Shown here piece by piece: positions 1 to 64,000 of a stretch of 64,000 nucleotides of DNA. A model generated the notes under the pieces. The model searched no databases. It was not told the DNA's origin and saw only the letters and a program-made list of their open reading frames with translations. The number at the start of each line of letters is the position of its first letter. Position 1 is the stretch's first letter. The position numbers and the translations under genes are program-made. Source of the stretch: Natronocalculus amylovorans (GTDB taxonomy: Archaea; Halobacteriota; Halobacteria; Halobacteriales; Haloferacaceae); contig NZ_JAKRVX010000002.1 of the NCBI RefSeq assembly GCF_023638035.1, forward strand, positions 1 to 64,000, given 5' to 3'.

Positions 1-160
1 ACTATGTCTCGTGGGCCAACCAGAACCTACGGTTCTGGTGACGACGATTAACTGGTATTCCCACCGTGTGGGAAGCCCCGTCATCAGAACACATGTGTTC
101 TGATTGGCCAACAAGACGCTCAGCGTCTTGTGACGTCGTTTACCACGGGGAGGATGTCAC
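1..160 (+). mobile_element. Right end of an IS200/IS605 (TnpB/IS1341-type) element, truncated by the window
   Basis: Seen: a dense series of stems. There is an 8-bp stem at 20-27/31-38, a 5-bp stem at 60-64/68-72, a perfect 20-bp palindrome at 84-103, an 8-bp stem at 112-119/123-130, and a long-range pairing of CCCCGT (76-81) with ACGGGG (145-150). The segment ends in CGGGGAGGATGTCAC, which I recognise as the usual right terminus of haloarchaeal TnpB-only IS1341-type elements. In such elements the 3' end of tnpB and the right end are transcribed as the omega (guide) RNA. The tnpB gene itself would lie upstream of base 1 on the + strand. The element boundary near 160 is inferred from the terminal motif only. 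Confidence 0.6.
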
Positions 161-298
161 TAAGAGTGATATGTTTTTCTGGGCGTACTGAACATAATGG
201 CTGTATTTTGCACAGGTTGGCCAGATATCTTCGGAAGTTGTCAAATTTGACTAAAGACGCAGATTAAAAATAGTAGCACCAACGACACGACAATTTTT

Positions 299-700
299 GT
301 GTTCAGGATGAGACCAATGAATATGATTTCATCTGAGAATAAAATCATCGCTGCCACCCTTCTGGCGGGCTTATGTGGTTTTGTGCTTCTCGGCATTATT
401 GAGACCGTTATCGGGTTGCCGGGGCAGTGGGGTTTTGTCGTCATGTTTCTCCTCTTAGTCTTGTTTGGGAGCATTCTCCCACAACTGTATTTGATAAAAA
501 CCGATCAATCTGTCTCGACAAGTTCACGGTTAGGTGTTGTCACACTCGTGTTAGTCATACTTGCTGCGGGGTTTTCAAGTGAAGTCACTGGAACAGAGTT
601 GACCGTCATCTGGGGTTTGGTAGGGATTTCGATAGCACTGATTGTTATCACTGAACTACGTAAGGGGTATCAACAATCAGCTCAGAATGGGAACCGATAA
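299..700 (+). CDS. Small multi-spanning membrane protein, unknown function
   Basis: A 133-residue protein with about four hydrophobic segments (roughly residues 17-36, 44-63, 76-93 and 103-119), short polar loops and a polar C-terminal tail. The GTG at 299 is the most upstream start; ATG codons at 308, 317 and 323 are equally plausible and give a cleaner N-terminus. It sits alone just beyond the IS right end and 130 bp before the thiolase gene. I do not recognise a family beyond the small polytopic proteins common in haloarchaea. Function unknown. Confidence 0.65.
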   Translation: MFRMRPMNMISSENKIIAATLLAGLCGFVLLGIIETVIGLPGQWGFVVMFLLLVLFGSILPQLYLIKTDQSVSTSSRLGVVTLVLVILAAGFSSEVTGTELTVIWGLVGISIALIVITELRKGYQQSAQNGNR

Positions 701-829
701 AATCTGAAGGAATCTAAAACAAGGATCGCGGTCGCAATCTTGCACGGGCGTCTTACCAACTTTCAACAGAGCAGAGATCAAAAACGGAGCATCTGTATCT
801 TTTTCACATCGGGCTTTTCATAGATAATC

Positions 830-2002
830 ATGAAAGACGTCTACGTGATCGGGGCAGGTCAGTCACCATATGGCTCTTTTCCCGACGAAACGTATCTCTC
901 ACTGTTTGATACTGCGTTTGATTCGCTTCTTAGAAGTGTCGGTGACGGATTTTCTCCCGGGCAGATAGATGAGGCATACCTAGGGACGCTCGGCGTTGGT
1001 GGTCGCCAGATTGGACTCAGCGCACCAGCAGTAACGGAATATGTTGGTCTACATGGAATACCGACAACACGGATTGAAAATGCCTGTGCAGCGAGCGGCT
1101 ATGCGTTCAGACAAGCAGTGGCTGCTGTTCGATCGGGGATGGCAGATGTGGCACTTGCTGGGGGGTATGAAGTGATGACAGATACGAGCGCAGATCAGAC
1201 AAAATGGTGGCTCGGCGTCAGCGGTGAGATGGAGTACGAACGGATGAGTGGAACAACGTTTGCTGGTGTCTATGCACAGATGGCAAGCGCACATATGAAA
1301 AAACATGGCACGACAGTAGAAGACCTGAGCCGGGTTGCGGTCAAGAATCATGCCAACGGTGCAAAGAATGAGAAGGCGCACCTCCAATTTGACTGTACAC
1401 TTGATGACGCAGTGAATGCACCACTGGTTGCTGACCCGTTAAATCTCTATCATTGCTGTCCAACAAGCGATGGCGCAAGCGCGGTACTCGTCGCTACATC
1501 GGAGGTTGCTCGTGAGCTGTCTGTACCGATGATTCGTGTTGCAGGAACCGGTGCCTCAAGCGGTCGGGTGGGGCTATTCCAACGAGAAACTCTCACACGT
1601 ATCCCCGCAACTGTTCGAGCGGCCACAGATGCGTATGCTGAGGCAGGGGTGGATCCGGATTCGATCGACGTTGCAGAGCTGCACGACTGTTTTGCGATTG
1701 CTGAACTGCTCGCATATGAGGATTTAGGGTTTTGTGAGCGTGGCGACGCAGGGGCATTCATTCGGGCTGGTGAGACGAACCCAGATGGATCGCTTCCAAC
1801 GAACACGAGCGGTGGCCTCAAATCAAAAGGACATCCGATCGGCGCAACTGGGACTGGCCAGATTGTCGAATTGGTATCGCAGCTCAGAGGAACCGCAGCG
1901 GTTCAGGTTTCAGATCCAACGTACGGATTGGCACACAATGTCGGTGGAAGCGGAGGCGGTGCAACTGTGGCAATTCTTGAGCGAGTGGAGGGGAGACGAT
2001 GA
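830..2002 (+). CDS. Thiolase-family acetyl-CoA C-acyltransferase
   Basis: A 390-residue thiolase of the archaeal/SCP2 type, expected to condense or cleave acyl-CoA thioesters in the cytoplasm. The nucleophilic cysteine is Cys86 in ENACAASG, and the GHP motif (SKGHPIGATGTG, around residue 330) supplies the histidine. Near residue 370 the C-terminal loop reads HNVGGSGG rather than the CxGGG of classical thiolases, as usual in this archaeal subgroup. Its stop overlaps the next start by 4 nt (ATGA), so it is translationally coupled to the HMG-CoA-synthase-like/DUF35 fusion. In archaea, thiolase, HMG-CoA synthase and DUF35 protein form one complex that channels acetoacetyl-CoA. Here the pair may act on another acyl-CoA. 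The true substrate is unknown. Confidence 0.9.
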   Translation: MKDVYVIGAGQSPYGSFPDETYLSLFDTAFDSLLRSVGDGFSPGQIDEAYLGTLGVGGRQIGLSAPAVTEYVGLHGIPTTRIENACAASGYAFRQAVAAVRSGMADVALAGGYEVMTDTSADQTKWWLGVSGEMEYERMSGTTFAGVYAQMASAHMKKHGTTVEDLSRVAVKNHANGAKNEKAHLQFDCTLDDAVNAPLVADPLNLYHCCPTSDGASAVLVATSEVARELSVPMIRVAGTGASSGRVGLFQRETLTRIPATVRAATDAYAEAGVDPDSIDVAELHDCFAIAELLAYEDLGFCERGDAGAFIRAGETNPDGSLPTNTSGGLKSKGHPIGATGTGQIVELVSQLRGTAAVQVSDPTYGLAHNVGGSGGGATVAILERVEGRR

Positions 2003-3423
2003 GAGGTATTCTTGAAGCCGCGATATACGTCCCACGTTGGCGGCTTAAAACGGCAAACATTTCTGAGACGTGGGGGCAGTCGACAGCCAAAGGCATTGAT
2101 GAGAAAGCCGTGCCAGCGGCTGATGAAGACACGTTGACGATGGCAATCGAAGCCGTTGAACGTCTCTTTTCAAACTCGACAGCCGATCGAAATGACGTTG
2201 ATCACGTTGCAGTTGCAACGACCACACCACCGCTTGCTGAAGGTGACCTGGTAGCCAAACTCCGTACTGCAACTGGGCTGCCAGCCAATGTGCGAACAGC
2301 AACCCTGACCCAACACACTGCCAGTGGCGCAGAGGCACTTGCAACTGCAATCGACAGGGATGGGTTGTCGATCGTCGTCTGCAGCGATTATCCAGTTGGG
2401 ATACCAGCAACAACGGACCATCCCCTTGGAGCAGGTGCCGCAGCAATGCTCATTGGTGAGGATGCAAGGACTGCAGTGTCTTCGGTTGGCTGGTACAGCC
2501 TTGATGCACCAGGGATTCGATTTCGGACTGCTGACTCGGTGCAGTCGCTCGGGATAACCAACTATGAGAGAGAGACAATCATCACTGCGGTAACTGCTGC
2601 AATGGAGAACACGGCTACCGATCGCAGCATCGATTATGCCGTATTACACCAACCGAACGGAACACTCCCATATCGGATTGCACGATCGCTATCGATTGAT
2701 ACAAAAAAGCTCTCCCACGGACTGGTCGTCAAGACCATCGGTGATGCAGGCACAGCTACTGTTGCGATCGGACTGCTCAAGGCACTCAGCGAAGCAACTA
2801 CGGGAGAAGACACCCTCGCCGTATTCTATGGTGGTGGAACCGCTGCTGCATTCAATTGTACGGGATCGCTAAATGTGAGTGGACTCCTCGATTTTGATGA
2901 GACAGAGTCTCTCACATACGCGACATATCTCCGACAGCGAGGGTACCTCGGCACTGAACAGATCACGGGTGGAGGTGCAAATGTAAGTCTTCCAACATGG
3001 CAGCGGTCGCTTGATTCACGGTATCGGCTCGTTGCAGGTCGCTGTCCGCTGTGTGATTCGATCTCATTTCCACCGGATGGGGCCTGTCAGACCTGCCATG
3101 AGCGGGTTTCGTTTGAACACGTACCTGCCGAACGTGAGGGAACGATCGTCGCAGCCTCTGTCATTGGACATGGCGGTGCACCACCGGAGTTTACCACATA
3201 TCAGCAACGGAGTGGGAGGTACGCTGCTGTGATCGTTGAGCTACCTGTTGGTGATCAATCAGTTCGAGTGCCTGCACAGCTCACAGATATCGATACTGAT
3301 GAGGTCGCGATTGAGATCGGAGACACTGTTCGATCGACAATCCGCCGGATATACGAACAAGAAGGTGTTGTACGATATGGTGTGAAATTCACACCGAACA
3401 TGAAGAACAGACAGACGGACTAG
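1999..3423 (+). CDS. HMG-CoA synthase-like protein fused to a DUF35 OB-fold/zinc-ribbon domain; active site degenerate
   Basis: A 474-residue fusion. Residues 1-330 resemble HMG-CoA synthase/KAS III. Residues 335-474 are a DUF35 module with a zinc ribbon (Cys349, 352, 363, 366) and an OB fold. In archaeal HMG-CoA synthases these are separate proteins that form a complex with thiolase. The expected nucleophile motif (ACxAGT) reads TQHTASGAEAL around residues 105-114, with no cysteine. The His motif is kept (HQPNG, His217), but the Lys that normally follows is Thr, and the usual Asn is Asp249 (IGDAGTA). I infer a non-condensing or scaffold role, or a changed reaction, with the upstream thiolase as the active partner. 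It overlaps the thiolase gene by 4 nt. Confidence 0.85.
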   Translation: MRGILEAAIYVPRWRLKTANISETWGQSTAKGIDEKAVPAADEDTLTMAIEAVERLFSNSTADRNDVDHVAVATTTPPLAEGDLVAKLRTATGLPANVRTATLTQHTASGAEALATAIDRDGLSIVVCSDYPVGIPATTDHPLGAGAAAMLIGEDARTAVSSVGWYSLDAPGIRFRTADSVQSLGITNYERETIITAVTAAMENTATDRSIDYAVLHQPNGTLPYRIARSLSIDTKKLSHGLVVKTIGDAGTATVAIGLLKALSEATTGEDTLAVFYGGGTAAAFNCTGSLNVSGLLDFDETESLTYATYLRQRGYLGTEQITGGGANVSLPTWQRSLDSRYRLVAGRCPLCDSISFPPDGACQTCHERVSFEHVPAEREGTIVAASVIGHGGAPPEFTTYQQRSGRYAAVIVELPVGDQSVRVPAQLTDIDTDEVAIEIGDTVRSTIRRIYEQEGVVRYGVKFTPNMKNRQTD

Positions 3424-3540
3424 TGAAGGTGGATCGCCTCTGTGTCTGTCTGTGATGGTTAGGTTTGTGGAACCATAACCGAAAGCTGAGACAATACTGA
3501 CTTGGCTCGAGGTTCGCGCAGCGTTGATATGTTCCGGATC

Positions 3541-3747
3541 TTATGATCCCTCCGTTTGTGTGACTGGCTCTGTAACCAGTTCAAGCGTTGCTTCAGTCAG
3601 TTCAACCGAGGTAGTGAGGTGATTGCTTGCCGACGTCAAGCGAAGATCGTACAGGTGCCAATCTCCGAATCGGGCGGTTACGGATGCAATATCATCCTCA
3701 TCGAATCCTCCAACCGGTTCGACGAATTTGTACATCGGTTCTGTCAT
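3541..3747 (-). CDS. Small acidic haloarchaeal protein, unknown function
   Basis: A 68-residue acidic protein, convergent with the thiolase/HMGS-like pair. The composition (many D, E, T, V, few K) is typical of haloarchaeal proteins, and no ORF of comparable quality lies opposite. It has no transmembrane segment or cysteine. The central part (FGDWHLYDLRLTSASNH) looks like a folded beta-rich segment. ATG start at 3747. No function can be assigned. Confidence 0.6.
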   Translation of the reverse strand: MTEPMYKFVEPVGGFDEDDIASVTARFGDWHLYDLRLTSASNHLTTSVELTEATLELVTEPVTQTEGS

Positions 3748-3936
3748 ACGTCAACATATCATACAGGGAAATAGTGTAAATAGCTTTTGGACATACAGAT
3801 AGCAAGTGTGGAAATATATTAAGATCATATTAGGTTGTGGAATAGACTGAAACATCCAGATATGAAATTCTACTTTTACACTACGAATGTAGATTTAGAT
3901 TTATTCGCATGCAAGATAGAATACGCTCTTATCAAT

Positions 3937-4251
3937 TCACTCTGAGTCGTTTTCTGAAAGGAGTTGCACACAACAATCAACTGCGGCCGCCACGTGCGCG
4001 GCTGCAGTCGGCTCAGAGATCTCATCGGCAGATTCCAATAGCATCTGCACTTGTTGAATTCGCTTAGTCTGTGCGTCAGGGGAGATACCATCACTCGCGG
4101 CATCACGAGCAACGGCCTCTGCTTCCGCAAGCCATCGGTTTGTTGCTGGATCGATCGGTTGCTCACCAGTAGCGATCAGATGCTCACAAAGTGCATCAAG
4201 CGCCGCTTGTCTGCGCTTTGGGATGTCGTATGGATGACGGTCGGACATCAT
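3937..4251 (-). CDS. Conserved-looking helical haloarchaeal protein, unknown function
   Basis: A 104-residue, mostly helical, acidic soluble protein. It starts at ATG 4251; ATG 4248 is an alternative. The composition is typical of haloarchaea. It lies 34 bp before the 3' end of the DUF418 gene, on the same strand and downstream of it. The 189 bp between it and the 68-residue protein (3748-3936) are AT-rich and hold no gene I can support. No motif suggests an activity. Confidence 0.7.
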   Translation of the reverse strand: MMSDRHPYDIPKRRQAALDALCEHLIATGEQPIDPATNRWLAEAEAVARDAASDGISPDAQTKRIQQVQMLLESADEISEPTAAAHVAAAVDCCVQLLSENDSE

Positions 4252-4285
4252 TATTGTAGGATGCTACGTTCTCAACGGGGTTAAT

Positions 4286-5575
4286 TCAACGCTGTAATCG
4301 TTGCCGTGTACCATATGTGAGCGTTCGCCAGACCCACTCCACAGGGCCGTATTGGAACCGGTTGAGCCATGCGATCGACAGGGGTATTTGAATTGACCAG
4401 AGTAGGACAACGATGGCAAGCAGTTCGGCTCGGGTTAGTGTCGCAAATAGTCCCAACCCGTGTCCATAAAAAATGGTTGTTGCAATGAGAGTCTGTAGTA
4501 GATAGTTCGAAAAGGCAGTTCTCCCAACTGCCGAGAGGGCCGTTGCAATGAGGCCATCGGCAGCGCTTCGGCAGAGCAGCATAATCCCGGAGAGATATGC
4601 AAGTGACACGAAGAGCGATCCAATATAATTGAAACTTCGCCCAATTAGCAGCACTTGTGCGGTATCCCACGCCACAGCCTCGCGGTACCAGACGCCAACG
4701 AGTATTAGCGTGAAACCGATCAAACCGGCAGTTACGAGCAGTTTTAGGTAGAACTGCGGGCTTCGATCGTTTGTTAGCAACCCCCATTTGTACAGTGCCA
4801 TCCCGATGACCATCAACCCGCCAAGCGTCCAGAAAGATTCAAAAAGGAAGCCAACAGTCTGCATCGCAAACAGTGTTGGTGCTCGGTATTCGATCTGTTC
4901 GAGCCAACTCCCTTGATACGCTGCAATCTCTTCATCTACAGCGCCCTGATCTGCGCCAAAGCCTGCAAGAATCGAGGCTTCAATTTCGGCTTGCATTCCG
5001 GGATCGGAGACAACATATCCAACACCGGCAGCCACGTAGAACAACACAGGAAGCAAGAACATAATTAGACCAATGATGAGAAGCCGTTTTGCAGACCATC
5101 GGCGGACGAAGACGAGAATAAACCCACACATCGCGTACGCAACAAGGATATCACCGTACCACAGGAGGTACGCATGCAGTAAGCCGATCGCAAGGAGCCA
5201 GAAACTTCGTTTGAAATGTAGTCGTCGTGCTGGCTGGTCTTTGCGCTCTTTAGATTCCATAAAGAGAACAATTCCAGCCCCAAAGAGCATACTGAACAGT
5301 GTGACAAACTTCTGCTCAAAGAAGACATGGCTCACAAACCATGCTGCGTAGTTGATGCCCGAAAAATCACCGTACAGCGTTGGGTTTATCCACCCAATAA
5401 GTGGTAATCCAAATGCCCAGATATTGATCACAAGAATACCAAGCAGCGCAAACCCTCGGAGTACATCAAGGCTGAGAATGCGATCGGACGGTGCCGTTGG
5501 CCGGGGGTGCTCACTGGATGTATTTGGCTCTGTTGAATCAGTCGATGGGGTCGGTGAGGAGGGTGTTGTTGACAT
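4286..5575 (-). CDS. DUF418 domain-containing polytopic membrane protein
   Basis: A 429-residue integral membrane protein. An acidic, Ser/Thr/Pro-rich N-terminus (about 30 residues) is followed by SLDVLRGFALLGILVINI, the typical opening of the DUF418/acyltransferase-like membrane family. About ten hydrophobic segments follow. The C-terminal DUF418 part includes GRTAFSNYLLQTLIATTIFY and ends in NRFQYGPVEWVWRTLTYG, a recognisable family signature. The family is thought to include transporters or membrane acyltransferases, but its function is unproven. It is monocistronic or co-transcribed with the downstream 104-residue protein. Confidence 0.9.
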   Translation of the reverse strand: MSTTPSSPTPSTDSTEPNTSSEHPRPTAPSDRILSLDVLRGFALLGILVINIWAFGLPLIGWINPTLYGDFSGINYAAWFVSHVFFEQKFVTLFSMLFGAGIVLFMESKERKDQPARRLHFKRSFWLLAIGLLHAYLLWYGDILVAYAMCGFILVFVRRWSAKRLLIIGLIMFLLPVLFYVAAGVGYVVSDPGMQAEIEASILAGFGADQGAVDEEIAAYQGSWLEQIEYRAPTLFAMQTVGFLFESFWTLGGLMVIGMALYKWGLLTNDRSPQFYLKLLVTAGLIGFTLILVGVWYREAVAWDTAQVLLIGRSFNYIGSLFVSLAYLSGIMLLCRSAADGLIATALSAVGRTAFSNYLLQTLIATTIFYGHGLGLFATLTRAELLAIVVLLWSIQIPLSIAWLNRFQYGPVEWVWRTLTYGTRQRLQR

Positions 5576-5640
5576 TTTAAGACAGATATATCAACGTATC
5601 TAGGGGAACAGGAGAAATAAGTTCGCAAATACGCACACCC

Positions 5641-5756
5641 ACATATAAAAGCCCCAAATGCAGGGGGAACAAACCATGATATATGCACAAACCGGGAATT
5701 GGCCCCGATTTATACGGGTTTCTCACCCGTTTGTCTATCTGTAGGAGGAACTCCCA
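5641..5756 (+). promoter_or_regulatory. Promoter and structured 5' leader of the DoxX gene
   Basis: TATA-like sequences lie near 5643-5651 (ATATAAAAG) and 5709-5714 (TTTATA). A perfect 6-bp hairpin (ACGGGT/ACCCGT, 5714-5730) and a strong Shine-Dalgarno GGAGG about 10 nt before the ATG at 5757 follow. The SD itself lies in a short potential stem, GGAG-GAA-CTCC. Most haloarchaeal mRNAs are leaderless, so a leader with a strong SD suggests high expression or translational control. The promoter actually used is inferred. Confidence 0.4.
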
Positions 5757-6320
5757 ATGTCCACGAAAGCTACCAACAAGTTCGAAAGCAGCCTCGCTGG
5801 AATTACCCTCGAAGGCGAACCCCACTCGCTGTCAGCCTGGTTCGTCGTCACCCTTCGCCTTGTCATGGGTGGGATGATTCTCTTCGCTGGCCTCGATAAG
5901 TTCGCCTTCGTCAGCGGAGAAGCATTCAACGCAAGTGGCTATCTCGCAAACGTCGATCCAGCCAGCCCGGTCAGCGGCCTCTTCGGTGCCATGGCCGCAA
6001 GCCCCGCCCTCATGGAACTCATCAACATCATCGTCCCGGTCACCCAAGTCCTCATCGGCGTTGCCCTCATCTTCGGCGGCTTCGTCCGACTCGCCGCCCT
6101 CGGTGGTGCACTCCAAATGTCGATGTTCTACCTCGGCGGCTGGGAAGGAGACATCCTCGCAGCCTTCGACTCCACCCTCATCTACGCGATCGTCTTCCTC
6201 GCGATCGGCGCGTTCGCCGCAGGCCGAATCCTCGGCGCGGACAAATACATCGAACAGGTCGAAATCGGCGGCGAACCACTCATCGAGAAGTACCCGCGTG
6301 CACGGTACTTCCTCGGGTGA
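5757..6320 (+). CDS. DoxX family membrane protein
   Basis: A 187-residue protein with four hydrophobic segments (about residues 25-48, 86-105, 108-128 and 136-158). It has the DoxX-type RLVMGGMILFAGLDKF opening and a GGFVRLAALGGALQM loop. DoxX/DoxD proteins are small quinone-linked or redox-related membrane subunits; the role here is unknown. Codon choice is clearly richer in C-ending codons than in neighbouring genes, which together with the strong SD suggests high expression. ATG 5757 is fixed by the SD. Confidence 0.85.
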   Translation: MSTKATNKFESSLAGITLEGEPHSLSAWFVVTLRLVMGGMILFAGLDKFAFVSGEAFNASGYLANVDPASPVSGLFGAMAASPALMELINIIVPVTQVLIGVALIFGGFVRLAALGGALQMSMFYLGGWEGDILAAFDSTLIYAIVFLAIGAFAAGRILGADKYIEQVEIGGEPLIEKYPRARYFLG

Positions 6321-6427
6321 CACACCGATAACAAATACCGGTCTATGCCCCGCTTGCAGCTACCACAGTGGGTGTTGGCTGCAGTTATCACCGTTTCCAT
6401 TACAGAACTAACAGGAGGTCGTTGGCA

Positions 6428-6712
6428 ATGTCCACGGCTACACATGAGTATGTGACTACATATACAGTCGAAGAGTCAAACGAAGCGCACGAATCATGGA
6501 TTGCAGACTGGGTGCTCTCATGGATAGATTGTGCAGATGCGACAGAGGTGGTAGTCGAGCGCACAGTACAGAACAAAAGCATAGAAGTCGAAATTACAGT
6601 GACAGTACCACCATCCACAACAGACCAGCAACGGGCGTGTTGCCGCGTACAGCTAACTGATCGGCTAACTGACCAAGCGTCAGAAGTCACACAGCGGCTG
6701 CACGAAGCGTGA
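6428..6712 (+). CDS. Small acidic haloarchaeal protein, unknown function
   Basis: A 94-residue soluble acidic protein. The start at ATG 6428 is chosen because AGGAGGT lies 9-15 nt upstream. It follows the DoxX gene by 107 bp in the same direction and may share its transcript. It shows alternating beta/alpha character with a valine-rich middle (VVVERTVQNKSIEVEITVTV) and two adjacent cysteines (ACCR). No family was recognised. A long upstream extension (to 6368) is possible but lacks an SD. Confidence 0.65.
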   Translation: MSTATHEYVTTYTVEESNEAHESWIADWVLSWIDCADATEVVVERTVQNKSIEVEITVTVPPSTTDQQRACCRVQLTDRLTDQASEVTQRLHEA

Positions 6713-6809
6713 TCCCCTGCAACCCGGTCTATTATTTATATAAAATAGGTTACTCTCAAGCTGGTTGGCCGCACGAAAAAATATTAACCCACTAGAGACT
6801 GTACTACGC

Positions 6810-7850
6810 ATGGGTAACGAGAGGGGCAATAACCCACAATCACAGTCTCATTCTGCGGGGACGATTCCACTTCAAGAGATACCACTCCATTCAACAAATC
6901 TTCTTTCGTTGCTTGATATAGACGGCACGATCCGGTATCAAAGTCCATCAATTGAGCGCCTGTTAGGTTTTAGCCAAGAAGCATTGGTTGGTGAGTTATG
7001 CATGGATTGTTTCCATCCAGACGACCGCGACAGAGTGTACAATGCGTTCGAAAACGTGGCCTTGAGTACGGAGTTTGTTGTCGAAGCGATCGAGTATCGG
7101 CATCTCAAGGCGGATGGAACGTATGTTTGGGTTGAGTCCGTCGCCTCCTCGAATCCAACACCAAACGGGTACTACGTTATCAATACACGAGATATCTCAA
7201 AACAAAAACGGCAACAAGACGAGCTTGAACGTGCGAATGAGCGACTCGAAGCGTTTGCAGGAATTGTCTCGCATGATCTCCGAAACCCCCTTGGGGTGGC
7301 ACGAGGGTATCTAAAATTGGCCCAAGAAGAGTACCCAAATGAATATTTTTCTGCTATCGATGATGCGCTCGATCGGATGGAGGCACTAATTGATAGTTTG
7401 TTAACTAGTACACGGATAGAGACACAACAAGTGAGTCTCGAAATGGTTGATCTTACGGATATTTGTAACGTTTGTTGGGCAAACACGATCACCAAAGATG
7501 CAACACTTGAAATAAAAACAACACAGCTAATCAACGCCGACCGACTGCAACTGATACAGTTACTGGAGAATATATTCAGAAATGCGATCGACCACGGTCA
7601 AGATGATGCGGTAATCTCTGTTGGAGATCTCGAGGATGGGTTCTATATCGAGGACGACGGTCCAGGTATTCCGTCAGAAGATCGAGAGTTGATATTTGAA
7701 ACTGGCTACTCAACGCGCCAAAATGGGACCGGACTAGGCCTCGGGATTGTCAAACGAATCGTTGACGCACATGGGTGGGAGCTGCAGGTTACAGAGACTG
7801 CGACTGACAGTGCACGGTTTGAAATCAGAGATGTTGCAGTTATAAATTAA
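6810..7850 (+). CDS. PAS domain sensor histidine kinase
   Basis: A 346-residue soluble sensor kinase with no transmembrane segment. One PAS domain covers about residues 25-140 (SLLDIDGTIRYQSPSIERLLG, then a PAC-like HLKADGTYVWVES). A HisKA phospho-acceptor helix follows (AGIVSHDLRNPLG, His near 155), then a HATPase_c domain with an N box (LENIFRNAIDHG), G1 (DDGPGIP) and G2 (GTGLGLGIVKRI). It should autophosphorylate in response to a cytoplasmic signal. No response regulator is adjacent, as is common for haloarchaeal orphan kinases. The start at ATG 6810 leaves a 97-bp upstream region; a TTG at 6765 would add 15 residues. Confidence 0.88.
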   Translation: MGNERGNNPQSQSHSAGTIPLQEIPLHSTNLLSLLDIDGTIRYQSPSIERLLGFSQEALVGELCMDCFHPDDRDRVYNAFENVALSTEFVVEAIEYRHLKADGTYVWVESVASSNPTPNGYYVINTRDISKQKRQQDELERANERLEAFAGIVSHDLRNPLGVARGYLKLAQEEYPNEYFSAIDDALDRMEALIDSLLTSTRIETQQVSLEMVDLTDICNVCWANTITKDATLEIKTTQLINADRLQLIQLLENIFRNAIDHGQDDAVISVGDLEDGFYIEDDGPGIPSEDRELIFETGYSTRQNGTGLGLGIVKRIVDAHGWELQVTETATDSARFEIRDVAVIN

Positions 7851-7913
7851 CGATCGAATCGGTTGGTAGATTGCATGCGTATTTGTCGGCTATTTTTGTA
7901 ATTATATACGAAG

Positions 7914-8900
7914 CTATTTCGCTACTTCATCGGCTTCCACACCGTAAAAAATGGTGTCGAGAACTGCTTGCACACGAGTTGCGTCTCCGAATGAGACGAG
8001 ATTCCCAGCATTGCCCGCAAGTGTTGTTACAAACTCATCAATAAGGTCGGCTGTTGTTGCACCTGGCTCTTCAGTGATAACCTGTTCATTTTCCTCGCCA
8101 GGATTTGCAACCAAGCGGCGCCATGCCTGCAGTGATATCGATCCATCAGTTCCTTCAACGGTAATACTATTTTCTTCGCTACCGGCGCAGTTACAGAGCA
8201 AGTCGATCGTTCCATAGACGTGTGCAGTCCCAGACTCATCACGGTCTCCAGCACCGAATGTGCCGACAATTGATGCTTCATATTTTTCTGGGGCAGTGTA
8301 TTCGACAGCCGCAGTAATATCGGAAATCTCACCGAACAGTTCCTGCGTTGCGAACACAAAGTGGCTCCCGACTTCACGCAGTGGACCACCCTGTTCTCGA
8401 TCGGTTAGCCATGCAACATCTTGCCACTCGCGGGGCCACGTTGGAAAGCGAAAGCGAAGGGACACACGTTTTGGGGTGCCGATCTCTCCGGCAGCAATTC
8501 GATCGCGCATCGCAATGAATCCAGGCGTGTATCGGAACGGAAAATTAATTGCAGTTGTTCGATCGCTTCCTTTGGCAAGCGCAACCAGTTCATTCCCAAT
8601 TTTTGCGTTCTCTGCGATCGGCTTTTCACAAATAACGTGTTTGTCCGCAGCAAGTGCAGCACGGACAACGCTCGCATGGTGTTTCGGTGGGACACCGACG
8701 TAGACGATATCGAGTGTGTCGATCGAAACAAGTTCGTCAACCGAAGTGACCGGCTCACAGTCGTACGTGTTTGCCATCGAGACAGCTTTGTTTTCAATCC
8801 GATCACAAACGGCCCGAATAGTAGTCTGTTCGTGTTCGTTGAACGCCTCTGCAAGACGCGATCCAATAACCCCACAACCAACAATTCCGACGGAGTACAT
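7914..8900 (-). CDS. Gfo/Idh/MocA family NAD(P)-dependent oxidoreductase
   Basis: A 328-residue protein. The N-terminal Rossmann fold has GCGVIGSRLAEA at residues 7-18, and the family's EKP motif is HVICEKPIAEN near residue 95. The C-terminal half is the GFO/IDH alpha/beta substrate domain, with REVGSHFVFATQELFG. The family oxidises sugars, inositols or related polyols, and the substrate cannot be read from the sequence. The start at ATG 8900 is preferred because residues upstream of it are not family-like. It stands alone, convergent to the histidine kinase. Confidence 0.87.
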   Translation of the reverse strand: MYSVGIVGCGVIGSRLAEAFNEHEQTTIRAVCDRIENKAVSMANTYDCEPVTSVDELVSIDTLDIVYVGVPPKHHASVVRAALAADKHVICEKPIAENAKIGNELVALAKGSDRTTAINFPFRYTPGFIAMRDRIAAGEIGTPKRVSLRFRFPTWPREWQDVAWLTDREQGGPLREVGSHFVFATQELFGEISDITAAVEYTAPEKYEASIVGTFGAGDRDESGTAHVYGTIDLLCNCAGSEENSITVEGTDGSISLQAWRRLVANPGEENEQVITEEPGATTADLIDEFVTTLAGNAGNLVSFGDATRVQAVLDTIFYGVEADEVAK

Positions 8901-9013
8901 ACATGGGTAGTAACCACGCGATCTGAAGAAGCCCTCTATTTTGCGTGCATGCACCAGTGATAATACTGTTCATACCAAATCAAGTCAGCGTCGGGAAAGC
9001 GAGGAGCTGAAGC

Positions 9014-10711
9014 TCAAAACAGTGTTGGGAACACAACGTAGACGGCGATCGTCGTCAAGATCCCGCCACCGATCAGATAGTACGCGACTGGAATAAGATT
9101 GAGCCGAATTACACGGCCAGTTGCACCGGCCATGCCGACGGTTGCAAGTGCTGCAATAACATTATGAATCGCAATCAGATTCCCGATTGCAGCACCGATC
9201 GACTGGGCCGCGATGAGGAGCGTTGTAGAGAGTCCAAGGGTTGTTCCGACTTCAAATTGGAATGCTGTGAAGGTAATGTTGCTGACGGTGATTGACCCAG
9301 CAACAAACGCCCCGACCATCCCAACGATCGGTGCGAAGAACGGATATGCAGCACCGGTCAGTGAAGCTGTTGCATCAGCAAGGACAACAATCATGCTCCC
9401 GTCAACTGGTGCCGTCCCGTGAGCTGTTGTTTCGAGCATAATCTCAACCATTGCGATGACAAAGACGAGCGCAACTGCCGGTGAGACAATCTTTCCAGCA
9501 GCCTCTTTCCAGGCGCTTGAAATCTCAGGGCGCCGCATTCCAAACAGCGGAATTGCAATGACTGCACTGAGAAGAAGCCACGTTCCAGGCACATATGCCC
9601 ACGCGATTTCACCAACAAGGCCAGTACCAAACACGTTCCACTCGATCGCCATCAGCGGCCCGTCTTCCAAGAATGCGGCGATTGGACCAATGACACGGGT
9701 TCCGATGAGCAGCACGACCAGGATAAGATATGGTGACCATGCTCGAAGCAAACTCATTGACTGCGGTTGGGTCTCAGTGCCAGTAGTAGCATCGTCGGTG
9801 CCTGGTTCGATCGTCCCAACCCAATGCGACGGCCATGACTCACGAGGCGGGAACTCCCACTCAGAGTCAGGCACAAAGTAGCCTGCTTTGAGGAGGCCGA
9901 CGACAACCGCACCACCGATCATCGCAGCAAAGATCGATGGCAGTTCCGGGCCGATAAGATATGCAGAGAGCACGTACGGAACGGCAAACAAGACACCGGA
10001 GAGAAGCGCAAGCGGTGCAACGTCAAGTGCAGGTTTGAGCGATCGGTCTTCGCCAAAGAAGTAGACAATCATTGACACAGCAACCAACGGCATCAATATC
10101 CCAAGCAGGCCGTTGAAAAGCGCAGCATACACCGCAGCCTCCGCAGAAAATTGGGAGACCGTCTGCCCAGTACCTTGTGCAATTTGTGCCTCGACAGCAT
10201 TGAGTGGTGTTTCAAACCCAACAATAACGGGCGTCCCAACAGCCCCGAATACAGTTGCAACAGCATGGCCGATCAAGGCAGCGACAACCGCAGCTAATGC
10301 AGGAAAACCAAGGGCAAGAAGCAATGGGGCAACAACTGCAGCAGGCGTTCCAAACCCAGCAACACCTTCAATAAAGGTTGCGAGGAAGAAGCCAAGCAGA
10401 ATCACTTGCACACGTCGATCGTCACTGATCTGTGCGAATCCGCTGTTGATTCGATCGACCGCACCGGAGGCCATCAGCGTATATAACAGGACAAGCGCTC
10501 CAAAGACGATCCACAGAATTTCGATCGCGGCCATAACACCCGTGATGCTCGCTGCAGCGATGTAGTTGAGCGGCATCTCCCAGACAACAAACGCGACGGC
10601 GGCGGCAGTTGCCCACGCGAGCGGCATCACACGCGAGGCAGGCCACAGCAACCCAACGAGAAGCGATACAACAATGAGTAACGGAAGGAGTGCAAACAGT
10701 GTATCAACCAT
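9014..10711 (-). CDS. lctP: L-lactate permease (LctP family)
   Basis: A 565-residue polytopic membrane protein of the usual LctP length, with about 13-14 hydrophobic segments. LctP-type features include [24 protein letters not shown] and [23 protein letters not shown] near the C-terminus. It should import L-lactate (possibly glycolate) by cation symport. A D-lactate/glycolate-type dehydrogenase lies 40 kb away in this window and could use the substrate, but the two are not an operon. Confidence 0.93.
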
Positions 10712-10826
10712 TGTGTGTCACACGAGTGATGGAGTAATTGAATAGCGGGATGTTCATTAGTTTCGCATCATTGTTTGTTGCTTATATTTATCACGATTGC
10801 TGCGTGAAAAAATGTGTGGAAAATAA

Positions 10827-11846
10827 TTATAATCCAACCACGTCTGCAATCAATTCGTGCGATCGGAGCCCATCAGCATGATCACCAACCGCGTGTTGGA
10901 TCATAACCTCATCCGCCCCTACTCGATCGGCAAGTTGGGTAATCAGTTTCTGAACTGTGTCAGGGCTGCCTGAGATCGATCGAGGCCACTCATCAGCGGC
11001 TAGCGTTGCAGGCGTTGGTTTGGGAATCCCGCCAAGTTCATCAATTGCAGTCTCGACGGTTGGCGTCGTCCCAATCACACCGCGTTGCATCCGTTTGTAT
11101 GTTGCTTCCGCAACCGATCGAAGTTCCGCAGCCGCCTCGTCAGTCTCAGCACAGATTGCGTTGAGCGCAACCATCGAATACGGTTTAGAAAGTCCACCGG
11201 GGAGCGTCGATGGCTCAAACTCTCGGCGGTAGGTCTCAAATGCGTGTGTTGCAAACTGTGGCCGGATGAAGGCTGCAAAGCAGAACCGAAGGCCGAGAGC
11301 GGCTGCAATTTTAGCGCTTGCCGAGCTTGATCCGAGTACCCACGGAACCGGTGCGTTGTCGTCCGATCGAGGGACGGAAAGGCCACTATACGGATGGCCG
11401 TCTGGGAACTCGTGATGGAGATGGTTGAGTACGGCTTTGATTTTCTCGCTGTGTTCTTCGTCAGGATTTGAGACATATCGCTGTGTCTCAAGCGCTTGAT
11501 CCACTGCCTCCGAACCGTTTGCTCTGCCGAGTCCGGCATCAATACGACCGGGTGCAAGTCCATCAAGCGTCCCAAGCACTTCGGCAACTTTGAACGCACT
11601 ATAGTTGTTTAGCAGAATGGCTCCGGATCCGAGTCTGATTGAGTCAGTCTTTGCTGCAAGATGCCCAAGCAGCACCTCTGGGGTTGTTCCCGCAAGGATA
11701 TTCCCCATCCCATGGTGTTCTGCAACCCAAAATCTGGAGTAGCCAAGTTCCTCTGCTTGTTGTGCAGCGGTAACCGTATTCTTGAACGCGTCCGTTGCGG
11801 TTTGACCAGCGGGAACCGGAGAAAGATCGACGATAGAGAGATCCAT
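10827..11846 (-). CDS. LLM-class flavin-dependent oxidoreductase
   Basis: A 339-residue luciferase-like monooxygenase-fold protein. The start MDLSIVDLSPVPAGQ is the usual beginning of the MsnO8-like subgroup. Other family signatures are RFWVAEHHGMGNILAGTTPEVLLGHLA, RLGSGAILLNNYSAFKVAE and RIDAGLGRANGS. It should bind FMN, or F420 given that the genome makes it, and oxidise an unknown substrate. The ATG at 11846 was chosen over an upstream start at 11885 because homologues begin at MDLSIVDL. Monocistronic. Confidence 0.88.
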   Translation of the reverse strand: MDLSIVDLSPVPAGQTATDAFKNTVTAAQQAEELGYSRFWVAEHHGMGNILAGTTPEVLLGHLAAKTDSIRLGSGAILLNNYSAFKVAEVLGTLDGLAPGRIDAGLGRANGSEAVDQALETQRYVSNPDEEHSEKIKAVLNHLHHEFPDGHPYSGLSVPRSDDNAPVPWVLGSSSASAKIAAALGLRFCFAAFIRPQFATHAFETYRREFEPSTLPGGLSKPYSMVALNAICAETDEAAAELRSVAEATYKRMQRGVIGTTPTVETAIDELGGIPKPTPATLAADEWPRSISGSPDTVQKLITQLADRVGADEVMIQHAVGDHADGLRSHELIADVVGL

Positions 11847-11969
11847 AACACAGGTTTGTCTTTGAGAAAAATAACCATTCGGCAAGCAGTGAATACCGAT
11901 CGATCAGTGCTACTGAAATCTATTACAGAAAATCTTGATGTGTCTGTCGATCAGATATAAAGATGCAAT

Positions 11970-12572
11970 ATGAGCGACTACGAACTTGATCCACTACCAT
12001 ATGACTACGACGCACTTGAACCACACCTCTCCGAGCAGGTGCTTACGTGGCACCACGACACGCACCATCAGAGCTACGTGAACGGCTGGAACAGTGCCGA
12101 AGAGACCCTCGAAGCAAACCGTGACGCAGGCGACTTTGGTTCATCCGCCGGTGCGATCCGATCGGTAACGCACAACTCTTCAGGACACATTCTACACGAT
12201 CTGTTCTGGCAGAACATGTCCCCAGAGGGCGGCGACGAGCCAGAGGGTGCACTCGCAGACCGAATTGCGGAGGATTTCGGCTCGTATGACGCCTGGAAAG
12301 GCGAGTTCGAAGCCGCAGCCAGTGGTGCATCCGGCTGGGCGCTCTTGGTGTACGATACGTTCTCGAACCAGCTTCGAAACGTCGTCGTTGACAAACACGA
12401 CCAAGGTGCAATCTGGGGCGGTCACCCAATTCTCGCACTCGACGTCTGGGAGCACTCCTACTACCACGACTACGGCCCAGCACGTGGCGACTTCGTTGAA
12501 GCATTCTTCAACGTCGTCGACTGGAACGAACCAGCAGCACGCTACGAACAGGCCGTCGAACTCTTCGAGTAG
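11970..12572 (+). CDS. sod: Superoxide dismutase (Mn/Fe)
   Basis: A 200-residue Mn/Fe superoxide dismutase. Metal ligands are visible: His28 in LTWHHDTHHQSYV, the second His in HNSSGHILHDLFWQNM, and Asp and His in ALDVWEHSYYHDYG. The signature DVWEHSYY is complete and the length is normal. It removes cytoplasmic superoxide. Codons are strongly C-ending, as expected for a highly expressed gene. A TATA-like AGATATAAAG lies only about 10 nt upstream of the ATG, so the true promoter element may be further upstream. Confidence 0.96.
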   Translation: MSDYELDPLPYDYDALEPHLSEQVLTWHHDTHHQSYVNGWNSAEETLEANRDAGDFGSSAGAIRSVTHNSSGHILHDLFWQNMSPEGGDEPEGALADRIAEDFGSYDAWKGEFEAAASGASGWALLVYDTFSNQLRNVVVDKHDQGAIWGGHPILALDVWEHSYYHDYGPARGDFVEAFFNVVDWNEPAARYEQAVELFE

Positions 12573-12629
12573 ACACGAGTCTCTCCGATCTGTATTTTTT
12601 GCAGCACTAATAGAAACCAACAGCGGCGA

Positions 12630-13052
12630 TCAGGAGTCTACGGTAGGATGCAGTTGATCGATCGTACCGGACGTTACTGTTTCAGTCAGGAGTTGTGTCA
12701 GTTTGCGGTAGTTGTAGCCATCATCGTTCGGATCAAAACTGATTAGCAATCCGATCCGATCGTCGCGTGGGCCAACAAACACTCGGTACTGCTCAAATTC
12801 CGACATCCCACGGACAGTAAACTCATACTCCGTATAGTAGAGAGCCTCATAGGTATCGTGGGTGATGTAGTCATATCGTTCTGCATCAATAAACCGTTCA
12901 ACAGAAACTGCCTCAATCTGTTCGTGTACATCTGGCCGAACAAACAGTGACTCCTCCGTTTCTGCATCAAACGTCCATACATCTCGAAGTGCGTCTCCGG
13001 CAAATGATTCACACAGTGAAACAACCTTCAACTTCAACTCCGACATCGTCAT
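12630..13052 (-). CDS. Conserved-type haloarchaeal protein, unknown function
   Basis: About 140 residues, acidic and soluble, with no transmembrane segment. The pattern is alternating: N-terminal helix, central SLFVRPDVHEQI, YEALYYTEYEFTVRGMSEFEQYRVFVG, then ILLISFD-type strand and a C-terminal helix. This looks like a small ligand- or nucleic-acid-binding alpha/beta domain. The start is taken at 13052 (MTMSEL) because a TATA-like TTTACTTAT lies further upstream; ATG 13046 is an alternative. Family not securely recognised. Confidence 0.7.
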   Translation of the reverse strand: MTMSELKLKVVSLCESFAGDALRDVWTFDAETEESLFVRPDVHEQIEAVSVERFIDAERYDYITHDTYEALYYTEYEFTVRGMSEFEQYRVFVGPRDDRIGLLISFDPNDDGYNYRKLTQLLTETVTSGTIDQLHPTVDS

Positions 13053-13160
13053 TGTGATTGACACGCATACTCGATCAGATATGAATCTATCGACATTCAT
13101 AAGTAAACTCGCAGTTTCACCGATCTAATCGTCACTATTTACGCGATCGATCGCCAATCG

Positions 13161-13445
13161 ATGGATATGCCACGACCAAAATCGGACTTTGAGTCGCTCT
13201 ATCCATGTGATTTCTACACACCTGAAGAGTTACTCGAAAATGAACAGATGTACACCGTCTATGAGATTGCACGGCTCTTGCAGGGACTCGATCCGGATGC
13301 GTCGATCGACGAAGGTGTCGAGGATATCCTCCTAGATTGGGCAATTCCGTGGATTATGCGAAACGCAGACGAGTTGCTCATTGCAGAGCCACCAACTGAG
13401 GAGGAGCCCGGATACTACGGCCTGAAAACCGAGACCGACGAGTGA
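13161..13445 (+). CDS. DUF5827 family haloarchaeal protein
   Basis: A 94-residue acidic protein. Its YPCDFYTPEELLENEQMYTV opening and DEPGYYGLK-like C-terminus match my memory of the haloarchaea-specific DUF5827 family, whose function is unknown. Its stop is one base before the start of the P-loop ATPase gene, so the two are very likely co-transcribed and coupled. Start at 13161, or at ATG 13167. Confidence 0.8.
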   Translation: MDMPRPKSDFESLYPCDFYTPEELLENEQMYTVYEIARLLQGLDPDASIDEGVEDILLDWAIPWIMRNADELLIAEPPTEEEPGYYGLKTETDE

Positions 13446-13446
13446 A

Positions 13447-14274
13447 ATGAAGCTGCTTGTTGCAGGGAGTGCTCGTGTTGATGCCGGAAAGACCACGTTC
13501 TCAGCGGGACTTATTGACTCGATCGAGGATGCAGTGGGGTTCAAACCACGGGCAGGAAACGACTACTGGTTCGATCACGACGACGTACAGCGATCGATCG
13601 GTGAGGGGCGACTCTATGGAAAAGACGTTCACACACTGACTGCGGTCAGCGCGACACCCGAGCCCGAAGAGTTGCAGAATCCGGTCCATCGGCTGTGGCG
13701 GCCAACGCCGGACAGACGAGGGTTACTCGGTGAGAACGGTCGGACGTTCCTCGTCGATCGGGTTCGGACAGCCGATGGCGATCGGTTTATTATGAATGGT
13801 GATGCGGAAGATGCAGGGTTGGTCCCCGACGCAGTATACGAATCACTGCCACTATCCAATGCACCGCGTGTACGATCGATTCCGGAATTTAACGAGCTAA
13901 TGGCCGAACTGTATGTTCCGGCGTTCGATCGCGTTGAGTCCCAAATCAACGAAACAGACCCCGTTGTTGTTGAATCGTACGGCGATATCGCAACCCCAGT
14001 TCAGTCGATCGATTTTGATGCAGTTGCCGTTGTTGAACCAACCAGAGCGCGAATCTACGCTGGCGACCGATACGAGACGGCTCGATCGGTTGCGAGCGGC
14101 AGTGCACAGGAAGGACAGTTAGAAGAGCGGGTCGATCGAGTCCTTGAGTTTATTGAACCGCTGTCGGTGCACGAATTGCCAGCACTCACAAGCAGCATGC
14201 GGGCGGACCCAGAAGCGATCGCAACCGCGTACGAAGATGCATACAGTGGGCTTCTCACAGCTGCCCAGTCGTAA
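13447..14274 (+). CDS. P-loop ATPase, haloarchaeal type
   Basis: A 275-residue protein beginning with a Walker A-like loop in LLVAGSARVDAGKTTFSAGL, of the kind found in SIMIBI/dethiobiotin-synthetase-like NTPases. Later blocks include VVVESYGDIATPVQSIDFDAVAVVEP, probably the Walker B/switch area. It follows the DUF5827 gene with 1 bp between stop and start, which suggests a joint function. No partner enzyme was identified. Role unknown. Confidence 0.8.
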   Translation: MKLLVAGSARVDAGKTTFSAGLIDSIEDAVGFKPRAGNDYWFDHDDVQRSIGEGRLYGKDVHTLTAVSATPEPEELQNPVHRLWRPTPDRRGLLGENGRTFLVDRVRTADGDRFIMNGDAEDAGLVPDAVYESLPLSNAPRVRSIPEFNELMAELYVPAFDRVESQINETDPVVVESYGDIATPVQSIDFDAVAVVEPTRARIYAGDRYETARSVASGSAQEGQLEERVDRVLEFIEPLSVHELPALTSSMRADPEAIATAYEDAYSGLLTAAQS

Positions 14275-14280
14275 CGATCG

Positions 14281-14862
14281 CTATCGTCTCGCCATCTGTC
14301 CAGCGAGTTCGATGTGTGCGTATGGATCTGTCAGTACACTTTGTCCATGTCCGACATGCATCTCCGAAAGGTCCGGAGAGACCACAGTACAGAGTCGATC
14401 AATGCTCTCGATCAACCGCGCTCGATCGCCCTCTTCGAGATCGGTTCGACCGAACGATCCGTTTTGAAACACAAGGTCACCAGCGAAGAGAATCCCGGGC
14501 TCGGCAGCATACAAACAGAGATGGTCGTTTTTGTGCCCTGGTGTGTGGAATGCACGGTAGCTATGTGATCCGATTGTAAGCCTTTCTTCGTCTGCGATTG
14601 GATTGTCGGTTGCTGACTGGCCAGTATCAGAGCCCCACGTCTCAACGTCGAATGCAGTTTTGACCGCCTTGACATTCCCAATATGGTCCGGATGAGTGTG
14701 CGTGAGGACGATCGCATCAAGTGAGTCCGTTCGATCTTCAATTCGTGAGACGATATCAAAGTTCGCGCCTGTATCAACGAGGACGGTCCGATCGCCCTGT
14801 ACCAAGAACGCATTTGCTGTGAATGCCTGGACACCTGCGGCGAGATTGTGTATTGGGGCCAT
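14281..14862 (-). CDS. MBL-fold metallo-hydrolase (glyoxalase II-like)
   Basis: A 193-residue metallo-beta-lactamase-fold hydrolase. The metal motif is LTHTHPDHIGN (HxHxDH), with further ligands in HTPGHKNDHLCLY and ILFAGDLVFQNGS, and a terminal MHVGHGQ. The fold binds two metal ions and usually cleaves thioesters or phosphoesters. The small size suggests a glyoxalase II-like thioesterase, but the substrate is unknown. It is convergent with the ATPase gene (6 bp apart). Confidence 0.9.
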   Translation of the reverse strand: MAPIHNLAAGVQAFTANAFLVQGDRTVLVDTGANFDIVSRIEDRTDSLDAIVLTHTHPDHIGNVKAVKTAFDVETWGSDTGQSATDNPIADEERLTIGSHSYRAFHTPGHKNDHLCLYAAEPGILFAGDLVFQNGSFGRTDLEEGDRARLIESIDRLCTVVSPDLSEMHVGHGQSVLTDPYAHIELAGQMARR

Positions 14863-14956
14863 TGTGAATTCACAGGTGCCACGCCGTCATGTACGCTTGG
14901 ATTCGAAAAACACCAACATTTAGATTTCCCTCTCGAATACACAGGTAGACAATTCC

Positions 14957-15967
14957 ATGCGCCAATATCTGGATCTCATCGACAACGTCCTCACTGATGC
15001 GACGTACAAGCCGAATCGGACCGGGGTTGACACGTTGTCATCATTTAGTCAACACTACCGGATCGATCTCCAGCAGGGATTCCCACTACTAACGACAAAA
15101 GATCTCTCGGGATTCCGCTGGAACTCACTCATCCACGAGTTTCTCTGGTATCTCTCCGGTGACGAGCACATCCGATCGCTGCAAAAAGAGACGAGCATCT
15201 GGGATGCGTGGGCGGATGACGATGGACGACTAGATACCGCATACGGCCGGTTCTGGCGGCGGTATCCGCTTCCGAAGGATGACCATCGGTTCGAGGGTGA
15301 AACGTGGCCCGATGAGTCACACCGATGGTGCAATTCGGACGGGACATTTGACCAGCTACAGTACGTTATTGATACGCTCAAGGAGAATCCACACTCTCGC
15401 CGACTTGTTGTGAACGCATGGCATCCAGCGAATGCAACGGTGTCAACGCTCCCACCGTGTCACTATACATTTGTATGTAATGTCCAAGGCGATCGGCTCA
15501 ACTGCCATCTCACGCAGCGATCGGGAGACACCGCACTCGGGATTCCGTTCAATATTGCGGCATACTCGTTGCTGACACATGTGATTGCACAAGAGACCGG
15601 ATTTGAGGTTGGAACGTTTGGGCATACGATCGTCGATGCACACATTTACTGTGGCACCGGAGCGCGAGGCCAATGGTATGGAGACAATCTTGAGGAGCTT
15701 CGATCCCGTGTTACCGCTGTAGACGCACCCGAAGAGTATGTCGAGGTTCGGGATTGGCTACGCGAGGAGGTTCCAGCTGGGGAGACAGATCCACGGGGCA
15801 AGCCATACGATCACGTCCCAAACCTCCTCTTGCAGTGTTCAAGAGCACCGCGCGATCGACCAACGATTGAGATTGAGGATGTCCCGCTCTCGGATCTGAC
15901 ATTCGATAGTATTCAGCTTCGATCGTATGATTCCGCCGCGGGACTTGATTTCGGTGTTGCAGAATAA
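14957..15967 (+). CDS. thyA: Thymidylate synthase (ThyA type)
   Basis: A 336-residue folate-dependent thymidylate synthase converting dUMP to dTMP. The catalytic cysteine is Cys168 in LPPCHYTF. The phosphate-binding arginines are in SRRLVVNAWHP, and QRSGDTALGIPFNIAAYSLL is the dUMP/folate signature. It is longer than bacterial ThyA because of an insert near residues 85-130, as in haloarchaeal enzymes (Haloferax hts). Its stop is followed immediately by the folA start, forming a thymidylate-cycle operon as in Haloferax (hts-hdrB). Confidence 0.96.
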   Translation: MRQYLDLIDNVLTDATYKPNRTGVDTLSSFSQHYRIDLQQGFPLLTTKDLSGFRWNSLIHEFLWYLSGDEHIRSLQKETSIWDAWADDDGRLDTAYGRFWRRYPLPKDDHRFEGETWPDESHRWCNSDGTFDQLQYVIDTLKENPHSRRLVVNAWHPANATVSTLPPCHYTFVCNVQGDRLNCHLTQRSGDTALGIPFNIAAYSLLTHVIAQETGFEVGTFGHTIVDAHIYCGTGARGQWYGDNLEELRSRVTAVDAPEEYVEVRDWLREEVPAGETDPRGKPYDHVPNLLLQCSRAPRDRPTIEIEDVPLSDLTFDSIQLRSYDSAAGLDFGVAE

Positions 15968-16483
15968 ATGAGCAACACAGAGACACAGCCAGAGATTGCA
16001 CTCATTGCTGCCGTTGCAGAAAACGGTGTCATCGGTGCAGACAACGAGATGCCATGGCATCTCCCCGAAGATCTCACACATTTCAAACAGACCACAATGG
16101 GCCATCCGGTGATTATGGGGCGAAAAACCTACGAGAGCATCACGTCTGCGATCAATGGGCCACTCCCAGGTCGGACAAACATTGTGTTGAGCCGAAGCGA
16201 TCCAACAGTGCATGACGGTGTGATTGTTGTTGACGGTATCTCTACGGCGATCGATGTGGCGAGAGAGCATGATGACGATCGGATCTTCGTCATCGGTGGG
16301 GCTACGGTCTACGAGCAGTTCTTACCGCACGCCGATCGACTCGTATTGACCGAACTCGAAACAGCCTATGACGGTGACACGACATTCCCGACATGGGACC
16401 ATACTGTGTGGGTCGAAGCCGATCGTGACGATCGAGACGGCTTCTCATTTGTTGAGTACGTTCGAAAAAATACCGAGACGTAA
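15968..16483 (+). CDS. folA: Dihydrofolate reductase
   Basis: A 171-residue DHFR that regenerates tetrahydrofolate from the dihydrofolate made by ThyA. Conserved elements are ALIAAVAENGVIGADNEMPWHLPEDL (substrate and Met20 loop), GHPVIMGRKTYESI (NADPH site) and IFVIGGATVYEQFL. The ATG directly abuts the thyA stop, so translation is likely coupled. Normal length for haloarchaeal HdrA/HdrB enzymes. Confidence 0.96.
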   Translation: MSNTETQPEIALIAAVAENGVIGADNEMPWHLPEDLTHFKQTTMGHPVIMGRKTYESITSAINGPLPGRTNIVLSRSDPTVHDGVIVVDGISTAIDVAREHDDDRIFVIGGATVYEQFLPHADRLVLTELETAYDGDTTFPTWDHTVWVEADRDDRDGFSFVEYVRKNTET

Positions 16484-16544
16484 GTAGAGACAAAAAAGGA
16501 AGGGAAGGGATACGTTCACACGTTTGCGGGACATATGGTATGTA

Positions 16545-17114
16545 ATGAGTACGGGACTTTCCCACACAGAGCACGCAACCGTGTTGTTGGACGTTGATGG
16601 CACACTGTGTGACAATACGCCACGATTACTTGAGTACACAGAGGCGGAGTATGGTGTTTCGTTGACGCGAGCAGATATTACGGAATGGTCATATCAGATT
16701 GATGCGATTGATCGCCATATTGGCGAACTCATTGATGAGGCACTCACGACGAAGCCAGAGTGGTTCTTGTTAGGAATGGACCCGATCGATGGGGCAAAAG
16801 ATGCGGCTGGCTGGTTCCAAGCACAGGGCCATACAGTCAAGATAGCAACGCATCGGCCAGCGACAACACATGACGTAACCGAACAGTGGCTCTCAGAACA
16901 TGGCATACCATACGACGAGATTATTCAGGATGTGCCGCGAAACAAAGGGTTGCTTGACGGCGACTTACTTGTCGATGATTATCACCTGAACGTCCAAAAT
17001 GCGATTGAGGAGGGAATGGCAGGCGGCTTGTTCAAACAGCCATACAGCGACCCGACTGCATGTGATGGCGCAGTTGTCGCCGATCGCTGGGATGAGATGC
17101 TGTCGCGACTCTAG
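16545..17114 (+). CDS. HAD-superfamily 5'-nucleotidase, NT5C type
   Basis: A 189-residue HAD phosphatase. Motif I is VLLDVDGTLCDNTP (nucleophile Asp plus acid/base Asp), motif II is probably KIATHRPAT, and motif III/IV is LLVDDYHLNVQNA. This pattern fits the deoxyribonucleotidase (NT5C) group, which dephosphorylates nucleoside monophosphates. It sits 61 bp after folA, in line with nucleotide metabolism. The start is chosen at ATG 16545 (MSTGLSHTEH); an in-frame ATG at 16524 would add 7 unlikely residues. Confidence 0.82.
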   Translation: MSTGLSHTEHATVLLDVDGTLCDNTPRLLEYTEAEYGVSLTRADITEWSYQIDAIDRHIGELIDEALTTKPEWFLLGMDPIDGAKDAAGWFQAQGHTVKIATHRPATTHDVTEQWLSEHGIPYDEIIQDVPRNKGLLDGDLLVDDYHLNVQNAIEEGMAGGLFKQPYSDPTACDGAVVADRWDEMLSRL

Positions 17115-17164
17115 CAGGAGCGGTCGCCCAAACAGTTATCATCCTCTTTGCTAACAATATGGAT

Positions 17165-17353
17165 ATGAGTAAGGCACAATTTGAACTGTATACCGACGCA
17201 GAAGACAAGTTCCGCTGGCGGTTGGTCCATCAGAATGGAAATATCATTGCTGACAGCGGTGAGGGGTATGCCTCAAAACAGAAGGCAGAACAAGGCATCA
17301 AAAGCGTCAAACAGAATGCGCCGGATGCATCGATCGTCGAAACAGATAATTAA
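17165..17353 (+). CDS. DUF1508/HVO_2922-type small protein
   Basis: A 62-64 residue protein of the YegP/DUF1508 type. The pattern is FELYTDAEDKFRWRLVHQNGNIIADSGEGYASKQKAEQGIKSV, where a small beta-hairpin unit and GYxSKxxAExGI are diagnostic. It is a single copy of the motif, as in Haloferax HVO_2922. Function unknown; homologues are linked to stress. The ATG at 17159 is an alternative start. Confidence 0.88.
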   Translation: MSKAQFELYTDAEDKFRWRLVHQNGNIIADSGEGYASKQKAEQGIKSVKQNAPDASIVETDN

Positions 17354-17374
17354 CCCGCTTAACAAGGGTTTTTC
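17352..17374 (+). terminator. Probable terminator after the DUF1508 gene
   Basis: A short inverted repeat (AACCC at 17352-17356, GGGTT at 17366-17370) is directly followed by a run of T. It overlaps the stop region of the DUF1508 gene and lies 67 bp before the proteasome gene. Only the sequence pattern supports it. Confidence 0.35.
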
Positions 17375-17440
17375 CCACAGGGGTTCATATACCGTACTGA
17401 TGAATCAGTTCGCAGTCGGTCAGTTGTTCGGAGGGACCCA

Positions 17441-18220
17441 ATGAGAGGAAACGATCAACAGGCATACGATCGAGGGACATCACTTTTCTCCCCTGACGGA
17501 CGGATCTACCAGGTCGAATATGCACGTGAGGCTGTCTCGCGTGGTGCACCGTCAGTTGGGATTCGAACAGAGGACGGTGTCGTGTTGGCTGCGCAGAGCA
17601 GAGCAGCATCGTCGCTTATGGTTCCAGAGAGTATTGAGAAACTCCACAAACTCGATACGCATGTCGGGACTGCAAGCGCAGGCCATGTTGCTGACGCCCG
17701 CCAGTTGATTGATTTCGCTCGGCGGATGTCACAGATGAACCGGCTCCGCTACGGAGAGCCAGTCGGCGTTGAGACGCTTACCAAATACGTCACCGACCAC
17801 ATTCAGGAGAATACCCAGCGCGGCGGGACTCGCCCATACGGTGCAGCACTCCTTGTTGCAGGAATTGACAACGGCGGCACACCTCGACTCTTCGGGGCTG
17901 ACCCATCGGGGACACCAAACGAGTGGAAAGCAACCGTGATCGGTGGGGGCAGTGCTGATATCCAAGCGCTCCTCGAAGAGGAGTGGCACGACGAACTTAC
18001 CGTCGAAGAAGGTGTCGAACTTGCAGTCAAAGCACTCAGAGCTGCAAACGATGAACTCCTCCCAGGGGAGATCAGTGTCGCAACCGTGACCGATGATGAT
18101 GGGTATGTTGATCTCACAGCCGAAGAGATCGAGGCGGCGTTTGATTCGCTCGGTATCGAGACTGATCCGGATGAGGACGACGAAGCAGAAGACGAGGAAG
18201 CGGAAGGCGAGGAAGAGTAA
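17441..18220 (+). CDS. psmA: Proteasome subunit alpha
   Basis: A 259-residue alpha subunit of the archaeal 20S proteasome, forming the outer gate ring. The N-terminal gate and H0 region is QAYDRGTSLFSPDGRIYQVEYAREAVSRG, the family signature, followed by the NTN-hydrolase fold without a propeptide. The C-terminus is a highly acidic Glu/Asp tail (about 30 residues), usual for haloarchaeal alpha subunits. GGAGG precedes the ATG. Haloarchaea often have two alpha paralogues; psmA and psmC cannot be separated here. Confidence 0.95.
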   Translation: MRGNDQQAYDRGTSLFSPDGRIYQVEYAREAVSRGAPSVGIRTEDGVVLAAQSRAASSLMVPESIEKLHKLDTHVGTASAGHVADARQLIDFARRMSQMNRLRYGEPVGVETLTKYVTDHIQENTQRGGTRPYGAALLVAGIDNGGTPRLFGADPSGTPNEWKATVIGGGSADIQALLEEEWHDELTVEEGVELAVKALRAANDELLPGEISVATVTDDDGYVDLTAEEIEAAFDSLGIETDPDEDDEAEDEEAEGEEE

Positions 18221-18304
18221 GGGTCTCTCAACCGGTACATAACTCACACAACCGATCGCAGATAGAGCACGAGTGTTTTTTATTTCGGAAGTAATCGTTT
18301 GATA

Positions 18305-19141
18305 ATGAGTGAGACGACACCACACGTTACAGGCATCTACACATATCCGATCAAATCGTTTGATTCTCGATCGGTTGATCGAGTCCCAATCGTTGGAAGC
18401 GGTGGGCTTGCTGGTGACCGCGCGTACGCAGTTGTTGATCTCGATGACAACTACGTAAACGGAAAGCGCGAAAAACAGACCCACCGCGTTCGAACGACGT
18501 ACACTGGGCCGCAGGAGCGTATTGAATCCGTTACGATCGAGACGCCGACACAGCCCGAACAGACTGTTTCGGTTACAACGGCTGAGGGTCGGCAGTCACT
18601 GTGCCGATTTCTTGAGTCGTATCTCGGGTACCCAGTAACACTCGAACACAACGATTCCGGAGGGTTCCCAGACGATACCGTTGCTTCAGGACCCACGATT
18701 ATCTCCACAGCGACGATCGAAACGGTTGCCGGATGGTTTGACGGAATTTCGGCCGACTCAATGCGTCGTCGGCTGCGTGCAAACATCGAGATTGGCGGTG
18801 TTGAACCGTTCTGGGAAGACCGCCTCTTTACTGACCGAGACCACTACGTTTCGTTTACGATCGGTGACACCACGCTCTATGGGCGTAATCCATGCCAGCG
18901 CTGTGTTGTTCCGAGTCGCGATCCCGATACCGGAGCGGAGTATCCAAATTTCAACACACAGTTTGCGACAAAACGACGAGAGACGATGCCGCCGTGGAGC
19001 GGCGGTGACTGGTTTGATCATGACTTTCGGCTGATGGTGAATACCGCAGTCACAGACGAAGCTATTGGATCGCAGCTCAGTGTTGGAGATCACGTTGTTA
19101 TTGGTGATTCCGTCCCAACAGACGATCTCAAAACCCGCTAA
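18305..19141 (+). CDS. MOSC domain-containing protein
   Basis: A 278-280 residue protein with an N-terminal MOSC beta-barrel domain (GIYTYPIKSFDSRSVDRVPI) and a C-terminal MOSC domain. The cysteine motif is YGRNPCQRCVVPSRDPDTG, the proposed sulfur/molybdenum-cofactor-binding segment of YcbX/mARC-like proteins. It probably acts in reduction of N-hydroxylated compounds or in sulfur transfer. Its 3' end overlaps the convergent SDR gene by 14 bp. ATG 18299 is an alternative start. Confidence 0.88.
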   Translation: MSETTPHVTGIYTYPIKSFDSRSVDRVPIVGSGGLAGDRAYAVVDLDDNYVNGKREKQTHRVRTTYTGPQERIESVTIETPTQPEQTVSVTTAEGRQSLCRFLESYLGYPVTLEHNDSGGFPDDTVASGPTIISTATIETVAGWFDGISADSMRRRLRANIEIGGVEPFWEDRLFTDRDHYVSFTIGDTTLYGRNPCQRCVVPSRDPDTGAEYPNFNTQFATKRRETMPPWSGGDWFDHDFRLMVNTAVTDEAIGSQLSVGDHVVIGDSVPTDDLKTR

Positions 19142-19862
19142 ATTTATCTCTCCGATACAGGTCGAGTTCGTTCACGGTTGAGTGTTCTTGACTTGCTGCA
19201 AAGACGATTGCATCCGCAATCTCCTCCGGCTCAGTTACCTCTCCCTCTGCGAACCGATCCTCGAATGCAGTGCCATCTTCTGAACCAAACTCTGTTCGAA
19301 CTTCAGACGGGTTAACGATCGAGACCCCAACGTTGTCATCCCCGACCTGTCCGGCAACACTCATCGCAAACCCGCGAACCCACCATTTTGTTGCTGCATA
19401 CACCGGATTGAACGGTCGTGGGTACTTTCCTGCGAAGCTTCCAACGAAGATTAGGTTCCCAGCAGTCTCTGTGAGGTGTGGAATCACCGATCGGGTCAGA
19501 AAGAAACAGCCGTCTACATTCGTGTCCATCATTGCACGATACTCCTCGGTTGTCATCTCCGCAACCGCAGAACCTCGTCCTAAGCCCGCATTCGCGATAA
19601 CAACGTCTATCTGACCAAATGTGGAGACTGTCTCTTCGATAGCAGCATCGATCGCAGCATCATCCCGAACATCAGTTGGGCAAACAAGCGTTTCAATTCC
19701 ATGTGCGGTTTCAAGTTCGTCTGCGATCGACTCCAATCGCTCTCGCCGTCGTGCAAGCAGTGCGATATTTGCACCGTCATCTGCACACGCATGTGCGGTT
19801 GCTTCGCCAATACCTGCACTTGCACCGGTGAGTAATATCGTTTTATCAGTGAGTGATCCCAT
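19128..19862 (-). CDS. Short-chain dehydrogenase/reductase (SDR)
   Basis: A 244-residue classical SDR. Cofactor motif TGASAGIGEATA is at residues 10-21, VIANAGLG is the NAG motif, a Ser lies in the FVGSFAG strand, and the catalytic YAATKWW (YxxxK) is present. It resembles the YdfG/serine-dehydrogenase-like group. Substrate unknown. The start at ATG 19862 (MGSLTDK) fits family length; an upstream in-frame ATG at 19886 would add 8 residues. Confidence 0.92.
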   Translation of the reverse strand: MGSLTDKTILLTGASAGIGEATAHACADDGANIALLARRRERLESIADELETAHGIETLVCPTDVRDDAAIDAAIEETVSTFGQIDVVIANAGLGRGSAVAEMTTEEYRAMMDTNVDGCFFLTRSVIPHLTETAGNLIFVGSFAGKYPRPFNPVYAATKWWVRGFAMSVAGQVGDDNVGVSIVNPSEVRTEFGSEDGTAFEDRFAEGEVTEPEEIADAIVFAASQEHSTVNELDLYRRDKFSGF

Positions 19863-19970
19863 ACGATCGAATACAGCCAATACCATGTTAGTGTTTGTGT
19901 CTCAATCGTGACATAATCACAGACCACCGGCAACCGCAACTATTTGCTTGCGGCTCCGAATGAGAACAGT

Positions 19971-21122
19971 ATGCATGTACTTTCTGGTGGTTCGGTCGCT
20001 GATGCGGATGGCACAATGGAAGCGGACGTTGGAATTGAAAACGGACAGATCGTGGCGGTCGGAGACTCCCTTTCCGGTGACACAGAAACCGATGTAAGTG
20101 GCAAATTCATTGCGCCAGGGCTAATTGATGCACATGTTCATCTCACGATGGACGGCAGAGCAGATGTTTCGACCGTTCACAATGATAGTATTGCAACATT
20201 GAGCTATCGTGCCGCAGCAAACCTTCAAAAAGCAATCTCACAAGGTGTCACGACAGTTCGCGATTTGGGTGCCGGCTATGAGATTGCACTTGATGCTCGT
20301 GATGCAGTTTCCAACGGTGTACTTGAGGGGCCACGAGTCCATGCGTGCGGTCAGAATATCATTATGACTGGCGGCCATGGGCATTGGTTCGGGCGCGAAG
20401 CAGACGGATATGATGAGGTGACAAAAGCAGCGAGAGAACAGCTGAAGGCTGGTGCGGACGTCCTGAAATGTATGGCTACCGGCGGTGTGCTTACGGAGGG
20501 TGCTGTTACCGGCGCTCCTGAGCTAACCGTTGAAGAGATGACTGCGCTTGTCGAGGCTGCGGTTCCGACTGGGACGCCAACAGCCACACACGCACACAGC
20601 GAAGTTGGCATTAAAAACGCCGTCAAAGCAGGAATCACAAGCGTCGAACACGGGACGTTCATGGACGAGGAAGCCGCCGAAATGATGGCTGATGCAGGGA
20701 CGTTTTGGGTCCCAACTGCAAGCGCACTCCACGGCATTGTCGAAAACGGTGTTGAGGCAGGCATTCCAGAAGATGCGGTCACAAAAGCAGAAGATGCAGC
20801 CGATCGCTTCGAGGAAGCATTCGAACACGCGCTTGACGCAGACGTTCGAGTTGCAATGGGAACTGATGCTGGGACACCGTTCAATTTCTTTGATGAAATC
20901 CCACAGGAGATCAAACAGATGACCGACCGTGGCATGACGCCAAACGAGGCGCTCACCGCAGCGACTGTTAATGGGGCAGAGCTACTTGGGTTGGATGACG
21001 TCGGAATGGTCGAATCGGGGTACGTTGCGGATCTTGTTGTGCTTGCGGAAAATCCAAATGAGAGCGCAAGCGCATGGTGGGATCCAGAACAGGTGTACAC
21101 AGCTGGTGTACAGGTCGTCTAA
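19971..21122 (+). CDS. Amidohydrolase family protein (imidazolonepropionase-like)
   Basis: A 383-residue TIM-barrel metal hydrolase with a small N/C-terminal beta-sandwich. Metal ligands are DAHVHL, the carboxylated Lys in ADVLKCMATGG, the two His in THAHS and SVEHGTF, and the Asp in MGTDAGTPFN. The pattern fits Xaa-Pro dipeptidase/imidazolonepropionase-like amidohydrolases. Substrate not determined. ATG 19971 matches the start of the beta-sandwich domain. Divergent from the SDR gene. Confidence 0.9.
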   Translation: MHVLSGGSVADADGTMEADVGIENGQIVAVGDSLSGDTETDVSGKFIAPGLIDAHVHLTMDGRADVSTVHNDSIATLSYRAAANLQKAISQGVTTVRDLGAGYEIALDARDAVSNGVLEGPRVHACGQNIIMTGGHGHWFGREADGYDEVTKAAREQLKAGADVLKCMATGGVLTEGAVTGAPELTVEEMTALVEAAVPTGTPTATHAHSEVGIKNAVKAGITSVEHGTFMDEEAAEMMADAGTFWVPTASALHGIVENGVEAGIPEDAVTKAEDAADRFEEAFEHALDADVRVAMGTDAGTPFNFFDEIPQEIKQMTDRGMTPNEALTAATVNGAELLGLDDVGMVESGYVADLVVLAENPNESASAWWDPEQVYTAGVQVV

Positions 21123-21143
21123 CGACGTGTCAAACCTGGTTGA

Positions 21144-21398
21144 CTAGTTTCGGAGGAGGAACCGATCGACGTACCAAGTTGTCTCATCAGAGATTGACCA
21201 CGGGCGAAGATCCTGCTCGAACACATCAACAACCGCACCAGTATCAAGCATGACTCGGTATTTTCGCGCTGTTTCTTCGAACTCGCCGCCTTCAATCTCG
21301 TACAAAATACCTGACTCACCATGGAGCCGACTGAAATCCGGATCCTGTGGATCCGGGATTTCAATTCTCACTCGATCGCCTGCTGTGTACGGGGACAT
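21144..21398 (-). CDS. Small beta-rich haloarchaeal protein, unknown function
   Basis: An 84-residue protein, MSPYTAGDRVRIEIPDPQDPDF onwards, with a repeated beta-strand pattern (RVRIEI, ESGILYEI, KYRVMLDTG, VDVFEQDLRP) suggesting an SH3-like small barrel. Several in-frame starts lie upstream to 21503. ATG 21398 is chosen because the residues before it are hydrophobic/basic and unlike the acidic product. It is convergent with the amidohydrolase gene. Confidence 0.72.
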   Translation of the reverse strand: MSPYTAGDRVRIEIPDPQDPDFSRLHGESGILYEIEGGEFEETARKYRVMLDTGAVVDVFEQDLRPWSISDETTWYVDRFLLRN

Positions 21399-21516
21399 GA
21401 TGGGGTGAATACGCATTAGGTTTATATTCTTTTTGGTGATGGCAATCGTACGTACTGAGTCGGCCCAAAATCCGTTCAATCGGAGGTATTTTTGACACAA
21501 CAACTAACTATTCTGT

Positions 21517-21945
21517 ATGGAATCCCCTGTTGTTGGTGCTCATCACGTTGGTGTCACTGTCACAGATCTGGAACGATCGATCGCATTCTATCAGTCGCTG
21601 TTTGGGTTTGCCGTTAGCGCGCGGTTTTCAGTGAGTGGTGAGGCGTTCGAAACTGCAGTCGCTGTGCCGGATGCTCGCGCTGATTTTGCACACCTTGATG
21701 CCGATGGTATACGGCTCGAATTAGTCTCGTATACACCCTCCGGTGCCGATCGGTTGGATTCACAACTAAACGACGCTGGTGCAGTTCATATCGGATTCTC
21801 GGTGACCGACCTCGATCGATTTTACACTGAACTCCCCGCTGACGTTGAGCCGCTTAGTGAGCCACAGACGACAGAAACGGGAACGAGTATTCTGTTTCTT
21901 CGCGATCCAGATGGGACACTAATTGAAGTACTTGAAACGGAGTAG
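21517..21945 (+). CDS. VOC-family (glyoxalase/dioxygenase superfamily) protein
   Basis: A 142-residue vicinal-oxygen-chelate protein with two beta-alpha-beta-beta-beta modules. The metal-ligand positions are HHVGVTV, RLELVSY, AVHIGFSV and GTLIEVLE (His/Glu pairs), so the metal site appears intact. The size fits methylmalonyl-CoA epimerase-like or lactoylglutathione-lyase-like proteins. No neighbour fixes the substrate. Confidence 0.87.
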   Translation: MESPVVGAHHVGVTVTDLERSIAFYQSLFGFAVSARFSVSGEAFETAVAVPDARADFAHLDADGIRLELVSYTPSGADRLDSQLNDAGAVHIGFSVTDLDRFYTELPADVEPLSEPQTTETGTSILFLRDPDGTLIEVLETE

Positions 21946-22067
21946 CACAGCCCGTGTATGCGTAGTTTTCACACGGGGTTGAGACACACAAGTAACGCAA
22001 AACGCAACTGTTTTACTTAGGCTACATCTACTTGTGAGTACGTTCAACTCAAACGAACGTCGGATAT

Positions 22068-22142
22068 GCTCCGATGGTGTAGTCCGGCCAATCATATTGC
22101 CCTCTCACGGCAATGACCGGGGTTCAAATCCCCGTCGGAGCA
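22068..22142 (+). tRNA. tRNA-Glu (anticodon CTC)
   Basis: A complete 75-nt cloverleaf. The acceptor is GCTCCGA/TCGGAGC with discriminator A, the D loop has GTAGTCCGGCC, and the anticodon loop CCCTCTCA has CTC in the centre. The T arm is CCGGGGTTCAAATCCCCG. A TATA-like TTTTACTTA lies about 50 bp upstream. The 3' part (from 22107) is the left copy of a 120-bp direct repeat, so the gene is the integration site of the mobile element that follows. The tRNA stays intact. Confidence 0.97.
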
Positions 22143-22226
22143 CTCATTTCTCACCGCCGTCACGCGATCTTCACCAGTGAATGAGGAGTCTATCCAACCA
22201 TGTCATTGGACAATTCGATTCGATCG
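22107..22226. repeat. Left attachment repeat (attL), 120 bp
   Basis: A perfect 120-bp direct repeat of 24692-24811, with no mismatch by base-by-base comparison. The first 36 bp are the 3' part of tRNA-Glu and the next 84 bp are non-coding sequence. Identity ends sharply on both sides. Position at the tRNA, next to an integrase gene, identifies it as an att repeat. It is longer than most tRNA-based att cores. Confidence 0.9.
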
Positions 22227-22245
22227 GAGTACCGAAGTCGCCGCA

Positions 22246-22320
22246 GTCTTGCGATTACAAAAAATAATGAGGCAAGAAAGCTCAGGAGGGTTATTCAGCC
22301 GTTGTCTTGCGATTACAAAA
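22246..22320 (+). repeat. Two 17-bp direct repeats before the integrase gene
   Basis: The sequence GTCTTGCGATTACAAAA occurs at 22246-22262 and again at 22304-22320, spaced 58 bp start to start, between attL and the integrase start. Possible roles are arm-type binding sites for the recombinase or operators for autoregulation. The repeat itself is directly visible; its role is inferred. Confidence 0.6.
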
Positions 22321-22362
22321 TAGAGGTGGGCAACAAAGTGGGGCCCTACTCAGGAGCAGGCA

Positions 22363-23490
22363 ATGACTAAATCGGAAGCGGCAACCACCCCCTTGGAAGG
22401 CATCAAGGTAGTCACTAAACCAGCAGAAAATGCACTTAACAAACGGCAATTAATCGACTATCGTACCGAGCGCGAACAGTGTCTTGAATGGTTACTCACG
22501 TTCGGGAAAAATCCAGACCGTGCTGAAGGATATGCTCGTACAACTGTATCGACGCGAGCGTATCGGATGGATAAATTCTATCGGTGGGTCTGGACAACTG
22601 AAGGAAAGTATACATCCCATATCACACATGAGCACGCAGATGAGTATCTCATGTACTTGGCAAAAGAAGAATTATCGAATGCTCACAAGTCCGCTTGTCG
22701 GAAGGCAATTATGATGCTATACAAATGGAGACATCATAGACGCGGAAATGACAAGTGGACTCCAAAAATCACATTCTCTCGTCGTAACCAGTCGACAACC
22801 CCACGAGATTATTTGACTAGAGAGGAGCGAGTGAAAGTGAGAGAAGCATCGCTGGAATATGGTTCCGTGCCGGATTTTGATCGCACCTATGGTGCAGAAC
22901 GAGATCAGTGGAGAACGTACTTGGCACAACGGTTTGAAAAGCCAAAATCAACAATAACAAAACAGGACTGGGAGCGAGCAAATGATTGGAAAATCCCCAG
23001 CCTAGTCTGGACAAGCCTTGACGCTGGTTTGAGACCGATCGAAGTTGCAAGAGCAACGGTCGCATGGGTTGATGTTGATAATAGTGTACTACGCATCCCG
23101 CGCGAAGAGAGCTCAAAAAATGAAGAGCATTGGATTGTTGGTTTACAAAACAAGACTGCAGAGATGCTTGGATATTGGATCGACCAACGATCAACCATCG
23201 ACAAGTACGATGACACAGACGCACTATGGCTCACAAGAGAGAGTAACCCGTACAAATCGTCAGCGTTGAGGTATGTGTTGCACCGGCTATGCGATCTTGC
23301 TGAGATCGACACCGATAATCGGACAATGAGTTGGTATACAATACGACACTCCACAGGCACGTACATGACACGTGAGGAAGATTTGGCAGCAGCCCAAACC
23401 CAACTACGGCATACAAGTCCAGAGACAACCATGAAATATGACCAAACACCTGTAGAGGACCGACGGAACGCACTTGATCGGATAGGTTAA
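22363..23490 (+). CDS. int: Tyrosine recombinase/integrase, haloarchaeal type
   Basis: A 375-residue site-specific recombinase. An N-terminal SAM-like core-binding domain lies around residues 30-130 (WLLTFGKNPDRAEGYARTTVSTRAYRMDKFYRW). The catalytic domain has the first Arg in DAGLRPIEVA, then YTIRHSTGTYM, LRHTSPETTMKY with the final His and the nucleophile Tyr, and a QTPVEDRR tail. The usual HxxR is YxxR here, a variant I recall from haloarchaeal integrases. It lies 136 bp beyond attL and reads away from the tRNA. It should catalyse integration and excision at the 120-bp repeats. AGGAG precedes the ATG. Confidence 0.92.
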   Translation: MTKSEAATTPLEGIKVVTKPAENALNKRQLIDYRTEREQCLEWLLTFGKNPDRAEGYARTTVSTRAYRMDKFYRWVWTTEGKYTSHITHEHADEYLMYLAKEELSNAHKSACRKAIMMLYKWRHHRRGNDKWTPKITFSRRNQSTTPRDYLTREERVKVREASLEYGSVPDFDRTYGAERDQWRTYLAQRFEKPKSTITKQDWERANDWKIPSLVWTSLDAGLRPIEVARATVAWVDVDNSVLRIPREESSKNEEHWIVGLQNKTAEMLGYWIDQRSTIDKYDDTDALWLTRESNPYKSSALRYVLHRLCDLAEIDTDNRTMSWYTIRHSTGTYMTREEDLAAAQTQLRHTSPETTMKYDQTPVEDRRNALDRIG

Positions 23491-23501
23491 TTGGATTTAT
23501 T

Positions 23502-24448
23502 GGCTCTGTTAAAATCCTCTGTAGTTGATAGGAACGGGGTGCAAGATACAGAGGATGTATTCAGCAATCTCGTCGTTTACTCATCCCTGCTGGGATTTGT
23601 GAGGCCTAGATGGTTGACTGCGTATGTGGCGGAGACTGAACAGCTAGTGTTCATGAGTCCGCAGCACCCGTTTTCGCTCGCGGCGGTGCTGGAACAGATC
23701 GGCACAGGTCTTGAAAAAGATCAGAACGACGACCACGCCAAGCGGTTCTTGGGTGAGGTTGGCGGCGAGTCCCCCAATAAAGACCACACCAAACAGCGCC
23801 ACGAACCGGGCCGCCGGTTCGACCAGCAACGAGACAGGGCCGCGGCGTTCGTACTCTCGGTTGCCGAGATACTCGGCCCAGTATGAATAGATGTGGGAGA
23901 CAACGAGGCTAACGGCGATGAGAACCACGGTAAGTGGACTCGCAGGCTCGATCTCTAGAGCACCAACGAGCGGACCAGCCACATACAAACCCAGCAGGAG
24001 CCAAATGAGTACGTACTGCTCAAGGAGCGCGCCCAGAATGTCTCCTTTCGGCTTGCCGATGTACGAACGAGGGGGCTCGCCGGCAATATTCCAAAACGCC
24101 CGAATGGACTCGGGGTCATCGGTTCCCTCTGCTCGGGAAATCTTTTGAACGTAGATACCCCCGACAACACCAGCCTCAAGCCAGTAGGCTATCAGGAGTG
24201 CATGGACTTGCCAGTCGGACCACCAAATCACGGCCAGCGATGCGAGGTTTGCCAGGAGTACCCCGACGAACGACCACTCTGCTCGTTTCCACGACGGATG
24301 CACGCGTAATCGTGACAGTGGGGGGAGTTAATTTTGTGGATTTGACTGACCACTACAGAGAACACCATAGCTCGAGATATGCCACACTCGCGCTCTGTAT
24401 GTAGCACGACGACTGAAACCTGTCACCTATTAAGGATTTCAACAGAAT
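23502..24448. repeat. Possible inverted terminal repeats around the DUF6498 gene
   Basis: GGCTCTGTTAAAATCCT (23502-23518) is matched in inverted orientation by AGGATTTCAACAGA (24433-24446). The core TCTGTTnAAATCCT agrees at 13 of 14 positions, with one substitution. GGCTCTGTTGAAATCC-like ends are familiar from haloarchaeal insertion sequences. The segment between holds no transposase, only the DUF6498 gene. No clear target duplication is visible, so it may be a decayed transposon or cargo unit nested in the integrative element. Confidence 0.4.
23644..24303 (-). CDS. DUF6498 domain-containing membrane protein
   Basis: A 219-residue membrane protein with five to six hydrophobic segments (about residues 10-28, 33-48, 90-113, 121-140, 160-182 and 184-202). 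The composition and KPKGDILGALLEQYVLIW motif fit my recollection of DUF6498, an uncharacterised archaeal/bacterial family. GC content is visibly higher than that of the flanking integrase, suggesting separate origin. It reads towards the integrase inside the att-bounded element and may be cargo. Function unknown. Confidence 0.8.
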   Translation of the reverse strand: MHPSWKRAEWSFVGVLLANLASLAVIWWSDWQVHALLIAYWLEAGVVGGIYVQKISRAEGTDDPESIRAFWNIAGEPPRSYIGKPKGDILGALLEQYVLIWLLLGLYVAGPLVGALEIEPASPLTVVLIAVSLVVSHIYSYWAEYLGNREYERRGPVSLLVEPAARFVALFGVVFIGGLAANLTQEPLGVVVVLIFFKTCADLFQHRRERKRVLRTHEH

Positions 24449-24479
24449 TAGTTGATCTATTTCCGATATGTTTCCATTT

Positions 24480-24629
24480 TTATATATCCAGAATCTCGGT
24501 CTTGATACGCACAATGTTACCGTCAATCGACGTAATCAGTTGATCTGTGTCTGTTTGAGGACTCTCATGAGGTTCTGGCATACCTTTTTTATTATCGTAT
24601 GGATTGTAATCCGGATTTGATGCAGCCAT
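24480..24629 (-). CDS. Very small ORF near attR, unknown function
   Basis: A 49-residue ORF, start ATG 24629, rich in Asn/Asp/Pro/Gly at its N-terminus (NPDYNPYDNKKGMPEPHES) with a short beta-like end (LITSIDGNIVRIKTEILDI). The acidic composition and the orderly hydrophobic C-terminus suggest a real gene. No family was recognised. It could be a small cargo or regulatory protein of the element. Translation upstream of this ATG would run into the tRNA repeat, which argues against a longer protein. Confidence 0.45.
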   Translation of the reverse strand: MAASNPDYNPYDNKKGMPEPHESPQTDTDQLITSIDGNIVRIKTEILDI

Positions 24630-24691
24630 TTTTGTTTTCTCACGAGTCTTATTCAATGTCTGCCTTCGCTCTTCGACTGCAGAGTTTCCAT

Positions 24692-24811
24692 ACGGCAATG
24701 ACCGGGGTTCAAATCCCCGTCGGAGCACTCATTTCTCACCGCCGTCACGCGATCTTCACCAGTGAATGAGGAGTCTATCCAACCATGTCATTGGACAATT
24801 CGATTCGATCG
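24692..24811. repeat. Right attachment repeat (attR), 120 bp
   Basis: The second perfect copy of the 120-bp repeat. Its first 36 bp (24692-24727) are a truncated tRNA-Glu 3' part without the acceptor 5' strand, D arm or anticodon, and so cannot be a tRNA. Beyond 24811 the sequence is AT-rich up to the acetamidase gene, with no other gene. Confidence 0.9.
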
Positions 24812-25041
24812 ATATGAGGAATTGATCGTAAACAGGCAACCTCGATCCGGCCAGGCGTAGATATGGGCCGAAACAGTGTGCCCACTAAAGATGTAGAGCG
24901 GCAATATTTGTTCTGTTTACTCATCGAATTGATCCGGTAGACAAATCCATATAATCAGCGAATAACGCTTCAAACCGCACGAATATAAATAAATCGCGGG
25001 AATCTTTAATAAGATCGCACCACGTGGTAAAGACGGCCTGT
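24812..25041. promoter_or_regulatory. AT-rich non-coding stretch and promoter region of the acetamidase gene
   Basis: These 230 bases hold no ORF I can support. A TATA-like GAATATAAATAAA lies near 24980-24992, about 50 bp before the ATG at 25042. This probably serves the acetamidase/formamidase gene. Confidence 0.35.
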
Positions 25042-25965
25042 ATGACAACACACAAGTTAACAACTGACAAGCAGGGAGAGTACCATTATACAGTCGGTCC
25101 GTATCCAGATCCTGTTCTTGAAATCGAGCCCGGTGACACTGTCGAGGTCGAAACGCACGATGCATTTGAGGGAGCTATCGAGACAGAGGATGATTTGCCA
25201 AGTGAGGTTCTCGGTGACTACCTAAATCCACAGAATGGTCCAATCTACGTTGATGGTGCAGAGGAAGGCGATGCACTGGCGATACAGATCAACGACATCC
25301 AACCCCGCGGGCCCCAGCCGAGGGGAACAACCTGTACAGTCCCCTACTTTGGTGGGCTTACTGCGACAGATCGAACGGCAATGCTCCACGATCCGCTCCC
25401 AGAGATCGTGAAGAAATTGGAAGTCACGACGGAGGGCACTGTCTGGAACGAAGATATTACAATTCCGTATGACCCGTTCATCGGAACGGTGAGTACGTCG
25501 CCAAAGATTGATTCAGTGAACGCGCTGACACCATTCAAGCACGGTGGCAACATGGACCTGCCTAATGTGCGTCCGGGCAATACAATCTATCTCCCAGTTG
25601 AGGTGGAAGGTGGATACGTCTATCTTGGAGACTGCCACGCTGCACAAGGAGATGGTGAGCTCTGTGGTGTCGCGATCGAGCACCCGACTGTTACAACTAT
25701 TACAGTCGATCTAATCAAAGATTGGGAACTTGAATGGCCGCGGCTGGAATCCGATGAGTACATTATGAGCATTGGGAGCGTTCGTCCGATGGAAGATGCC
25801 GCCCGGGCAGCGTATACAGACTTGGTCCACTGGATGGTTGACGACTATGGATTTGACAAAATGGAGGCATATATGCTCCTCACACAGGTCGGACACGTCC
25901 GCTTAGGCAATATGGTCGATCCAAACTACACCATCGGTGCAGGCATCGATAAATCGTATTTGTGA
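25042..25965 (+). CDS. Acetamidase/formamidase family protein
   Basis: A 307-residue protein of the FmdA/AmdA family that hydrolyses formamide, acetamide or similar short amides to ammonia and the acid. Family features are VLEIEPGDTVEVETHDAFEG, GNMDLPNVRPGNTIYLPVEVEG, YLGDCHAAQGDGELCGVAIE and the terminal YMLLTQVGHVRLGNMVDP. The start at ATG 25042 (MTTHKLTTD) is preferred to one 18 bp upstream. It could supply nitrogen. Confidence 0.92.
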   Translation: MTTHKLTTDKQGEYHYTVGPYPDPVLEIEPGDTVEVETHDAFEGAIETEDDLPSEVLGDYLNPQNGPIYVDGAEEGDALAIQINDIQPRGPQPRGTTCTVPYFGGLTATDRTAMLHDPLPEIVKKLEVTTEGTVWNEDITIPYDPFIGTVSTSPKIDSVNALTPFKHGGNMDLPNVRPGNTIYLPVEVEGGYVYLGDCHAAQGDGELCGVAIEHPTVTTITVDLIKDWELEWPRLESDEYIMSIGSVRPMEDAARAAYTDLVHWMVDDYGFDKMEAYMLLTQVGHVRLGNMVDPNYTIGAGIDKSYL

Positions 25966-25969
25966 GTGT

Positions 25970-26100
25970 CGGGTCAACTACCTCGGGGTCAAGTGCTTCG
26001 AGAGACAACGTCTCTCGTTACCTTCGCTCCGCTCACTCACGGCAATGTCCACGTGAGTTGTATGCGAATACCGTTGACACTATCCAATGTGATTTAGGAT
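25970..26100 (+). mobile_element. Remnant end of an IS200/IS605-type element
   Basis: The stretch beginning CAACTACCTCGGGGTCAAGTG is followed by a perfect 8-bp hairpin CGAGAGAC-AAC-GTCTCTCG (about 25999-26017) and a TTCGCTCCGCTCACTCACGG segment. This combination resembles the ends of haloarchaeal IS200/IS605 elements. No transposase is present, so it would be a solitary end or footprint. The assignment rests on resemblance from memory. Confidence 0.35.
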
Positions 26101-26174
26101 ACCAATCGCGAGACCACGAGTTAGTTCACTGATGGTTATTCCACTCACCACGATCGGACCGCCAGTTTCGGCAG

Positions 26175-26390
26175 TCACTGATGGCAGAACCAAGTGGGAG
26201 ACAACTCAACACGGTGCGCGCAAACTTCTGTCCGCCACCGATTCGAAATGTCGTGGAGCTCATCACAGTTCGAACAGACGAATCCACTCCTGTTCTCAAC
26301 GATACCAGACACTTCAGCACCGTGATAACAATAGAACCCATTACGTCCCGCTCGGTCAGCTGCGGGATTATGTAAAAAAGAGCTGATCAC
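26175..26390 (-). pseudogene. Small zinc-ribbon-like ORF, possibly decayed
   Basis: A 71-codon frame from a GTG at 26390. It contains YCYHGAEVSGIVENRSGFVCSNCDELHDISNRW, which looks like a two-knuckle zinc ribbon (a CxxC pair) whose first knuckle reads CYHG where CYHCG would be expected. The C-terminus loses its acidic character. It may be a degenerate copy or a real small protein. The rest of 25966-26470 holds only the IS remnant and non-coding sequence. Confidence 0.3.
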
Positions 26391-26470
26391 ACTTTTCGAG
26401 TTCGTGTGTGAAAATGAGCTGCTTCATACACTGGATTCTCAGTAAGATACTTTTGGCATTGGTGATTGAT

Positions 26471-26881
26471 TCAAGCTGATCGGTCTTTCGATCGATTAGA
26501 ATAGGATTTGTCTGGCTCTTGTATTTCTGTCACGCCCGCAGCGGTGATTTCTTCGACTATGACCTCTGGGAGACCCAACAGAGACACGAATCGATTCGGA
26601 TCAACCTGAATGCCATCCATTTTTATACCTGTCAGTTTTCCAACTGTGTTCAATACACTTACTTCAAATTCGAACGGTCTGCCACGCTCATCATAGGTGT
26701 AGACCCAAAGCCGTCCAAGTCCATTTGGACTCTGCCAAGTTGTCTGTCCTTGGACAAGCAGTTTGCCTGCTGGTGGGACACAGTGTTTTTTACATGCCGG
26801 GCAGTGGCCATTGTGTAGGTCTGACCCAATGTATGTGTATGCCTCCATACAATTGAAGCACTGCAATTCTACTATTGTCAT
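26471..26881 (-). CDS. Hypothetical zinc-ribbon protein
   Basis: A 136-residue protein with an N-terminal zinc-ribbon (CFNCMEAYTYIG and CPACKKHC) and a C-terminal domain of mixed strands and helices (RLWVYTYDERGRPFEFEVSVLN). A polar tail ends in Ser/Asp/Arg. Composition is less acidic than usual here. It lies downstream of sufB on the same strand (45 bp) and could be co-transcribed with it. No family was recognised; DNA- or protein-binding is a guess. Confidence 0.6.
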   Translation of the reverse strand: MTIVELQCFNCMEAYTYIGSDLHNGHCPACKKHCVPPAGKLLVQGQTTWQSPNGLGRLWVYTYDERGRPFEFEVSVLNTVGKLTGIKMDGIQVDPNRFVSLLGLPEVIVEEITAAGVTEIQEPDKSYSNRSKDRSA

Positions 26882-26926
26882 ACTGATTTGGTAAATATGT
26901 CACAACAACTCAACAGAGTGTTGTAA

Positions 26927-28354
26927 TTATCCGAGACTACCCTCCATTTCGAGTTCAACCAAGCGGTTAAGTTCGACTGCGTATTCGATCGGTAGCTCTT
27001 CTGTGATTGGTTCGATGAATCCTGACACAATCATCTGTTTTGCATCGTCATCATCGAGGCCACGGCTTTGCAGGTAGAAGATATCCTCGTCGCCGATCTT
27101 GCCGACGGTTGCCTCGTGTGCAACGTCAACACGTGATTCGTTGATCTCCATGTATGGCATCGTATCCGATGTCGATTCGTTATCGAACATCAGTGCGTCA
27201 CACTCGACTGCTGTTGAGGAGTTGTACGCTCCGTCTGCAATGTGGACCAATCCACGGTAGTTCGTTCGGCCACCGTCTTTCGAGATCGATTTTGACTCGA
27301 TCGTCGATTTTGTCTCGGGTGCGTTGTGGTAGACTTTTGCACCAGTGTCGATGTTCTGGCCTTTTCCCGCGAACGCGATCGTAATGTGGTTGTCGGATGC
27401 ACCACGGCCTTTGAGGATCGATGCTGGGTAGAGCATCGTTGCTTTCGACCCCATCGAGCCGGAGATCCACTCCATCCGGCCGTTCTTCTCAACGATTGCA
27501 CGTTTGGTGTTGAGGTTGTAGGTGTTTTTCGACCAGTTCTGGACGGTGGAGTACTGCACGTGCGCGTCTTCTTTGACGAAGACTTCGACGCCACCGGAGT
27601 GGAGGTTGAATGCGGAGTACTTCGGTGCGGAACAGCCCTCAATATAGTGGACCTCCGAGCCTTTCTCTGCGATGATGAGCGTGTGCTCAAACTGTCCCAT
27701 TCCTTCGGAGTTCATGCGGAAGTATGCCTGAATTGGCATATTAACCGTGACATCCTCTGGGACGTAGACGAACGATCCACCGGACCAGATTGCCCCGTGG
27801 AGTGCAGCGAACTTGTTGTCGCTCGGCGGCACGCACTTCGTCATGAAGTACTCTTTGACGATCTCTTCGTGCTCTTGGACTGCTTTGTCCATGTCACAGA
27901 AGACAACGCCTTTCTCTTGCCACTGCTCTTGCATGTTCTGATACACGATCTCGGATTCGTACTGTGCACCGACACCCGAGAGTGCGTTCTTTTCTGCCTC
28001 TGGAATGCCCAGTTTGTCGAACGTGTCTTTGATCTCGTCTGGGAGATCACGCCAGTCGTCAACCCCACCGCGGACATCGACGTCCGGACGGATGTATGGG
28101 ACGATGGCATCAACGTCGACTTCGCTGAGATCCGGGGCTTCCGGCCAGCCAGTCGGCATCGGCATTTTCTGGAAGTGCTTAAGGGCGCGGAGACGGCGCT
28201 GTAGCATCCATTCGGGCTCATCTTTGTCTTCGGAGATGACGCGAATCGTTTCCTCATTGAGGCCTTTTTCGGCCTGGAACGCCGATTTCTGCTCCTTTTT
28301 AAATTCGAAGCGGGCTTCGGTGTCTGTCTGTTTTAGGTGTTCTTCGGAACTCAT
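26927..28354 (-). CDS. sufB: Fe-S cluster assembly scaffold SufB
   Basis: A 475-residue SufB, the scaffold of the SUF system that works with SufC and SufD. Its C-terminal half is a parallel beta-helix. Recognisable blocks are SGGSFVYVPEDVTVNMPIQAYFR, VHYIEGCSAPKYSAFNLHSGGVEVFV and QNWSKNTYNLNTKRAIVEKNGRMEWISGSMGSKATMLYPASILKG. The start at ATG 28354 (MSSEEHLKQ) is chosen. No sufC or sufD lies next to it, unlike the usual haloarchaeal sufCBD order. The IscA-like gene at 40.8 kb is another piece of this pathway. Confidence 0.95.
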   Translation of the reverse strand: MSSEEHLKQTDTEARFEFKKEQKSAFQAEKGLNEETIRVISEDKDEPEWMLQRRLRALKHFQKMPMPTGWPEAPDLSEVDVDAIVPYIRPDVDVRGGVDDWRDLPDEIKDTFDKLGIPEAEKNALSGVGAQYESEIVYQNMQEQWQEKGVVFCDMDKAVQEHEEIVKEYFMTKCVPPSDNKFAALHGAIWSGGSFVYVPEDVTVNMPIQAYFRMNSEGMGQFEHTLIIAEKGSEVHYIEGCSAPKYSAFNLHSGGVEVFVKEDAHVQYSTVQNWSKNTYNLNTKRAIVEKNGRMEWISGSMGSKATMLYPASILKGRGASDNHITIAFAGKGQNIDTGAKVYHNAPETKSTIESKSISKDGGRTNYRGLVHIADGAYNSSTAVECDALMFDNESTSDTMPYMEINESRVDVAHEATVGKIGDEDIFYLQSRGLDDDDAKQMIVSGFIEPITEELPIEYAVELNRLVELEMEGSLG

Positions 28355-28369
28355 TACTATGTTCTTCAT

Positions 28370-28582
28370 TCTATAACAGATAAGCTTTGACCTGGTGAAA
28401 ATTAATTCGTAAATAATTTTGTTTACTTTGTATAAAATAAACTAAAATTATGACTAGATAAACTTACGTTCACATAGCGACATAGTAAAATCGACGCACA
28501 TGGTGATACACACAACCGTTCCGTTTGACGCACTCACTACTGAAACAAAACGTCCCTCGTCAAACGCAGGAGGGGTAACTCA
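28370..28582. promoter_or_regulatory. AT-rich divergent promoter region of sufB and tfb
   Basis: About 210 bases between divergent genes, strongly AT-rich around 28400-28470. Several TATA-like stretches are present (for example GTATAAAATAAAC near 28430). A GGAGG precedes the tfb start (AGGAGGGGTAACTCAATG). No ORF is supported. Confidence 0.4.
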
Positions 28583-29530
28583 ATGATGCCGTCCACAGAG
28601 AGAATCAGGGAACAATCCCAAACAAAATCGGAAAAAACGGGCGTACTACAAACATGCCCAGAGTGTGACGGCGAGATACGTCGTGATGAAGTCCGTGGAG
28701 AGTCTATTTGTCAGCTTTGTGGCCTCGTTGTTGGAGAGTATACCATTGATCATGGTCCCGAGTGGCGATCAAATGATGATGGCGATAGTCGTTCGCGAGT
28801 AGGGAGTCCGCTAACGAACTTACGACATGACAAGGGCCTTTCAACGCAAATTAGCTGGCAAAATAAAGACGCGAGAGGAAACGGACTTAGCTATCAAAAA
28901 CAACGCAAATTCAATCGTTTACGACGCTGGGATCAACGTGCAAATGCGCGATCGCCCGAAGAACGGGGATTGAAGCATGCACTCGGTGAAATCGAGCGCA
29001 TGTCTTCTGCATTGGGGTTACCAAAACCAACACGGCAGATTGCTGCACAAATATACCGGCGTGCTGCTGATGACAATTTGCTTCCAGGGCGATCGATCGA
29101 GGGAATTGCGACCGCAAGCGTATACGCTGCGGCACGAATTGATGGCGTTCCACGAACGCTTGAAGAAGTCGCAGTTGTTAGTCGAGTAGACCAACAGCGA
29201 ATCGAACGTGCATACCGGTATATGAAGCGTGAGCTATCACTAAGCGTCCCTCTCACGGACCCTCGTGAGTACATGACCCGCATTGCGTCAGAAACCAGTT
29301 GCACAATGCAGACAGAACAACAGGCCCGAGCACTCATTGATAAAGCAGTCCGCTCTGGTGTACACGTAGGTAAAAGCCCTGTCAGTATCGCGGCTAGCTC
29401 GATTTATGCTGGAGCAAAAATGACAGACGATCCAATCACACAATCAGAGATTGCTGCTGCTGCAAACGTAAGTGAAGTCACGATACGAACTCGGTACCGG
29501 GAGTTGCTCAAATTGGATTCAGAAACCTGA
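28583..29530 (+). CDS. tfb: Transcription initiation factor IIB (TFB)
   Basis: A 315-residue archaeal TFB that bridges TBP/TATA and RNA polymerase. The N-terminal zinc ribbon is CPECDGEIRRDEVRGESICQLCG (residues about 24-46). It is followed by the B-finger/linker (DHGPEWRSNDDGDSRSRVGSPLTNLRHDKGLSTQIS) and two cyclin repeats, the first at IERMSSALGLP, the second ending in IRTRYRELLKLD. Haloarchaea encode several TFB paralogues, often with promoter-specific roles; which one this is cannot be told. The 283 bp after it (29531-29813) hold no gene that I can support. Confidence 0.96.
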   Translation: MMPSTERIREQSQTKSEKTGVLQTCPECDGEIRRDEVRGESICQLCGLVVGEYTIDHGPEWRSNDDGDSRSRVGSPLTNLRHDKGLSTQISWQNKDARGNGLSYQKQRKFNRLRRWDQRANARSPEERGLKHALGEIERMSSALGLPKPTRQIAAQIYRRAADDNLLPGRSIEGIATASVYAAARIDGVPRTLEEVAVVSRVDQQRIERAYRYMKRELSLSVPLTDPREYMTRIASETSCTMQTEQQARALIDKAVRSGVHVGKSPVSIAASSIYAGAKMTDDPITQSEIAAAANVSEVTIRTRYRELLKLDSET

Positions 29531-29813
29531 ACCGCATCAGCGTTGGCTGAGAGGCTACTAGCCTCGAATGTCCCGATGCTTTCAGCCGGTGGTGGTGAAA
29601 ATCAACGATCATGGATGGGGCCAATAGCAAGCAGAGTGGGAGAACGAAGTAGATATCCAACTGCGCCTGTTGAAGTTGTCGAATACAGGCCCCAATTGAA
29701 ACAGACTCCACACATCAAAATACTTCTCAGCACGTTGTCAAGATACTCTATTAAACGCCTACATATTGTGTATCTGAAACAACATTGAATAGTGGCACTA
29801 AATAACATACCCT

Positions 29814-30920
29814 ATGGAAATCAAGGCCGCGGTTGTTCATGAGAAAGGCGGTTCCTTTGAGATCGAATCAGTGGAACTTGAGGAGCCACGTGCAGATGAG
29901 GTACTGATCGATATGACTGCCGTGGGTGTTTGCCATACTGATCTTTCTGTGAGAGATCAGTATTATCCGACACCACTACCAGCAGTTTTGGGACATGAAG
30001 GGTCCGGCGTTGTCGAAGCAGTTGGTGAGGATGTCACCGGGGTTTCTCCCGGCGATCATGTTGTGCTCTCGTTTGATTACGATACGACCTGTAGCAATTG
30101 TCGAAACGGAGACGTTGCATACTGCAACGAATTTTTTGAGCATAACTTCACTGGACGACGTGTCGAGGACGGCTCCTCACCAATTTCGCAGAACGGAAAC
30201 GAGATCTCGGGGCTATTCTTCGGGCAGTCATCATTTGCAACGACAGCGATCGCAAAAGAACGAAACGTTGTCGTTGTTCCTGATGATGCACCGTTGGAAC
30301 TGCTTGGACCGCTTGGGTGTGGGATTCAAACCGGTGCTGGTGGCGTCATAAATTCGCTCGATCCACAGGCAGGCTCATCAATGGTTATTTTTGGAGCCGG
30401 TTCGGTTGGATTGAGTGCCTTGCTGGGTGCGAACATCAAAGGGTGTACGGACATCATTCAGATCGACCTCGTCGACAGTCGCCTAAAAAAAGCCGAAGAG
30501 CTTGGTGCAACGATGACGATAAACCCTGAAGCAGTGGATGACACAAACAGTGCGATTCAAGACGAACTCGGTGGCGGCGCAGACTACTCATTAGAGACGA
30601 CCGGCCAGCCATCGGTACTCCGACAAGCAGTCGATGTGCTTCGACAAGGAGGCACATGCGGCGTAATTGGTGCACCACCGCTGGGGACCGAAGTATCGCT
30701 CGATGTAAACACGATTCTATTCGGACGGACCGTTCAGGGAATTATTGAGGGAGATTCCCATCCAAAGGAGTTCATCCCGGATCTTGTTGAACTATACCAA
30801 CAAGGGAAGTTCCCATTTGATGAATTTGTCACATACTACGATTTCGATGATATTCAGCAGGCAGTTGCGGATTCCGAATCAGGCGAAGTCATCAAACCGA
30901 TTCTGCGGATGGATCAGTAG
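29814..30920 (+). CDS. Zinc-dependent alcohol dehydrogenase (class III/aryl-alcohol type)
   Basis: A 368-residue MDR-family dehydrogenase. The catalytic zinc site has Cys in GVCHTDL and GHEGSGVVEAVG. The structural zinc site is partial, with CSNCRNGDVAYC providing three closely spaced Cys. The NAD-binding GAGSVGLSALLGA is near residue 200 with IDLVDSRL, which favours NAD. It resembles benzyl/aryl alcohol dehydrogenases. The physiological alcohol is unknown. Monocistronic. Confidence 0.93.
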   Translation: MEIKAAVVHEKGGSFEIESVELEEPRADEVLIDMTAVGVCHTDLSVRDQYYPTPLPAVLGHEGSGVVEAVGEDVTGVSPGDHVVLSFDYDTTCSNCRNGDVAYCNEFFEHNFTGRRVEDGSSPISQNGNEISGLFFGQSSFATTAIAKERNVVVVPDDAPLELLGPLGCGIQTGAGGVINSLDPQAGSSMVIFGAGSVGLSALLGANIKGCTDIIQIDLVDSRLKKAEELGATMTINPEAVDDTNSAIQDELGGGADYSLETTGQPSVLRQAVDVLRQGGTCGVIGAPPLGTEVSLDVNTILFGRTVQGIIEGDSHPKEFIPDLVELYQQGKFPFDEFVTYYDFDDIQQAVADSESGEVIKPILRMDQ

Positions 30921-31068
30921 TCTCTCACGCTGTGGGCTTGACGTGACTCGATCGAAACAACACAAAACCGTTCATCACGCACGGATCTCACACCAAACTA
31001 CTGTCCTGCGATGAATATTCTCCATGGCGACAACGGCTTTTTTGTAGTCTGTCCACCGTGTCTATGGT

Positions 31069-32202
31069 ATGTCTTCACTTACAACGGATGACGTAGAAAG
31101 ACTCCGCGGTGTATTCGATCGACATCTCGATGTTGGCCTCCACCATGGGGCACAGTGTGCGGTGTATGTTGACGGATCGTTGGCCGTTGATTTTGCAGGT
31201 GGCACTGCTGCTCCAGAGGGCGACGAAACAACGAGTGAGACGAAGCATCTGATTTTCTCGTGCACAAAGCCGTACGTTGGTGTCGTTATCCACCAGCTCG
31301 TCGAAGAAGGACAGATTGCATACGGCGATCGCCTTGTTGAGTACTGGCCATCGTTCGCAGAGCAGGGTACAGAGAAGGCAACAATCACTGTTGAACAAGT
31401 GCTTTCGCACACTGCAGGGATCCCATATGGCCCGTTCGACGAGCAGGGAGACAAGTGGGACGATTGGGATGCGGCTGTCGCGGCAATGGAAGACATTGAA
31501 CCGGTCTATTCACCGGGTGAGCAACCTGCGTATCACGCATTCAACTATGGCTGGCTCACAGGCGAACTGATCCATCGGGTTCTTGAACAACCGGTACGCG
31601 AGGCCGTCAAAGAGCGGGTATTCGAGCCGCTTGGAATGGACGATACGTCGATCGGACTCGATCCTGATGAGCCGGACTCAGTCGCAGTACTGTCCGGGTT
31701 CGAGATGTCCGATCGATGTCGAGATGTTGGTGAGGGGTTAGGCATTCCCGCGGCAGACTCGGCCGCAGCATTCAATGAAGAACGGATTCACCGGGCGGTT
31801 ATCCCTGCCGCGAACGGTATCGGAACGGCCCGCGATATGGCTCGTTTCTATGCGTGCATCGCAAACGGCGGTTCGATCGACGGAACGGAGCTCCTTTCGA
31901 CAGAGACCGTTGACTATGCGACGCAAACGCACGCTGAAACGGATTCGGATGGGACACTCTCTCGTCCGGCTCGATATGGGCTTGGCTTTTGGACCGGCGG
32001 CCTCGCAAATGATATGTTCGGAACAGTGAGCCGCGAGCGCCAGTTCGGACATGCCGGATTAGGTAGTATCTTCGGGTGGGGAGATCCAGAGCTCAACGTT
32101 GGGTTTGCGTACGTGACAAACGGTATTCGAGAGGAGTCATACGAACATGCCGCTCGCGTTAATGCAATGGCTGATGCAGTTCGCCTGTGTCTCTCTGAGT
32201 GA
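31069..32202 (+). CDS. Serine hydrolase of the beta-lactamase class C fold
   Basis: A 377-residue class C beta-lactamase/esterase-like protein. The nucleophile is Ser of the SxxK motif (IFSCTKPYVG, residues about 63-72). The second motif is YHAFNYGWLTGELI (Tyr). A late GHAGLGSIFGWGDP fills the KTG position, typical of esterases such as EstB. There is no signal peptide, so it acts in the cytoplasm. It is probably an esterase or peptidase-like hydrolase, not an antibiotic-resistance enzyme. Confidence 0.88.
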   Translation: MSSLTTDDVERLRGVFDRHLDVGLHHGAQCAVYVDGSLAVDFAGGTAAPEGDETTSETKHLIFSCTKPYVGVVIHQLVEEGQIAYGDRLVEYWPSFAEQGTEKATITVEQVLSHTAGIPYGPFDEQGDKWDDWDAAVAAMEDIEPVYSPGEQPAYHAFNYGWLTGELIHRVLEQPVREAVKERVFEPLGMDDTSIGLDPDEPDSVAVLSGFEMSDRCRDVGEGLGIPAADSAAAFNEERIHRAVIPAANGIGTARDMARFYACIANGGSIDGTELLSTETVDYATQTHAETDSDGTLSRPARYGLGFWTGGLANDMFGTVSRERQFGHAGLGSIFGWGDPELNVGFAYVTNGIREESYEHAARVNAMADAVRLCLSE

Positions 32203-32329
32203 GTAGAAACCAACGTGTTGTGAAATGTTTTCAGCGTCCGTATTGTAAGAAAACTCATTTGCTTATCGAGTTCTGTTTGAGCTAATAGGAAGGTCCGTAT
32301 TCAAGATCAGCCAAGAGATCGGTGACTGC

Positions 32330-33313
32330 TTACACCCATGCAATCGACGTATTGTGTTTTTTGAGATATTCTGGATTAGCCCGACCTTCCATGGCTTCGA
32401 TGTAACATCCTTCCTGGTCAATCAGCGTTGTGTGAAGAATATCGCTTTCTGTGCTAAGTTCCGGATCGACCCGTAGACAGTACTCACAATCGATCGTGAA
32501 TAATCCAAGGTCGAAGGCCGCATGATGTGTTTTGCTCAGTGGAACTACGTTGGAGAGGTCTGCTCGATGCGCTTCAAATTCACTCCATGATAGCACATGT
32601 GCAATGTCTAAGAGCCCGGGATGATCGACACCTGATACGGGACATGTTTGATTATATTGGGTGAGGGCAGTAGCACGAAATTCAGGATCAAGCGATCGGG
32701 CATGCACAGATGTTGTATACGTTCCTGCAGAAATCTTATCAGCGATGAGTGGGTTCCAGTCACCGCCTCCCCACTCTTCGACAGCATTGGTAACAAACTG
32801 ATGACCCTGCTCCGTTAGCTCATACAACTGTTCGTTTTTTGTGACCAACCCCATACTTCGAAGCCAGTTTGCTCGTTGGAGTGCCATATCGGTCTCACCA
32901 TGGCTCCATCCGAGTTCTGGGTGTGTCTTCAACTGTTGCTCGCTTATTTCCGCAATCGTAAGCGGGGTAGCTGCTAACTCGTACATCAGGCTTCGAAGTC
33001 CAATGGTCCGATCGCACATTATACAGAATAACGTCGCCGTATCTTTTGTTGCAACATACTTTCTGCCAGCATCTCCAAGCACCCATCTTGACTCGTCTTT
33101 TTTGATAAACCCCACGTTCTGGATGTATGTTACCCGACGAAGGATTGACTCACGGCTTGAAACATTCCGAAATGTGCCTCGATGCCAGCCAACAAGTTCG
33201 TCAGTCGTTGGATTGTGTGTTTCAACGCACTCCAGCACTGCATCAAGTGTCTCAACGTAGTTCGTCGCCCCACCGAACATTGGGACAATACTACGCAATC
33301 GATCGGTAGCCAT
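32330..33313 (-). CDS. HNH endonuclease (HNH_2 type) with N-terminal winged-helix-like regions
   Basis: A 327-residue protein. Residues 1-180 contain two winged-helix-like segments (YVETLDAVLECV...RRVTYIQNVGFI and MALQRANWLRSMGLV). Residues 210-300 form an HNH_2 nuclease domain: TALTQYNQTCPVSGVDHPGLLDIAHVLSWSEFEAHRADLSNVVPLSKTHHAAFD shows the Cys, the catalytic His, the Asn and the last His. It could be a McrA-like restriction nuclease or a solitary defence effector. No methylase or partner is adjacent. Start ATG 33313 is preferred over 33337. Confidence 0.82.
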   Translation of the reverse strand: MATDRLRSIVPMFGGATNYVETLDAVLECVETHNPTTDELVGWHRGTFRNVSSRESILRRVTYIQNVGFIKKDESRWVLGDAGRKYVATKDTATLFCIMCDRTIGLRSLMYELAATPLTIAEISEQQLKTHPELGWSHGETDMALQRANWLRSMGLVTKNEQLYELTEQGHQFVTNAVEEWGGGDWNPLIADKISAGTYTTSVHARSLDPEFRATALTQYNQTCPVSGVDHPGLLDIAHVLSWSEFEAHRADLSNVVPLSKTHHAAFDLGLFTIDCEYCLRVDPELSTESDILHTTLIDQEGCYIEAMEGRANPEYLKKHNTSIAWV

Positions 33314-33379
33314 ACAATGTATGTCAATCACAGTCACTGGACTTCATACTTTGTGCAGCGTTCATATGGATAGGTAAGT

Positions 33380-33796
33380 TCACCGACGAACAACGATCGT
33401 CCGTCCGACAACGTCACCAATTCGTTTGCCATCACCACGATACAGAATCACTGCGACCGCAACGCTCCAGTAGCCGAGCCCATCAATGAGGCGAAGCGCA
33501 TTCCGAAGAAATGAGCCGCGAAACCCAAGCGCAGTGCCGTCATCAGAAACCACAGTGAGGCCGAATAGCCGCTTACCGATCGTCTCCCCAGTCTGCCACT
33601 CAAACAAAAAATGATACAAAAATGCAGCCGCCATGAGCAGCAGGAAAACGATCGTACGTGTGTCTCCCGGCGTCAAGAGTGCAGAAAATGAAACACCAGA
33701 GAGAACTACTGGAAGACACACAGCGACCAAGACAACTAGCTGATCAACGAGGAATGCAGGTGTTCGGAGCCGAAGCGGCGCAGGCGTGACCGACAT
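33380..33796 (-). CDS. RDD family membrane protein
   Basis: A 138-residue membrane protein with three to four hydrophobic segments. The family opening is RLRTPAFLVDQLVVLVAVCLP (the R..D pattern of RDD), with HFLFEWQTGETIGKRLFGLTVVSDDG in the middle and a C-terminal RIGDVVGRTIVV. RDD proteins are implicated in ion or osmolyte transport, unproven here. It is 54 bp downstream of the TenA gene's stop in the opposite reading order (same strand). Confidence 0.85.
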   Translation of the reverse strand: MSVTPAPLRLRTPAFLVDQLVVLVAVCLPVVLSGVSFSALLTPGDTRTIVFLLLMAAAFLYHFLFEWQTGETIGKRLFGLTVVSDDGTALGFRGSFLRNALRLIDGLGYWSVAVAVILYRGDGKRIGDVVGRTIVVRR

Positions 33797-33850
33797 ACAG
33801 GACTGTTGTCGGTGATCGATGAAAACCTACCTGTCACAGTTCACTGATAC

Positions 33851-34510
33851 TCACACTGCCCACGTCTCTTCTGTATAACACATCTCCCAAAACTGGTGCT
33901 CCAATCGAGCGCTGGTGAGGAACGCCTCAGTCATTGCGTCGTGTTCACCCGGATACTGTTCTGCACACCGATCGACAAACTCGCGCATCCACGCAACAGC
34001 ATCTCGAAACTCATCGCTCGTATACTTTTCAATAAACGCGGTGTATTTGTGCGTTGTGTCCGCCTGTTCGGCCATGTGATCGGCAATATCGAGATATCCT
34101 TGTCCACATGGGTAGATTGCCGCACTAATTTCTGCGATTGACCCCTCGTATGCGGTTCGAACGAGGAAGTTCGTGTATGCGACACACGTTGGGACTTTTG
34201 TGACCGATTCCAAATCCGCTGGTGTCAGCCCCCATTCCGACGCAAACTCCCGATGAAGATCCATCTCGTAATCCAGTATCGTGTGTGCAACGTCCATCAG
34301 ATGTGTCATATCCGCTTCTGTATCTGCTTTTGAACTCGCGATCGCAAACACCCGGGCGTAATCCAACAAATAGCGGTAATCCTGTTTGACCCAGTGGAGA
34401 AATGCATCTTCATCGAGCGTTCCTGCGGCTAACTCGACAACAAACGGATGTGATTTTTGTGCGGTCCAAATGTCCTCGCCAGCGGTGAGAAGCTGTGTAC
34501 TGAAACTCAT
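33851..34510 (-). CDS. tenA: TenA/thiaminase II-family protein
   Basis: A 219-residue all-helical protein of the TenA family. Features are HPFVVELAAGTLDEDAFLHWVKQDYRYLLDYARVFAI, IYPCGQGYLDIA and FLTSARLEHQFWEMCY with the late catalytic Glu. The cysteine of a classical TenA is probably that of IYPCGQGY. It probably salvages thiamin pyrimidine. No thi gene is adjacent. Confidence 0.9.
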   Translation of the reverse strand: MSFSTQLLTAGEDIWTAQKSHPFVVELAAGTLDEDAFLHWVKQDYRYLLDYARVFAIASSKADTEADMTHLMDVAHTILDYEMDLHREFASEWGLTPADLESVTKVPTCVAYTNFLVRTAYEGSIAEISAAIYPCGQGYLDIADHMAEQADTTHKYTAFIEKYTSDEFRDAVAWMREFVDRCAEQYPGEHDAMTEAFLTSARLEHQFWEMCYTEETWAV

Positions 34511-34632
34511 CCTATCTGAAGAGAGGTCAGTACACCCAAATATATGTTAGTGGTATTACTTGAGAATATCTATGCTGAAAATACAGTCCCGACTCCAAAT
34601 GCAGCGATAAGAGAAGAGTGATTGACGATTGA

Positions 34633-34896
34633 CTACTGGTCTTTACCGCCGTCAGTGAGGGTCCGCTGTGAGAGGACCTCATCAGCAAGCATATTTGCTT
34701 CAGCCGGGAGCGGTCGGTTGCCATCGCGGCAGGCGCGACCAATCCGGTCTGCAAGCACAGTTACGTCTTGACCGGTGCCTTCCGTGGCGACGCGTTCGAA
34801 CGTTTGTCCATACATTGGAGCTGTCCGGTTGCCTTCTTCATCAAGGCTTGCATCAATCACGTATCGTACTTGTTTCACCGCTTCCTCCGGGTGCAT
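34633..34896 (-). CDS. Small haloarchaeal protein, unknown function
   Basis: An 87-residue acidic protein. A TATA-like TTTATAAG on the minus strand lies about 25 bp before the ATG at 34896, which fits a leaderless transcript from that ATG. The alternative ATG 34911 would be too close to the box. Most of the chain looks helical (EEAVKQVRYVIDASLDEEGN, LPAEANMLADEVLSQ). No family recognised. Confidence 0.68.
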   Translation of the reverse strand: MHPEEAVKQVRYVIDASLDEEGNRTAPMYGQTFERVATEGTGQDVTVLADRIGRACRDGNRPLPAEANMLADEVLSQRTLTDGGKDQ

Positions 34897-34952
34897 ACTC
34901 GTACATTCCATAGCGTTCCTTATAAATTTACTCTGATTCGGAATTGAGTAAA

Positions 34953-35252
34953 TTACTCTCGCGAACGATCGATCGTTCGACACATCGATCGGAGATATTC
35001 AGCGGCAACAAGCGGTTCGTGACCGAGTAGTGGCCGGACAGTATCACACCCATGTAAGAGTTGTTCTCGAGTCTGTCCGGGTGGGAGTTTGTTAGTCACA
35101 ACCGTCTCGACAGTGTTGAGAAGTGGTAGTACGTCCGATCGGTTTCCCGTTCGTGCGCTTGATTCGGCTTCCGAAAGCAGTTGGACCAGCGTATCAGACA
35201 CGTCTTCAGGAAGGTCGTCACTCACGGCAGTCGGTAGACGCGAGGAGAACAA
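34953..35252 (-). CDS. Small helical haloarchaeal protein, unknown function
   Basis: A 99-residue mostly helical acidic protein (LPEDVSDTLVQLLSEAESSARTGNRSDVLPLLNTVETVVTNK), likely a helical bundle. It is 41 bp upstream of the 87-residue protein on the same strand and is probably independent, given the TATA box between them. Its start at ATG 35252 lies 55 bp from the divergent inositol phosphatase gene. Function unknown. Confidence 0.65.
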   Translation of the reverse strand: MFSSRLPTAVSDDLPEDVSDTLVQLLSEAESSARTGNRSDVLPLLNTVETVVTNKLPPGQTREQLLHGCDTVRPLLGHEPLVAAEYLRSMCRTIDRSRE

Positions 35253-35306
35253 AAAAGCTACAAAAACGATCGAAACCGGAGTCTATACCACCGCGACTGA
35301 GAGAGT

Positions 35307-36116
35307 ATGCACATGACAACATCGCCGCGTCGATCGACTGTTGCGGCTGCGGCAGCCAACGCTGGTGCAGCAGTTGCGATGGACCGATTTCGCACCGGAA
35401 TCGATATTGAGACAAAAGACGGGAAGACGGATGTCGTCACCGAAGCCGATCGACTGGCCCAACGAGAAGTCATCAAGGTAATCAAAGAATCATTTCCAGA
35501 CGATGCGATCGTCGGTGAGGAAGATGATGAACTCAAATCAGTCCCAGATAACGGTCCCGCGTGGGTTATTGACCCGATTGATGGAACAAACAACTATGTC
35601 CGAAATATTAGACTGTGGGGGACTGCTGTAGCGGCCGTTATCGATGGCGAGCCGGTCGCAGCTGCGAACGTGTTCCCCGCGCTTGGTGACACCTACACCG
35701 CAGATGAGACACAAGCCTACAGAAACGGCGAGCCAATTGCAGTTTCAACAGAAGAGGATCCACAGCGATGTGCAGTCTGTCCAACTATCTGGTGGGATTT
35801 CGACAACAGAGATGAGTATGCTCGGGCAACGAGTGCGATCGTCCACCAATTCGGCGATTTGCGGCGATATGGCTGTGCGCAAGCGGCATTATCGCTTGTC
35901 GCATCCGGATCGCTTGATGGTGTGAATACGAACATCCAGCCAAATCCGTGGGATACCGTTGCTGGAGTCCACCTTATTCGTTCCGCAGGTGGCATGGTGA
36001 CTGACATTCATGGCGATCGGTGGAGACACGATTCCACTGGCCTTGTTGCATCAAGTGGGGCTATCCACGGCGAAGTATTGCAAGCGACCCGTGCGATTGA
36101 ACAACTGGATGACTGA
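35307..36116 (+). CDS. Inositol monophosphatase family protein
   Basis: A 269-residue sugar-phosphatase-fold enzyme (IMPase/FBPase family). Metal-binding motifs are intact: VGEEDDELK, WVIDPIDGTNNYVRNI (DPIDGT) and NPWDTVAGVHLIRSAGGMVTD (WD motif). It should hydrolyse inositol phosphates, fructose-1,6-bisphosphate or related compounds with Mg2+. ATG 35313 is an alternative start. It stands upstream of the Lrp gene (42 bp), same direction. Confidence 0.93.
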   Translation: MHMTTSPRRSTVAAAAANAGAAVAMDRFRTGIDIETKDGKTDVVTEADRLAQREVIKVIKESFPDDAIVGEEDDELKSVPDNGPAWVIDPIDGTNNYVRNIRLWGTAVAAVIDGEPVAAANVFPALGDTYTADETQAYRNGEPIAVSTEEDPQRCAVCPTIWWDFDNRDEYARATSAIVHQFGDLRRYGCAQAALSLVASGSLDGVNTNIQPNPWDTVAGVHLIRSAGGMVTDIHGDRWRHDSTGLVASSGAIHGEVLQATRAIEQLDD

Positions 36117-36158
36117 GCAAGGTTTTCAGTTTGGAGGCTCAAATAATGGTATACGCAA

Positions 36159-36617
36159 ATGTCCGATATGGAACTAGATGACACGGATCGAGCGATCCTC
36201 CGTATTCTCCAAGAAAACGCGCGAACACCGTTTAGCGAGATTGCACGCCGGATTGAAATGTCAAGCGCGACCGTCCACGATCGTGTTGGCCGACTCGAAG
36301 ACGCAGGCGTGATCAACGGGTATCACGCAGATGTCGACGCGAAAAAAGTTGGGTACGGCGTCTCGGCGCTTGTCGGACTCCGTGTTGAACAAGGAAGAGA
36401 GGAAGATGCCCTGTCTCGACTCCGTGAGATCGACGGTGTCCAAGCAATCCATCTGACAACTGGTGAGTGGGATGTCATGCTTCGTGTGTATGCAAAAGAT
36501 ACAGACGCACTTCGAGATCTGATGTTTGATAACGTTGCTGCAATGGATGGCTTCTCACGATCGCAGACGATGATTATTCTTGGAACGGATTACGAATCAG
36601 CCGGGCCGCCGATTTAG
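36159..36617 (+). CDS. Lrp/AsnC family transcriptional regulator
   Basis: A 152-residue regulator with an N-terminal helix-turn-helix (DRAILRILQENARTPFSEIARRIEMSSATVHDRVGRLEDAGVI) and a C-terminal AsnC ligand-binding domain (HLTTGEWDVMLRVYAKDTDALRDLM). It likely responds to amino acids. Targets unknown; the neighbouring genes are not amino-acid genes. Confidence 0.93.
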   Translation: MSDMELDDTDRAILRILQENARTPFSEIARRIEMSSATVHDRVGRLEDAGVINGYHADVDAKKVGYGVSALVGLRVEQGREEDALSRLREIDGVQAIHLTTGEWDVMLRVYAKDTDALRDLMFDNVAAMDGFSRSQTMIILGTDYESAGPPI

Positions 36618-36676
36618 TTCGGTGTGCTCTTTCAGCGCACACGACCGCAATACTAAATTCCCTCGTCCTCTCGTAT

Positions 36677-37819
36677 GTGAATATGGCTGCTGTCTCCGAT
36701 CGACTGTCTGAAGATCCAGAAGCACTCTGGGGTGGAACAGTGCTTGCCCTCCTTGCAGCGCTCATTGGAGGATCTGCACTGTTCCCACAGACTGTGTATG
36801 ATGGATTTGTGTGGAAATATTTCTGGGGCCCCGTTGTTGCAGATGGTGCAGGTGCGTCCTGTGCGGTCCGATCTGGTGGGGAAACGTCACTGCTATTCAG
36901 TCTAAACGACTGTGCAACTGCAACCGGCGTGGTTGCGGAGCCTGGATACACTACAATTTCGACACTGAGCTACGCGCTTATTTTGGTGTTAATGCTGGTT
37001 GGTATTGTGTTCCTTATCCGTCGCCTCGATATTGGTGACGAACCTGGCCTCTTTTTTGCACTGTTTCCGTTCATGCTCTTTGGTGGATCGCTTCGAACCG
37101 TTGAAGATGTCGGCATTGCACTTGGTGGCGGTGCCGAAGCACTGATTCCGTTCCCATGGAGCGCGTTTCTAATTAGTCCGTTTATCTACTTCACTGTCTT
37201 TTTAATCACGCTTATCGCACTACTGATTTCTGTCGGTGCGGAGCGACAAGAGCTTGTAAGCCGATATGAGTATCCACTTGCAGCGATCGGTTCACTTGCG
37301 TTCGGTGCAACACTCGTCTACTACGGGTATGTTGCGGCGACAACAGAGGTGATCAATGTTGTCTGGGCTGTTCCAATCATCACGCTCGGCGGAGCGACAG
37401 TAATTACGGCAATCACATGGTATGTGACACAAAACTATGCACCACACATCAATGCTGGAACTGGATTTGCCGGTGCGATCGTTGTCTGGGGCCACACAGT
37501 TGACGGTGTTGCAAACGTTCTGAGTTTGGACTGGTCGAGTCAGCTTGGCATTCCAAACTACTCGCCAAAACACGTCGTCAACGGGGCGATCATTGATCTA
37601 ATGAGTGCTGTACAACCGGCATCAGTCTCTGCAGCAATCGGAACCGCATGGCCGTTCCTCTTTGTGAAGGTTGGTGCAGCACTGTTCGTTGTCTGGCTGT
37701 TTGAACCCGAAATGTTTGAGGAAAGTCCGCGATACTCGTGGGTGTTATTGATTGCGGTACTTGCAGTCGGGCTTGGACCGGGGACCCGTGATTTCCTCCG
37801 TGCAACCCTCGGTGTGTAA
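36677..37819 (+). CDS. DUF63 family integral membrane protein
   Basis: A 380-residue membrane protein with about eight hydrophobic segments, matching the archaeal DUF63 family in length and pattern. An N-terminal polar region is followed by PTVYDGFVWKYFWGPVVADG-type luminal loop and RTVEDVGIALGGG. FAGAIVVWGHTVDGVANVLSLDW is a conserved block with acidic and His residues inside the membrane. Function unknown. Start at ATG 36677 or ATG 36683. Confidence 0.88.
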   Translation: MNMAAVSDRLSEDPEALWGGTVLALLAALIGGSALFPQTVYDGFVWKYFWGPVVADGAGASCAVRSGGETSLLFSLNDCATATGVVAEPGYTTISTLSYALILVLMLVGIVFLIRRLDIGDEPGLFFALFPFMLFGGSLRTVEDVGIALGGGAEALIPFPWSAFLISPFIYFTVFLITLIALLISVGAERQELVSRYEYPLAAIGSLAFGATLVYYGYVAATTEVINVVWAVPIITLGGATVITAITWYVTQNYAPHINAGTGFAGAIVVWGHTVDGVANVLSLDWSSQLGIPNYSPKHVVNGAIIDLMSAVQPASVSAAIGTAWPFLFVKVGAALFVVWLFEPEMFEESPRYSWVLLIAVLAVGLGPGTRDFLRATLGV

Positions 37820-37820
37820 A

Positions 37821-38240
37821 CTAAGAGGAAACTTTTCCGGCTGCACTCACGGTAATGACGGTACAGTCCAATTTTTCACGAAGGAACGAGTCAATATCTG
37901 GGTCTGAGAGGAACTTTCGCACCATTCGCCGCCAGCGACCGGCCTGTTTTGAACCAATCACAACGACATCTGCACCTTCCGCTGCCACCTCTTCGAGAAT
38001 CGTCTCTTCGACAAGAAACCCTTTTCTAACGACGTATCGTGCAGTAGGAATTCGCCCAAACCGCCGCTCAACTGCGCGTTTGAGTTCGGTCCGAGTTGCA
38101 TGCGTACTATTCTGATAAAGATCAACATGGAGAATGGTCAGCTCTGCATCCCGGTCCTCGGCAACGCGAATCGCCTCTCCAACAGTTGCCTCTGAATGTT
38201 TGGTTAAGGGATATCGAACTGGAACCACGACAAGCGTCAT
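37821..38240 (-). CDS. Universal stress protein (UspA-like)
   Basis: A 139-residue Usp-fold protein. The ATP-binding loop is GADVVVIGSKQAGRWRRMVRKFLSDPDIDSFL, with GSKQAGRW in place of the usual GTHGRxG, so ATP binding may be altered. It starts MTLVVVPVRYPLTKHSEATV; ATG 38240 fits the family start. It is convergent with DUF63, 1 bp apart. Confidence 0.88.
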   Translation of the reverse strand: MTLVVVPVRYPLTKHSEATVGEAIRVAEDRDAELTILHVDLYQNSTHATRTELKRAVERRFGRIPTARYVVRKGFLVEETILEEVAAEGADVVVIGSKQAGRWRRMVRKFLSDPDIDSFLREKLDCTVITVSAAGKVSS

Positions 38241-38329
38241 TACATACAACTCTCGCTGCGTGAAGGTAAAAGCAACACTGCTGATGGAAGGCTTATGTTA
38301 CCAATCAACACATAGATGGACTATAGGCA

Positions 38330-39694
38330 CTATGGCTCGGTGAAGCGGATCCGATCGCTTACTGTTGGGGTAATCCCGAACTGCCTCGCATATTCTGCGA
38401 GTACCTCATGTTGTACACCATGGTCAGAAACGTGATGGTGTGTATCGATCGCTGGGAACTCATGATCGGAGTGGAGCAGATACTCTGCGGTGGCGACAGT
38501 GTATGTCCGATCTTCAGCAACTGGTTCGCCATTAACTGCTGCATCGAGAAGCGTTTCCCCTGCGGCATCCCACGTTACGGTTGCATTACTGATGTGGCCG
38601 TGCCACCACTCATCCTCACCGAAATCAACGGTTGATACCGCAAGCTGTTCAAACAGTTCCCACAGCTCTTCACCAGTTACTGCTGCGGTGACAATCGGCT
38701 CCTCGAACGGAATAACGCTGATAAAATCTGCAACCGTGACATCACCGTTGAGTGGCGGCCCCGATCGAATTCCACCGCTATTTTGCAGTCCAACGTCTGC
38801 ATCTGCGGCCCACCGATATGCATCCGCGACGAAGTTCCCGATTCGACATTCACCACCATGAACCGTCTCTGGATCGCGAACGATCGGCGTCTCAACATGA
38901 CCAACAACCGTATCGACACCAGCTGACTCAAGGCGATGCTGGAGCGAACGTTTCACTGACTCGATAACAGGAGCGCCAGCAACGTCGTGGCGCTTAACCG
39001 TGACATCGTCACCGCTCAGTGTAACCTCAAGCACTGCGTGGCCATTCACACCTGGCCGTGTAAGAACGGTCCCATTGATTTGATCAATTCGTTCGCGATG
39101 GACATGCCCACCAAGAATTACATCAATATCGATCGCTTCTGCAAGCGCATCATCTCCAGCGCCCAGATGCGACAGGGCAACAATGTAATCAACATCTTTT
39201 GAGCGGAGCTCTGCCACTGCGCGTGCTGCGGCATCTATTGGATCATCGAAGACAAGATCAGCAGCAGTTGGGTTTATTGAGGGTGTTGCAGGATCGGTAA
39301 CACCAAAAAACCCGACAGTAGAGCCATTCACCGTCCGAGTTGTGGTTGGAACCACACCGACATCTGCACCGAATCGATCCCCGTCCGAATCACGGATATT
39401 TGCATTCACCCACGTCTGTGGTGCATCTGCAACCAGATCGATCGTTGCAGCAAGCCCATAATCAAAATCGTGGTTCCCAAACGTTGCAACATCGGTACCG
39501 ATCTGTCGATACAGATCAAGTGCCTGCCGCCCATCGCTGACGAGTGATGTAACACCAGGTGCGGTGTTATCACCAGTTCCAACAACGAGCGAATTCGCGT
39601 CGCTCAGCGAGGAAATAAGTCCTGCAAACCGGCCAACTCGTGTCGGATCGTCGTAAACATTCTCGATATCAGAATAGTGGAGAAGCCGAACCAT
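38330..39694 (-). CDS. 5'-nucleotidase/2',3'-cyclic phosphodiesterase-like metallophosphoesterase
   Basis: A 454-residue cytoplasmic protein of the UshA/CpdB family. An N-terminal metallophosphatase domain has LLHYSDIENVYDDP, VVGTGDN (GDx), FGNHDFDYG (GNHD), ALSHLGAGDD and ILGGHVHRE. The C-terminal 5_nucleotid_C domain follows, with NSGGIRSGPPLNGDVTVADFISVIPFEEP. In motif I the usual DxH reads D-I-E, so a metal ligand is replaced by Glu. No signal peptide or S-layer anchor is visible. Start ATG 39694 (MVRLLHYSD) is chosen over 39724. Confidence 0.9.
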   Translation of the reverse strand: MVRLLHYSDIENVYDDPTRVGRFAGLISSLSDANSLVVGTGDNTAPGVTSLVSDGRQALDLYRQIGTDVATFGNHDFDYGLAATIDLVADAPQTWVNANIRDSDGDRFGADVGVVPTTTRTVNGSTVGFFGVTDPATPSINPTAADLVFDDPIDAAARAVAELRSKDVDYIVALSHLGAGDDALAEAIDIDVILGGHVHRERIDQINGTVLTRPGVNGHAVLEVTLSGDDVTVKRHDVAGAPVIESVKRSLQHRLESAGVDTVVGHVETPIVRDPETVHGGECRIGNFVADAYRWAADADVGLQNSGGIRSGPPLNGDVTVADFISVIPFEEPIVTAAVTGEELWELFEQLAVSTVDFGEDEWWHGHISNATVTWDAAGETLLDAAVNGEPVAEDRTYTVATAEYLLHSDHEFPAIDTHHHVSDHGVQHEVLAEYARQFGITPTVSDRIRFTEP

Positions 39695-39753
39695 ATGACA
39701 GAGTGGTGCTGGTGGCTGCTTCAAACCGTCGGCTTCTGCTCGGCGCGCAGCAC

Positions 39754-39954
39754 CTAATCTTCGAGTTTAAATGCAACCTCGACTTCCGCCTGATACTCTC
39801 TATTTTCAACGGTTGCGAGTTCAACACCGAGCTCTTTGACTTCAATCCAGTGGACGTTATCGAGCGTCTCAGTTGCTCGATCGATCGCATCGTCCGCTGC
39901 GTCATCGAAGCTTTCTGTGCTTTTACCAATCAGTGTAACTTTCTTATATACCAT
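39754..39954 (-). CDS. Dodecin family flavin-binding protein
   Basis: A 66-residue dodecin that forms hollow dodecamers storing or quenching flavins (lumiflavin and riboflavin in haloarchaea). Typical pattern: [45 protein letters not shown], with the flavin-stacking Trp (HWIEV) and the Gln in [10 protein letters not shown]. Complete and acidic, as in Halobacterium dodecin. Confidence 0.96.
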
Positions 39955-40029
39955 TGCACATGCTATCTCGCGGCACAGTGGTAAAAACGTAGGTGGTACA
40001 ACAGTGACAGGTCCGTGGTGTCGCTGCGA

Positions 40030-40371
40030 TCAGGCCCAACTATGTGGGTAGACAACTTCAAAGTCGCCGTCTCTGTCGACGCCGATTATTGCCCAATCAT
40101 ACGGTGGCTTTGCTGACCGAAGATATGTGAGAAGTGTTTCTGCTGACTGTTTCCATGTAACGAAACACCGAAGCCGTGGATAGTCTGTTGTATCCTCACC
40201 TTCAAGAAGTCGTTCGGGTGATTCCACGTCGCTTTCACACATTGGTGTGACAAGCACGCGCCGCCATTTGCGTTCTGCAATAAATTGCATTTCCTCCTCG
40301 TCTATGGCGTATCCGAGGCGTTTGAATACGGTTCTCGCCTCCTCGCTTGGTGGCATGGTAACAGTTGCCAT
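40030..40371 (-). CDS. Haloarchaeal protein, probably DUF7116
   Basis: A 113-residue acidic soluble protein beginning MATVTMPPSEEARTVFKRLGYAI, which I tentatively recall as DUF7116, a haloarchaea-specific family of unknown function. Further blocks are AERKWRRVLVTPM and RLRCFVTWKQSAETLLTYL. It contains one Cys (RCFV). The family assignment is uncertain; that the gene is real is well supported by composition and intact frame. Confidence 0.75.
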   Translation of the reverse strand: MATVTMPPSEEARTVFKRLGYAIDEEEMQFIAERKWRRVLVTPMCESDVESPERLLEGEDTTDYPRLRCFVTWKQSAETLLTYLRSAKPPYDWAIIGVDRDGDFEVVYPHSWA

Positions 40372-40450
40372 CTAGACTCAGATTGCGACCGTTGGGTGAT
40401 AAAGGTTCGCACAAATCAGTTTCTCTGGAGGAATATCACCAATAGTGAAA

Positions 40451-40696
40451 TTATTCGTGTGCTGCGTCCCACTCTTCGGGCTTCCGGATATTCCCACAGT
40501 TATTGCACTCTATCTTACCCATGGTATCCATCGCATTATCAAAACTTTCGCAGTTTGAACAGACATAGCCCCAACGGTTACTGCTGTCTTTGCTGGAGTA
40601 GACCGCATAAAATGGTGCTTCGCTGCCACGCTCTGCGTCCGATCGATCAATAAAGACAGACTCGCCGCGTTCAGTTGTTGCAGATTCAAGTGCCAT
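40451..40696 (-). CDS. DUF5816 family small zinc-ribbon protein
   Basis: An 81-residue protein with a zinc-ribbon C-terminus (YVCSNCESFDNAMDTMGKIECNNCGNIRKPEEWDAAHE: two CxxC pairs) and an N-terminal beta segment (PFYAVYSSKDSSNRWG). I recognise DUF5816, which is sometimes mis-annotated as GNAT. It is probably nucleic-acid- or metal-binding. Function unknown. Confidence 0.85.
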   Translation of the reverse strand: MALESATTERGESVFIDRSDAERGSEAPFYAVYSSKDSSNRWGYVCSNCESFDNAMDTMGKIECNNCGNIRKPEEWDAAHE

Positions 40697-40759
40697 ACTA
40701 GTTGTATCGCTCAGCGGCGATTTAATTTTGTAGGTGAAAAAGCGGGTCCTGTTCTGCTC

Positions 40760-41125
40760 TTACGTTCTGAAACTTTCACCACAGCCACATTCTGCGGTGA
40801 TATTTGGATTCTCAACAGTGAACCCTGCAGCCTGTAGCCCATCTTCGTATTCAAGCCGGCTGCCGCCAATATAGTTCAGACTTGCAGGATCGACAAATAC
40901 ACGGAGCCCATGGTGTTCAGTCACCGTATCGTTCTCCTCGGGCTCGGTGTCAAATCGCATTCCGTACGAGAGTCCCGCACAGCCGCCTTGTTGAACAAAC
41001 AGCCGGAGGCCACTCACATCGGTGTCCATATTTTCGCTCTCCAACAGCGCAAGTGCCTTGTCGGCTGCTGCTGGTGTCACTTCGACGGCGGTACTCGACG
41101 TTCCGTCGATCGATTCAGTACTCAT
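40760..41125 (-). CDS. Iron-sulfur cluster carrier, HesB/IscA family
   Basis: A 121-residue A-type carrier that delivers Fe-S clusters to apo-proteins. The three invariant cysteines are in GGCAGLSYGMRF and CGCGESF. The start at ATG 41125 (MSTESIDG) was chosen because the residues upstream are basic and unlike the family. It is likely to work with the SUF system (sufB in this window). Downstream of hisD on the same strand, but not overlapping. Confidence 0.94.
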   Translation of the reverse strand: MSTESIDGTSSTAVEVTPAAADKALALLESENMDTDVSGLRLFVQQGGCAGLSYGMRFDTEPEENDTVTEHHGLRVFVDPASLNYIGGSRLEYEDGLQAAGFTVENPNITAECGCGESFRT

Positions 41126-41192
41126 ACAGACAGATATCGGCTCAAGGATGTTAACTGTGACGCCGAGCCACACACAGCGAAACCAACGGTGG

Positions 41193-42470
41193 TTACGATT
41201 CGTCCGAAAAGCGTACGCGGACACTTTCGGCGTGTGCGTCAAGCCCCTCTGCCTCTGCGAGCGTTGTGATTGTCTCTGTCAGCTCTGCGAGCGCATCTTC
41301 GGACAGCCGTTGGACCGTTGTCGATCGCATAAACGTATCAACTGACAGCCCACCGAACCGTTTCGCACCACCGTTCGTTGGCAGTACGTGGTTTGTGCCG
41401 GATGCATAGTCGCCGGCGGCGATCGGCGTAAACGGCCCTAAAAAGACACTGCCCGCAGAGTCGATCCGGTCGAGTAGGGCTTCATCATCCGCTGCCTGAA
41501 TCGAGAGGTGCTCCGCGGCATACTCTTCAGCAAACAGCACCGCTTCTGACATCGATCGGGCAAGCAACACACCGCTTGCATCGTTTGTCAGCGCTGCTCG
41601 AATCGTCTCTGATCGGTCACGCTCGCCTGCTTGGCGATCGGCCTCAGTGGCAATCTCGGCTGCAAGCGACGCATCATCTGTCACTGCAACAACCGAGGAG
41701 TTTGGGTCGTGTTCGGCTTGGGCAACCAGATCTGAAGCAACGGTCGTCGCATCAGCAGTCTCATCAGCAAGTACCAGTCCCTCAGATGGGCCTGCAAGGA
41801 AGTCAATCTCGACATCGCCTCGAACCGCTGCCTTCGCGGCAGTCACCCATTTGTTCCCTGGCCCAACAACTTTCTGCGCTGCAGTCACGGTTTCGGTTCC
41901 GTATGCAAGCGCACCGATCGCCTGTGCGCCACCAACCTGATACACTGCATCAGCACCCGCAACGTGAATCGCTGCAAGCGTGACCGGATTTATTGGCTCA
42001 GCTGGCGGGGTGGCGACAGCAACGTGTTCAACCCCTGCAACCTTCGCTGGAATAACACCCATCAGCGCGCTGGATGGGTATGCTGCGGTCCCACCCGGGG
42101 CATACACACCCACACGTTCAAGCGGTCGATAGCGTCGGCCTAACTCCCGACCGTCAAACGATTCTCGCCAGTCTGCTGGCCGTTGTCGTTCGTGAAACTC
42201 GCGGATGTTTGCGGCGGCGTGTTCGATCGCTGCTCGAGTTTCCGTATCAATTTCAGTATATGCGCGTTCGGCCTGGTCAGTCACATCAATATTGCCAACC
42301 TCGACGCCATCAAACTCCCGAGAAAACTGTCGAACCGCAACATCACCCTCCGTTCGAACGCGATCGATAATATCGCGAACATCTCCCCGAACGGCATCAA
42401 TACCTGCATCACGCTCAAAAAACGCGCTCCGTTCGGATGGAGACAGATCAGCAATCGTCGTAACGTTCAT
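41193..42470 (-). CDS. hisD: Histidinol dehydrogenase
   Basis: A 425-residue enzyme for the last two steps of histidine synthesis, histidinol to histidine with 2 NAD+. Diagnostic blocks are GRRYRPLERVGVYAPGGTAAYPSS, QVGGAQAIGALAYGTETV, VVGPGNKWVTAAKA and FLAGPSEGLVLAD, with the catalytic/zinc residues in the AEHDPNSSVVAVTDD and GTNHVLPTNGGAKRFGGLSVDTFM region. Length normal. It stands alone; the rest of the his pathway is elsewhere. Confidence 0.96.
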   Translation of the reverse strand: MNVTTIADLSPSERSAFFERDAGIDAVRGDVRDIIDRVRTEGDVAVRQFSREFDGVEVGNIDVTDQAERAYTEIDTETRAAIEHAAANIREFHERQRPADWRESFDGRELGRRYRPLERVGVYAPGGTAAYPSSALMGVIPAKVAGVEHVAVATPPAEPINPVTLAAIHVAGADAVYQVGGAQAIGALAYGTETVTAAQKVVGPGNKWVTAAKAAVRGDVEIDFLAGPSEGLVLADETADATTVASDLVAQAEHDPNSSVVAVTDDASLAAEIATEADRQAGERDRSETIRAALTNDASGVLLARSMSEAVLFAEEYAAEHLSIQAADDEALLDRIDSAGSVFLGPFTPIAAGDYASGTNHVLPTNGGAKRFGGLSVDTFMRSTTVQRLSEDALAELTETITTLAEAEGLDAHAESVRVRFSDES

Positions 42471-42516
42471 ACACTCGCTTGGAGAGGGCGTCGAAAAACC
42501 GTTTCCATCACATTAC

Positions 42517-42726
42517 TTAGTCAATTGATCTGATTCCGGTGATGTCGAGAAGGCCCCAGATAAACAGATAACACATCAGTCCAAACGCGAGGAGTACGAT
42601 CGGCGCAGCAAGCGCGAGCGAGATAGAATATGGGAGGAAAATCCGGGTTGTCCCCCGAATGATGAAACTCAGAAAAATGAGCCCGAATGAAGCGAGCGCA
42701 AGTGTGACGAAGCGGCTCCGGTCCAT
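42517..42726 (-). CDS. Small two-TM membrane protein, unknown function
   Basis: A 69-residue protein with two hydrophobic helices (about residues 6-24 and 33-60) and charged ends. It sits 47 bp upstream of hisD on the same strand. No family recognised. The 278 bp to the next gene (42727-43004) are AT-rich around 42830-42900 and hold no ORF I can support. Confidence 0.6.
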   Translation of the reverse strand: MDRSRFVTLALASFGLIFLSFIIRGTTRIFLPYSISLALAAPIVLLAFGLMCYLFIWGLLDITGIRSID

Positions 42727-43004
42727 GCCACAGTTCGGCGTGAGAACGTGATGAACGTTCCGCTGTGGCTTAGGGACGCACCCCGTTGAAACGACCGTTT
42801 TGGATAGGCTGGTACGTTGTAGCTAGTTACTACTCAGATACATATTGTTCACAGTCAGTTCCTACAGTTATAGTAGTTAATTTATACCTATCTACCTACC
42901 TGTTGAGGATCGATTCAGTTCGAATCGTCGGTGAACGTACGCGTGAGTGTGCGTTCGCTAACTGAACTTCCGGGACACAGGGGATCTGTGCCCATATCCA
43001 ATAT

Positions 43005-43193
43005 ATGTCGCACTCAAATCAAGAAGATAAACCCACAGACGACATCGCTAAGCAATCCGCCACTGAGGAGTCACAAGACAGTGAACCACTTTCAACCGAG
43101 ATCGATCGGACCACTGGCCTACTACCTACTTTTGGGTTGCTTGGGCTTGTTTGCGGCATCGGATTGCACCTCTACATAAAACGACATGACTGA
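43005..43193 (+). CDS. Small one-TM protein, probably coupled to the next gene
   Basis: A 62-residue protein. An acidic, disordered N-terminus (about 40 residues) is followed by a single hydrophobic helix (GLLPTFGLLGLVCGIGLHLYI) and a basic KRHD end. Its stop overlaps the start of the large surface protein by 8 bp, so translation may be coupled. No family recognised. Confidence 0.5.
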   Translation: MSHSNQEDKPTDDIAKQSATEESQDSEPLSTEIDRTTGLLPTFGLLGLVCGIGLHLYIKRHD

Positions 43194-44199
43194 AGAACAA
43201 CCCATAACCAAGACACGATTGCGAAACCCGAGTTACGTTGGTGTACTCGTTGTTGTGCTGCTGGTCTGCCTGCTGGGTGTTACAACAGTCGGTGGTGCAG
43301 CAGACTCCGCTACACCAGTAACGCAACAGATGACAGAGAATGAGTCCGTTTCGGAAGACGGATACTATGAGGAGGTTCCAGAACGTGGTGAACCGTATTT
43401 TGAAGCCGCAGCCAGCGATGGTAGTTGGGTTAGCTACGTCAACCCGCGTGATGAATACCGAAGCCCGTATCTTGGAGATGGGTCCGGAAAGATCTGTGTC
43501 GCGCTCTACAATCAGGCAGGTGAGCCGATCGTTGGCGAGTCAGTCCCCGGTACAACGGTGACAGTTCCAACAGGCGACTCCCTGTCATGGCACAGTGCTG
43601 CGGATCCAATGACTGTTCAGTATCCCCTGACAGAGCAGTACTCACGGCCTCTTGATGCAGATCAGTTCGGTACAGCTGATGATCTCCCACAAGGTGATGG
43701 CTATCTCGATAGTCACTGTATTGAGTTCCATGGTCTCCCAGAAGATGGAACAGTTAGCTACGGCGAGGTTGAAATTGATGGACCATACTCAGATCAGATC
43801 GAAGTCGTAGGCTACATTCAACACGCACACAGTGCATGGAACACGGATGTTCATCCGATCGACGATGCGGTCTCATACGAGGACGCTGGTGGGGGATGGA
43901 CCTACGAGCCGGATGCTTCACACGGGCAGGTTGTTGTTGTGCTCCAACTAGCAGAGACAGTCGAGACAGACACTCAAACGCCAACTGAGGAGGCAACTCC
44001 GACTCACACAGAGACACAAACGGATGAAACCCCAACAGATGTGGCAACCGGCGAAGAAAATGACACGCAAACCGAAGCCGTTGCGGGCGCAGACGAATCA
44101 TCGCCTTATGAGCGCCCACGCATCTGGGTGATTCTCGGATTGGCGAGTACAGTGTTGGTCATGGCCGTTGTTGGGTGGTCGATTACACGTCGGGGCTAG
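43186..44199 (+). CDS. Secreted, membrane-anchored surface protein, unknown family
   Basis: A 337-residue protein. A type I signal peptide or N-terminal TM segment lies at about residues 18-40 (VGVLVVVLLVCLLGVTTVGGA). A large folded ectodomain follows (residues 60-265, beta-rich), then a Thr/Glu/Asp-rich linker (about 268-305, TQTPTEEATPTHTETQTDETPTD) typical of haloarchaeal stalks. A C-terminal TM helix plus TRRG ends the chain. No PGF-CTERM motif is visible. Cell-surface location is inferred from this architecture. Confidence 0.75.
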   Translation: MTEEQPITKTRLRNPSYVGVLVVVLLVCLLGVTTVGGAADSATPVTQQMTENESVSEDGYYEEVPERGEPYFEAAASDGSWVSYVNPRDEYRSPYLGDGSGKICVALYNQAGEPIVGESVPGTTVTVPTGDSLSWHSAADPMTVQYPLTEQYSRPLDADQFGTADDLPQGDGYLDSHCIEFHGLPEDGTVSYGEVEIDGPYSDQIEVVGYIQHAHSAWNTDVHPIDDAVSYEDAGGGWTYEPDASHGQVVVVLQLAETVETDTQTPTEEATPTHTETQTDETPTDVATGEENDTQTEAVAGADESSPYERPRIWVILGLASTVLVMAVVGWSITRRG

Positions 44200-44215
44200 T
44201 TCGACCGGTTACCGG

Positions 44216-44518
44216 TTACCGCCACGTTATTCGAACCAAAAAGAGTAGGGCGAGCGTTTCAAGCGCACATAGCAGTGTTACGCCAACCTGGATATCGAGG
44301 TCTGATCGGAGGAACCAGCCGATGAACTCTCCGTGAAATCCATACAGATAGATCCACAGGCTGTTTTGCAAGAGCAAAAACACCGAAAACACCAACAGGC
44401 CAAGCGTATGCGGTGCGCCATGCCGGCGGTAGTTTGGCAGCCAAACGTACACTAACGAGAGCAACAGTACGATATTGACGATCGCTGCAACACGCGCAAT
44501 ATCCAGTAAGAGACTCAT
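44216..44518 (-). CDS. Small multi-TM haloarchaeal membrane protein
   Basis: A 100-residue protein with three hydrophobic helices (about residues 6-27, 38-60 and 75-95) and a YRRHGAPHTLGLL loop. It follows the winged-helix regulator gene on the same strand, 46 bp downstream. I recall regulator/small-membrane-protein pairs of this kind in haloarchaea, where the membrane protein may sense or be regulated. Function unproven. Confidence 0.75.
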   Translation of the reverse strand: MSLLLDIARVAAIVNIVLLLSLVYVWLPNYRRHGAPHTLGLLVFSVFLLLQNSLWIYLYGFHGEFIGWFLRSDLDIQVGVTLLCALETLALLFLVRITWR

Positions 44519-44564
44519 ACGTACCTACCACCATCAACCGCTGTATTGCGTCTTTCCCCACCCA

Positions 44565-44849
44565 TTACTCCTCACCTTCCACTGTGTTGAGTATCCGCTC
44601 AACTGTGTCCCAGTTCTGTTTTGCTTGTTCAGTGAACAGATACACTTCACCATAACCGTTCCCAGCCGACTGGAGAATATTATTCTCGACGAGGATCTTG
44701 AGATGGTGTCGAATTGTGCTATAATCCATCTCAAGCGCGTTCGAGAGCTGATTTGCATTCTGTGGTCGGTGTTCCAGCGCACGAAGCAGTCGGACTCGGG
44801 TTTTTGCCCCTCGTGAGCTTGCAAGCAGGTACCACAGTACACCCTCCAT
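44565..44849 (-). CDS. Winged helix-turn-helix transcriptional regulator (ArsR-like)
   Basis: A 94-residue wHTH regulator, all of it winged-helix: SRGAKTRVRLLRALEHRPQNANQLSNALEMDYSTIRHHLKILVENNIL (helix-turn-helix), then a wing with NGYGEVYLFTEQ. No metal-binding Cys are present, so it is not a classical metal-sensing ArsR. It is the first gene of the pair with the downstream membrane protein (44216-44518) and probably regulates it. Confidence 0.9.
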   Translation of the reverse strand: MEGVLWYLLASSRGAKTRVRLLRALEHRPQNANQLSNALEMDYSTIRHHLKILVENNILQSAGNGYGEVYLFTEQAKQNWDTVERILNTVEGEE

Positions 44850-44952
44850 TCATTTCAACAAACGAGGGGGAACAACCTAAACGCTTGTGTGAACGGAACA
44901 ATTACCGTTCGAACACGACAGCACACATGACAGACTACTTTGAGACTGATTG

Positions 44953-46383
44953 CTATTCGTTGTCCGGCTCCAGATCGACAGCAATCTCAAGATCAAACGC
45001 CTCATCAGCAGGAGCATCTTCAGGCTCGAGATAGCCTGCTGCGAATGCTGTGTACACCCACCCAGCACTCAGTTCAACATCGAATGTTGCAACAACGTCA
45101 CCATCGTTGTCCTCGGTTGCAGGTCGGATCTCAAGTGTGTACGCTCCTTCTGGTACTTCGACAGTTGCCACGTCACCGAAGGCCGCATCTTCGACAAGCA
45201 CGTCGCCTGTCTCTTCGACGGTCACGTCAACTGCTGGTGCATCCGGTGATGCATGGACCACACGGACCCGTGCCATTTCACCAGGATCGGAGAGATCGTC
45301 CTCAAGTAACGCAACCTCGAACGGTTGGTTCTCCTCGGACAGCTCACCGATCGCTGCAGCAGTGTATGCCATTCCACTTTCAAGCGGGACATCCGAATCA
45401 AAGACAACCGTATCCGTATCTCCGGCAGCGGTGATCTTCACCTCATACTCGCCACTTTCGAGTGAGAGGTAGTCGCTCACTGCTCGGAATGGAACATCCT
45501 CTAAGACGGCATCTCCATCGACGTACACATCCACATTTGGTGCGTCAGGGGACATATGTGCTGCTCGGAGTGATGCGTCTGCATCTTCCGCTGGCTCACC
45601 ACCTGAACCAGCGTCAAGCGTGATTTCGAGATCGAAGGCCTCGTCAGCGGGGGCACTGTCAGGGTCAAGGTAGCCAACTGCAAAGGCGGTGTACACACTT
45701 CCCTCTGCAACTGCAACATCGAACGTTGCAACAACGTCACCGTCGTTGTCTTCGGTTGCAGGTCTCACCTCAAGCGTGTATTCGCCTTCTGGGACCGTTA
45801 CTGTGGCTGCATCACCGAAGGCTGCATCTTCGACAAGTACGTCACCCGTCTCTTCGACGGTCACGTCGACTGCTGGTGCATCTGGAGATGCGTGAACGAC
45901 ACGTACTCGTGCTTCATCGCCTGGATCGGAGAGATCGTCCTCAAGAACCAGTGGGGAGAACGGATGATTCTCCTCAGAAAGCTCACCGATCGCGGCAACC
46001 GTAAAGTCGCCTTCCGGTACGTCTAGTGTATCCTCGAATGCAACCGTATCAGGGTCGCCTGCAGCGGTGATTGTCACCTCATAGCTTCCGACAGGAAGAT
46101 CGAGATACTCACTCACTGCACGGAACGGAACATCCTCGAGGATGGCGTCGCCATCAACGTAGACATCGACGTCCGGCGCATCCGGTGAGAGATGCGCGAC
46201 GCGAACCGTTGCCTCCTCTTCGGGCTCGGGCGTCTCTTCGGGCGTCTCAGTTTCTGTCGGCTCTGGCTCGGTATCACCGTTTCCAGATCCATTCCCATTG
46301 TCTGCACCGCTACATCCAGCAAGCGTTCCAACGAGAACCACACCACTAGCAGTAAGTACTGCACGTCGTTTTATATCAACCAT
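44953..46383 (-). CDS. DUF4397 Tat lipoprotein with an internal tandem duplication
   Basis: A 476-residue secreted lipoprotein. The signal DIKRRAVLTASGVVLVGTLAGCSG has paired Arg (Tat) and a lipobox LAGC. A Gly/Asn/Glu/Thr/Pro-rich linker (about residues 28-58) follows. Then come two near-identical blocks of about 200 residues each (about 60-256 and 272-470), each with two DUF4397 units starting VRVAHLSPDAPDVDVYVDGDAIL-like and VRVVHASPDAPAVDVTVEETGDV-like. It is probably anchored to the outer leaflet, function unknown. The start at 46383 (MVDIKRR) was preferred to a GTG-type start at 46392. Confidence 0.9.
   Translation of the reverse strand: MVDIKRRAVLTASGVVLVGTLAGCSGADNGNGSGNGDTEPEPTETETPEETPEPEEEATVRVAHLSPDAPDVDVYVDGDAILEDVPFRAVSEYLDLPVGSYEVTITAAGDPDTVAFEDTLDVPEGDFTVAAIGELSEENHPFSPLVLEDDLSDPGDEARVRVVHASPDAPAVDVTVEETGDVLVEDAAFGDAATVTVPEGEYTLEVRPATEDNDGDVVATFDVAVAEGSVYTAFAVGYLDPDSAPADEAFDLEITLDAGSGGEPAEDADASLRAAHMSPDAPNVDVYVDGDAVLEDVPFRAVSDYLSLESGEYEVKITAAGDTDTVVFDSDVPLESGMAYTAAAIGELSEENQPFEVALLEDDLSDPGEMARVRVVHASPDAPAVDVTVEETGDVLVEDAAFGDVATVEVPEGAYTLEIRPATEDNDGDVVATFDVELSAGWVYTAFAAGYLEPEDAPADEAFDLEIAVDLEPDNE
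44968..46206 (-). repeat. Tandem DNA duplication inside the DUF4397 gene
   Basis: The two halves of the gene, about 45616-46206 (first protein repeat) and 44968-45570 (second), encode closely similar protein segments, and shared runs such as ATEDNDGDVVATFDV and DDLSDPG occur in both. The junction is a short Gly/Ala/Glu/Asp linker. DNA similarity is high at many positions but differs at many third bases, so the duplication is not very recent. Confidence 0.7.
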
Positions 46384-46603
46384 AACGGTCACCTATCGAT
46401 ACGGTTGACACATATATGACATATTTCCCAACTTCAACCCAAGTACCTCCGAGTTTATTCCAAAATTGCTCCAAAATGTTGTGAGTAGTTGGTATTAATC
46501 TGTCTGTAAGTAGTAAATATAGATTAGTTGACTACAGAATGTTGTCTGCCGATACTCATATTATACCGTTATCAGTCATATTTTATTGCTTCCGTTGTTT
46601 GCC

Positions 46604-47869
46604 ATGCACATGACTCCGCACGCACCGGACATACAGGAGACAATTGCGATGTCTTCGGAGCCATCGAATCCGTTCACAGAGTTACCACCAAGCGAGTGGC
46701 GGAACGTATTCTTTGCACTCCCTGAAGAGGTACAAGAACATCTTGTCGTTGACATGAGCCAGTCTGAGTTGGAGACGTTTATCGACCGGCTCGATCCGGA
46801 CGAGGTGACTGCAGTTCTTTGGTTTACTGATGAAGAGACACGTGAAGCGCTGCTGGCCACCCTTGATAATACACGCCGTGAAAAAGTCGATTTTTTGCTC
46901 TCTTTTAGCCCCGAAAGTGCGGCCGGGTTGATGAGCCTCGACTACGTCACTGTCGATGAAAAACAGGAATTCTCCGAAGTGATTGAACGCGTTCGTCGAT
47001 TCGAAGACAGAACGGGCGAGGTTCCGACGATCTTTGTGACTGCCGATGGAAAATTACAAGGCGAACTTCCCGGTGCAGTGCTGTCCGTGGCCGACGACGA
47101 AACTGAGACGCTCACCGACTATGTCCGAGAGACACCGCACATCCGCTACGATCGTGATGACGAGGAAGTCATTGAAGTGTTCAAACAAAACCCTGAGCGT
47201 GCCGTTGCTGTACTCGATGAAGACGAAGATATTCTCGGTGTAATTCATGCCGAAGACCTGTTACGGATGGTCGAACAGGCACGGGGTGAGACGCTGTATG
47301 AGTTCACGGGCGTCGCTGAAGAAGAAAGCGTTCTTGACGGTCCGGGAGCGAAGGTGCGCCGACGATATAAATGGTTGATCCTCAACCTCGGAACCGCGTT
47401 CATGGCCGCAGCGGTAGTTGGTTTGTTCGAGTCAACGATCGCGGCGGTCGCAATCTTGGCAGCATACATGCCAGTTGTTGCGGGAATGGGTGGTAATGCA
47501 GGCACACAAGCGATGGCGGTCACTGTTCGTGGGGTTTCACTCGGTGAAGTATCGCTCAACACTGGCAAGCGTGTCATCTTCAATGAAGTTGTTGCTGGTG
47601 CCGTCAATGGTATGATCACTGGGTTGCTCGTTGCTGTGATCGCAATCGCTTTTTCCTTCGGCGAGTTTGGTCTCTTACTCGGGGCAGTTATCGGCATCTC
47701 AATGGTCGCAAACCTTGTTATTGCGGGCTTCTTCGGTGCACTCACCCCACTGATACTCGATCGAATAGGATACGATCCCGCCACGTCTGCGACGATCTTT
47801 ATAACCACCGCCACTGATGTGCTTGGCTTTTTCGTCTTCCTCGGACTGGCGCAGGCAGTCCTGTTGTAA
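46604..47869 (+). CDS. mgtE: MgtE-type magnesium transporter
   Basis: A 421-residue Mg2+ channel/transporter. The N-terminal MgtE_N domain (about residues 10-115: LPEEVQEHLVVDMSQSELETFIDRLDPDEVT) is followed by paired CBS-like domains (about 115-235). The C-terminal membrane domain of about five helices contains the pore signature PVVAGMGGNAGTQAMAV. The CBS/N domains sense Mg2+. Start ATG 46604 (MHMTPHAPD) is chosen; ATG 46649 (MSSEPSNP) is also possible. Confidence 0.93.
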   Translation: MHMTPHAPDIQETIAMSSEPSNPFTELPPSEWRNVFFALPEEVQEHLVVDMSQSELETFIDRLDPDEVTAVLWFTDEETREALLATLDNTRREKVDFLLSFSPESAAGLMSLDYVTVDEKQEFSEVIERVRRFEDRTGEVPTIFVTADGKLQGELPGAVLSVADDETETLTDYVRETPHIRYDRDDEEVIEVFKQNPERAVAVLDEDEDILGVIHAEDLLRMVEQARGETLYEFTGVAEEESVLDGPGAKVRRRYKWLILNLGTAFMAAAVVGLFESTIAAVAILAAYMPVVAGMGGNAGTQAMAVTVRGVSLGEVSLNTGKRVIFNEVVAGAVNGMITGLLVAVIAIAFSFGEFGLLLGAVIGISMVANLVIAGFFGALTPLILDRIGYDPATSATIFITTATDVLGFFVFLGLAQAVLL

Positions 47870-47934
47870 GCAACTGAGACACTCCGGTTGCTAAACGTAC
47901 TTTTTTACTCTGGTGACTTCAGTCTAAAATGTTA

Positions 47935-48116
47935 CCCAGGACACTAACGTCCAGCATCATCCCGAGGCGGCATGCCGCGTCAGCCGGGAAACCCTCGTGC
48001 CAGGTAGTTGCGTTACGGTGCAACGGCCGTCTGTTGCGCGCCTGGGTTCTCCGTGCGGTCATCGCTCCCATCTGGGACTACTACGCCGGGGACTAGGGCA
48101 CGCAAACGTACGTTGA
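47935..48116. other. GC-rich structured non-coding stretch between mgtE and nhaC
   Basis: Distinctly GC-rich relative to the neighbourhood. It holds several potential stems: the palindrome GCGGCATGCCGC (47967-47978), GTTGC/GCAAC (48007-48011/48020-48024) enclosed by CCAGG (48000-48004) and CCTGG (48041-48045), and CGAGG/CCTCG around 47963-47997. No convincing ORF on either strand. It may be an RNA gene or a mobile-element remnant; RNase P and SRP RNA signatures were not seen. Confidence 0.4.
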
Positions 48117-48146
48117 CGGTGACGGTGTATATCATTTCCGTCACCG
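48117..48146. terminator. Inverted repeat at the 3' end of nhaC
   Basis: CGGTGACGG (48117-48125) and CCGTCACCG (48138-48146) form a perfect 9-bp stem with a 12-nt AT-rich loop, overlapping the 3' end of nhaC. It lies between convergent genes. Without a clear T-run on either strand it may be a terminator, an RNA-processing hairpin or an mRNA 3'-end protector. Confidence 0.4.
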
Positions 48147-49739
48147 ACTGTCTTCATTCTGCTCGGTGCGGTCGGCAGCAACTGCGACTGGTGTCACTCC
48201 TTTTCGCCGTGCATCTACTGTCGAGAGTCCATACACAAGCCCAACGAGCAGCACCACACCGATCGGCAACAGGATGAACATCGAAATCCCCGTTGTGCCC
48301 CATACAATAAGCAGTCCGATCGCCACAACCGCGACGGTCACCGCGTAATACATCTGTGTGCGGACGTGATCGATCAGATCTGCACCGGTAAAGGTTGACG
48401 ATAGCACTGTCGTGTCTGAAATCGGAGATGTGTGATCGCCGAAGATTGCGCCAGAGAAGATCGTTCCAACAACTGCTGCAACCATTGTATGGTCTCCAGT
48501 AAGTGACCATGCCACTGGAATTGCGATCGGTGTCAAAATCCCCATTGTTCCCCACGAAGTGCCAGTTGAAAACGCAATAAACGCCGCAAGGAGCAACACA
48601 ACAGCGGGTAACAGCGCCGGTGGCAGCGTCTCATCTGCAATGGCTGCAACATACGCACCAGTCTCTAGTGCGGAGACAACCTCACCGATCGACCACGCAA
48701 GTACCAAAATCGTCACTGCAGTCAGCATGAGGCCAAAGCCATCAACAACGGTCTCGACTGCATCTCCGATCGAAAGCAACCCATACACAAGCCCAATCAC
48801 GATTGCACTGACAATCATTGCAAATGAGCCATACACCAACGCAGCAGCGTAATCTGCATCAACGATCGCCCCCTGCAGGTCAGCAGCACCGGCAGCATAG
48901 CCAGTCCAGACTGCGGTTGAGAGTGTTACGACGAGCAAGACACCAATCGGGACAAAGAACGATCGGAGCATCGGATTCTCAATATTCGGCTCTCCAAGCT
49001 CTGCTTCAACATCCTGCATTGGCCGTGCACCCTCACGGTTCACATTACCGGACTGCCAGGATCGGTGTTCTGCGGTCAGCATCTCACCAAAATCACGCCG
49101 CGAGATGACAATTAGAGCGACCATAAAGATCGCAAGCAGCGAATACGCATTGAACGGGATCGACTGAATAAATACCTCAAACGCTGCTGGATGCTCGCCA
49201 GGTTCGAAGCCTGCTTCCGCATACCCATCACCGATCAACGAGAGCTGAAAGGCAACCCACGAGGAGATTCCAAGGGTTGCAACCGGGGCAGCCGTAGAAT
49301 CGACAATATATGAGAGCTTTTCGCGAGAGACGCGCATGTGATCTGAGACATCTTTAATTGAAGAGCCAACGATCGCCGTATTTGCGTAATCATCAAAGAA
49401 CATTGCAATACCGAGAACCCATGCCGCAAGCCCAACCTTCCGTTGGGAATCAAGCCGATCGATCGCCCAATCGCGGATCGCATAGGAGCCACCCAATCGC
49501 CACAAAAACGCCACGCCAGCGCCCAAAAAGAGGGTGAACATGAGAATTTGAACGTGGAACTCGTCAGCGATCGCCGCAACGATCCAGTCAAACGTCTGTA
49601 CCAGTCCCACACTCCCAGTGAAGATCACACCTCCTGACCAGACACCTAAAAAGAGTGCAAGGATCGCTTTTCGGGTGACGATCGCCAGTATAATTGCCAA
49701 CAGCGGTGGTACCAACGATAGTGCGCCAAACTCAGACAT
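48141..49739 (-). CDS. nhaC: Na+/H+ antiporter, NhaC family
   Basis: A 532-residue antiporter with about twelve to thirteen hydrophobic segments. Hallmarks are MFFDDYANTAIVGSSIKDVSDHMRVSREKLSYIVDSTAAPVATL and AFSTGTSWGTMGILTPIAIPV, then SGAIFGDHTSPISDTTVLSSTFTGADLIDHVRTQM. These match the NhaC/MleN-like group (PF03553). It should extrude Na+ or exchange malate/lactate with Na+/H+. Confidence 0.93.
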   Translation of the reverse strand: MSEFGALSLVPPLLAIILAIVTRKAILALFLGVWSGGVIFTGSVGLVQTFDWIVAAIADEFHVQILMFTLFLGAGVAFLWRLGGSYAIRDWAIDRLDSQRKVGLAAWVLGIAMFFDDYANTAIVGSSIKDVSDHMRVSREKLSYIVDSTAAPVATLGISSWVAFQLSLIGDGYAEAGFEPGEHPAAFEVFIQSIPFNAYSLLAIFMVALIVISRRDFGEMLTAEHRSWQSGNVNREGARPMQDVEAELGEPNIENPMLRSFFVPIGVLLVVTLSTAVWTGYAAGAADLQGAIVDADYAAALVYGSFAMIVSAIVIGLVYGLLSIGDAVETVVDGFGLMLTAVTILVLAWSIGEVVSALETGAYVAAIADETLPPALLPAVVLLLAAFIAFSTGTSWGTMGILTPIAIPVAWSLTGDHTMVAAVVGTIFSGAIFGDHTSPISDTTVLSSTFTGADLIDHVRTQMYYAVTVAVVAIGLLIVWGTTGISMFILLPIGVVLLVGLVYGLSTVDARRKGVTPVAVAADRTEQNEDSR

Positions 49740-49965
49740 GCTGACTATGTCACTGTGTTTCGTGGTAACACTTTTTCAGCAAAGCAATACAGTCAATTCA
49801 GAAAAACGTACCACTTGCCGTTAGTTTATCAGCGCGAATCGGCCTTCGATATAAAATGTAATATTTTGAGCGGTAGATGCCGATGATTCTGTCAACCTTC
49901 CCGATTTTTTGGTGAAAAAGGCGCGAATCCGAACCCACTTATCCCATGCCACCCATCCACATACA

Positions 49966-51006
49966 ATGACAGTACGAGTCGGTATTCTCGGTGCAACGGG
50001 CGCAGTCGGACAGCGGTTCATCCAGCTCCTCGACGGGCACCCAACGTTTGAAATCGGAGCGCTCACTGCAAGCAAAGCAAGTGCAGGTAAAACCTACAAA
50101 GAAGCGGCAAAATGGCGCGTGAGCACGCCAATCCCGGAGGATGTCGCAGAGATTGTGGTCGGACGAACAGACCCTGCTGACGTTCCGGATGATATTGATC
50201 TGCTGTTTTCCTCGCTTCCATCAGGTGTTGCCGCAGAGGTTGAACCGCAGTTCCTCGAAGAAGGATTTGTTATTTCATCGAACTCTTCGAACGATCGAAT
50301 GGCCGAAGATGTTCCGTTGACGATCCCAGAAATTAACGGTGATCACCTCGGCCTCATTGAAGTCCAGCGCGATAACCGTGGCTGGGATGGCGCACTCATT
50401 AAAAACCCAAACTGCTCAACGATCACGATGGTGCCGACGCTTGCAGCGCTTGATGAGTTTGGGCTCGATCGCGTGCACGTCACAACGCTTCAGGCAGTCT
50501 CTGGTGCAGGCTACTCAGGCGTAACGTCAATGGAGATCATTGATAACGCAATTCCACATATCGGTGGCGAGGAGCCAAAGATGGAGACGGAATCGCGCAA
50601 GCTGCTTGGATCCTTCGATGGTGCAGAGCTGTCGATGCACGGTGCAGAAGTAAACGCCTCCTGTAACCGAATCCCAACGCTTGATGGCCATCTCGAAAGC
50701 GTCTTTGTTGATCTTGCAGACGACGTCACACCGGAAGATGCTCGCAACGCAATGGAGAACTATCCCGGAATTGATCTTCCAAGCGCACCTGAACAGCTTA
50801 TTCATGTCTTTGGTGAGGATCAACCGGATCGCCCACAGCCACGACTCGATCGCGATCGAGAGAACGGAATGCAGATCTCCGCAGGGGGCATTACGGAGAC
50901 GCCACAAGGCCTCAAATACAACTGTTTAGCACATAACACAGTTCGCGGCGCAGCCGGTGCAAGCGTGCTCAACGGTGAGCTGCTTGTTGAAGAAGGCTGG
51001 ATCTAA
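49966..51006 (+). CDS. asd: Aspartate-semialdehyde dehydrogenase
   Basis: A 346-residue NADPH enzyme of lysine/threonine/methionine synthesis. NADP loop VGILGATGAVGQRFIQLL is at residues 5-22. Catalytic Cys is in IKNPNCSTITMVPTLAAL (about residue 148), and the His is near the C-terminal half. It is of the archaeal type. Start ATG 49966 (MTVRVG) is preferred to the upstream frame because homologues begin here. Monocistronic. Confidence 0.95.
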   Translation: MTVRVGILGATGAVGQRFIQLLDGHPTFEIGALTASKASAGKTYKEAAKWRVSTPIPEDVAEIVVGRTDPADVPDDIDLLFSSLPSGVAAEVEPQFLEEGFVISSNSSNDRMAEDVPLTIPEINGDHLGLIEVQRDNRGWDGALIKNPNCSTITMVPTLAALDEFGLDRVHVTTLQAVSGAGYSGVTSMEIIDNAIPHIGGEEPKMETESRKLLGSFDGAELSMHGAEVNASCNRIPTLDGHLESVFVDLADDVTPEDARNAMENYPGIDLPSAPEQLIHVFGEDQPDRPQPRLDRDRENGMQISAGGITETPQGLKYNCLAHNTVRGAAGASVLNGELLVEEGWI

Positions 51007-51011
51007 CGCTG

Positions 51012-51137
51012 TTAAAAAAAGATGTGAATAGCGACGACAAAGGCGATCGAAATACAAATGATAAACAAGATTACAACTGCTGTCGTCGATAGCATCCCAC
51101 GTTCATCGTTCTCCATCAGCTGTTGACCCGAATTCAT
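51012..51137 (-). CDS. Possible small single-TM protein
   Basis: A 41-residue ORF with one hydrophobic helix (STTAVVILFIICISIAFVVAIHIFF) after a short polar N-terminus. It lies at the 3' side of asd on the opposite strand. The extent of the start (ATG 51137 or 51116) is unclear. No family recognised. Short and unsupported by context, so it may be a chance ORF. Confidence 0.35.
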   Translation of the reverse strand: MNSGQQLMENDERGMLSTTAVVILFIICISIAFVVAIHIFF

Positions 51138-51233
51138 AGATAGCGAAACCACGGCAGTGTATATCATCGGGTAGACTGCATCGCATATTAATATGATATG
51201 CACCGATTCTCAGATTATATAACTGGGCCCATC

Positions 51234-54215
51234 CTACAGCGAGATGTGACGATCGATAAGTTCGATCGGGTGCGGTGGCATCGCTTCCTGTCCTCGATCG
51301 CCAAGCTGTGATCGACACGATCCGCCCGGGGCAGTCACTGTTGTTGCACCGTTTTCTTCGACCTGCGCAAACAGTATTGACCCGATGGACTGTGAGAGTT
51401 CATAGTGCTCTGTTTCGTAGCCGAACGAGCCCGCCATCCCACAGCAGCCCGAATCGAGCACTGATACGTCAAATCCGAGCCGATCGAGCACCGCAGGTGC
51501 GTGGTGATCTTTTGAGAGCGCTTTCTGGTTGCAGTGACCATGATAGGCGATAGATTCCGCTGGTGGAGTCACGGAGACGTTTTCATCTCGTCTGTAGATA
51601 TCAAGGTACTCCAAAACACCGTAGGCGTTTGCCCCGACCAATTGGGTGTCTTCACCTGAAACGAGTGACTGGTACTCATCTTGGAACATAACTGCGTCCG
51701 ATGGTTCGACAAAGACGATCGACCTGCCATCTTCAACAAACGGGCGGAGCAGCTCAACATTCGTCTGCGCAGCAGCTTGTGCGCGGTCCAAAAAGCCCAG
51801 TGAGTACGCAGCACGACCGCTTACTTCGAGATGCGTTGGAATCTCGACGTAGACGCCTGCGGCTTCAAGCACCCGGACCGCTGCTTTTCCTGGCTCCGGA
51901 TAGCTGTAGTTTGTGTAGGTATCCGGAAACAGCAGTACACGATCGGTTGCATCCGACGTTGAGACCGTGGATCCACCTCGAGTCTCAAACCAATCCACAA
52001 GCGTGGTTTGGGTAAACGATGGCAGCTCACGCTCGCGTGCAATGCCCAGTGTCTGTTCCATGACCCAGCGAGCGCCGGGGAGCTTCGGACCGATATTAGA
52101 GAGCGGTGCAAGCGTACTTGCAAGGTTCGAGAAGCGTTCGATATCTGCAAAGAGTCGATCGCGGATCGATGGACTTCGTTCTTCGTGTGTTTTGTGTTTG
52201 ATTTCGGCTTTAAGTTTAGCCAGATCCACACCAGTTGGACAGTCTCGTTTACAGCCCTTACAGCCGATGCACATATCCAAAATGGTATCGTGAAATTCCG
52301 CTGAATGAAGCGCATCCGACGGAAGCTCCCCACTGATTGCGGCTCGAATCATATTTGCCCGACCGCGCGTTGTTTGCTGTTCATCCTTGGTCGCTCGGTA
52401 GGTCGGACACATCGTTCCGGAGCCGGTCTGTCTACAGGTTCCACAGCCGTTGCAGAGTTCGACAAGGTGTGAGAAGCCACCCTCCTCGGAGAAATCAAGC
52501 GTTGTCTCCCAGCCCACAGTCTTATACTCGGAGCCGTATCGAAGATGCTCCCGCATATCTGTCGGGTCCGAGTCGGTGTAGACAACTTTTCCTGGGTTCA
52601 TTCGCCACTCCGGATCAAATGCTGTTTTGAGATCTTGGAACGCAGTCCATAGCGTGTCACCGTACATTTTGGGGTTGAACTCCGTACGGGCAAGCCCATC
52701 GCCATGCTCACCTGAGAACGCGCCATGGTGTTCTAACACAAGATCGGTTACGGCATCAGTAATCGAATGCATCGTTTCGATCCCATCAGTCTCTTTCAAC
52801 GAGAGGATCGGACGGATATGAAGCGTCCCGCTTCCAGCATGCGCGAAATACGCTGCAGATGTACCGTGGTCTTCGAGAATATCGCGGAATTCAGCTACGT
52901 ACGTTGCGAGCTCTTCAGGAGGAACTGATGCATCCTCAATGAACGGATACGGCTTGGCATCACCTTCGAGACTCATCAGAAGTGGGATTGCAGCCTTTCG
53001 CAGATTCCACAGATCGGTCTGTTCGGCGTCGTCGTATGCCTCAACCACATCGAATGCATCGCCGGAAACAAGCAGCTCCGCACTGAGTGCATCGATCGCA
53101 TCCGAAAATGCCGATCGATCGCCGGAACCAATGACCTCATTGTCAAACTCGATTAGCAAGGACGCGGCAGTCCCATCTGGAATCTGTGCGGCATACTCAC
53201 GATACGCAGTGGAGTCTTCTGCAAGCGCAAACACCTCCTCATCCATCAACTCAACACCGCTTACCGGATGCTCCAGCGCGACTGGAACCGCAGCCATGGC
53301 GGCAATTAGATCATCAAAACAGTACAGCGCAAGCGCAGTGTGTTCAGGTTTTGTGACAAGTGAGAGCTCCGCTTCAACAACGACGCCAAGCGTTCCTTCC
53401 GCGCCAACAAAGAGTTTTGAGAGGTTGATTGCGCGATCGCCTGACTCGGTTTCATATACCACTTTGTGGAGGTTGTAGCCGGAGACCGATCGCTTCAGCG
53501 TTGGATAGCGGGCATCAATCTCCGCTTGATTTGACTCAACAAGCTCTCTGACCGTCTGATATAGCTGGGCTTCCAACGTGGATTGTGAGACGATCGACTC
53601 CCACTCGTCGCTATCCAAGATCACCTCCCTTGTTTCGATGACAGAGCCATCTGCAAGAACGACTGTCAACGACTCGGTGTAGGCGTCAGTGATCCCATAC
53701 CGAACCGAATGTGCGCCTGTTGAGTTATTCCCGATACCGCCACCAACGGTTGCTCGCGCTGAAGATGCCGGATCCGGCGCAAATTTGAGTCCATGCGGCG
53801 CGAGTGCCGCGTCTAGATCATCTTGAACCACTCCCGGTTGGACTGTTACCCGTCTGTTTTTCGGGTCGATCGAGATAATGTCGTTGAGATGCCGTGAGAG
53901 ATCAAGCACCAAACAGCCGGGACCGACGGCTTGTCCTGCAAGCGATGTTCCTGCACCACGGGCAAGGACAGGGAGACCGAACCGATCGGCGATTTTTAGT
54001 GCGCATTGCACATCCGCGGTATCGTGTGGAAAGACAACACCTGCGGGTTGGGCACCATAGATGCTCCCATCAGTGGCATATAACACGCGTGCATACTCAT
54101 CAAATCGAACCTCGCCGGAAAGCTCCGTGTTGAGTGCTGCAGCAGCATCGTCCCACGCTGGTGACGGTGTGGTATCAACGTGTATGTGCTCAGTCGGAGC
54201 GTGCTCGACAGCCAT
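51234..54215 (-). CDS. FAD/Fe-S oxidoreductase, D-lactate/glycolate dehydrogenase-like fusion
   Basis: A 993-residue fusion. N-terminal FAD-binding PCMH domain (ARGAGTSLAGQAVGPGCLVLDLSRHLN, about residues 80-260), FAD-oxidase C domain (260-540), then a 4Fe-4S ferredoxin region (CNGCGTCRQTGSGTMCP and CIGCKGCKRDCPTG), and two CCG domains with HGHCNQKALSKDHH and LDSGCCGMAGSFGYE. This is the DLD/GlcD+GlcF architecture. It probably oxidises D-lactate or glycolate and passes electrons to a quinone. No partner subunit needed. Confidence 0.94.
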   Translation of the reverse strand: MAVEHAPTEHIHVDTTPSPAWDDAAAALNTELSGEVRFDEYARVLYATDGSIYGAQPAGVVFPHDTADVQCALKIADRFGLPVLARGAGTSLAGQAVGPGCLVLDLSRHLNDIISIDPKNRRVTVQPGVVQDDLDAALAPHGLKFAPDPASSARATVGGGIGNNSTGAHSVRYGITDAYTESLTVVLADGSVIETREVILDSDEWESIVSQSTLEAQLYQTVRELVESNQAEIDARYPTLKRSVSGYNLHKVVYETESGDRAINLSKLFVGAEGTLGVVVEAELSLVTKPEHTALALYCFDDLIAAMAAVPVALEHPVSGVELMDEEVFALAEDSTAYREYAAQIPDGTAASLLIEFDNEVIGSGDRSAFSDAIDALSAELLVSGDAFDVVEAYDDAEQTDLWNLRKAAIPLLMSLEGDAKPYPFIEDASVPPEELATYVAEFRDILEDHGTSAAYFAHAGSGTLHIRPILSLKETDGIETMHSITDAVTDLVLEHHGAFSGEHGDGLARTEFNPKMYGDTLWTAFQDLKTAFDPEWRMNPGKVVYTDSDPTDMREHLRYGSEYKTVGWETTLDFSEEGGFSHLVELCNGCGTCRQTGSGTMCPTYRATKDEQQTTRGRANMIRAAISGELPSDALHSAEFHDTILDMCIGCKGCKRDCPTGVDLAKLKAEIKHKTHEERSPSIRDRLFADIERFSNLASTLAPLSNIGPKLPGARWVMEQTLGIARERELPSFTQTTLVDWFETRGGSTVSTSDATDRVLLFPDTYTNYSYPEPGKAAVRVLEAAGVYVEIPTHLEVSGRAAYSLGFLDRAQAAAQTNVELLRPFVEDGRSIVFVEPSDAVMFQDEYQSLVSGEDTQLVGANAYGVLEYLDIYRRDENVSVTPPAESIAYHGHCNQKALSKDHHAPAVLDRLGFDVSVLDSGCCGMAGSFGYETEHYELSQSIGSILFAQVEENGATTVTAPGGSCRSQLGDRGQEAMPPHPIELIDRHISL

Positions 54216-54310
54216 GCAGTAAACCTTGTTATTAATCGTGTTAAATCATGTAGTCGATTGAACTGAGCAGAGACCAGTATCATTTTTGAACGTTCTATAT
54301 AATAGGTGGT

Positions 54311-55054
54311 ATGCGCATTGCACGGGTCGAAACAGCGGATGGGATACAGACAGGCGAACTAAGCGAGACGCAGGTCCACACCGAGGATGGGACGTATGAG
54401 CTTGGAGCAGAGGCAACACTGCTTTCGCCATGCGATCCGACCGCAATCTACTGTGTCGGGCGGAACTACGCGGAAACGCTGGAGCAGATGTCGTACGATC
54501 GCCCGGAGGAGCCTGATTTCTTTATCAAGCCGTCCGCATCGCTTACCGGGCCGAATACAACGATTGCGTATCCGTCGTTCACCGACGAACTCACATACGC
54601 TGGCGAACTTGTCGCGGTGATTGATGAGCAGTGCCATCGAGTCTCGCCAGCGGACGCAAAAGATGTGATCCGTGGCTACACGATTATGAACGATCTTGAT
54701 GCGCTAGATCAGCAGGGTCGGACTGCTCGAAAAGCGTTCACCGGCTCAGGGCCGCTTGGGCCGTGGATCGAAACTGAGTTGGATCCAACTTCGATCGACA
54801 TGCACACTGATATTAACAGTGAGCGTCGCCAAGAAGCAAACACTGAACTCATGCTGTTTGATCCGTTCGAGATCGTCTCTTATCTCTCCGAGCGGTTCGT
54901 GTTTCAGCCGGGGGACGCGATTGCATTTGGGAGTCCGGCAAATCCGGGGCTTGTTGTGCCCGGTGATACGATCGAGATTACGTATGACGGTGTTGGAACA
55001 TTAACGAATACGATCGGTGAGAAGCCAAATACACCGCTGCACTGGCAGCGCTAA
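54311..55054 (+). CDS. Fumarylacetoacetate hydrolase family protein
   Basis: A 247-residue FAH-fold hydrolase/isomerase. Motifs are YCVGRNYAETLEQM, DFFIKPSASLTGPNTTI, LTYAGELVAVI (Glu metal ligand) and GYTIMNDLDALDQQ (Asp), with Mg2+-binding residues intact. It is related to 2-hydroxyhepta-2,4-diene-1,7-dioate isomerase and oxaloacetate-decarboxylase-like enzymes. Divergent from the D-lactate-type dehydrogenase; convergent and 4 bp overlapping with the exchanger. Confidence 0.92.
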   Translation: MRIARVETADGIQTGELSETQVHTEDGTYELGAEATLLSPCDPTAIYCVGRNYAETLEQMSYDRPEEPDFFIKPSASLTGPNTTIAYPSFTDELTYAGELVAVIDEQCHRVSPADAKDVIRGYTIMNDLDALDQQGRTARKAFTGSGPLGPWIETELDPTSIDMHTDINSERRQEANTELMLFDPFEIVSYLSERFVFQPGDAIAFGSPANPGLVVPGDTIEITYDGVGTLTNTIGEKPNTPLHWQR

Positions 55055-56055
55055 ATTCCTTGAACGGTATTAACTATCCCAGCAGTTTCGAGGAACATCC
55101 ACAACAAAAACAACAGATAGAGGCCAATAAATGTCGCCGCCTCTGCGTTGGTAATCTCAAGATCAGTGCGAGTGAAGACAACAAAGACGATCGTTGCAAA
55201 TGCCAAAAAGCCTAACATCGGGATCGCAAGCGCAAAATTCACCGTTGTTGTCCCCACGATGAGAACGCCGACAGGAATTGCGACAAGCAGATTGAACGTA
55301 TTGCTGCCAAGGACATTTGTCAGGCTTGTCACATCCTCATCTTGTTTAGCTGCACGGACGCTCACGAACGCATCAGGGAGACTCGTTCCGGCTGCGATAA
55401 CAGTCAGCCCCCAAAGAAATGGGGATGCACCAAACAACGACCCAAAGCCAAGTGCCGCACGGACAATTCCTTCAACACCGATCGCAATGACTGCAAGCCC
55501 AACAATCAGTGTTGCCCACTCTTTTTTGAGTTCAATATCCGGTGTCACTGGTGACACATAATCCCGCGTATCTTGAAACTGTAAAAAGACGTAGACACCA
55601 TAGGTAAGCAGTGGAATGAGAACGAGCGGACGGGTTAGTATTGCTTCTGTGTCTGTTCCGCCTTCAATATAGGTCGCACCGAGTGCAAACGTTAAAAATA
55701 GCACAAGGATGCTAATGATGTAGAACTGCGCATCCTTATGAACGATATCTCTGGTCGTACTGAACTTTTCGCTGACCGCTGCTGAGGCTGCCGGAATCAC
55801 GAGCAGATTAAAAATCGCGCTCCCCACAATCGCACCCACCCCAAGTGAAAACTCATTATGAATGAGTGTACTGATAATGATCGAACTCAGTTCCGGAAAG
55901 CTCGATCCAATTGCGACGACTACCGCCCCGTGGACTGCCGCAGGTATCCCATAGTGCCTACTGAGCCGACGAGCAGATCGCTCAAGCAGCTCGCTTCCTT
56001 TCCAGATGACCGCGGTTGAGGCGATCGCCAACGCCAACAGCGAAACAACACTCAC
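55051..56055 (-). CDS. Sodium/calcium exchanger family protein (YrbG type)
   Basis: A 334-residue CaCA-superfamily exchanger, about ten TM helices in two inverted halves. The alpha-repeat signatures are VVAIGSSFPELSSIIIST with GAIVGSAIFNLLVIP, and VIAAGTSLPDAFVSVRAAK with NVLGSNTFNLLVAIP. The Glu and Asp residues (E in the first, D in the second) bind Ca2+/Na+. It would export Ca2+ driven by Na+. 4-bp overlap with the convergent FAH gene. Confidence 0.94.
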   Translation of the reverse strand: MSVVSLLALAIASTAVIWKGSELLERSARRLSRHYGIPAAVHGAVVVAIGSSFPELSSIIISTLIHNEFSLGVGAIVGSAIFNLLVIPAASAAVSEKFSTTRDIVHKDAQFYIISILVLFLTFALGATYIEGGTDTEAILTRPLVLIPLLTYGVYVFLQFQDTRDYVSPVTPDIELKKEWATLIVGLAVIAIGVEGIVRAALGFGSLFGASPFLWGLTVIAAGTSLPDAFVSVRAAKQDEDVTSLTNVLGSNTFNLLVAIPVGVLIVGTTTVNFALAIPMLGFLAFATIVFVVFTRTDLEITNAEAATFIGLYLLFLLWMFLETAGIVNTVQGI

Positions 56056-56108
56056 TGTTTCAGCTATCTTGATGAACGAAAATAGGTATTCTGGAACAGT
56101 CAGGTCGG

Positions 56109-57056
56109 TCAGTTGACTCGGTTCTGTAGCTCAGTTCCGTCTTCGAGCGCTTCCACGTTCGTTTTGAGAATCTCACTCAGCCGATCGTAATAGTATGGCG
56201 TGTGACCTGCATTGTGTGGTGTGATCTGGACGTTGTTGAAGTCCCAAAGCGGATGCCCTGGTGGAAGCGGCTCTGGGTCGGTGACATCTAACACCGCGCC
56301 TGCGATTCGATTCGATCGAAGCGCAGAGACGAGTGCATCTGCATCAACAACCGGGCCACGGGCGATATTGACAAGCACTGTGTTTGATGGCATCGTCAAG
56401 AACACGTCCGCGTCGATGAGCCCTTCTGTCGCATCCGTAAGCGGACAGGCAAGGACAAGATACTCCGCATCACGAACTGCGGTATGTATCTCGTCAAACC
56501 CATACACCTCATCAGTTGGCCCGCCCTTCTCTGGGCTGTACCGAACGCCAACCGTTTTAACACCAAACGGTTCCAACCGCTCACAGATCGCTGTTCCGAT
56601 CGCACCAAGCCCGGCAATCACAACAGTGCTATCCTGCAGCTCACGTGTTTCGAACGATCGCCAGACGTGCTCATTCTGCTGGCGCATTGCCCGTGGGAAA
56701 TCTCGTGCTTGCATAATGAGTGACCCAATGACATACTCGGCGATATTCGGCCCGTGCACACCAGATGCATTTGTCACTGCAACATCGTGCTCATTCAGTA
56801 GCTCCATCGGAAGGTGTCCCGTCCCCGCGTAGATACACGCGAACAGTTCGAGATTCTCCGCCTGCTCAAGCTGTGATTCGCTTATTGTAAATCCGGTTAC
56901 AATGCGTGCATCTTTGAGTAGCGCTTGTTCTTCAGTTGGTGTCTCTGCGATTGCAATCTCCCGTTCGGGGAGCTCTTCTTGAAGCGCCGCCGCATACGTC
57001 TCTGCGGAAAGTCCGTGAATCTTCTGGCGCATTACAACAATTTCTGGCGTGCCCAT
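56109..57056 (-). CDS. D-2-hydroxyacid dehydrogenase
   Basis: A 315-residue NAD-dependent dehydrogenase. NAD-binding Rossmann motif VIAGLGAIGTAICERL is near residue 145. The catalytic Arg is in VNIARGPVVDADALVSAL, the Glu in DVTDPEPLPPGHPLWD and the His in ITPHNAGHT. It could reduce 2-keto acids to D-2-hydroxyacids, for example hydroxypyruvate or 2-ketoisocaproate. Substrate not fixed. Confidence 0.93.
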   Translation of the reverse strand: MGTPEIVVMRQKIHGLSAETYAAALQEELPEREIAIAETPTEEQALLKDARIVTGFTISESQLEQAENLELFACIYAGTGHLPMELLNEHDVAVTNASGVHGPNIAEYVIGSLIMQARDFPRAMRQQNEHVWRSFETRELQDSTVVIAGLGAIGTAICERLEPFGVKTVGVRYSPEKGGPTDEVYGFDEIHTAVRDAEYLVLACPLTDATEGLIDADVFLTMPSNTVLVNIARGPVVDADALVSALRSNRIAGAVLDVTDPEPLPPGHPLWDFNNVQITPHNAGHTPYYYDRLSEILKTNVEALEDGTELQNRVN

Positions 57057-57164
57057 ACAATAGTATCAGACACGAAGACTATCAATGCAGCCATTTTAGT
57101 TTCAATCAGGTAACCTCCGGGATGCTTCGGAGCGTTTAATAGGGAAACACGGCCCGTTCAGGGT

Positions 57165-58550
57165 ATGGAACGCGTAGACGTCGCGATCGTTGGCGGTGGC
57201 CCAGCCGGGACCGCAGCAGCGCATGCTGCGGCCTCAAACGGTGCCGACGCGGTCGTCTTCGAAAAGGGAGTACCGCGGGCGGACAGAGAACGACTTGGCC
57301 CTGACTCAACCGATGCTGCTGGCATCCTCGACTACTGGGTAGATATCATGGATATCCATCCTGATGAGTTCGATGATGGAATCGTGCTGCAAACGCTTGA
57401 TCGCGCAGAGTTTGTTGGCCCGAACGAATCCGTTACCCTCCGATCAACAGGAATCGACGCATCGTATGAACACTTTGGCTACACATTCTTCCGTGCAGGG
57501 TTTGATGATTGGATGCGCGAGAGAGCAGAAGACGCCGGGGCAGAGTATCGTATCAAAGCGTCGGTCAAAGGTGTCGAGACTGACCTTGACGCCACTGGTG
57601 ATGATCCACGACATACCCTGACGATCGGAGCAGGAGATCTTATCGGCGCGGACTATCTGATCCTTGCGGACGGTCCACAGCGCACCGTCACCAACCGTGT
57701 GCTTGATACGTTTCTCCCTGACGGACAGAAGGCATCAGAACGGCTTGCCTCGCCGAAAGCCAACCATATTGCGTATCAGGAGTATCGGCGGTTCCCGAAA
57801 GAGGTGTTTGAGGAGGTCCAACACGCAATCAAATTCTGGTGGGGTGTCATGCCGGGACACACCGCCTATCCGTGGGTCTTCCCGAACGATAACCACGTCT
57901 GTCGTGTCGGGCTGACAATGCCGATCGGTCTCGATATTGATGCAATCGAAGACCGTGGAGAGTACGCACTGCTCCATCCGGAAGATGAACGAATTCCACA
58001 GGGGAAGACATACATCCGTCGGCTCTTGGAGTGGCAGTACGGCGACGAGTACGATATTGACACGGATTTCCCACTTGTCGAGGACCGTGGCAAACGAAAC
58101 GGGACGGAAACATATCCGATCTCTTCGACGCAACCGATCGAGTCACCAGTTGATGCAGGTATTGCAGTGACTGGTGGTGCGATGGGCGCAACGTCTGCAT
58201 TCCACGAAGGCGGCGATCACGTTGCGGTTCGAACCGGTGCAATCGCTGGCGAACTTGCCGCTGATGGCGATCTCTCGACATACAACGATAAGTGGCGAGA
58301 TGCAATCGGTGATGAGGTGCTCAGAAACGTCACATTCGCCGATCTGGTTCGGGGGTATGGCCCAGCCGACTGGGACAAAACGTTCAAAATGACGAACGAT
58401 ATGCTTGGTGATGGCGGTCTCGGATCACTCAATAAAAAAGTCACGGCGGGACTCAGTGGGATGAAGGTGCTATACAAGTATAAAAAACGGAAGCGATCGT
58501 TCCGCAAGAAGGACTATGTGCAGCTGACGGCTGACGAGTACGTGTATTAG
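57165..58550 (+). CDS. FAD-dependent oxidoreductase, geranylgeranyl reductase-like
   Basis: A 461-residue flavoprotein. The FAD-binding motif VAIVGGGPAGTAAAHAAASNGADAVVFEK is at residues 5-33. The middle has YFLWWGVMPGHTAYPWVFPN-like pattern (KFWWGVMPGHTAYPWVFP) and a late ITGGAMGATSAFHEGGDHVAVRTGAIAGELAADG. This is the geranylgeranyl reductase/Fix C-like group, which saturates isoprenoid chains in archaeal lipids or carotenoid/menaquinone side chains. The role in lipid saturation is plausible but not proven. Confidence 0.85.
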   Translation: MERVDVAIVGGGPAGTAAAHAAASNGADAVVFEKGVPRADRERLGPDSTDAAGILDYWVDIMDIHPDEFDDGIVLQTLDRAEFVGPNESVTLRSTGIDASYEHFGYTFFRAGFDDWMRERAEDAGAEYRIKASVKGVETDLDATGDDPRHTLTIGAGDLIGADYLILADGPQRTVTNRVLDTFLPDGQKASERLASPKANHIAYQEYRRFPKEVFEEVQHAIKFWWGVMPGHTAYPWVFPNDNHVCRVGLTMPIGLDIDAIEDRGEYALLHPEDERIPQGKTYIRRLLEWQYGDEYDIDTDFPLVEDRGKRNGTETYPISSTQPIESPVDAGIAVTGGAMGATSAFHEGGDHVAVRTGAIAGELAADGDLSTYNDKWRDAIGDEVLRNVTFADLVRGYGPADWDKTFKMTNDMLGDGGLGSLNKKVTAGLSGMKVLYKYKKRKRSFRKKDYVQLTADEYVY

Positions 58551-58595
58551 CCGCGTTGCTCACTGTGTTTGTCTGTCGTAAGAATAATCGACTGT

Positions 58596-58781
58596 TCAGA
58601 CTGTTGCTGCTTTCTTTCGGGTGATGTACCCGGCAACGCGGTTCCGGACACCTTTTGATTCGATCGTTGTGAGATGTGTGACGTTCTCTTTGTTCGTCTC
58701 AAAGTCCGTGTTGAACGCCTGTGGGTAGCGCTCAAGCAGGGTGGTGGCGAGCTGCTTGATATATTTCGGTTTGATTGCCAT
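58596..58781 (-). CDS. rps17e: 30S ribosomal protein S17e
   Basis: A 61-residue S17e, archaeal/eukaryal-specific small-subunit protein. The sequence [34 protein letters not shown], with a conserved [14 protein letters not shown] stretch, is diagnostic. Length is normal for haloarchaea. It is the last gene of a unit that starts with cofD, 94 bp after DUF447. Confidence 0.95.
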
Positions 58782-58875
58782 ACGGGGTAATTTATTTGTC
58801 CCGCACTAAAACGATTCGTTCCGCATCTCGCGTGTGTGCGTCGGATACACACGCTCTACGGTAGTTGTCTGTGGA

Positions 58876-59511
58876 TTATTTACGATCGTACGATCGCCAC
58901 TCCGAGACCTCCGTGAGATGATCAAACGCCTCTTTTTCCGTCGGCCCACCACATTTTTCCACGGTTTCTGCAAAGTACTCCAAGCGATCAAGCAACACGG
59001 CGGTCTCAAACGCGGGCACATCCAGCCGGGAGGCTGCGACAGTTGCATCAATCACTGCACCAAAGCCACGATTGATTGTTGGAACGACAGTCGATCGAAC
59101 CGTTGCACCCTCTACATCAGGTTGTAGCTCCCATTTGATCCACTCCGTTCCACCATCAGTTCCCTGATCGATCGGGGTTGCTTCAACAGCAACCCACGCA
59201 TGGGACGCATCCAACACTGGCTCTGGCTGTTCATAGATTGTTGCAGCAGCAGCAACAAACTCACGTGGGTCATCAGTAAATTGAATCACTCCACTGTTCT
59301 GCCGGTGAAAATTCCGTTTCGTTCGGGTATTCCCCCATGTTGTCGCGGTTACTGGCTCGTCCGGTGCTATTGGTGCGTGTAAACCAAGTGCAGCCATATT
59401 CCACCGATCGTTTGGCCCGTATGTTGCGACGATTGACTCGGTGACACCTCGAAGCGGTACGGGCCACCCGTCTGGGCGTTCTCCACAGTCGGACGGATCG
59501 TTCGTTTTCAT
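58876..59511 (-). CDS. DUF447 family protein (COG2457)
   Basis: A 211-residue protein of the archaeal DUF447/COG2457 family. It probably binds flavin (split-barrel-like fold): GVTESIVATYGPNDRWNMAALGLHAP, TTWGNTRTKRNF, IQFTDDPREFVAAA and TINRGFGAVIDATVAASRLDVPAF. In methylotrophic bacteria the counterpart gene (orf7) lies with orf5 (COG1767) among tetrahydromethanopterin synthesis genes. Here it overlaps the CitG-like gene by 4 bp. A cofactor role is inferred. Confidence 0.9.
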   Translation of the reverse strand: MKTNDPSDCGERPDGWPVPLRGVTESIVATYGPNDRWNMAALGLHAPIAPDEPVTATTWGNTRTKRNFHRQNSGVIQFTDDPREFVAAAATIYEQPEPVLDASHAWVAVEATPIDQGTDGGTEWIKWELQPDVEGATVRSTVVPTINRGFGAVIDATVAASRLDVPAFETAVLLDRLEYFAETVEKCGGPTEKEAFDHLTEVSEWRSYDRK

Positions 59512-60386
59512 ACCTCCACACCTCGCTCAAGCGCGATAAACAGCGCAGCAGCAGTTATGTCCGCCGTCGTCCCGGGGTTGATCCCTTCCTCGACAAACTC
59601 CGCTGCAAGTGCCTCCGCAGCGCCTAGATCCTGCCCAACTGCCCCCGCCCGATCGCAGACGTTCGAAGCGACATCCCGTCCGTGTTTTATTGCAACTAGC
59701 GTATCAGGTTTCTCTGCGAGCAGTGAGAGAAACGCACGCGCTGCCCGATCGAGGATCGGCCCCGAATCCGTCGCAATCTGCTCAGCAGCACGGAATGACC
59801 GTGAAAAACCAGTAGTCCACTCTTCGGCGTTGCCGTCCGCGGTGCGATTGCCATCTGGGTTTGCAGAGAGTTCCATAATATCATAGAGGGTTAGCGCTCG
59901 AGATCTGAGCGTCTCTGCAGCGGCTGCTCCACGACGAACATCTAGCGCATCCGCATCTGTTGGTGGATCATCAACAGCGACATCAACGTATTCGAACGAT
60001 CGGTAGAAGTCGATCGAGTCTGAAACCGTTGTCTCGGAGACGATCGTCTTGACACCATCTGGTGTGAGAGAATCCCTCGTTGCCGCGGTAATAAGCGGAA
60101 CAAGGAGTAACAAACACCCGAACTGTGTGTTACCACCAGATTGGTTGCTCATTCCCTGCACTCCCGTGCGGAGTGCCTCACCAATAGTGCCACCGGACGC
60201 AGCCAAACGAAACCCCGCCAGTGAGCCAACCGCACCTGCGAGAAACTGCTCAAATCGAAGGTCGGACAGATCGCGGTGTCGATCGACATTTCCCGGTTTG
60301 GGGGTGCCTGCAACCTCTAACAGCAGTGCTAGCTGTGCATTTTCGGCGGGTGATCGTTCAACAGGTGTGTGTATCTGTTTGGTCAT
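59508..60386 (-). CDS. Triphosphoribosyl-dephospho-CoA synthase-like protein (CitG/COG1767)
   Basis: A 292-residue all-helical CitG-fold protein. Blocks are LALLLEVAGTPKPGNVDRHRDLSDLRFEQFLAGA (CitG N-term), QSGGNTQFGCLLLLVPL and DTLVAIKHGRDVASNVCDRA with the late Asp. Citrate-lyase genes are absent, so the usual CitG reaction is unlikely. In archaea and methylotrophs this family (orf5) clusters with methanopterin genes. It overlaps its neighbours by 4 bp on both sides. Confidence 0.88.
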   Translation of the reverse strand: MTKQIHTPVERSPAENAQLALLLEVAGTPKPGNVDRHRDLSDLRFEQFLAGAVGSLAGFRLAASGGTIGEALRTGVQGMSNQSGGNTQFGCLLLLVPLITAATRDSLTPDGVKTIVSETTVSDSIDFYRSFEYVDVAVDDPPTDADALDVRRGAAAAETLRSRALTLYDIMELSANPDGNRTADGNAEEWTTGFSRSFRAAEQIATDSGPILDRAARAFLSLLAEKPDTLVAIKHGRDVASNVCDRAGAVGQDLGAAEALAAEFVEEGINPGTTADITAAALFIALERGVEV

Positions 60387-61129
60387 ACAGGTACGCCCTC
60401 ACTCCATGTATCGACTGCGTCTCGAAGCGGTGCAAGTCGGGCCGGGATTCGAGTCGGCCGTGCAACGCTTACAGCGTCAGCGCCTCGGTCCAAATAGTCT
60501 GTCACATCCGCGGGTGTGCGGACACCGTTATTAGCGATGATGAACAGGTCGGTGTCGGCAGCCACTGTTTCGATCGACTCCGGTGAGTCCATTGCATCAA
60601 CGTGTATCATTGAGCCACCAGCCTCCTCAATCGCAGTTGCGGTCTCAGATAACGATACTGACGGGACCTCCGCACGTATCTTCACGCTTACTGTTGCACC
60701 AACAGCAACGGCTGCTTCAACATAGCTCACCAGCCGATCGGTATCCGCTAAGAGCGACTCACCACAGCCAACTGCACACAGCTCTGGCTGCCTGCAGTGT
60801 GCATTAACCTCAAGAACCGCATCATGTGCTGCACATACTCGTGCAGCAGCCGAAACTGGCTCAACTGTTGTGCTTCGGACGTTCATACCGGTCAAAACAG
60901 GAGTCTCGGAAAGCAAGGACAGCTGTGCGTCAATGAAGTCGATCGGATCTGCTGGTACAAACTCGGTACGATCCCTATTGAGTAGCTGTTTGGATGCTCG
61001 TTGGGCCTGTTCGTCGATTGAGAGGCCACCAAGAACTGTGAACCCACAGTAGTCTGTGGTTGTCTGCGCCCACGAAGCATCTGACTCTCCGCTGAGACTC
61101 GCAGCGACAAGCTGAGGGTCAAACATCAC
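60383..61129 (-). CDS. nifR3-related TIM-barrel protein (archaeal, MJ0144-like)
   Basis: A 248-residue TIM-barrel protein related to dihydrouridine synthase/dihydroorotate dehydrogenase flavoproteins. Signatures are [73 protein letters not shown] and [29 protein letters not shown]. It probably binds FMN. I match it tentatively to TIGR00736. Reaction unknown; lies between cofD and the CitG-like gene with 4-bp overlaps. Confidence 0.82.
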
Positions 61130-62118
61130 TGTACCTCCGAAAGTGCATCAGCCACCGCGTTCGCCACACGTTTACTGTCCGCTTCAGTGTCGATCGTGGT
61201 ATTTGTTTTGACAACATGTCGATCGAGTTTGGTGTTGTCTGCAGCGTCAAGCACGAATGCATCCGCGAATGGGTACAGCTCTGCAACACCAGTCGTACTT
61301 GGCTCAACACCGATGCCACGCATAAGCGATGCTGCTGGCCCCGAAAACACTTCATCTTCAATGAACGGAGATACAACCACAACAGGAACGTGTGAGAGAG
61401 CCGTTTCGACACCTGGAAGCGATAGAATTGGACCGATGCTGGTAACCGGATTTGATGGGCCAATCACAACGGGCGCATCGAGCGCATCCATAACCGAAGG
61501 CGTCGGCGCGGCCTCATCGGCACCCCGATACTCGACATCATCAACGGTTGGCTCTCCGCGGCGAGCAACCCAGTACTCTTGGAAGTGAAGTATTCTACCT
61601 GGTGTGTGAATCATCGTTGCAACCGGCTCATCGCTCATTGGGAGCAGCGTTACCGAGAGATCGAACGCATCTGCAAGTATCCCAGTCGCCTCAGTCAGTG
61701 TCTTTCCCTCATCGAGGAGACTGGTTCGAGTGATGTGGACCGCTCGATCGCGATCGCCGATCGCCATAAACTCCGCGACGCCGGAGAATCGTCGCCAGCG
61801 AGAAATCTCGCGACCGGTTGTTTGCTGTTGAGGATCAAGGTAACGAGGCCCACCGTCAAGCCCGGCTGCGTCCGCAAGCGCAAAGAGTTCGGTATTTGTT
61901 TCGTGGGTATCCTCTGCGATCCCCCACCACGTCTCCCGATCGAGCACGCCACCGCGATCGAACAGCACGGTGTCAAGATCTGGACAGATGAGGAGCCCAC
62001 CAAGCTCAACATCGTCACCAGTGTTTCCAACAACAGTTACTGTGTCGGGAGGAAACACGTCTGCTGCGCCGGCCAGAAGTTTTGGGGTTCCGGTACCCCC
62101 AGCGAGAAACGTAACCAT
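61126..62118 (-). CDS. cofD: 2-phospho-L-lactate transferase (coenzyme F420 synthesis)
   Basis: A 330-residue CofD that attaches phospholactate (or a phosphoenolpyruvate-derived group) to FO in F420 synthesis. The N-terminal loop is [20 protein letters not shown], followed by [25 protein letters not shown] and a late [23 protein letters not shown] 62118 (MVTFLAGG) is chosen because the upstream frame is not homologous; earlier starts would overlap birA. First gene of the cofD/TIM/CitG/DUF447 unit. It implies that the cell makes F420. Confidence 0.95.
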
Positions 62119-62200
62119 AGCGGCTGTTGGCGTTCCGCTAATTAGTATCCGACGCTCGTCGAACCGCGGTGGTTTTGTGAGTACCCTTTCGAGTAGATAT

Positions 62201-63160
62201 ATGAACGAAACCCGTCGAATGATTCTGTCTGCCCTCTCGTCAGCGCCAGTATCGGGGCCAACACTGGCTGAGAGAGCAGATATTTCACGAGCAGCGGTCT
62301 GGAAACAGATCGAGGCACTTCGGAGTGATGGATTCGCAATCGAGAGTACATCGGACGGGTATGTGATTACTGAGGTCCCCGAGTACGGATCTTCGGGGGC
62401 GATCGAGTACGGGCTCTCAGCACCGTATACTGTTGAGTACCACGACACACTAGCAAGTACAAACAAACGGGGGCGTGAGCTTGCTGGCGAAGGCGAATCA
62501 GACGTTGTTGTCGTTGCTGGAGAGCAAACTGGCGGGCGCGGACGGCTCGGCCGAGAGTTTCACTCTCCAGTCGGCGGTGTCTGGATGACGATTGTGTTGC
62601 GGCCTGACCGGCCACCTGCACACGCACCGCTGTACACGCTGGCAGCAGCGGTTGCTGTTGTTGATGCAGCCAGGGCGCTCGGCGTTGATGCGGCGATCAA
62701 GTGGCCAAATGATGTGCTTGTTCCAGAGACTGCAGGCAAAACCGAACGTGGCGGTCACAAACTCTGTGGGATCTTAACCGAGATGGAAGGAGAGGCCGAT
62801 CGGGTCTCATGGCTTATTGTTGGCATTGGAATCAATGCAGCGATCGATGCAACGTCACTTCCAGCAGCGGCAACAAGTCTTCAATCCGAAATCTCGAAGC
62901 CAATCAATCGCGGCGACGTTGCTCGAACCGTTCTTACGTCGTTCCATGAGCATAGCACTGATCTAGATACGGTCCTCGATGCGTGGTGTGAACGAAGTGC
63001 AACGATCGGTATGGAGGTACGTGTGGAAACGTCAACCGGTGTTATTGAGGGGACTGCAGTCGACGTTGTCTCACCAGGTGCGCTCGTTGTTGAAACAGAT
63101 ACAGGGAGGGAAACAGTTCACTCGGGCGACTGTGAGCATCTTCGGCCTGCGTCACGCTGA
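62201..63160 (+). CDS. birA: Biotin-[acetyl-CoA-carboxylase] ligase, BirA with HTH domain
   Basis: A 319-residue biotin protein ligase. An N-terminal winged helix ([44 protein letters not shown]) suggests repression of biotin genes. The catalytic core has the biotin-binding [18 protein letters not shown] and KWPNDVLV, and a C-terminal SH3-like domain ([13 protein letters not shown]). It charges biotin carboxyl carrier proteins using ATP. Start ATG 62201 gives the normal BirA start; the frame extends upstream across cofD. Divergent from cofD with an 82-bp intergenic gap. Confidence 0.94.
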
Positions 63161-63637
63161 GTACAGATCAGCGGCTTCAGCTTCTACACGGTCGTCTGAC
63201 TCGCTCACTCGCACCGTGAGGACCGGAATGTTTGATCCTCGAACGACCTTTTCTGCAACACTCCCCAACAAGAGCCGATCGATACCGCCACGACCATGTG
63301 TCCCCATCACAATCAGATCACAGCCTTCGCGCTCCGCGTATTTGACGATCTGTTTGCTTGGTGCTCCATCAACGACAGCAGTTTCAACGGGAACACCGGC
63401 GGACTCTCCGAGCTCTTTTACCACCGCTACTGCGTCCTTCGCATCCGCCCGGAGCATCTCATCAACACCTTCCCACGAAGACTCCATCGGCAACCCTGCG
63501 TAGCTCGCAGTGTTAACAACGTACAGCGCATGCACCGCTGCTCCGTGTATCTTCGCAAGTGTAACTGCATGTGCAATTGCGCGCTCCCCCTTGACGGAGC
63601 CATCAGTGGGGACCAAGATCCGATTGTATAGTCCCAT
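63152..63637 (-). CDS. Universal stress protein UspA
   Basis: A 161-residue Usp-fold protein with the typical ATP-binding motif GTHGRGGIDRLLLGSVAEKVVRGSNIPVLTV (G2xG9GS/T) and N-terminal YNRILVPTDGSVKGERAIAHAV. It overlaps the end of birA by 9 bp. It probably binds ATP and acts in stress or starvation. Confidence 0.95.
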   Translation of the reverse strand: MGLYNRILVPTDGSVKGERAIAHAVTLAKIHGAAVHALYVVNTASYAGLPMESSWEGVDEMLRADAKDAVAVVKELGESAGVPVETAVVDGAPSKQIVKYAEREGCDLIVMGTHGRGGIDRLLLGSVAEKVVRGSNIPVLTVRVSESDDRVEAEAADLYSA

Positions 63638-63683
63638 GTTATCTCATAACATGATATTGTAGCTACTAACTTAACTCTTCGCG

Positions 63684-64000
63684 CTATTTTGTTGCACCAA
63701 CGTTCTGTTCGCTCTCGAAGGTTATTGGATCCGGCTCAATGTGGGCGTACTCCACCGCTCGTTGACCGAGCAGTGCGACACGATCGGCAGTTGAATTGTC
63801 AACAAACTCCCCATCCGTGATCGCTGCATGTGCCCGAGGAACGGCTGCTTGGTGTGGAAGAACCCATGCATTGAATGCTCGACAGATCGATCGAAGATGC
63901 TCCAGCGTCGGCAAGGGAAATGAGCCACCAGAAACGGCGAGCAGGCCAACGGTTTTCCCCTCAAACTCGTCGAACCCACAGTGATCGAGCGCATTTTTCA
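63684..64000 (-). CDS. NADPH-dependent FMN reductase, 5' part outside the window
   Basis: The 3' part (about 105 codons) of a flavodoxin-fold FMN reductase. The stop is at 63684, and the frame runs off the window end in-frame: NALDHCGFDEFEGKTVGLLAVSGG (FMN loop), then SFPLPTLEHLRSICRAFNAWVLP. The gene begins beyond 64000. An internal TTG at 63914 is not the start. The family reduces FMN/azo compounds or chromate with NAD(P)H. Confidence 0.82.
   Translation of the reverse strand, partial: KNALDHCGFDEFEGKTVGLLAVSGGSFPLPTLEHLRSICRAFNAWVLPHQAAVPRAHAAITDGEFVDNSTADRVALLGQRAVEYAHIEPDPITFESEQNVGATK

Follow-up and report, generated by a model that had tools for sequence, protein, structure and literature searches.

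A haloarchaeal pseudo-HMG-CoA synthase fused to DUF35, the putative non-catalytic partner of an adjacent SCP2-type thiolase

Introduction

In complexes that combine a thiolase with an HMG-CoA synthase (HMGS) or an HMGS-like protein, a DUF35 protein bridges the thiolase and the synthase (PMC12329534, PMC6392133). The complex of M. thermolithotrophicus (6ESQ), with an AACT, an HMG-CoA synthase (HMGCS) and a DUF35 part, is of this kind. PhlACB (PpATase; 5M3K, 5MG5) is a bacterial C-acyltransferase with a DUF35-type bridge, in which PhlC is the only catalytic subunit while PhlA and PhlB are required for a functional complex, and one continuous cavity spans the three subunits (PMC6392133). In PhlA, Gly and Cys stand at the positions of the HMGS Cys and Glu (PMC6392133). 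Other systems consist of an SCP2-type thiolase fold and a DUF35 partner (the benzoylsuccinyl-CoA thiolase BbsAB, 7PXP; Ltp2/ChsH2; the Sal/Shy aldolases) and take part in breaking down aromatic or steroid CoA esters (PMC12329534). The phenylacetate pathway uses PaaJ, a classical thiolase made of a single protein (PMC9493321), and the phenylacetate pathways of haloarchaea were described as incomplete in a 2026 survey (PMC13186573).

Here we analyze a gene pair of Natronocalculus amylovorans, located in the first 64 kb of contig NZ_JAKRVX010000002.1 (hereafter the window), which encodes a thiolase and a fusion of a pseudo-HMG-CoA synthase and DUF35. The pair has its three parts in common with the 6ESQ complex. 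It differs in that the synthase half has no catalytic Glu, Cys or Asn, the synthase and DUF35 form a single chain with the gene order thiolase, synthase-DUF35, and the canonical HMGS of the genome is encoded elsewhere. PhlA likewise has neither Cys nor Glu and contains a GDAG motif, but PhlACB is made of three separate proteins. BbsAB, Ltp2/ChsH2 and Sal/Shy, unlike the haloarchaeal pair, contain no HMGS-like part. An HMGS-like subunit without the catalytic Cys is thus already known from PhlA; new are the fusion, its breadth and its catabolic setting. No paper on haloarchaeal fusions of this type was found in a literature search that covered mainly freely accessible papers.

Organization of the gene pair

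The thiolase gene (830-2002, forward strand) encodes an SCP2-type thiolase of 390 aa with the nucleophile Cys86, the HDCF motif (His285/Cys287) and the GHP motif (His335). Among solved structures, the AACT of 6ESQ comes closest to it in sequence (E 8.7e-78). The fusion gene (1999-3423, forward strand) is an intact open reading frame of 474 aa with an ATG start, comprising a pseudo-HMG-CoA synthase (aa 1 to about 320) and a DUF35 part with zinc ribbon and OB fold (aa about 335-466). Both genes share the sequence ATGA (1999-2002, forward strand), which holds the thiolase stop and the fusion start. The coupling by a 4-bp overlap to an intact thiolase with Cys86, as put forward in the original prediction, was therefore confirmed.

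The DUF35 part (3019-3396, forward strand) consists of a Cys4 zinc ribbon and an OB fold that carries the motifs GGAPPEF and RYGxK. It matches 6esq_E over its length (E 1.7e-11), and the four zinc-ribbon cysteines (C349, C352, C363, and C366) are invariant among the fusion orthologues. The zf-ChsH2 profile scores above its own cut-off, while the OB part reaches 20.4 bits and stays below its cut-off of 27.1. Upstream of the thiolase gene lies a membrane-protein-like open reading frame (299-700) with no Pfam match. Scans for promoters and terminators gave nothing that clearly exceeded shuffled sequences.

Active site of the pseudo-synthase

In an alignment with the HMGCS of M. thermolithotrophicus (6esq_I, E 1.4e-25), the nucleophile motif FACKAG falls on QHTASG of the fusion. 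The nucleophile position, which the original prediction had located at residues 106-107 and had read as lacking a Cys, is thus occupied by Thr107 (codon 2317-2319, forward strand). The Glu of the SESH motif corresponds to Thr75 (codon 2221-2223, forward strand), and the catalytic Asn is replaced by Asp249 within GDAG (codon 2743-2745, forward strand). The catalytic His is kept (LHQPNG), with the motif reading HQPNGT compared with HQPNGK in HMGCS. The losses of Cys and Asn, the retained His and the exchange of Lys for Thr had all been recognized before and hold in the alignment; the loss of Glu had been overlooked. The archaeal HMG-CoA synthase models TIGR00748 and NF003274 score below their curated cut-offs (144.5 against 244 bits and 107.9 against 353 bits, respectively). 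It would be a mistake to annotate these fusion genes as HMG-CoA synthase.

The AlphaFold2 model of the fusion (pLDDT 82.4) places residues 1-318 in the fold of 6esq_I (Z 40.0, rmsd 2.5 over 313 residues) and also close to PhlA of 5M3K (Z 38.8). Like the non-catalytic subunit PhlA, the fusion has lost Cys and Glu and is predicted to keep the HMGS fold.

Conservation of the family

Among 391 haloarchaeal genomes, 258 contain a match to the fusion protein at a threshold of E 1e-3 and 226 still do at 1e-60, with Haloarcula vallismortis, Halorubrum saccharovorum, Natrialba asiatica and several Haladaptatus among the holders; the other 133 have no match at all. We inspected 41 fused loci, i.e., this protein and 40 further orthologues. 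At the Cys position, the 40 further orthologues have Thr or, more rarely, Ala or Pro, and Cys occurs there in none of the 41; the Glu position is likewise never Glu (0/41), and Asp stands at the Asn position in the 40 further proteins. Because the losses of Cys and Glu are common to the 41 orthologues, chance or a sequencing error can be rejected. HMG-CoA synthase activity by way of another cysteine was also rejected, as no member aligns any Cys to the site. The His position is more variable, with His in most members of the clade of the fusion studied here and mostly Gln in a second clade; Thr occurs as well.

In 41 of 41 loci the thiolase gene immediately precedes the fusion gene on the same strand, so that all three parts are always encoded as thiolase plus fusion. 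In the thiolase, Cys86, His285, Cys287 and His335 are kept throughout, save for one unreadable cell (X). The overlap of the two genes measures 4 bp in 37 loci and 1 bp in three, and was not determined in the remaining one. Mean pairwise identity rises from 48% in the pseudo-synthase half through 58% in DUF35 to 74% in the thiolase. The pseudo-synthase half is not in decay, since it has its own set of conserved residues: R174, R176, Y189, R191, P224, R226 and D249 are each conserved at 93% or more, and most of them differ in HMGS. We are therefore dealing with a family and not with an oddity, and the observation is stronger than the original prediction had it.

The same residues are an argument for an enzymatic function of the fusion itself, in which a re-modelled His/Arg/Tyr pocket would act on a CoA intermediate channelled from the thiolase, for instance by hydrolysis or isomerisation. 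We regard this as very unlikely, given that the His is replaced by Gln or Thr in many members, that Cys and Glu are absent everywhere and that PhlA, the solved relative without the Cys, plays no catalytic part. The original prediction had offered two readings, a fused pseudo-synthase serving as scaffold of the thiolase or a new CoA chemistry. The former, a pseudo-synthase as thiolase partner or scaffold, fits all findings; the latter has nothing in its favor beyond the conserved, re-modelled pocket, and chemistry is to be expected in the thiolase.

Canonical HMG-CoA synthase and order of events

The genome contains a separate gene for a canonical, halo-type HMGS (884 bits, cut-off 800) at a distance of about 510 kb. 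The possibility that the fusion is the sole HMGS of the genome was thereby rejected. A halo-type HMGS was found in all eight pseudo-synthase genomes that were checked, in seven above the cut-off and in one just below it (789 of 800 bits). Four other haloarchaeal genomes (G021, G217, G285, and G382) have no good match to the halo-type HMGS; their HMGS is of the archaeal kind, retains all four residues (Glu, Cys, His and Asn) and is encoded in the gene order synthase, thiolase, DUF35. Because the true archaeal HMGS and the halo-type HMGS are found in different genomes, and the pseudo-synthase occurs together with the halo-type, the archaeal HMGS was apparently displaced by the halo-type enzyme, and a relative of the former complex seems to have persisted without synthase activity.

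In nine genomes, separate genes encode the thiolase, the pseudo-synthase and DUF35, in this same order, and Cys and Glu are absent here too. A tree of the synthase and DUF35 parts together gathers the fusions in one clade (97/86) beside this unfused group and the true HMGS, while a tree of the synthase part alone does not clearly support a single origin of the fusion. As the unfused sister group already has no Cys, catalysis was most likely lost before the fusion took place. PhlA groups with the true HMGS on the tree of the synthase part, apart from the haloarchaeal family, which suggests that the Cys was lost independently, with the caution that PhlA forms a long branch; with the same caution, a common origin of the two losses was considered and is disfavored by the tree.

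The separate HMGS also bears on another reading, according to which the pair would serve the mevalonate pathway as acetoacetyl-CoA thiolase and feed the distant halo-type HMGS, with the dead synthase as a leftover scaffold. The AACT of 6ESQ is indeed the nearest solved thiolase, and the parts resemble the archaeal mevalonate complex. All haloarchaea are expected to require mevalonate, but 133 of the 391 genomes have no match to the fusion. Two further SCP2-type thiolases are encoded in the same genome, the canonical HMGS gene is some 510 kb away, and the neighbors in relatives are catabolic (see below). All of this makes a role in mevalonate synthesis unlikely.

Gene neighborhood and link to phenylacetate

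Pfam and NCBIfam served to name the gene families shared between the loci. In the clade of the fusion studied here, enoyl-CoA hydratase (ECH), acyl-CoA dehydrogenase (ACAD), 3-hydroxyacyl-CoA dehydrogenase (3HCDH) and aldehyde dehydrogenase genes are found nearby, and seven loci contain PaaA/PaaC-like or PaaD genes, often together with UbiD-type decarboxylases. The second clade lies partly inside haloarchaeal paa clusters, which also contain PaaK (830 bits, cut-off 700), PaaC, PaaD, PaaI, MaoC and a classical thiolase. At least one of the ECH, 3HCDH and ACAD families is present in 20 of 20 fusion loci and, in the same genomes, in one of 20 control stretches taken about 90-200 kb off. This contrast is overstated because the fusion loci themselves served to define the families. 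Across the 391 genomes, 193 have both the fusion and PaaA/PaaC, 33 the fusion only, 22 paa only and 143 neither, giving an odds ratio of 38 that is uncorrected for kinship. Both lie within 25 kb of each other in 43 of the 93 genomes for which both positions were listed.

The locus in the window has no β-oxidation or paa neighbor, although the contig starts at position 1 and thus shows nothing further upstream; the genes around the pair (DUF418, DoxX, a PAS histidine kinase, a GFO/IDH oxidoreductase, a lactate permease, and a luciferase-like protein) are unrelated. PaaABCD of the same genome is located on another contig (L203:10091-12641, G000:C14). The haloarchaeal PaaK family gave no match in the genome of N. 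amylovorans, and a full phenylacetate pathway in this genome was therefore rejected. At six loci of relatives (L032, L035, L037, L038, L041, and L043), divergent PaaA/PaaC-like oxygenases and UbiD-type decarboxylases surround the thiolase-fusion pair, and these genes perhaps belong to an undescribed aromatic pathway.

The third reading takes the pair for a Friedel-Crafts acylase like PhlACB, a C-acyltransferase whose acceptors would be phenolic or other compounds and whose thiolase subunit would move acyl groups. The pair and PhlACB have the same three parts, and the HMGS-like part of PhlACB likewise has no Cys or Glu and an Asp at the Asn site. However, the haloarchaeal thiolase keeps the full SCP2 thiolase set including HDCF, while the residues listed for the PhlC cavity include Tyr298 and no second Cys (PMC6392133). 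The haloarchaeal sequences are also closer to 6ESQ than to PhlA and PhlC, and the loci of relatives are β-oxidation-like. We therefore consider an acyltransferase highly improbable.

Proposed role of the pair

We propose, with a probability of roughly 70%, that the pair (830-3423) is a degradative, heteromeric thiolase for 3-oxoacyl-CoA, with the dead synthase and DUF35 as a structural partner that completes the cavity. The thiolase subunit would perform the chemistry, presumably the cleavage of a 3-oxoacyl-CoA by Cys86 as nucleophile and the HDCF and GHP residues, a direction and a substrate that we infer. The fusion and the thiolase may assemble into a physical complex as in 6ESQ and PhlACB, with DUF35 as the bridge, and the fusion of the two domains would fix the ratio of synthase half to DUF35 at 1:1. 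The dead synthase half would make no HMG-CoA; it would provide structure and possibly part of the CoA/acyl cavity at the interface. In relatives, the pair would carry out β-oxidation-like steps on CoA-activated acids, frequently in or beside the degradation of phenylacetyl-CoA (Paa). Against this proposal count the locus in the window with its unrelated neighbors, the lack of a haloarchaeal PaaK match in the genome, the 33 genomes that have the fusion but no PaaA/PaaC, and six loci in which a second, classical thiolase next to the pair could be the PaaJ.

The scaffold part of this proposal, which the original prediction had anticipated, is well supported by inference from the family-wide loss of Cys, Glu and Asn, the adjacent intact thiolase and the separate canonical HMGS, and has a direct precedent in PhlA. 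Both this precedent and the link to β-oxidation and phenylacetate genes go beyond what had been noted before. If the proposal is right, an essential biosynthetic complex was re-used for catabolism along a traceable path, from a true HMGS complex through an unfused subunit without the Cys to the fusion. Candidates for the missing steps of haloarchaeal phenylacetate degradation are the pair itself and, in relatives, the nearby MaoC and aldehyde dehydrogenase genes.

More specifically, the pair could be the as yet unassigned thiolase of the phenylacetate or related ring-cleavage pathways of haloarchaea, with the family-specific arginines of the dead pocket binding the distal carboxylate of a C8 or C6 dicarboxylic acyl-CoA. 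The pair would then take a role like that of PaaJ in the paa clusters of relatives, as two genes instead of one, but some of these clusters contain a classical thiolase as well. We consider this narrower assignment rather unlikely; it would mean that a dead active site was turned into a specificity pocket for a neighboring enzyme.

Other HMGS-like lineages

The true archaeal HMGS operons (L189, L199, L200, and L206), with Glu, Cys, His and Asn kept, lie in haloarchaeal genomes without a halo-type HMGS and illustrate clearly the apparent replacement of one enzyme by another. A second pseudo-HMGS lineage forms a separate clade (100/100) with the gene order synthase, DUF35, thiolase (L188:4997-6115, L192:7096-8142, L193:9418-10449, L195:6638-7642, and L201:5895-6974). 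Here the Cys is replaced by Ala, Pro or Glu and the Glu by Val or Thr. Finally, a long-branch pseudo-HMGS (L202:4870-7095) has Trp at the nucleophile site and Phe at the Asn site and adjoins a diverged thiolase.
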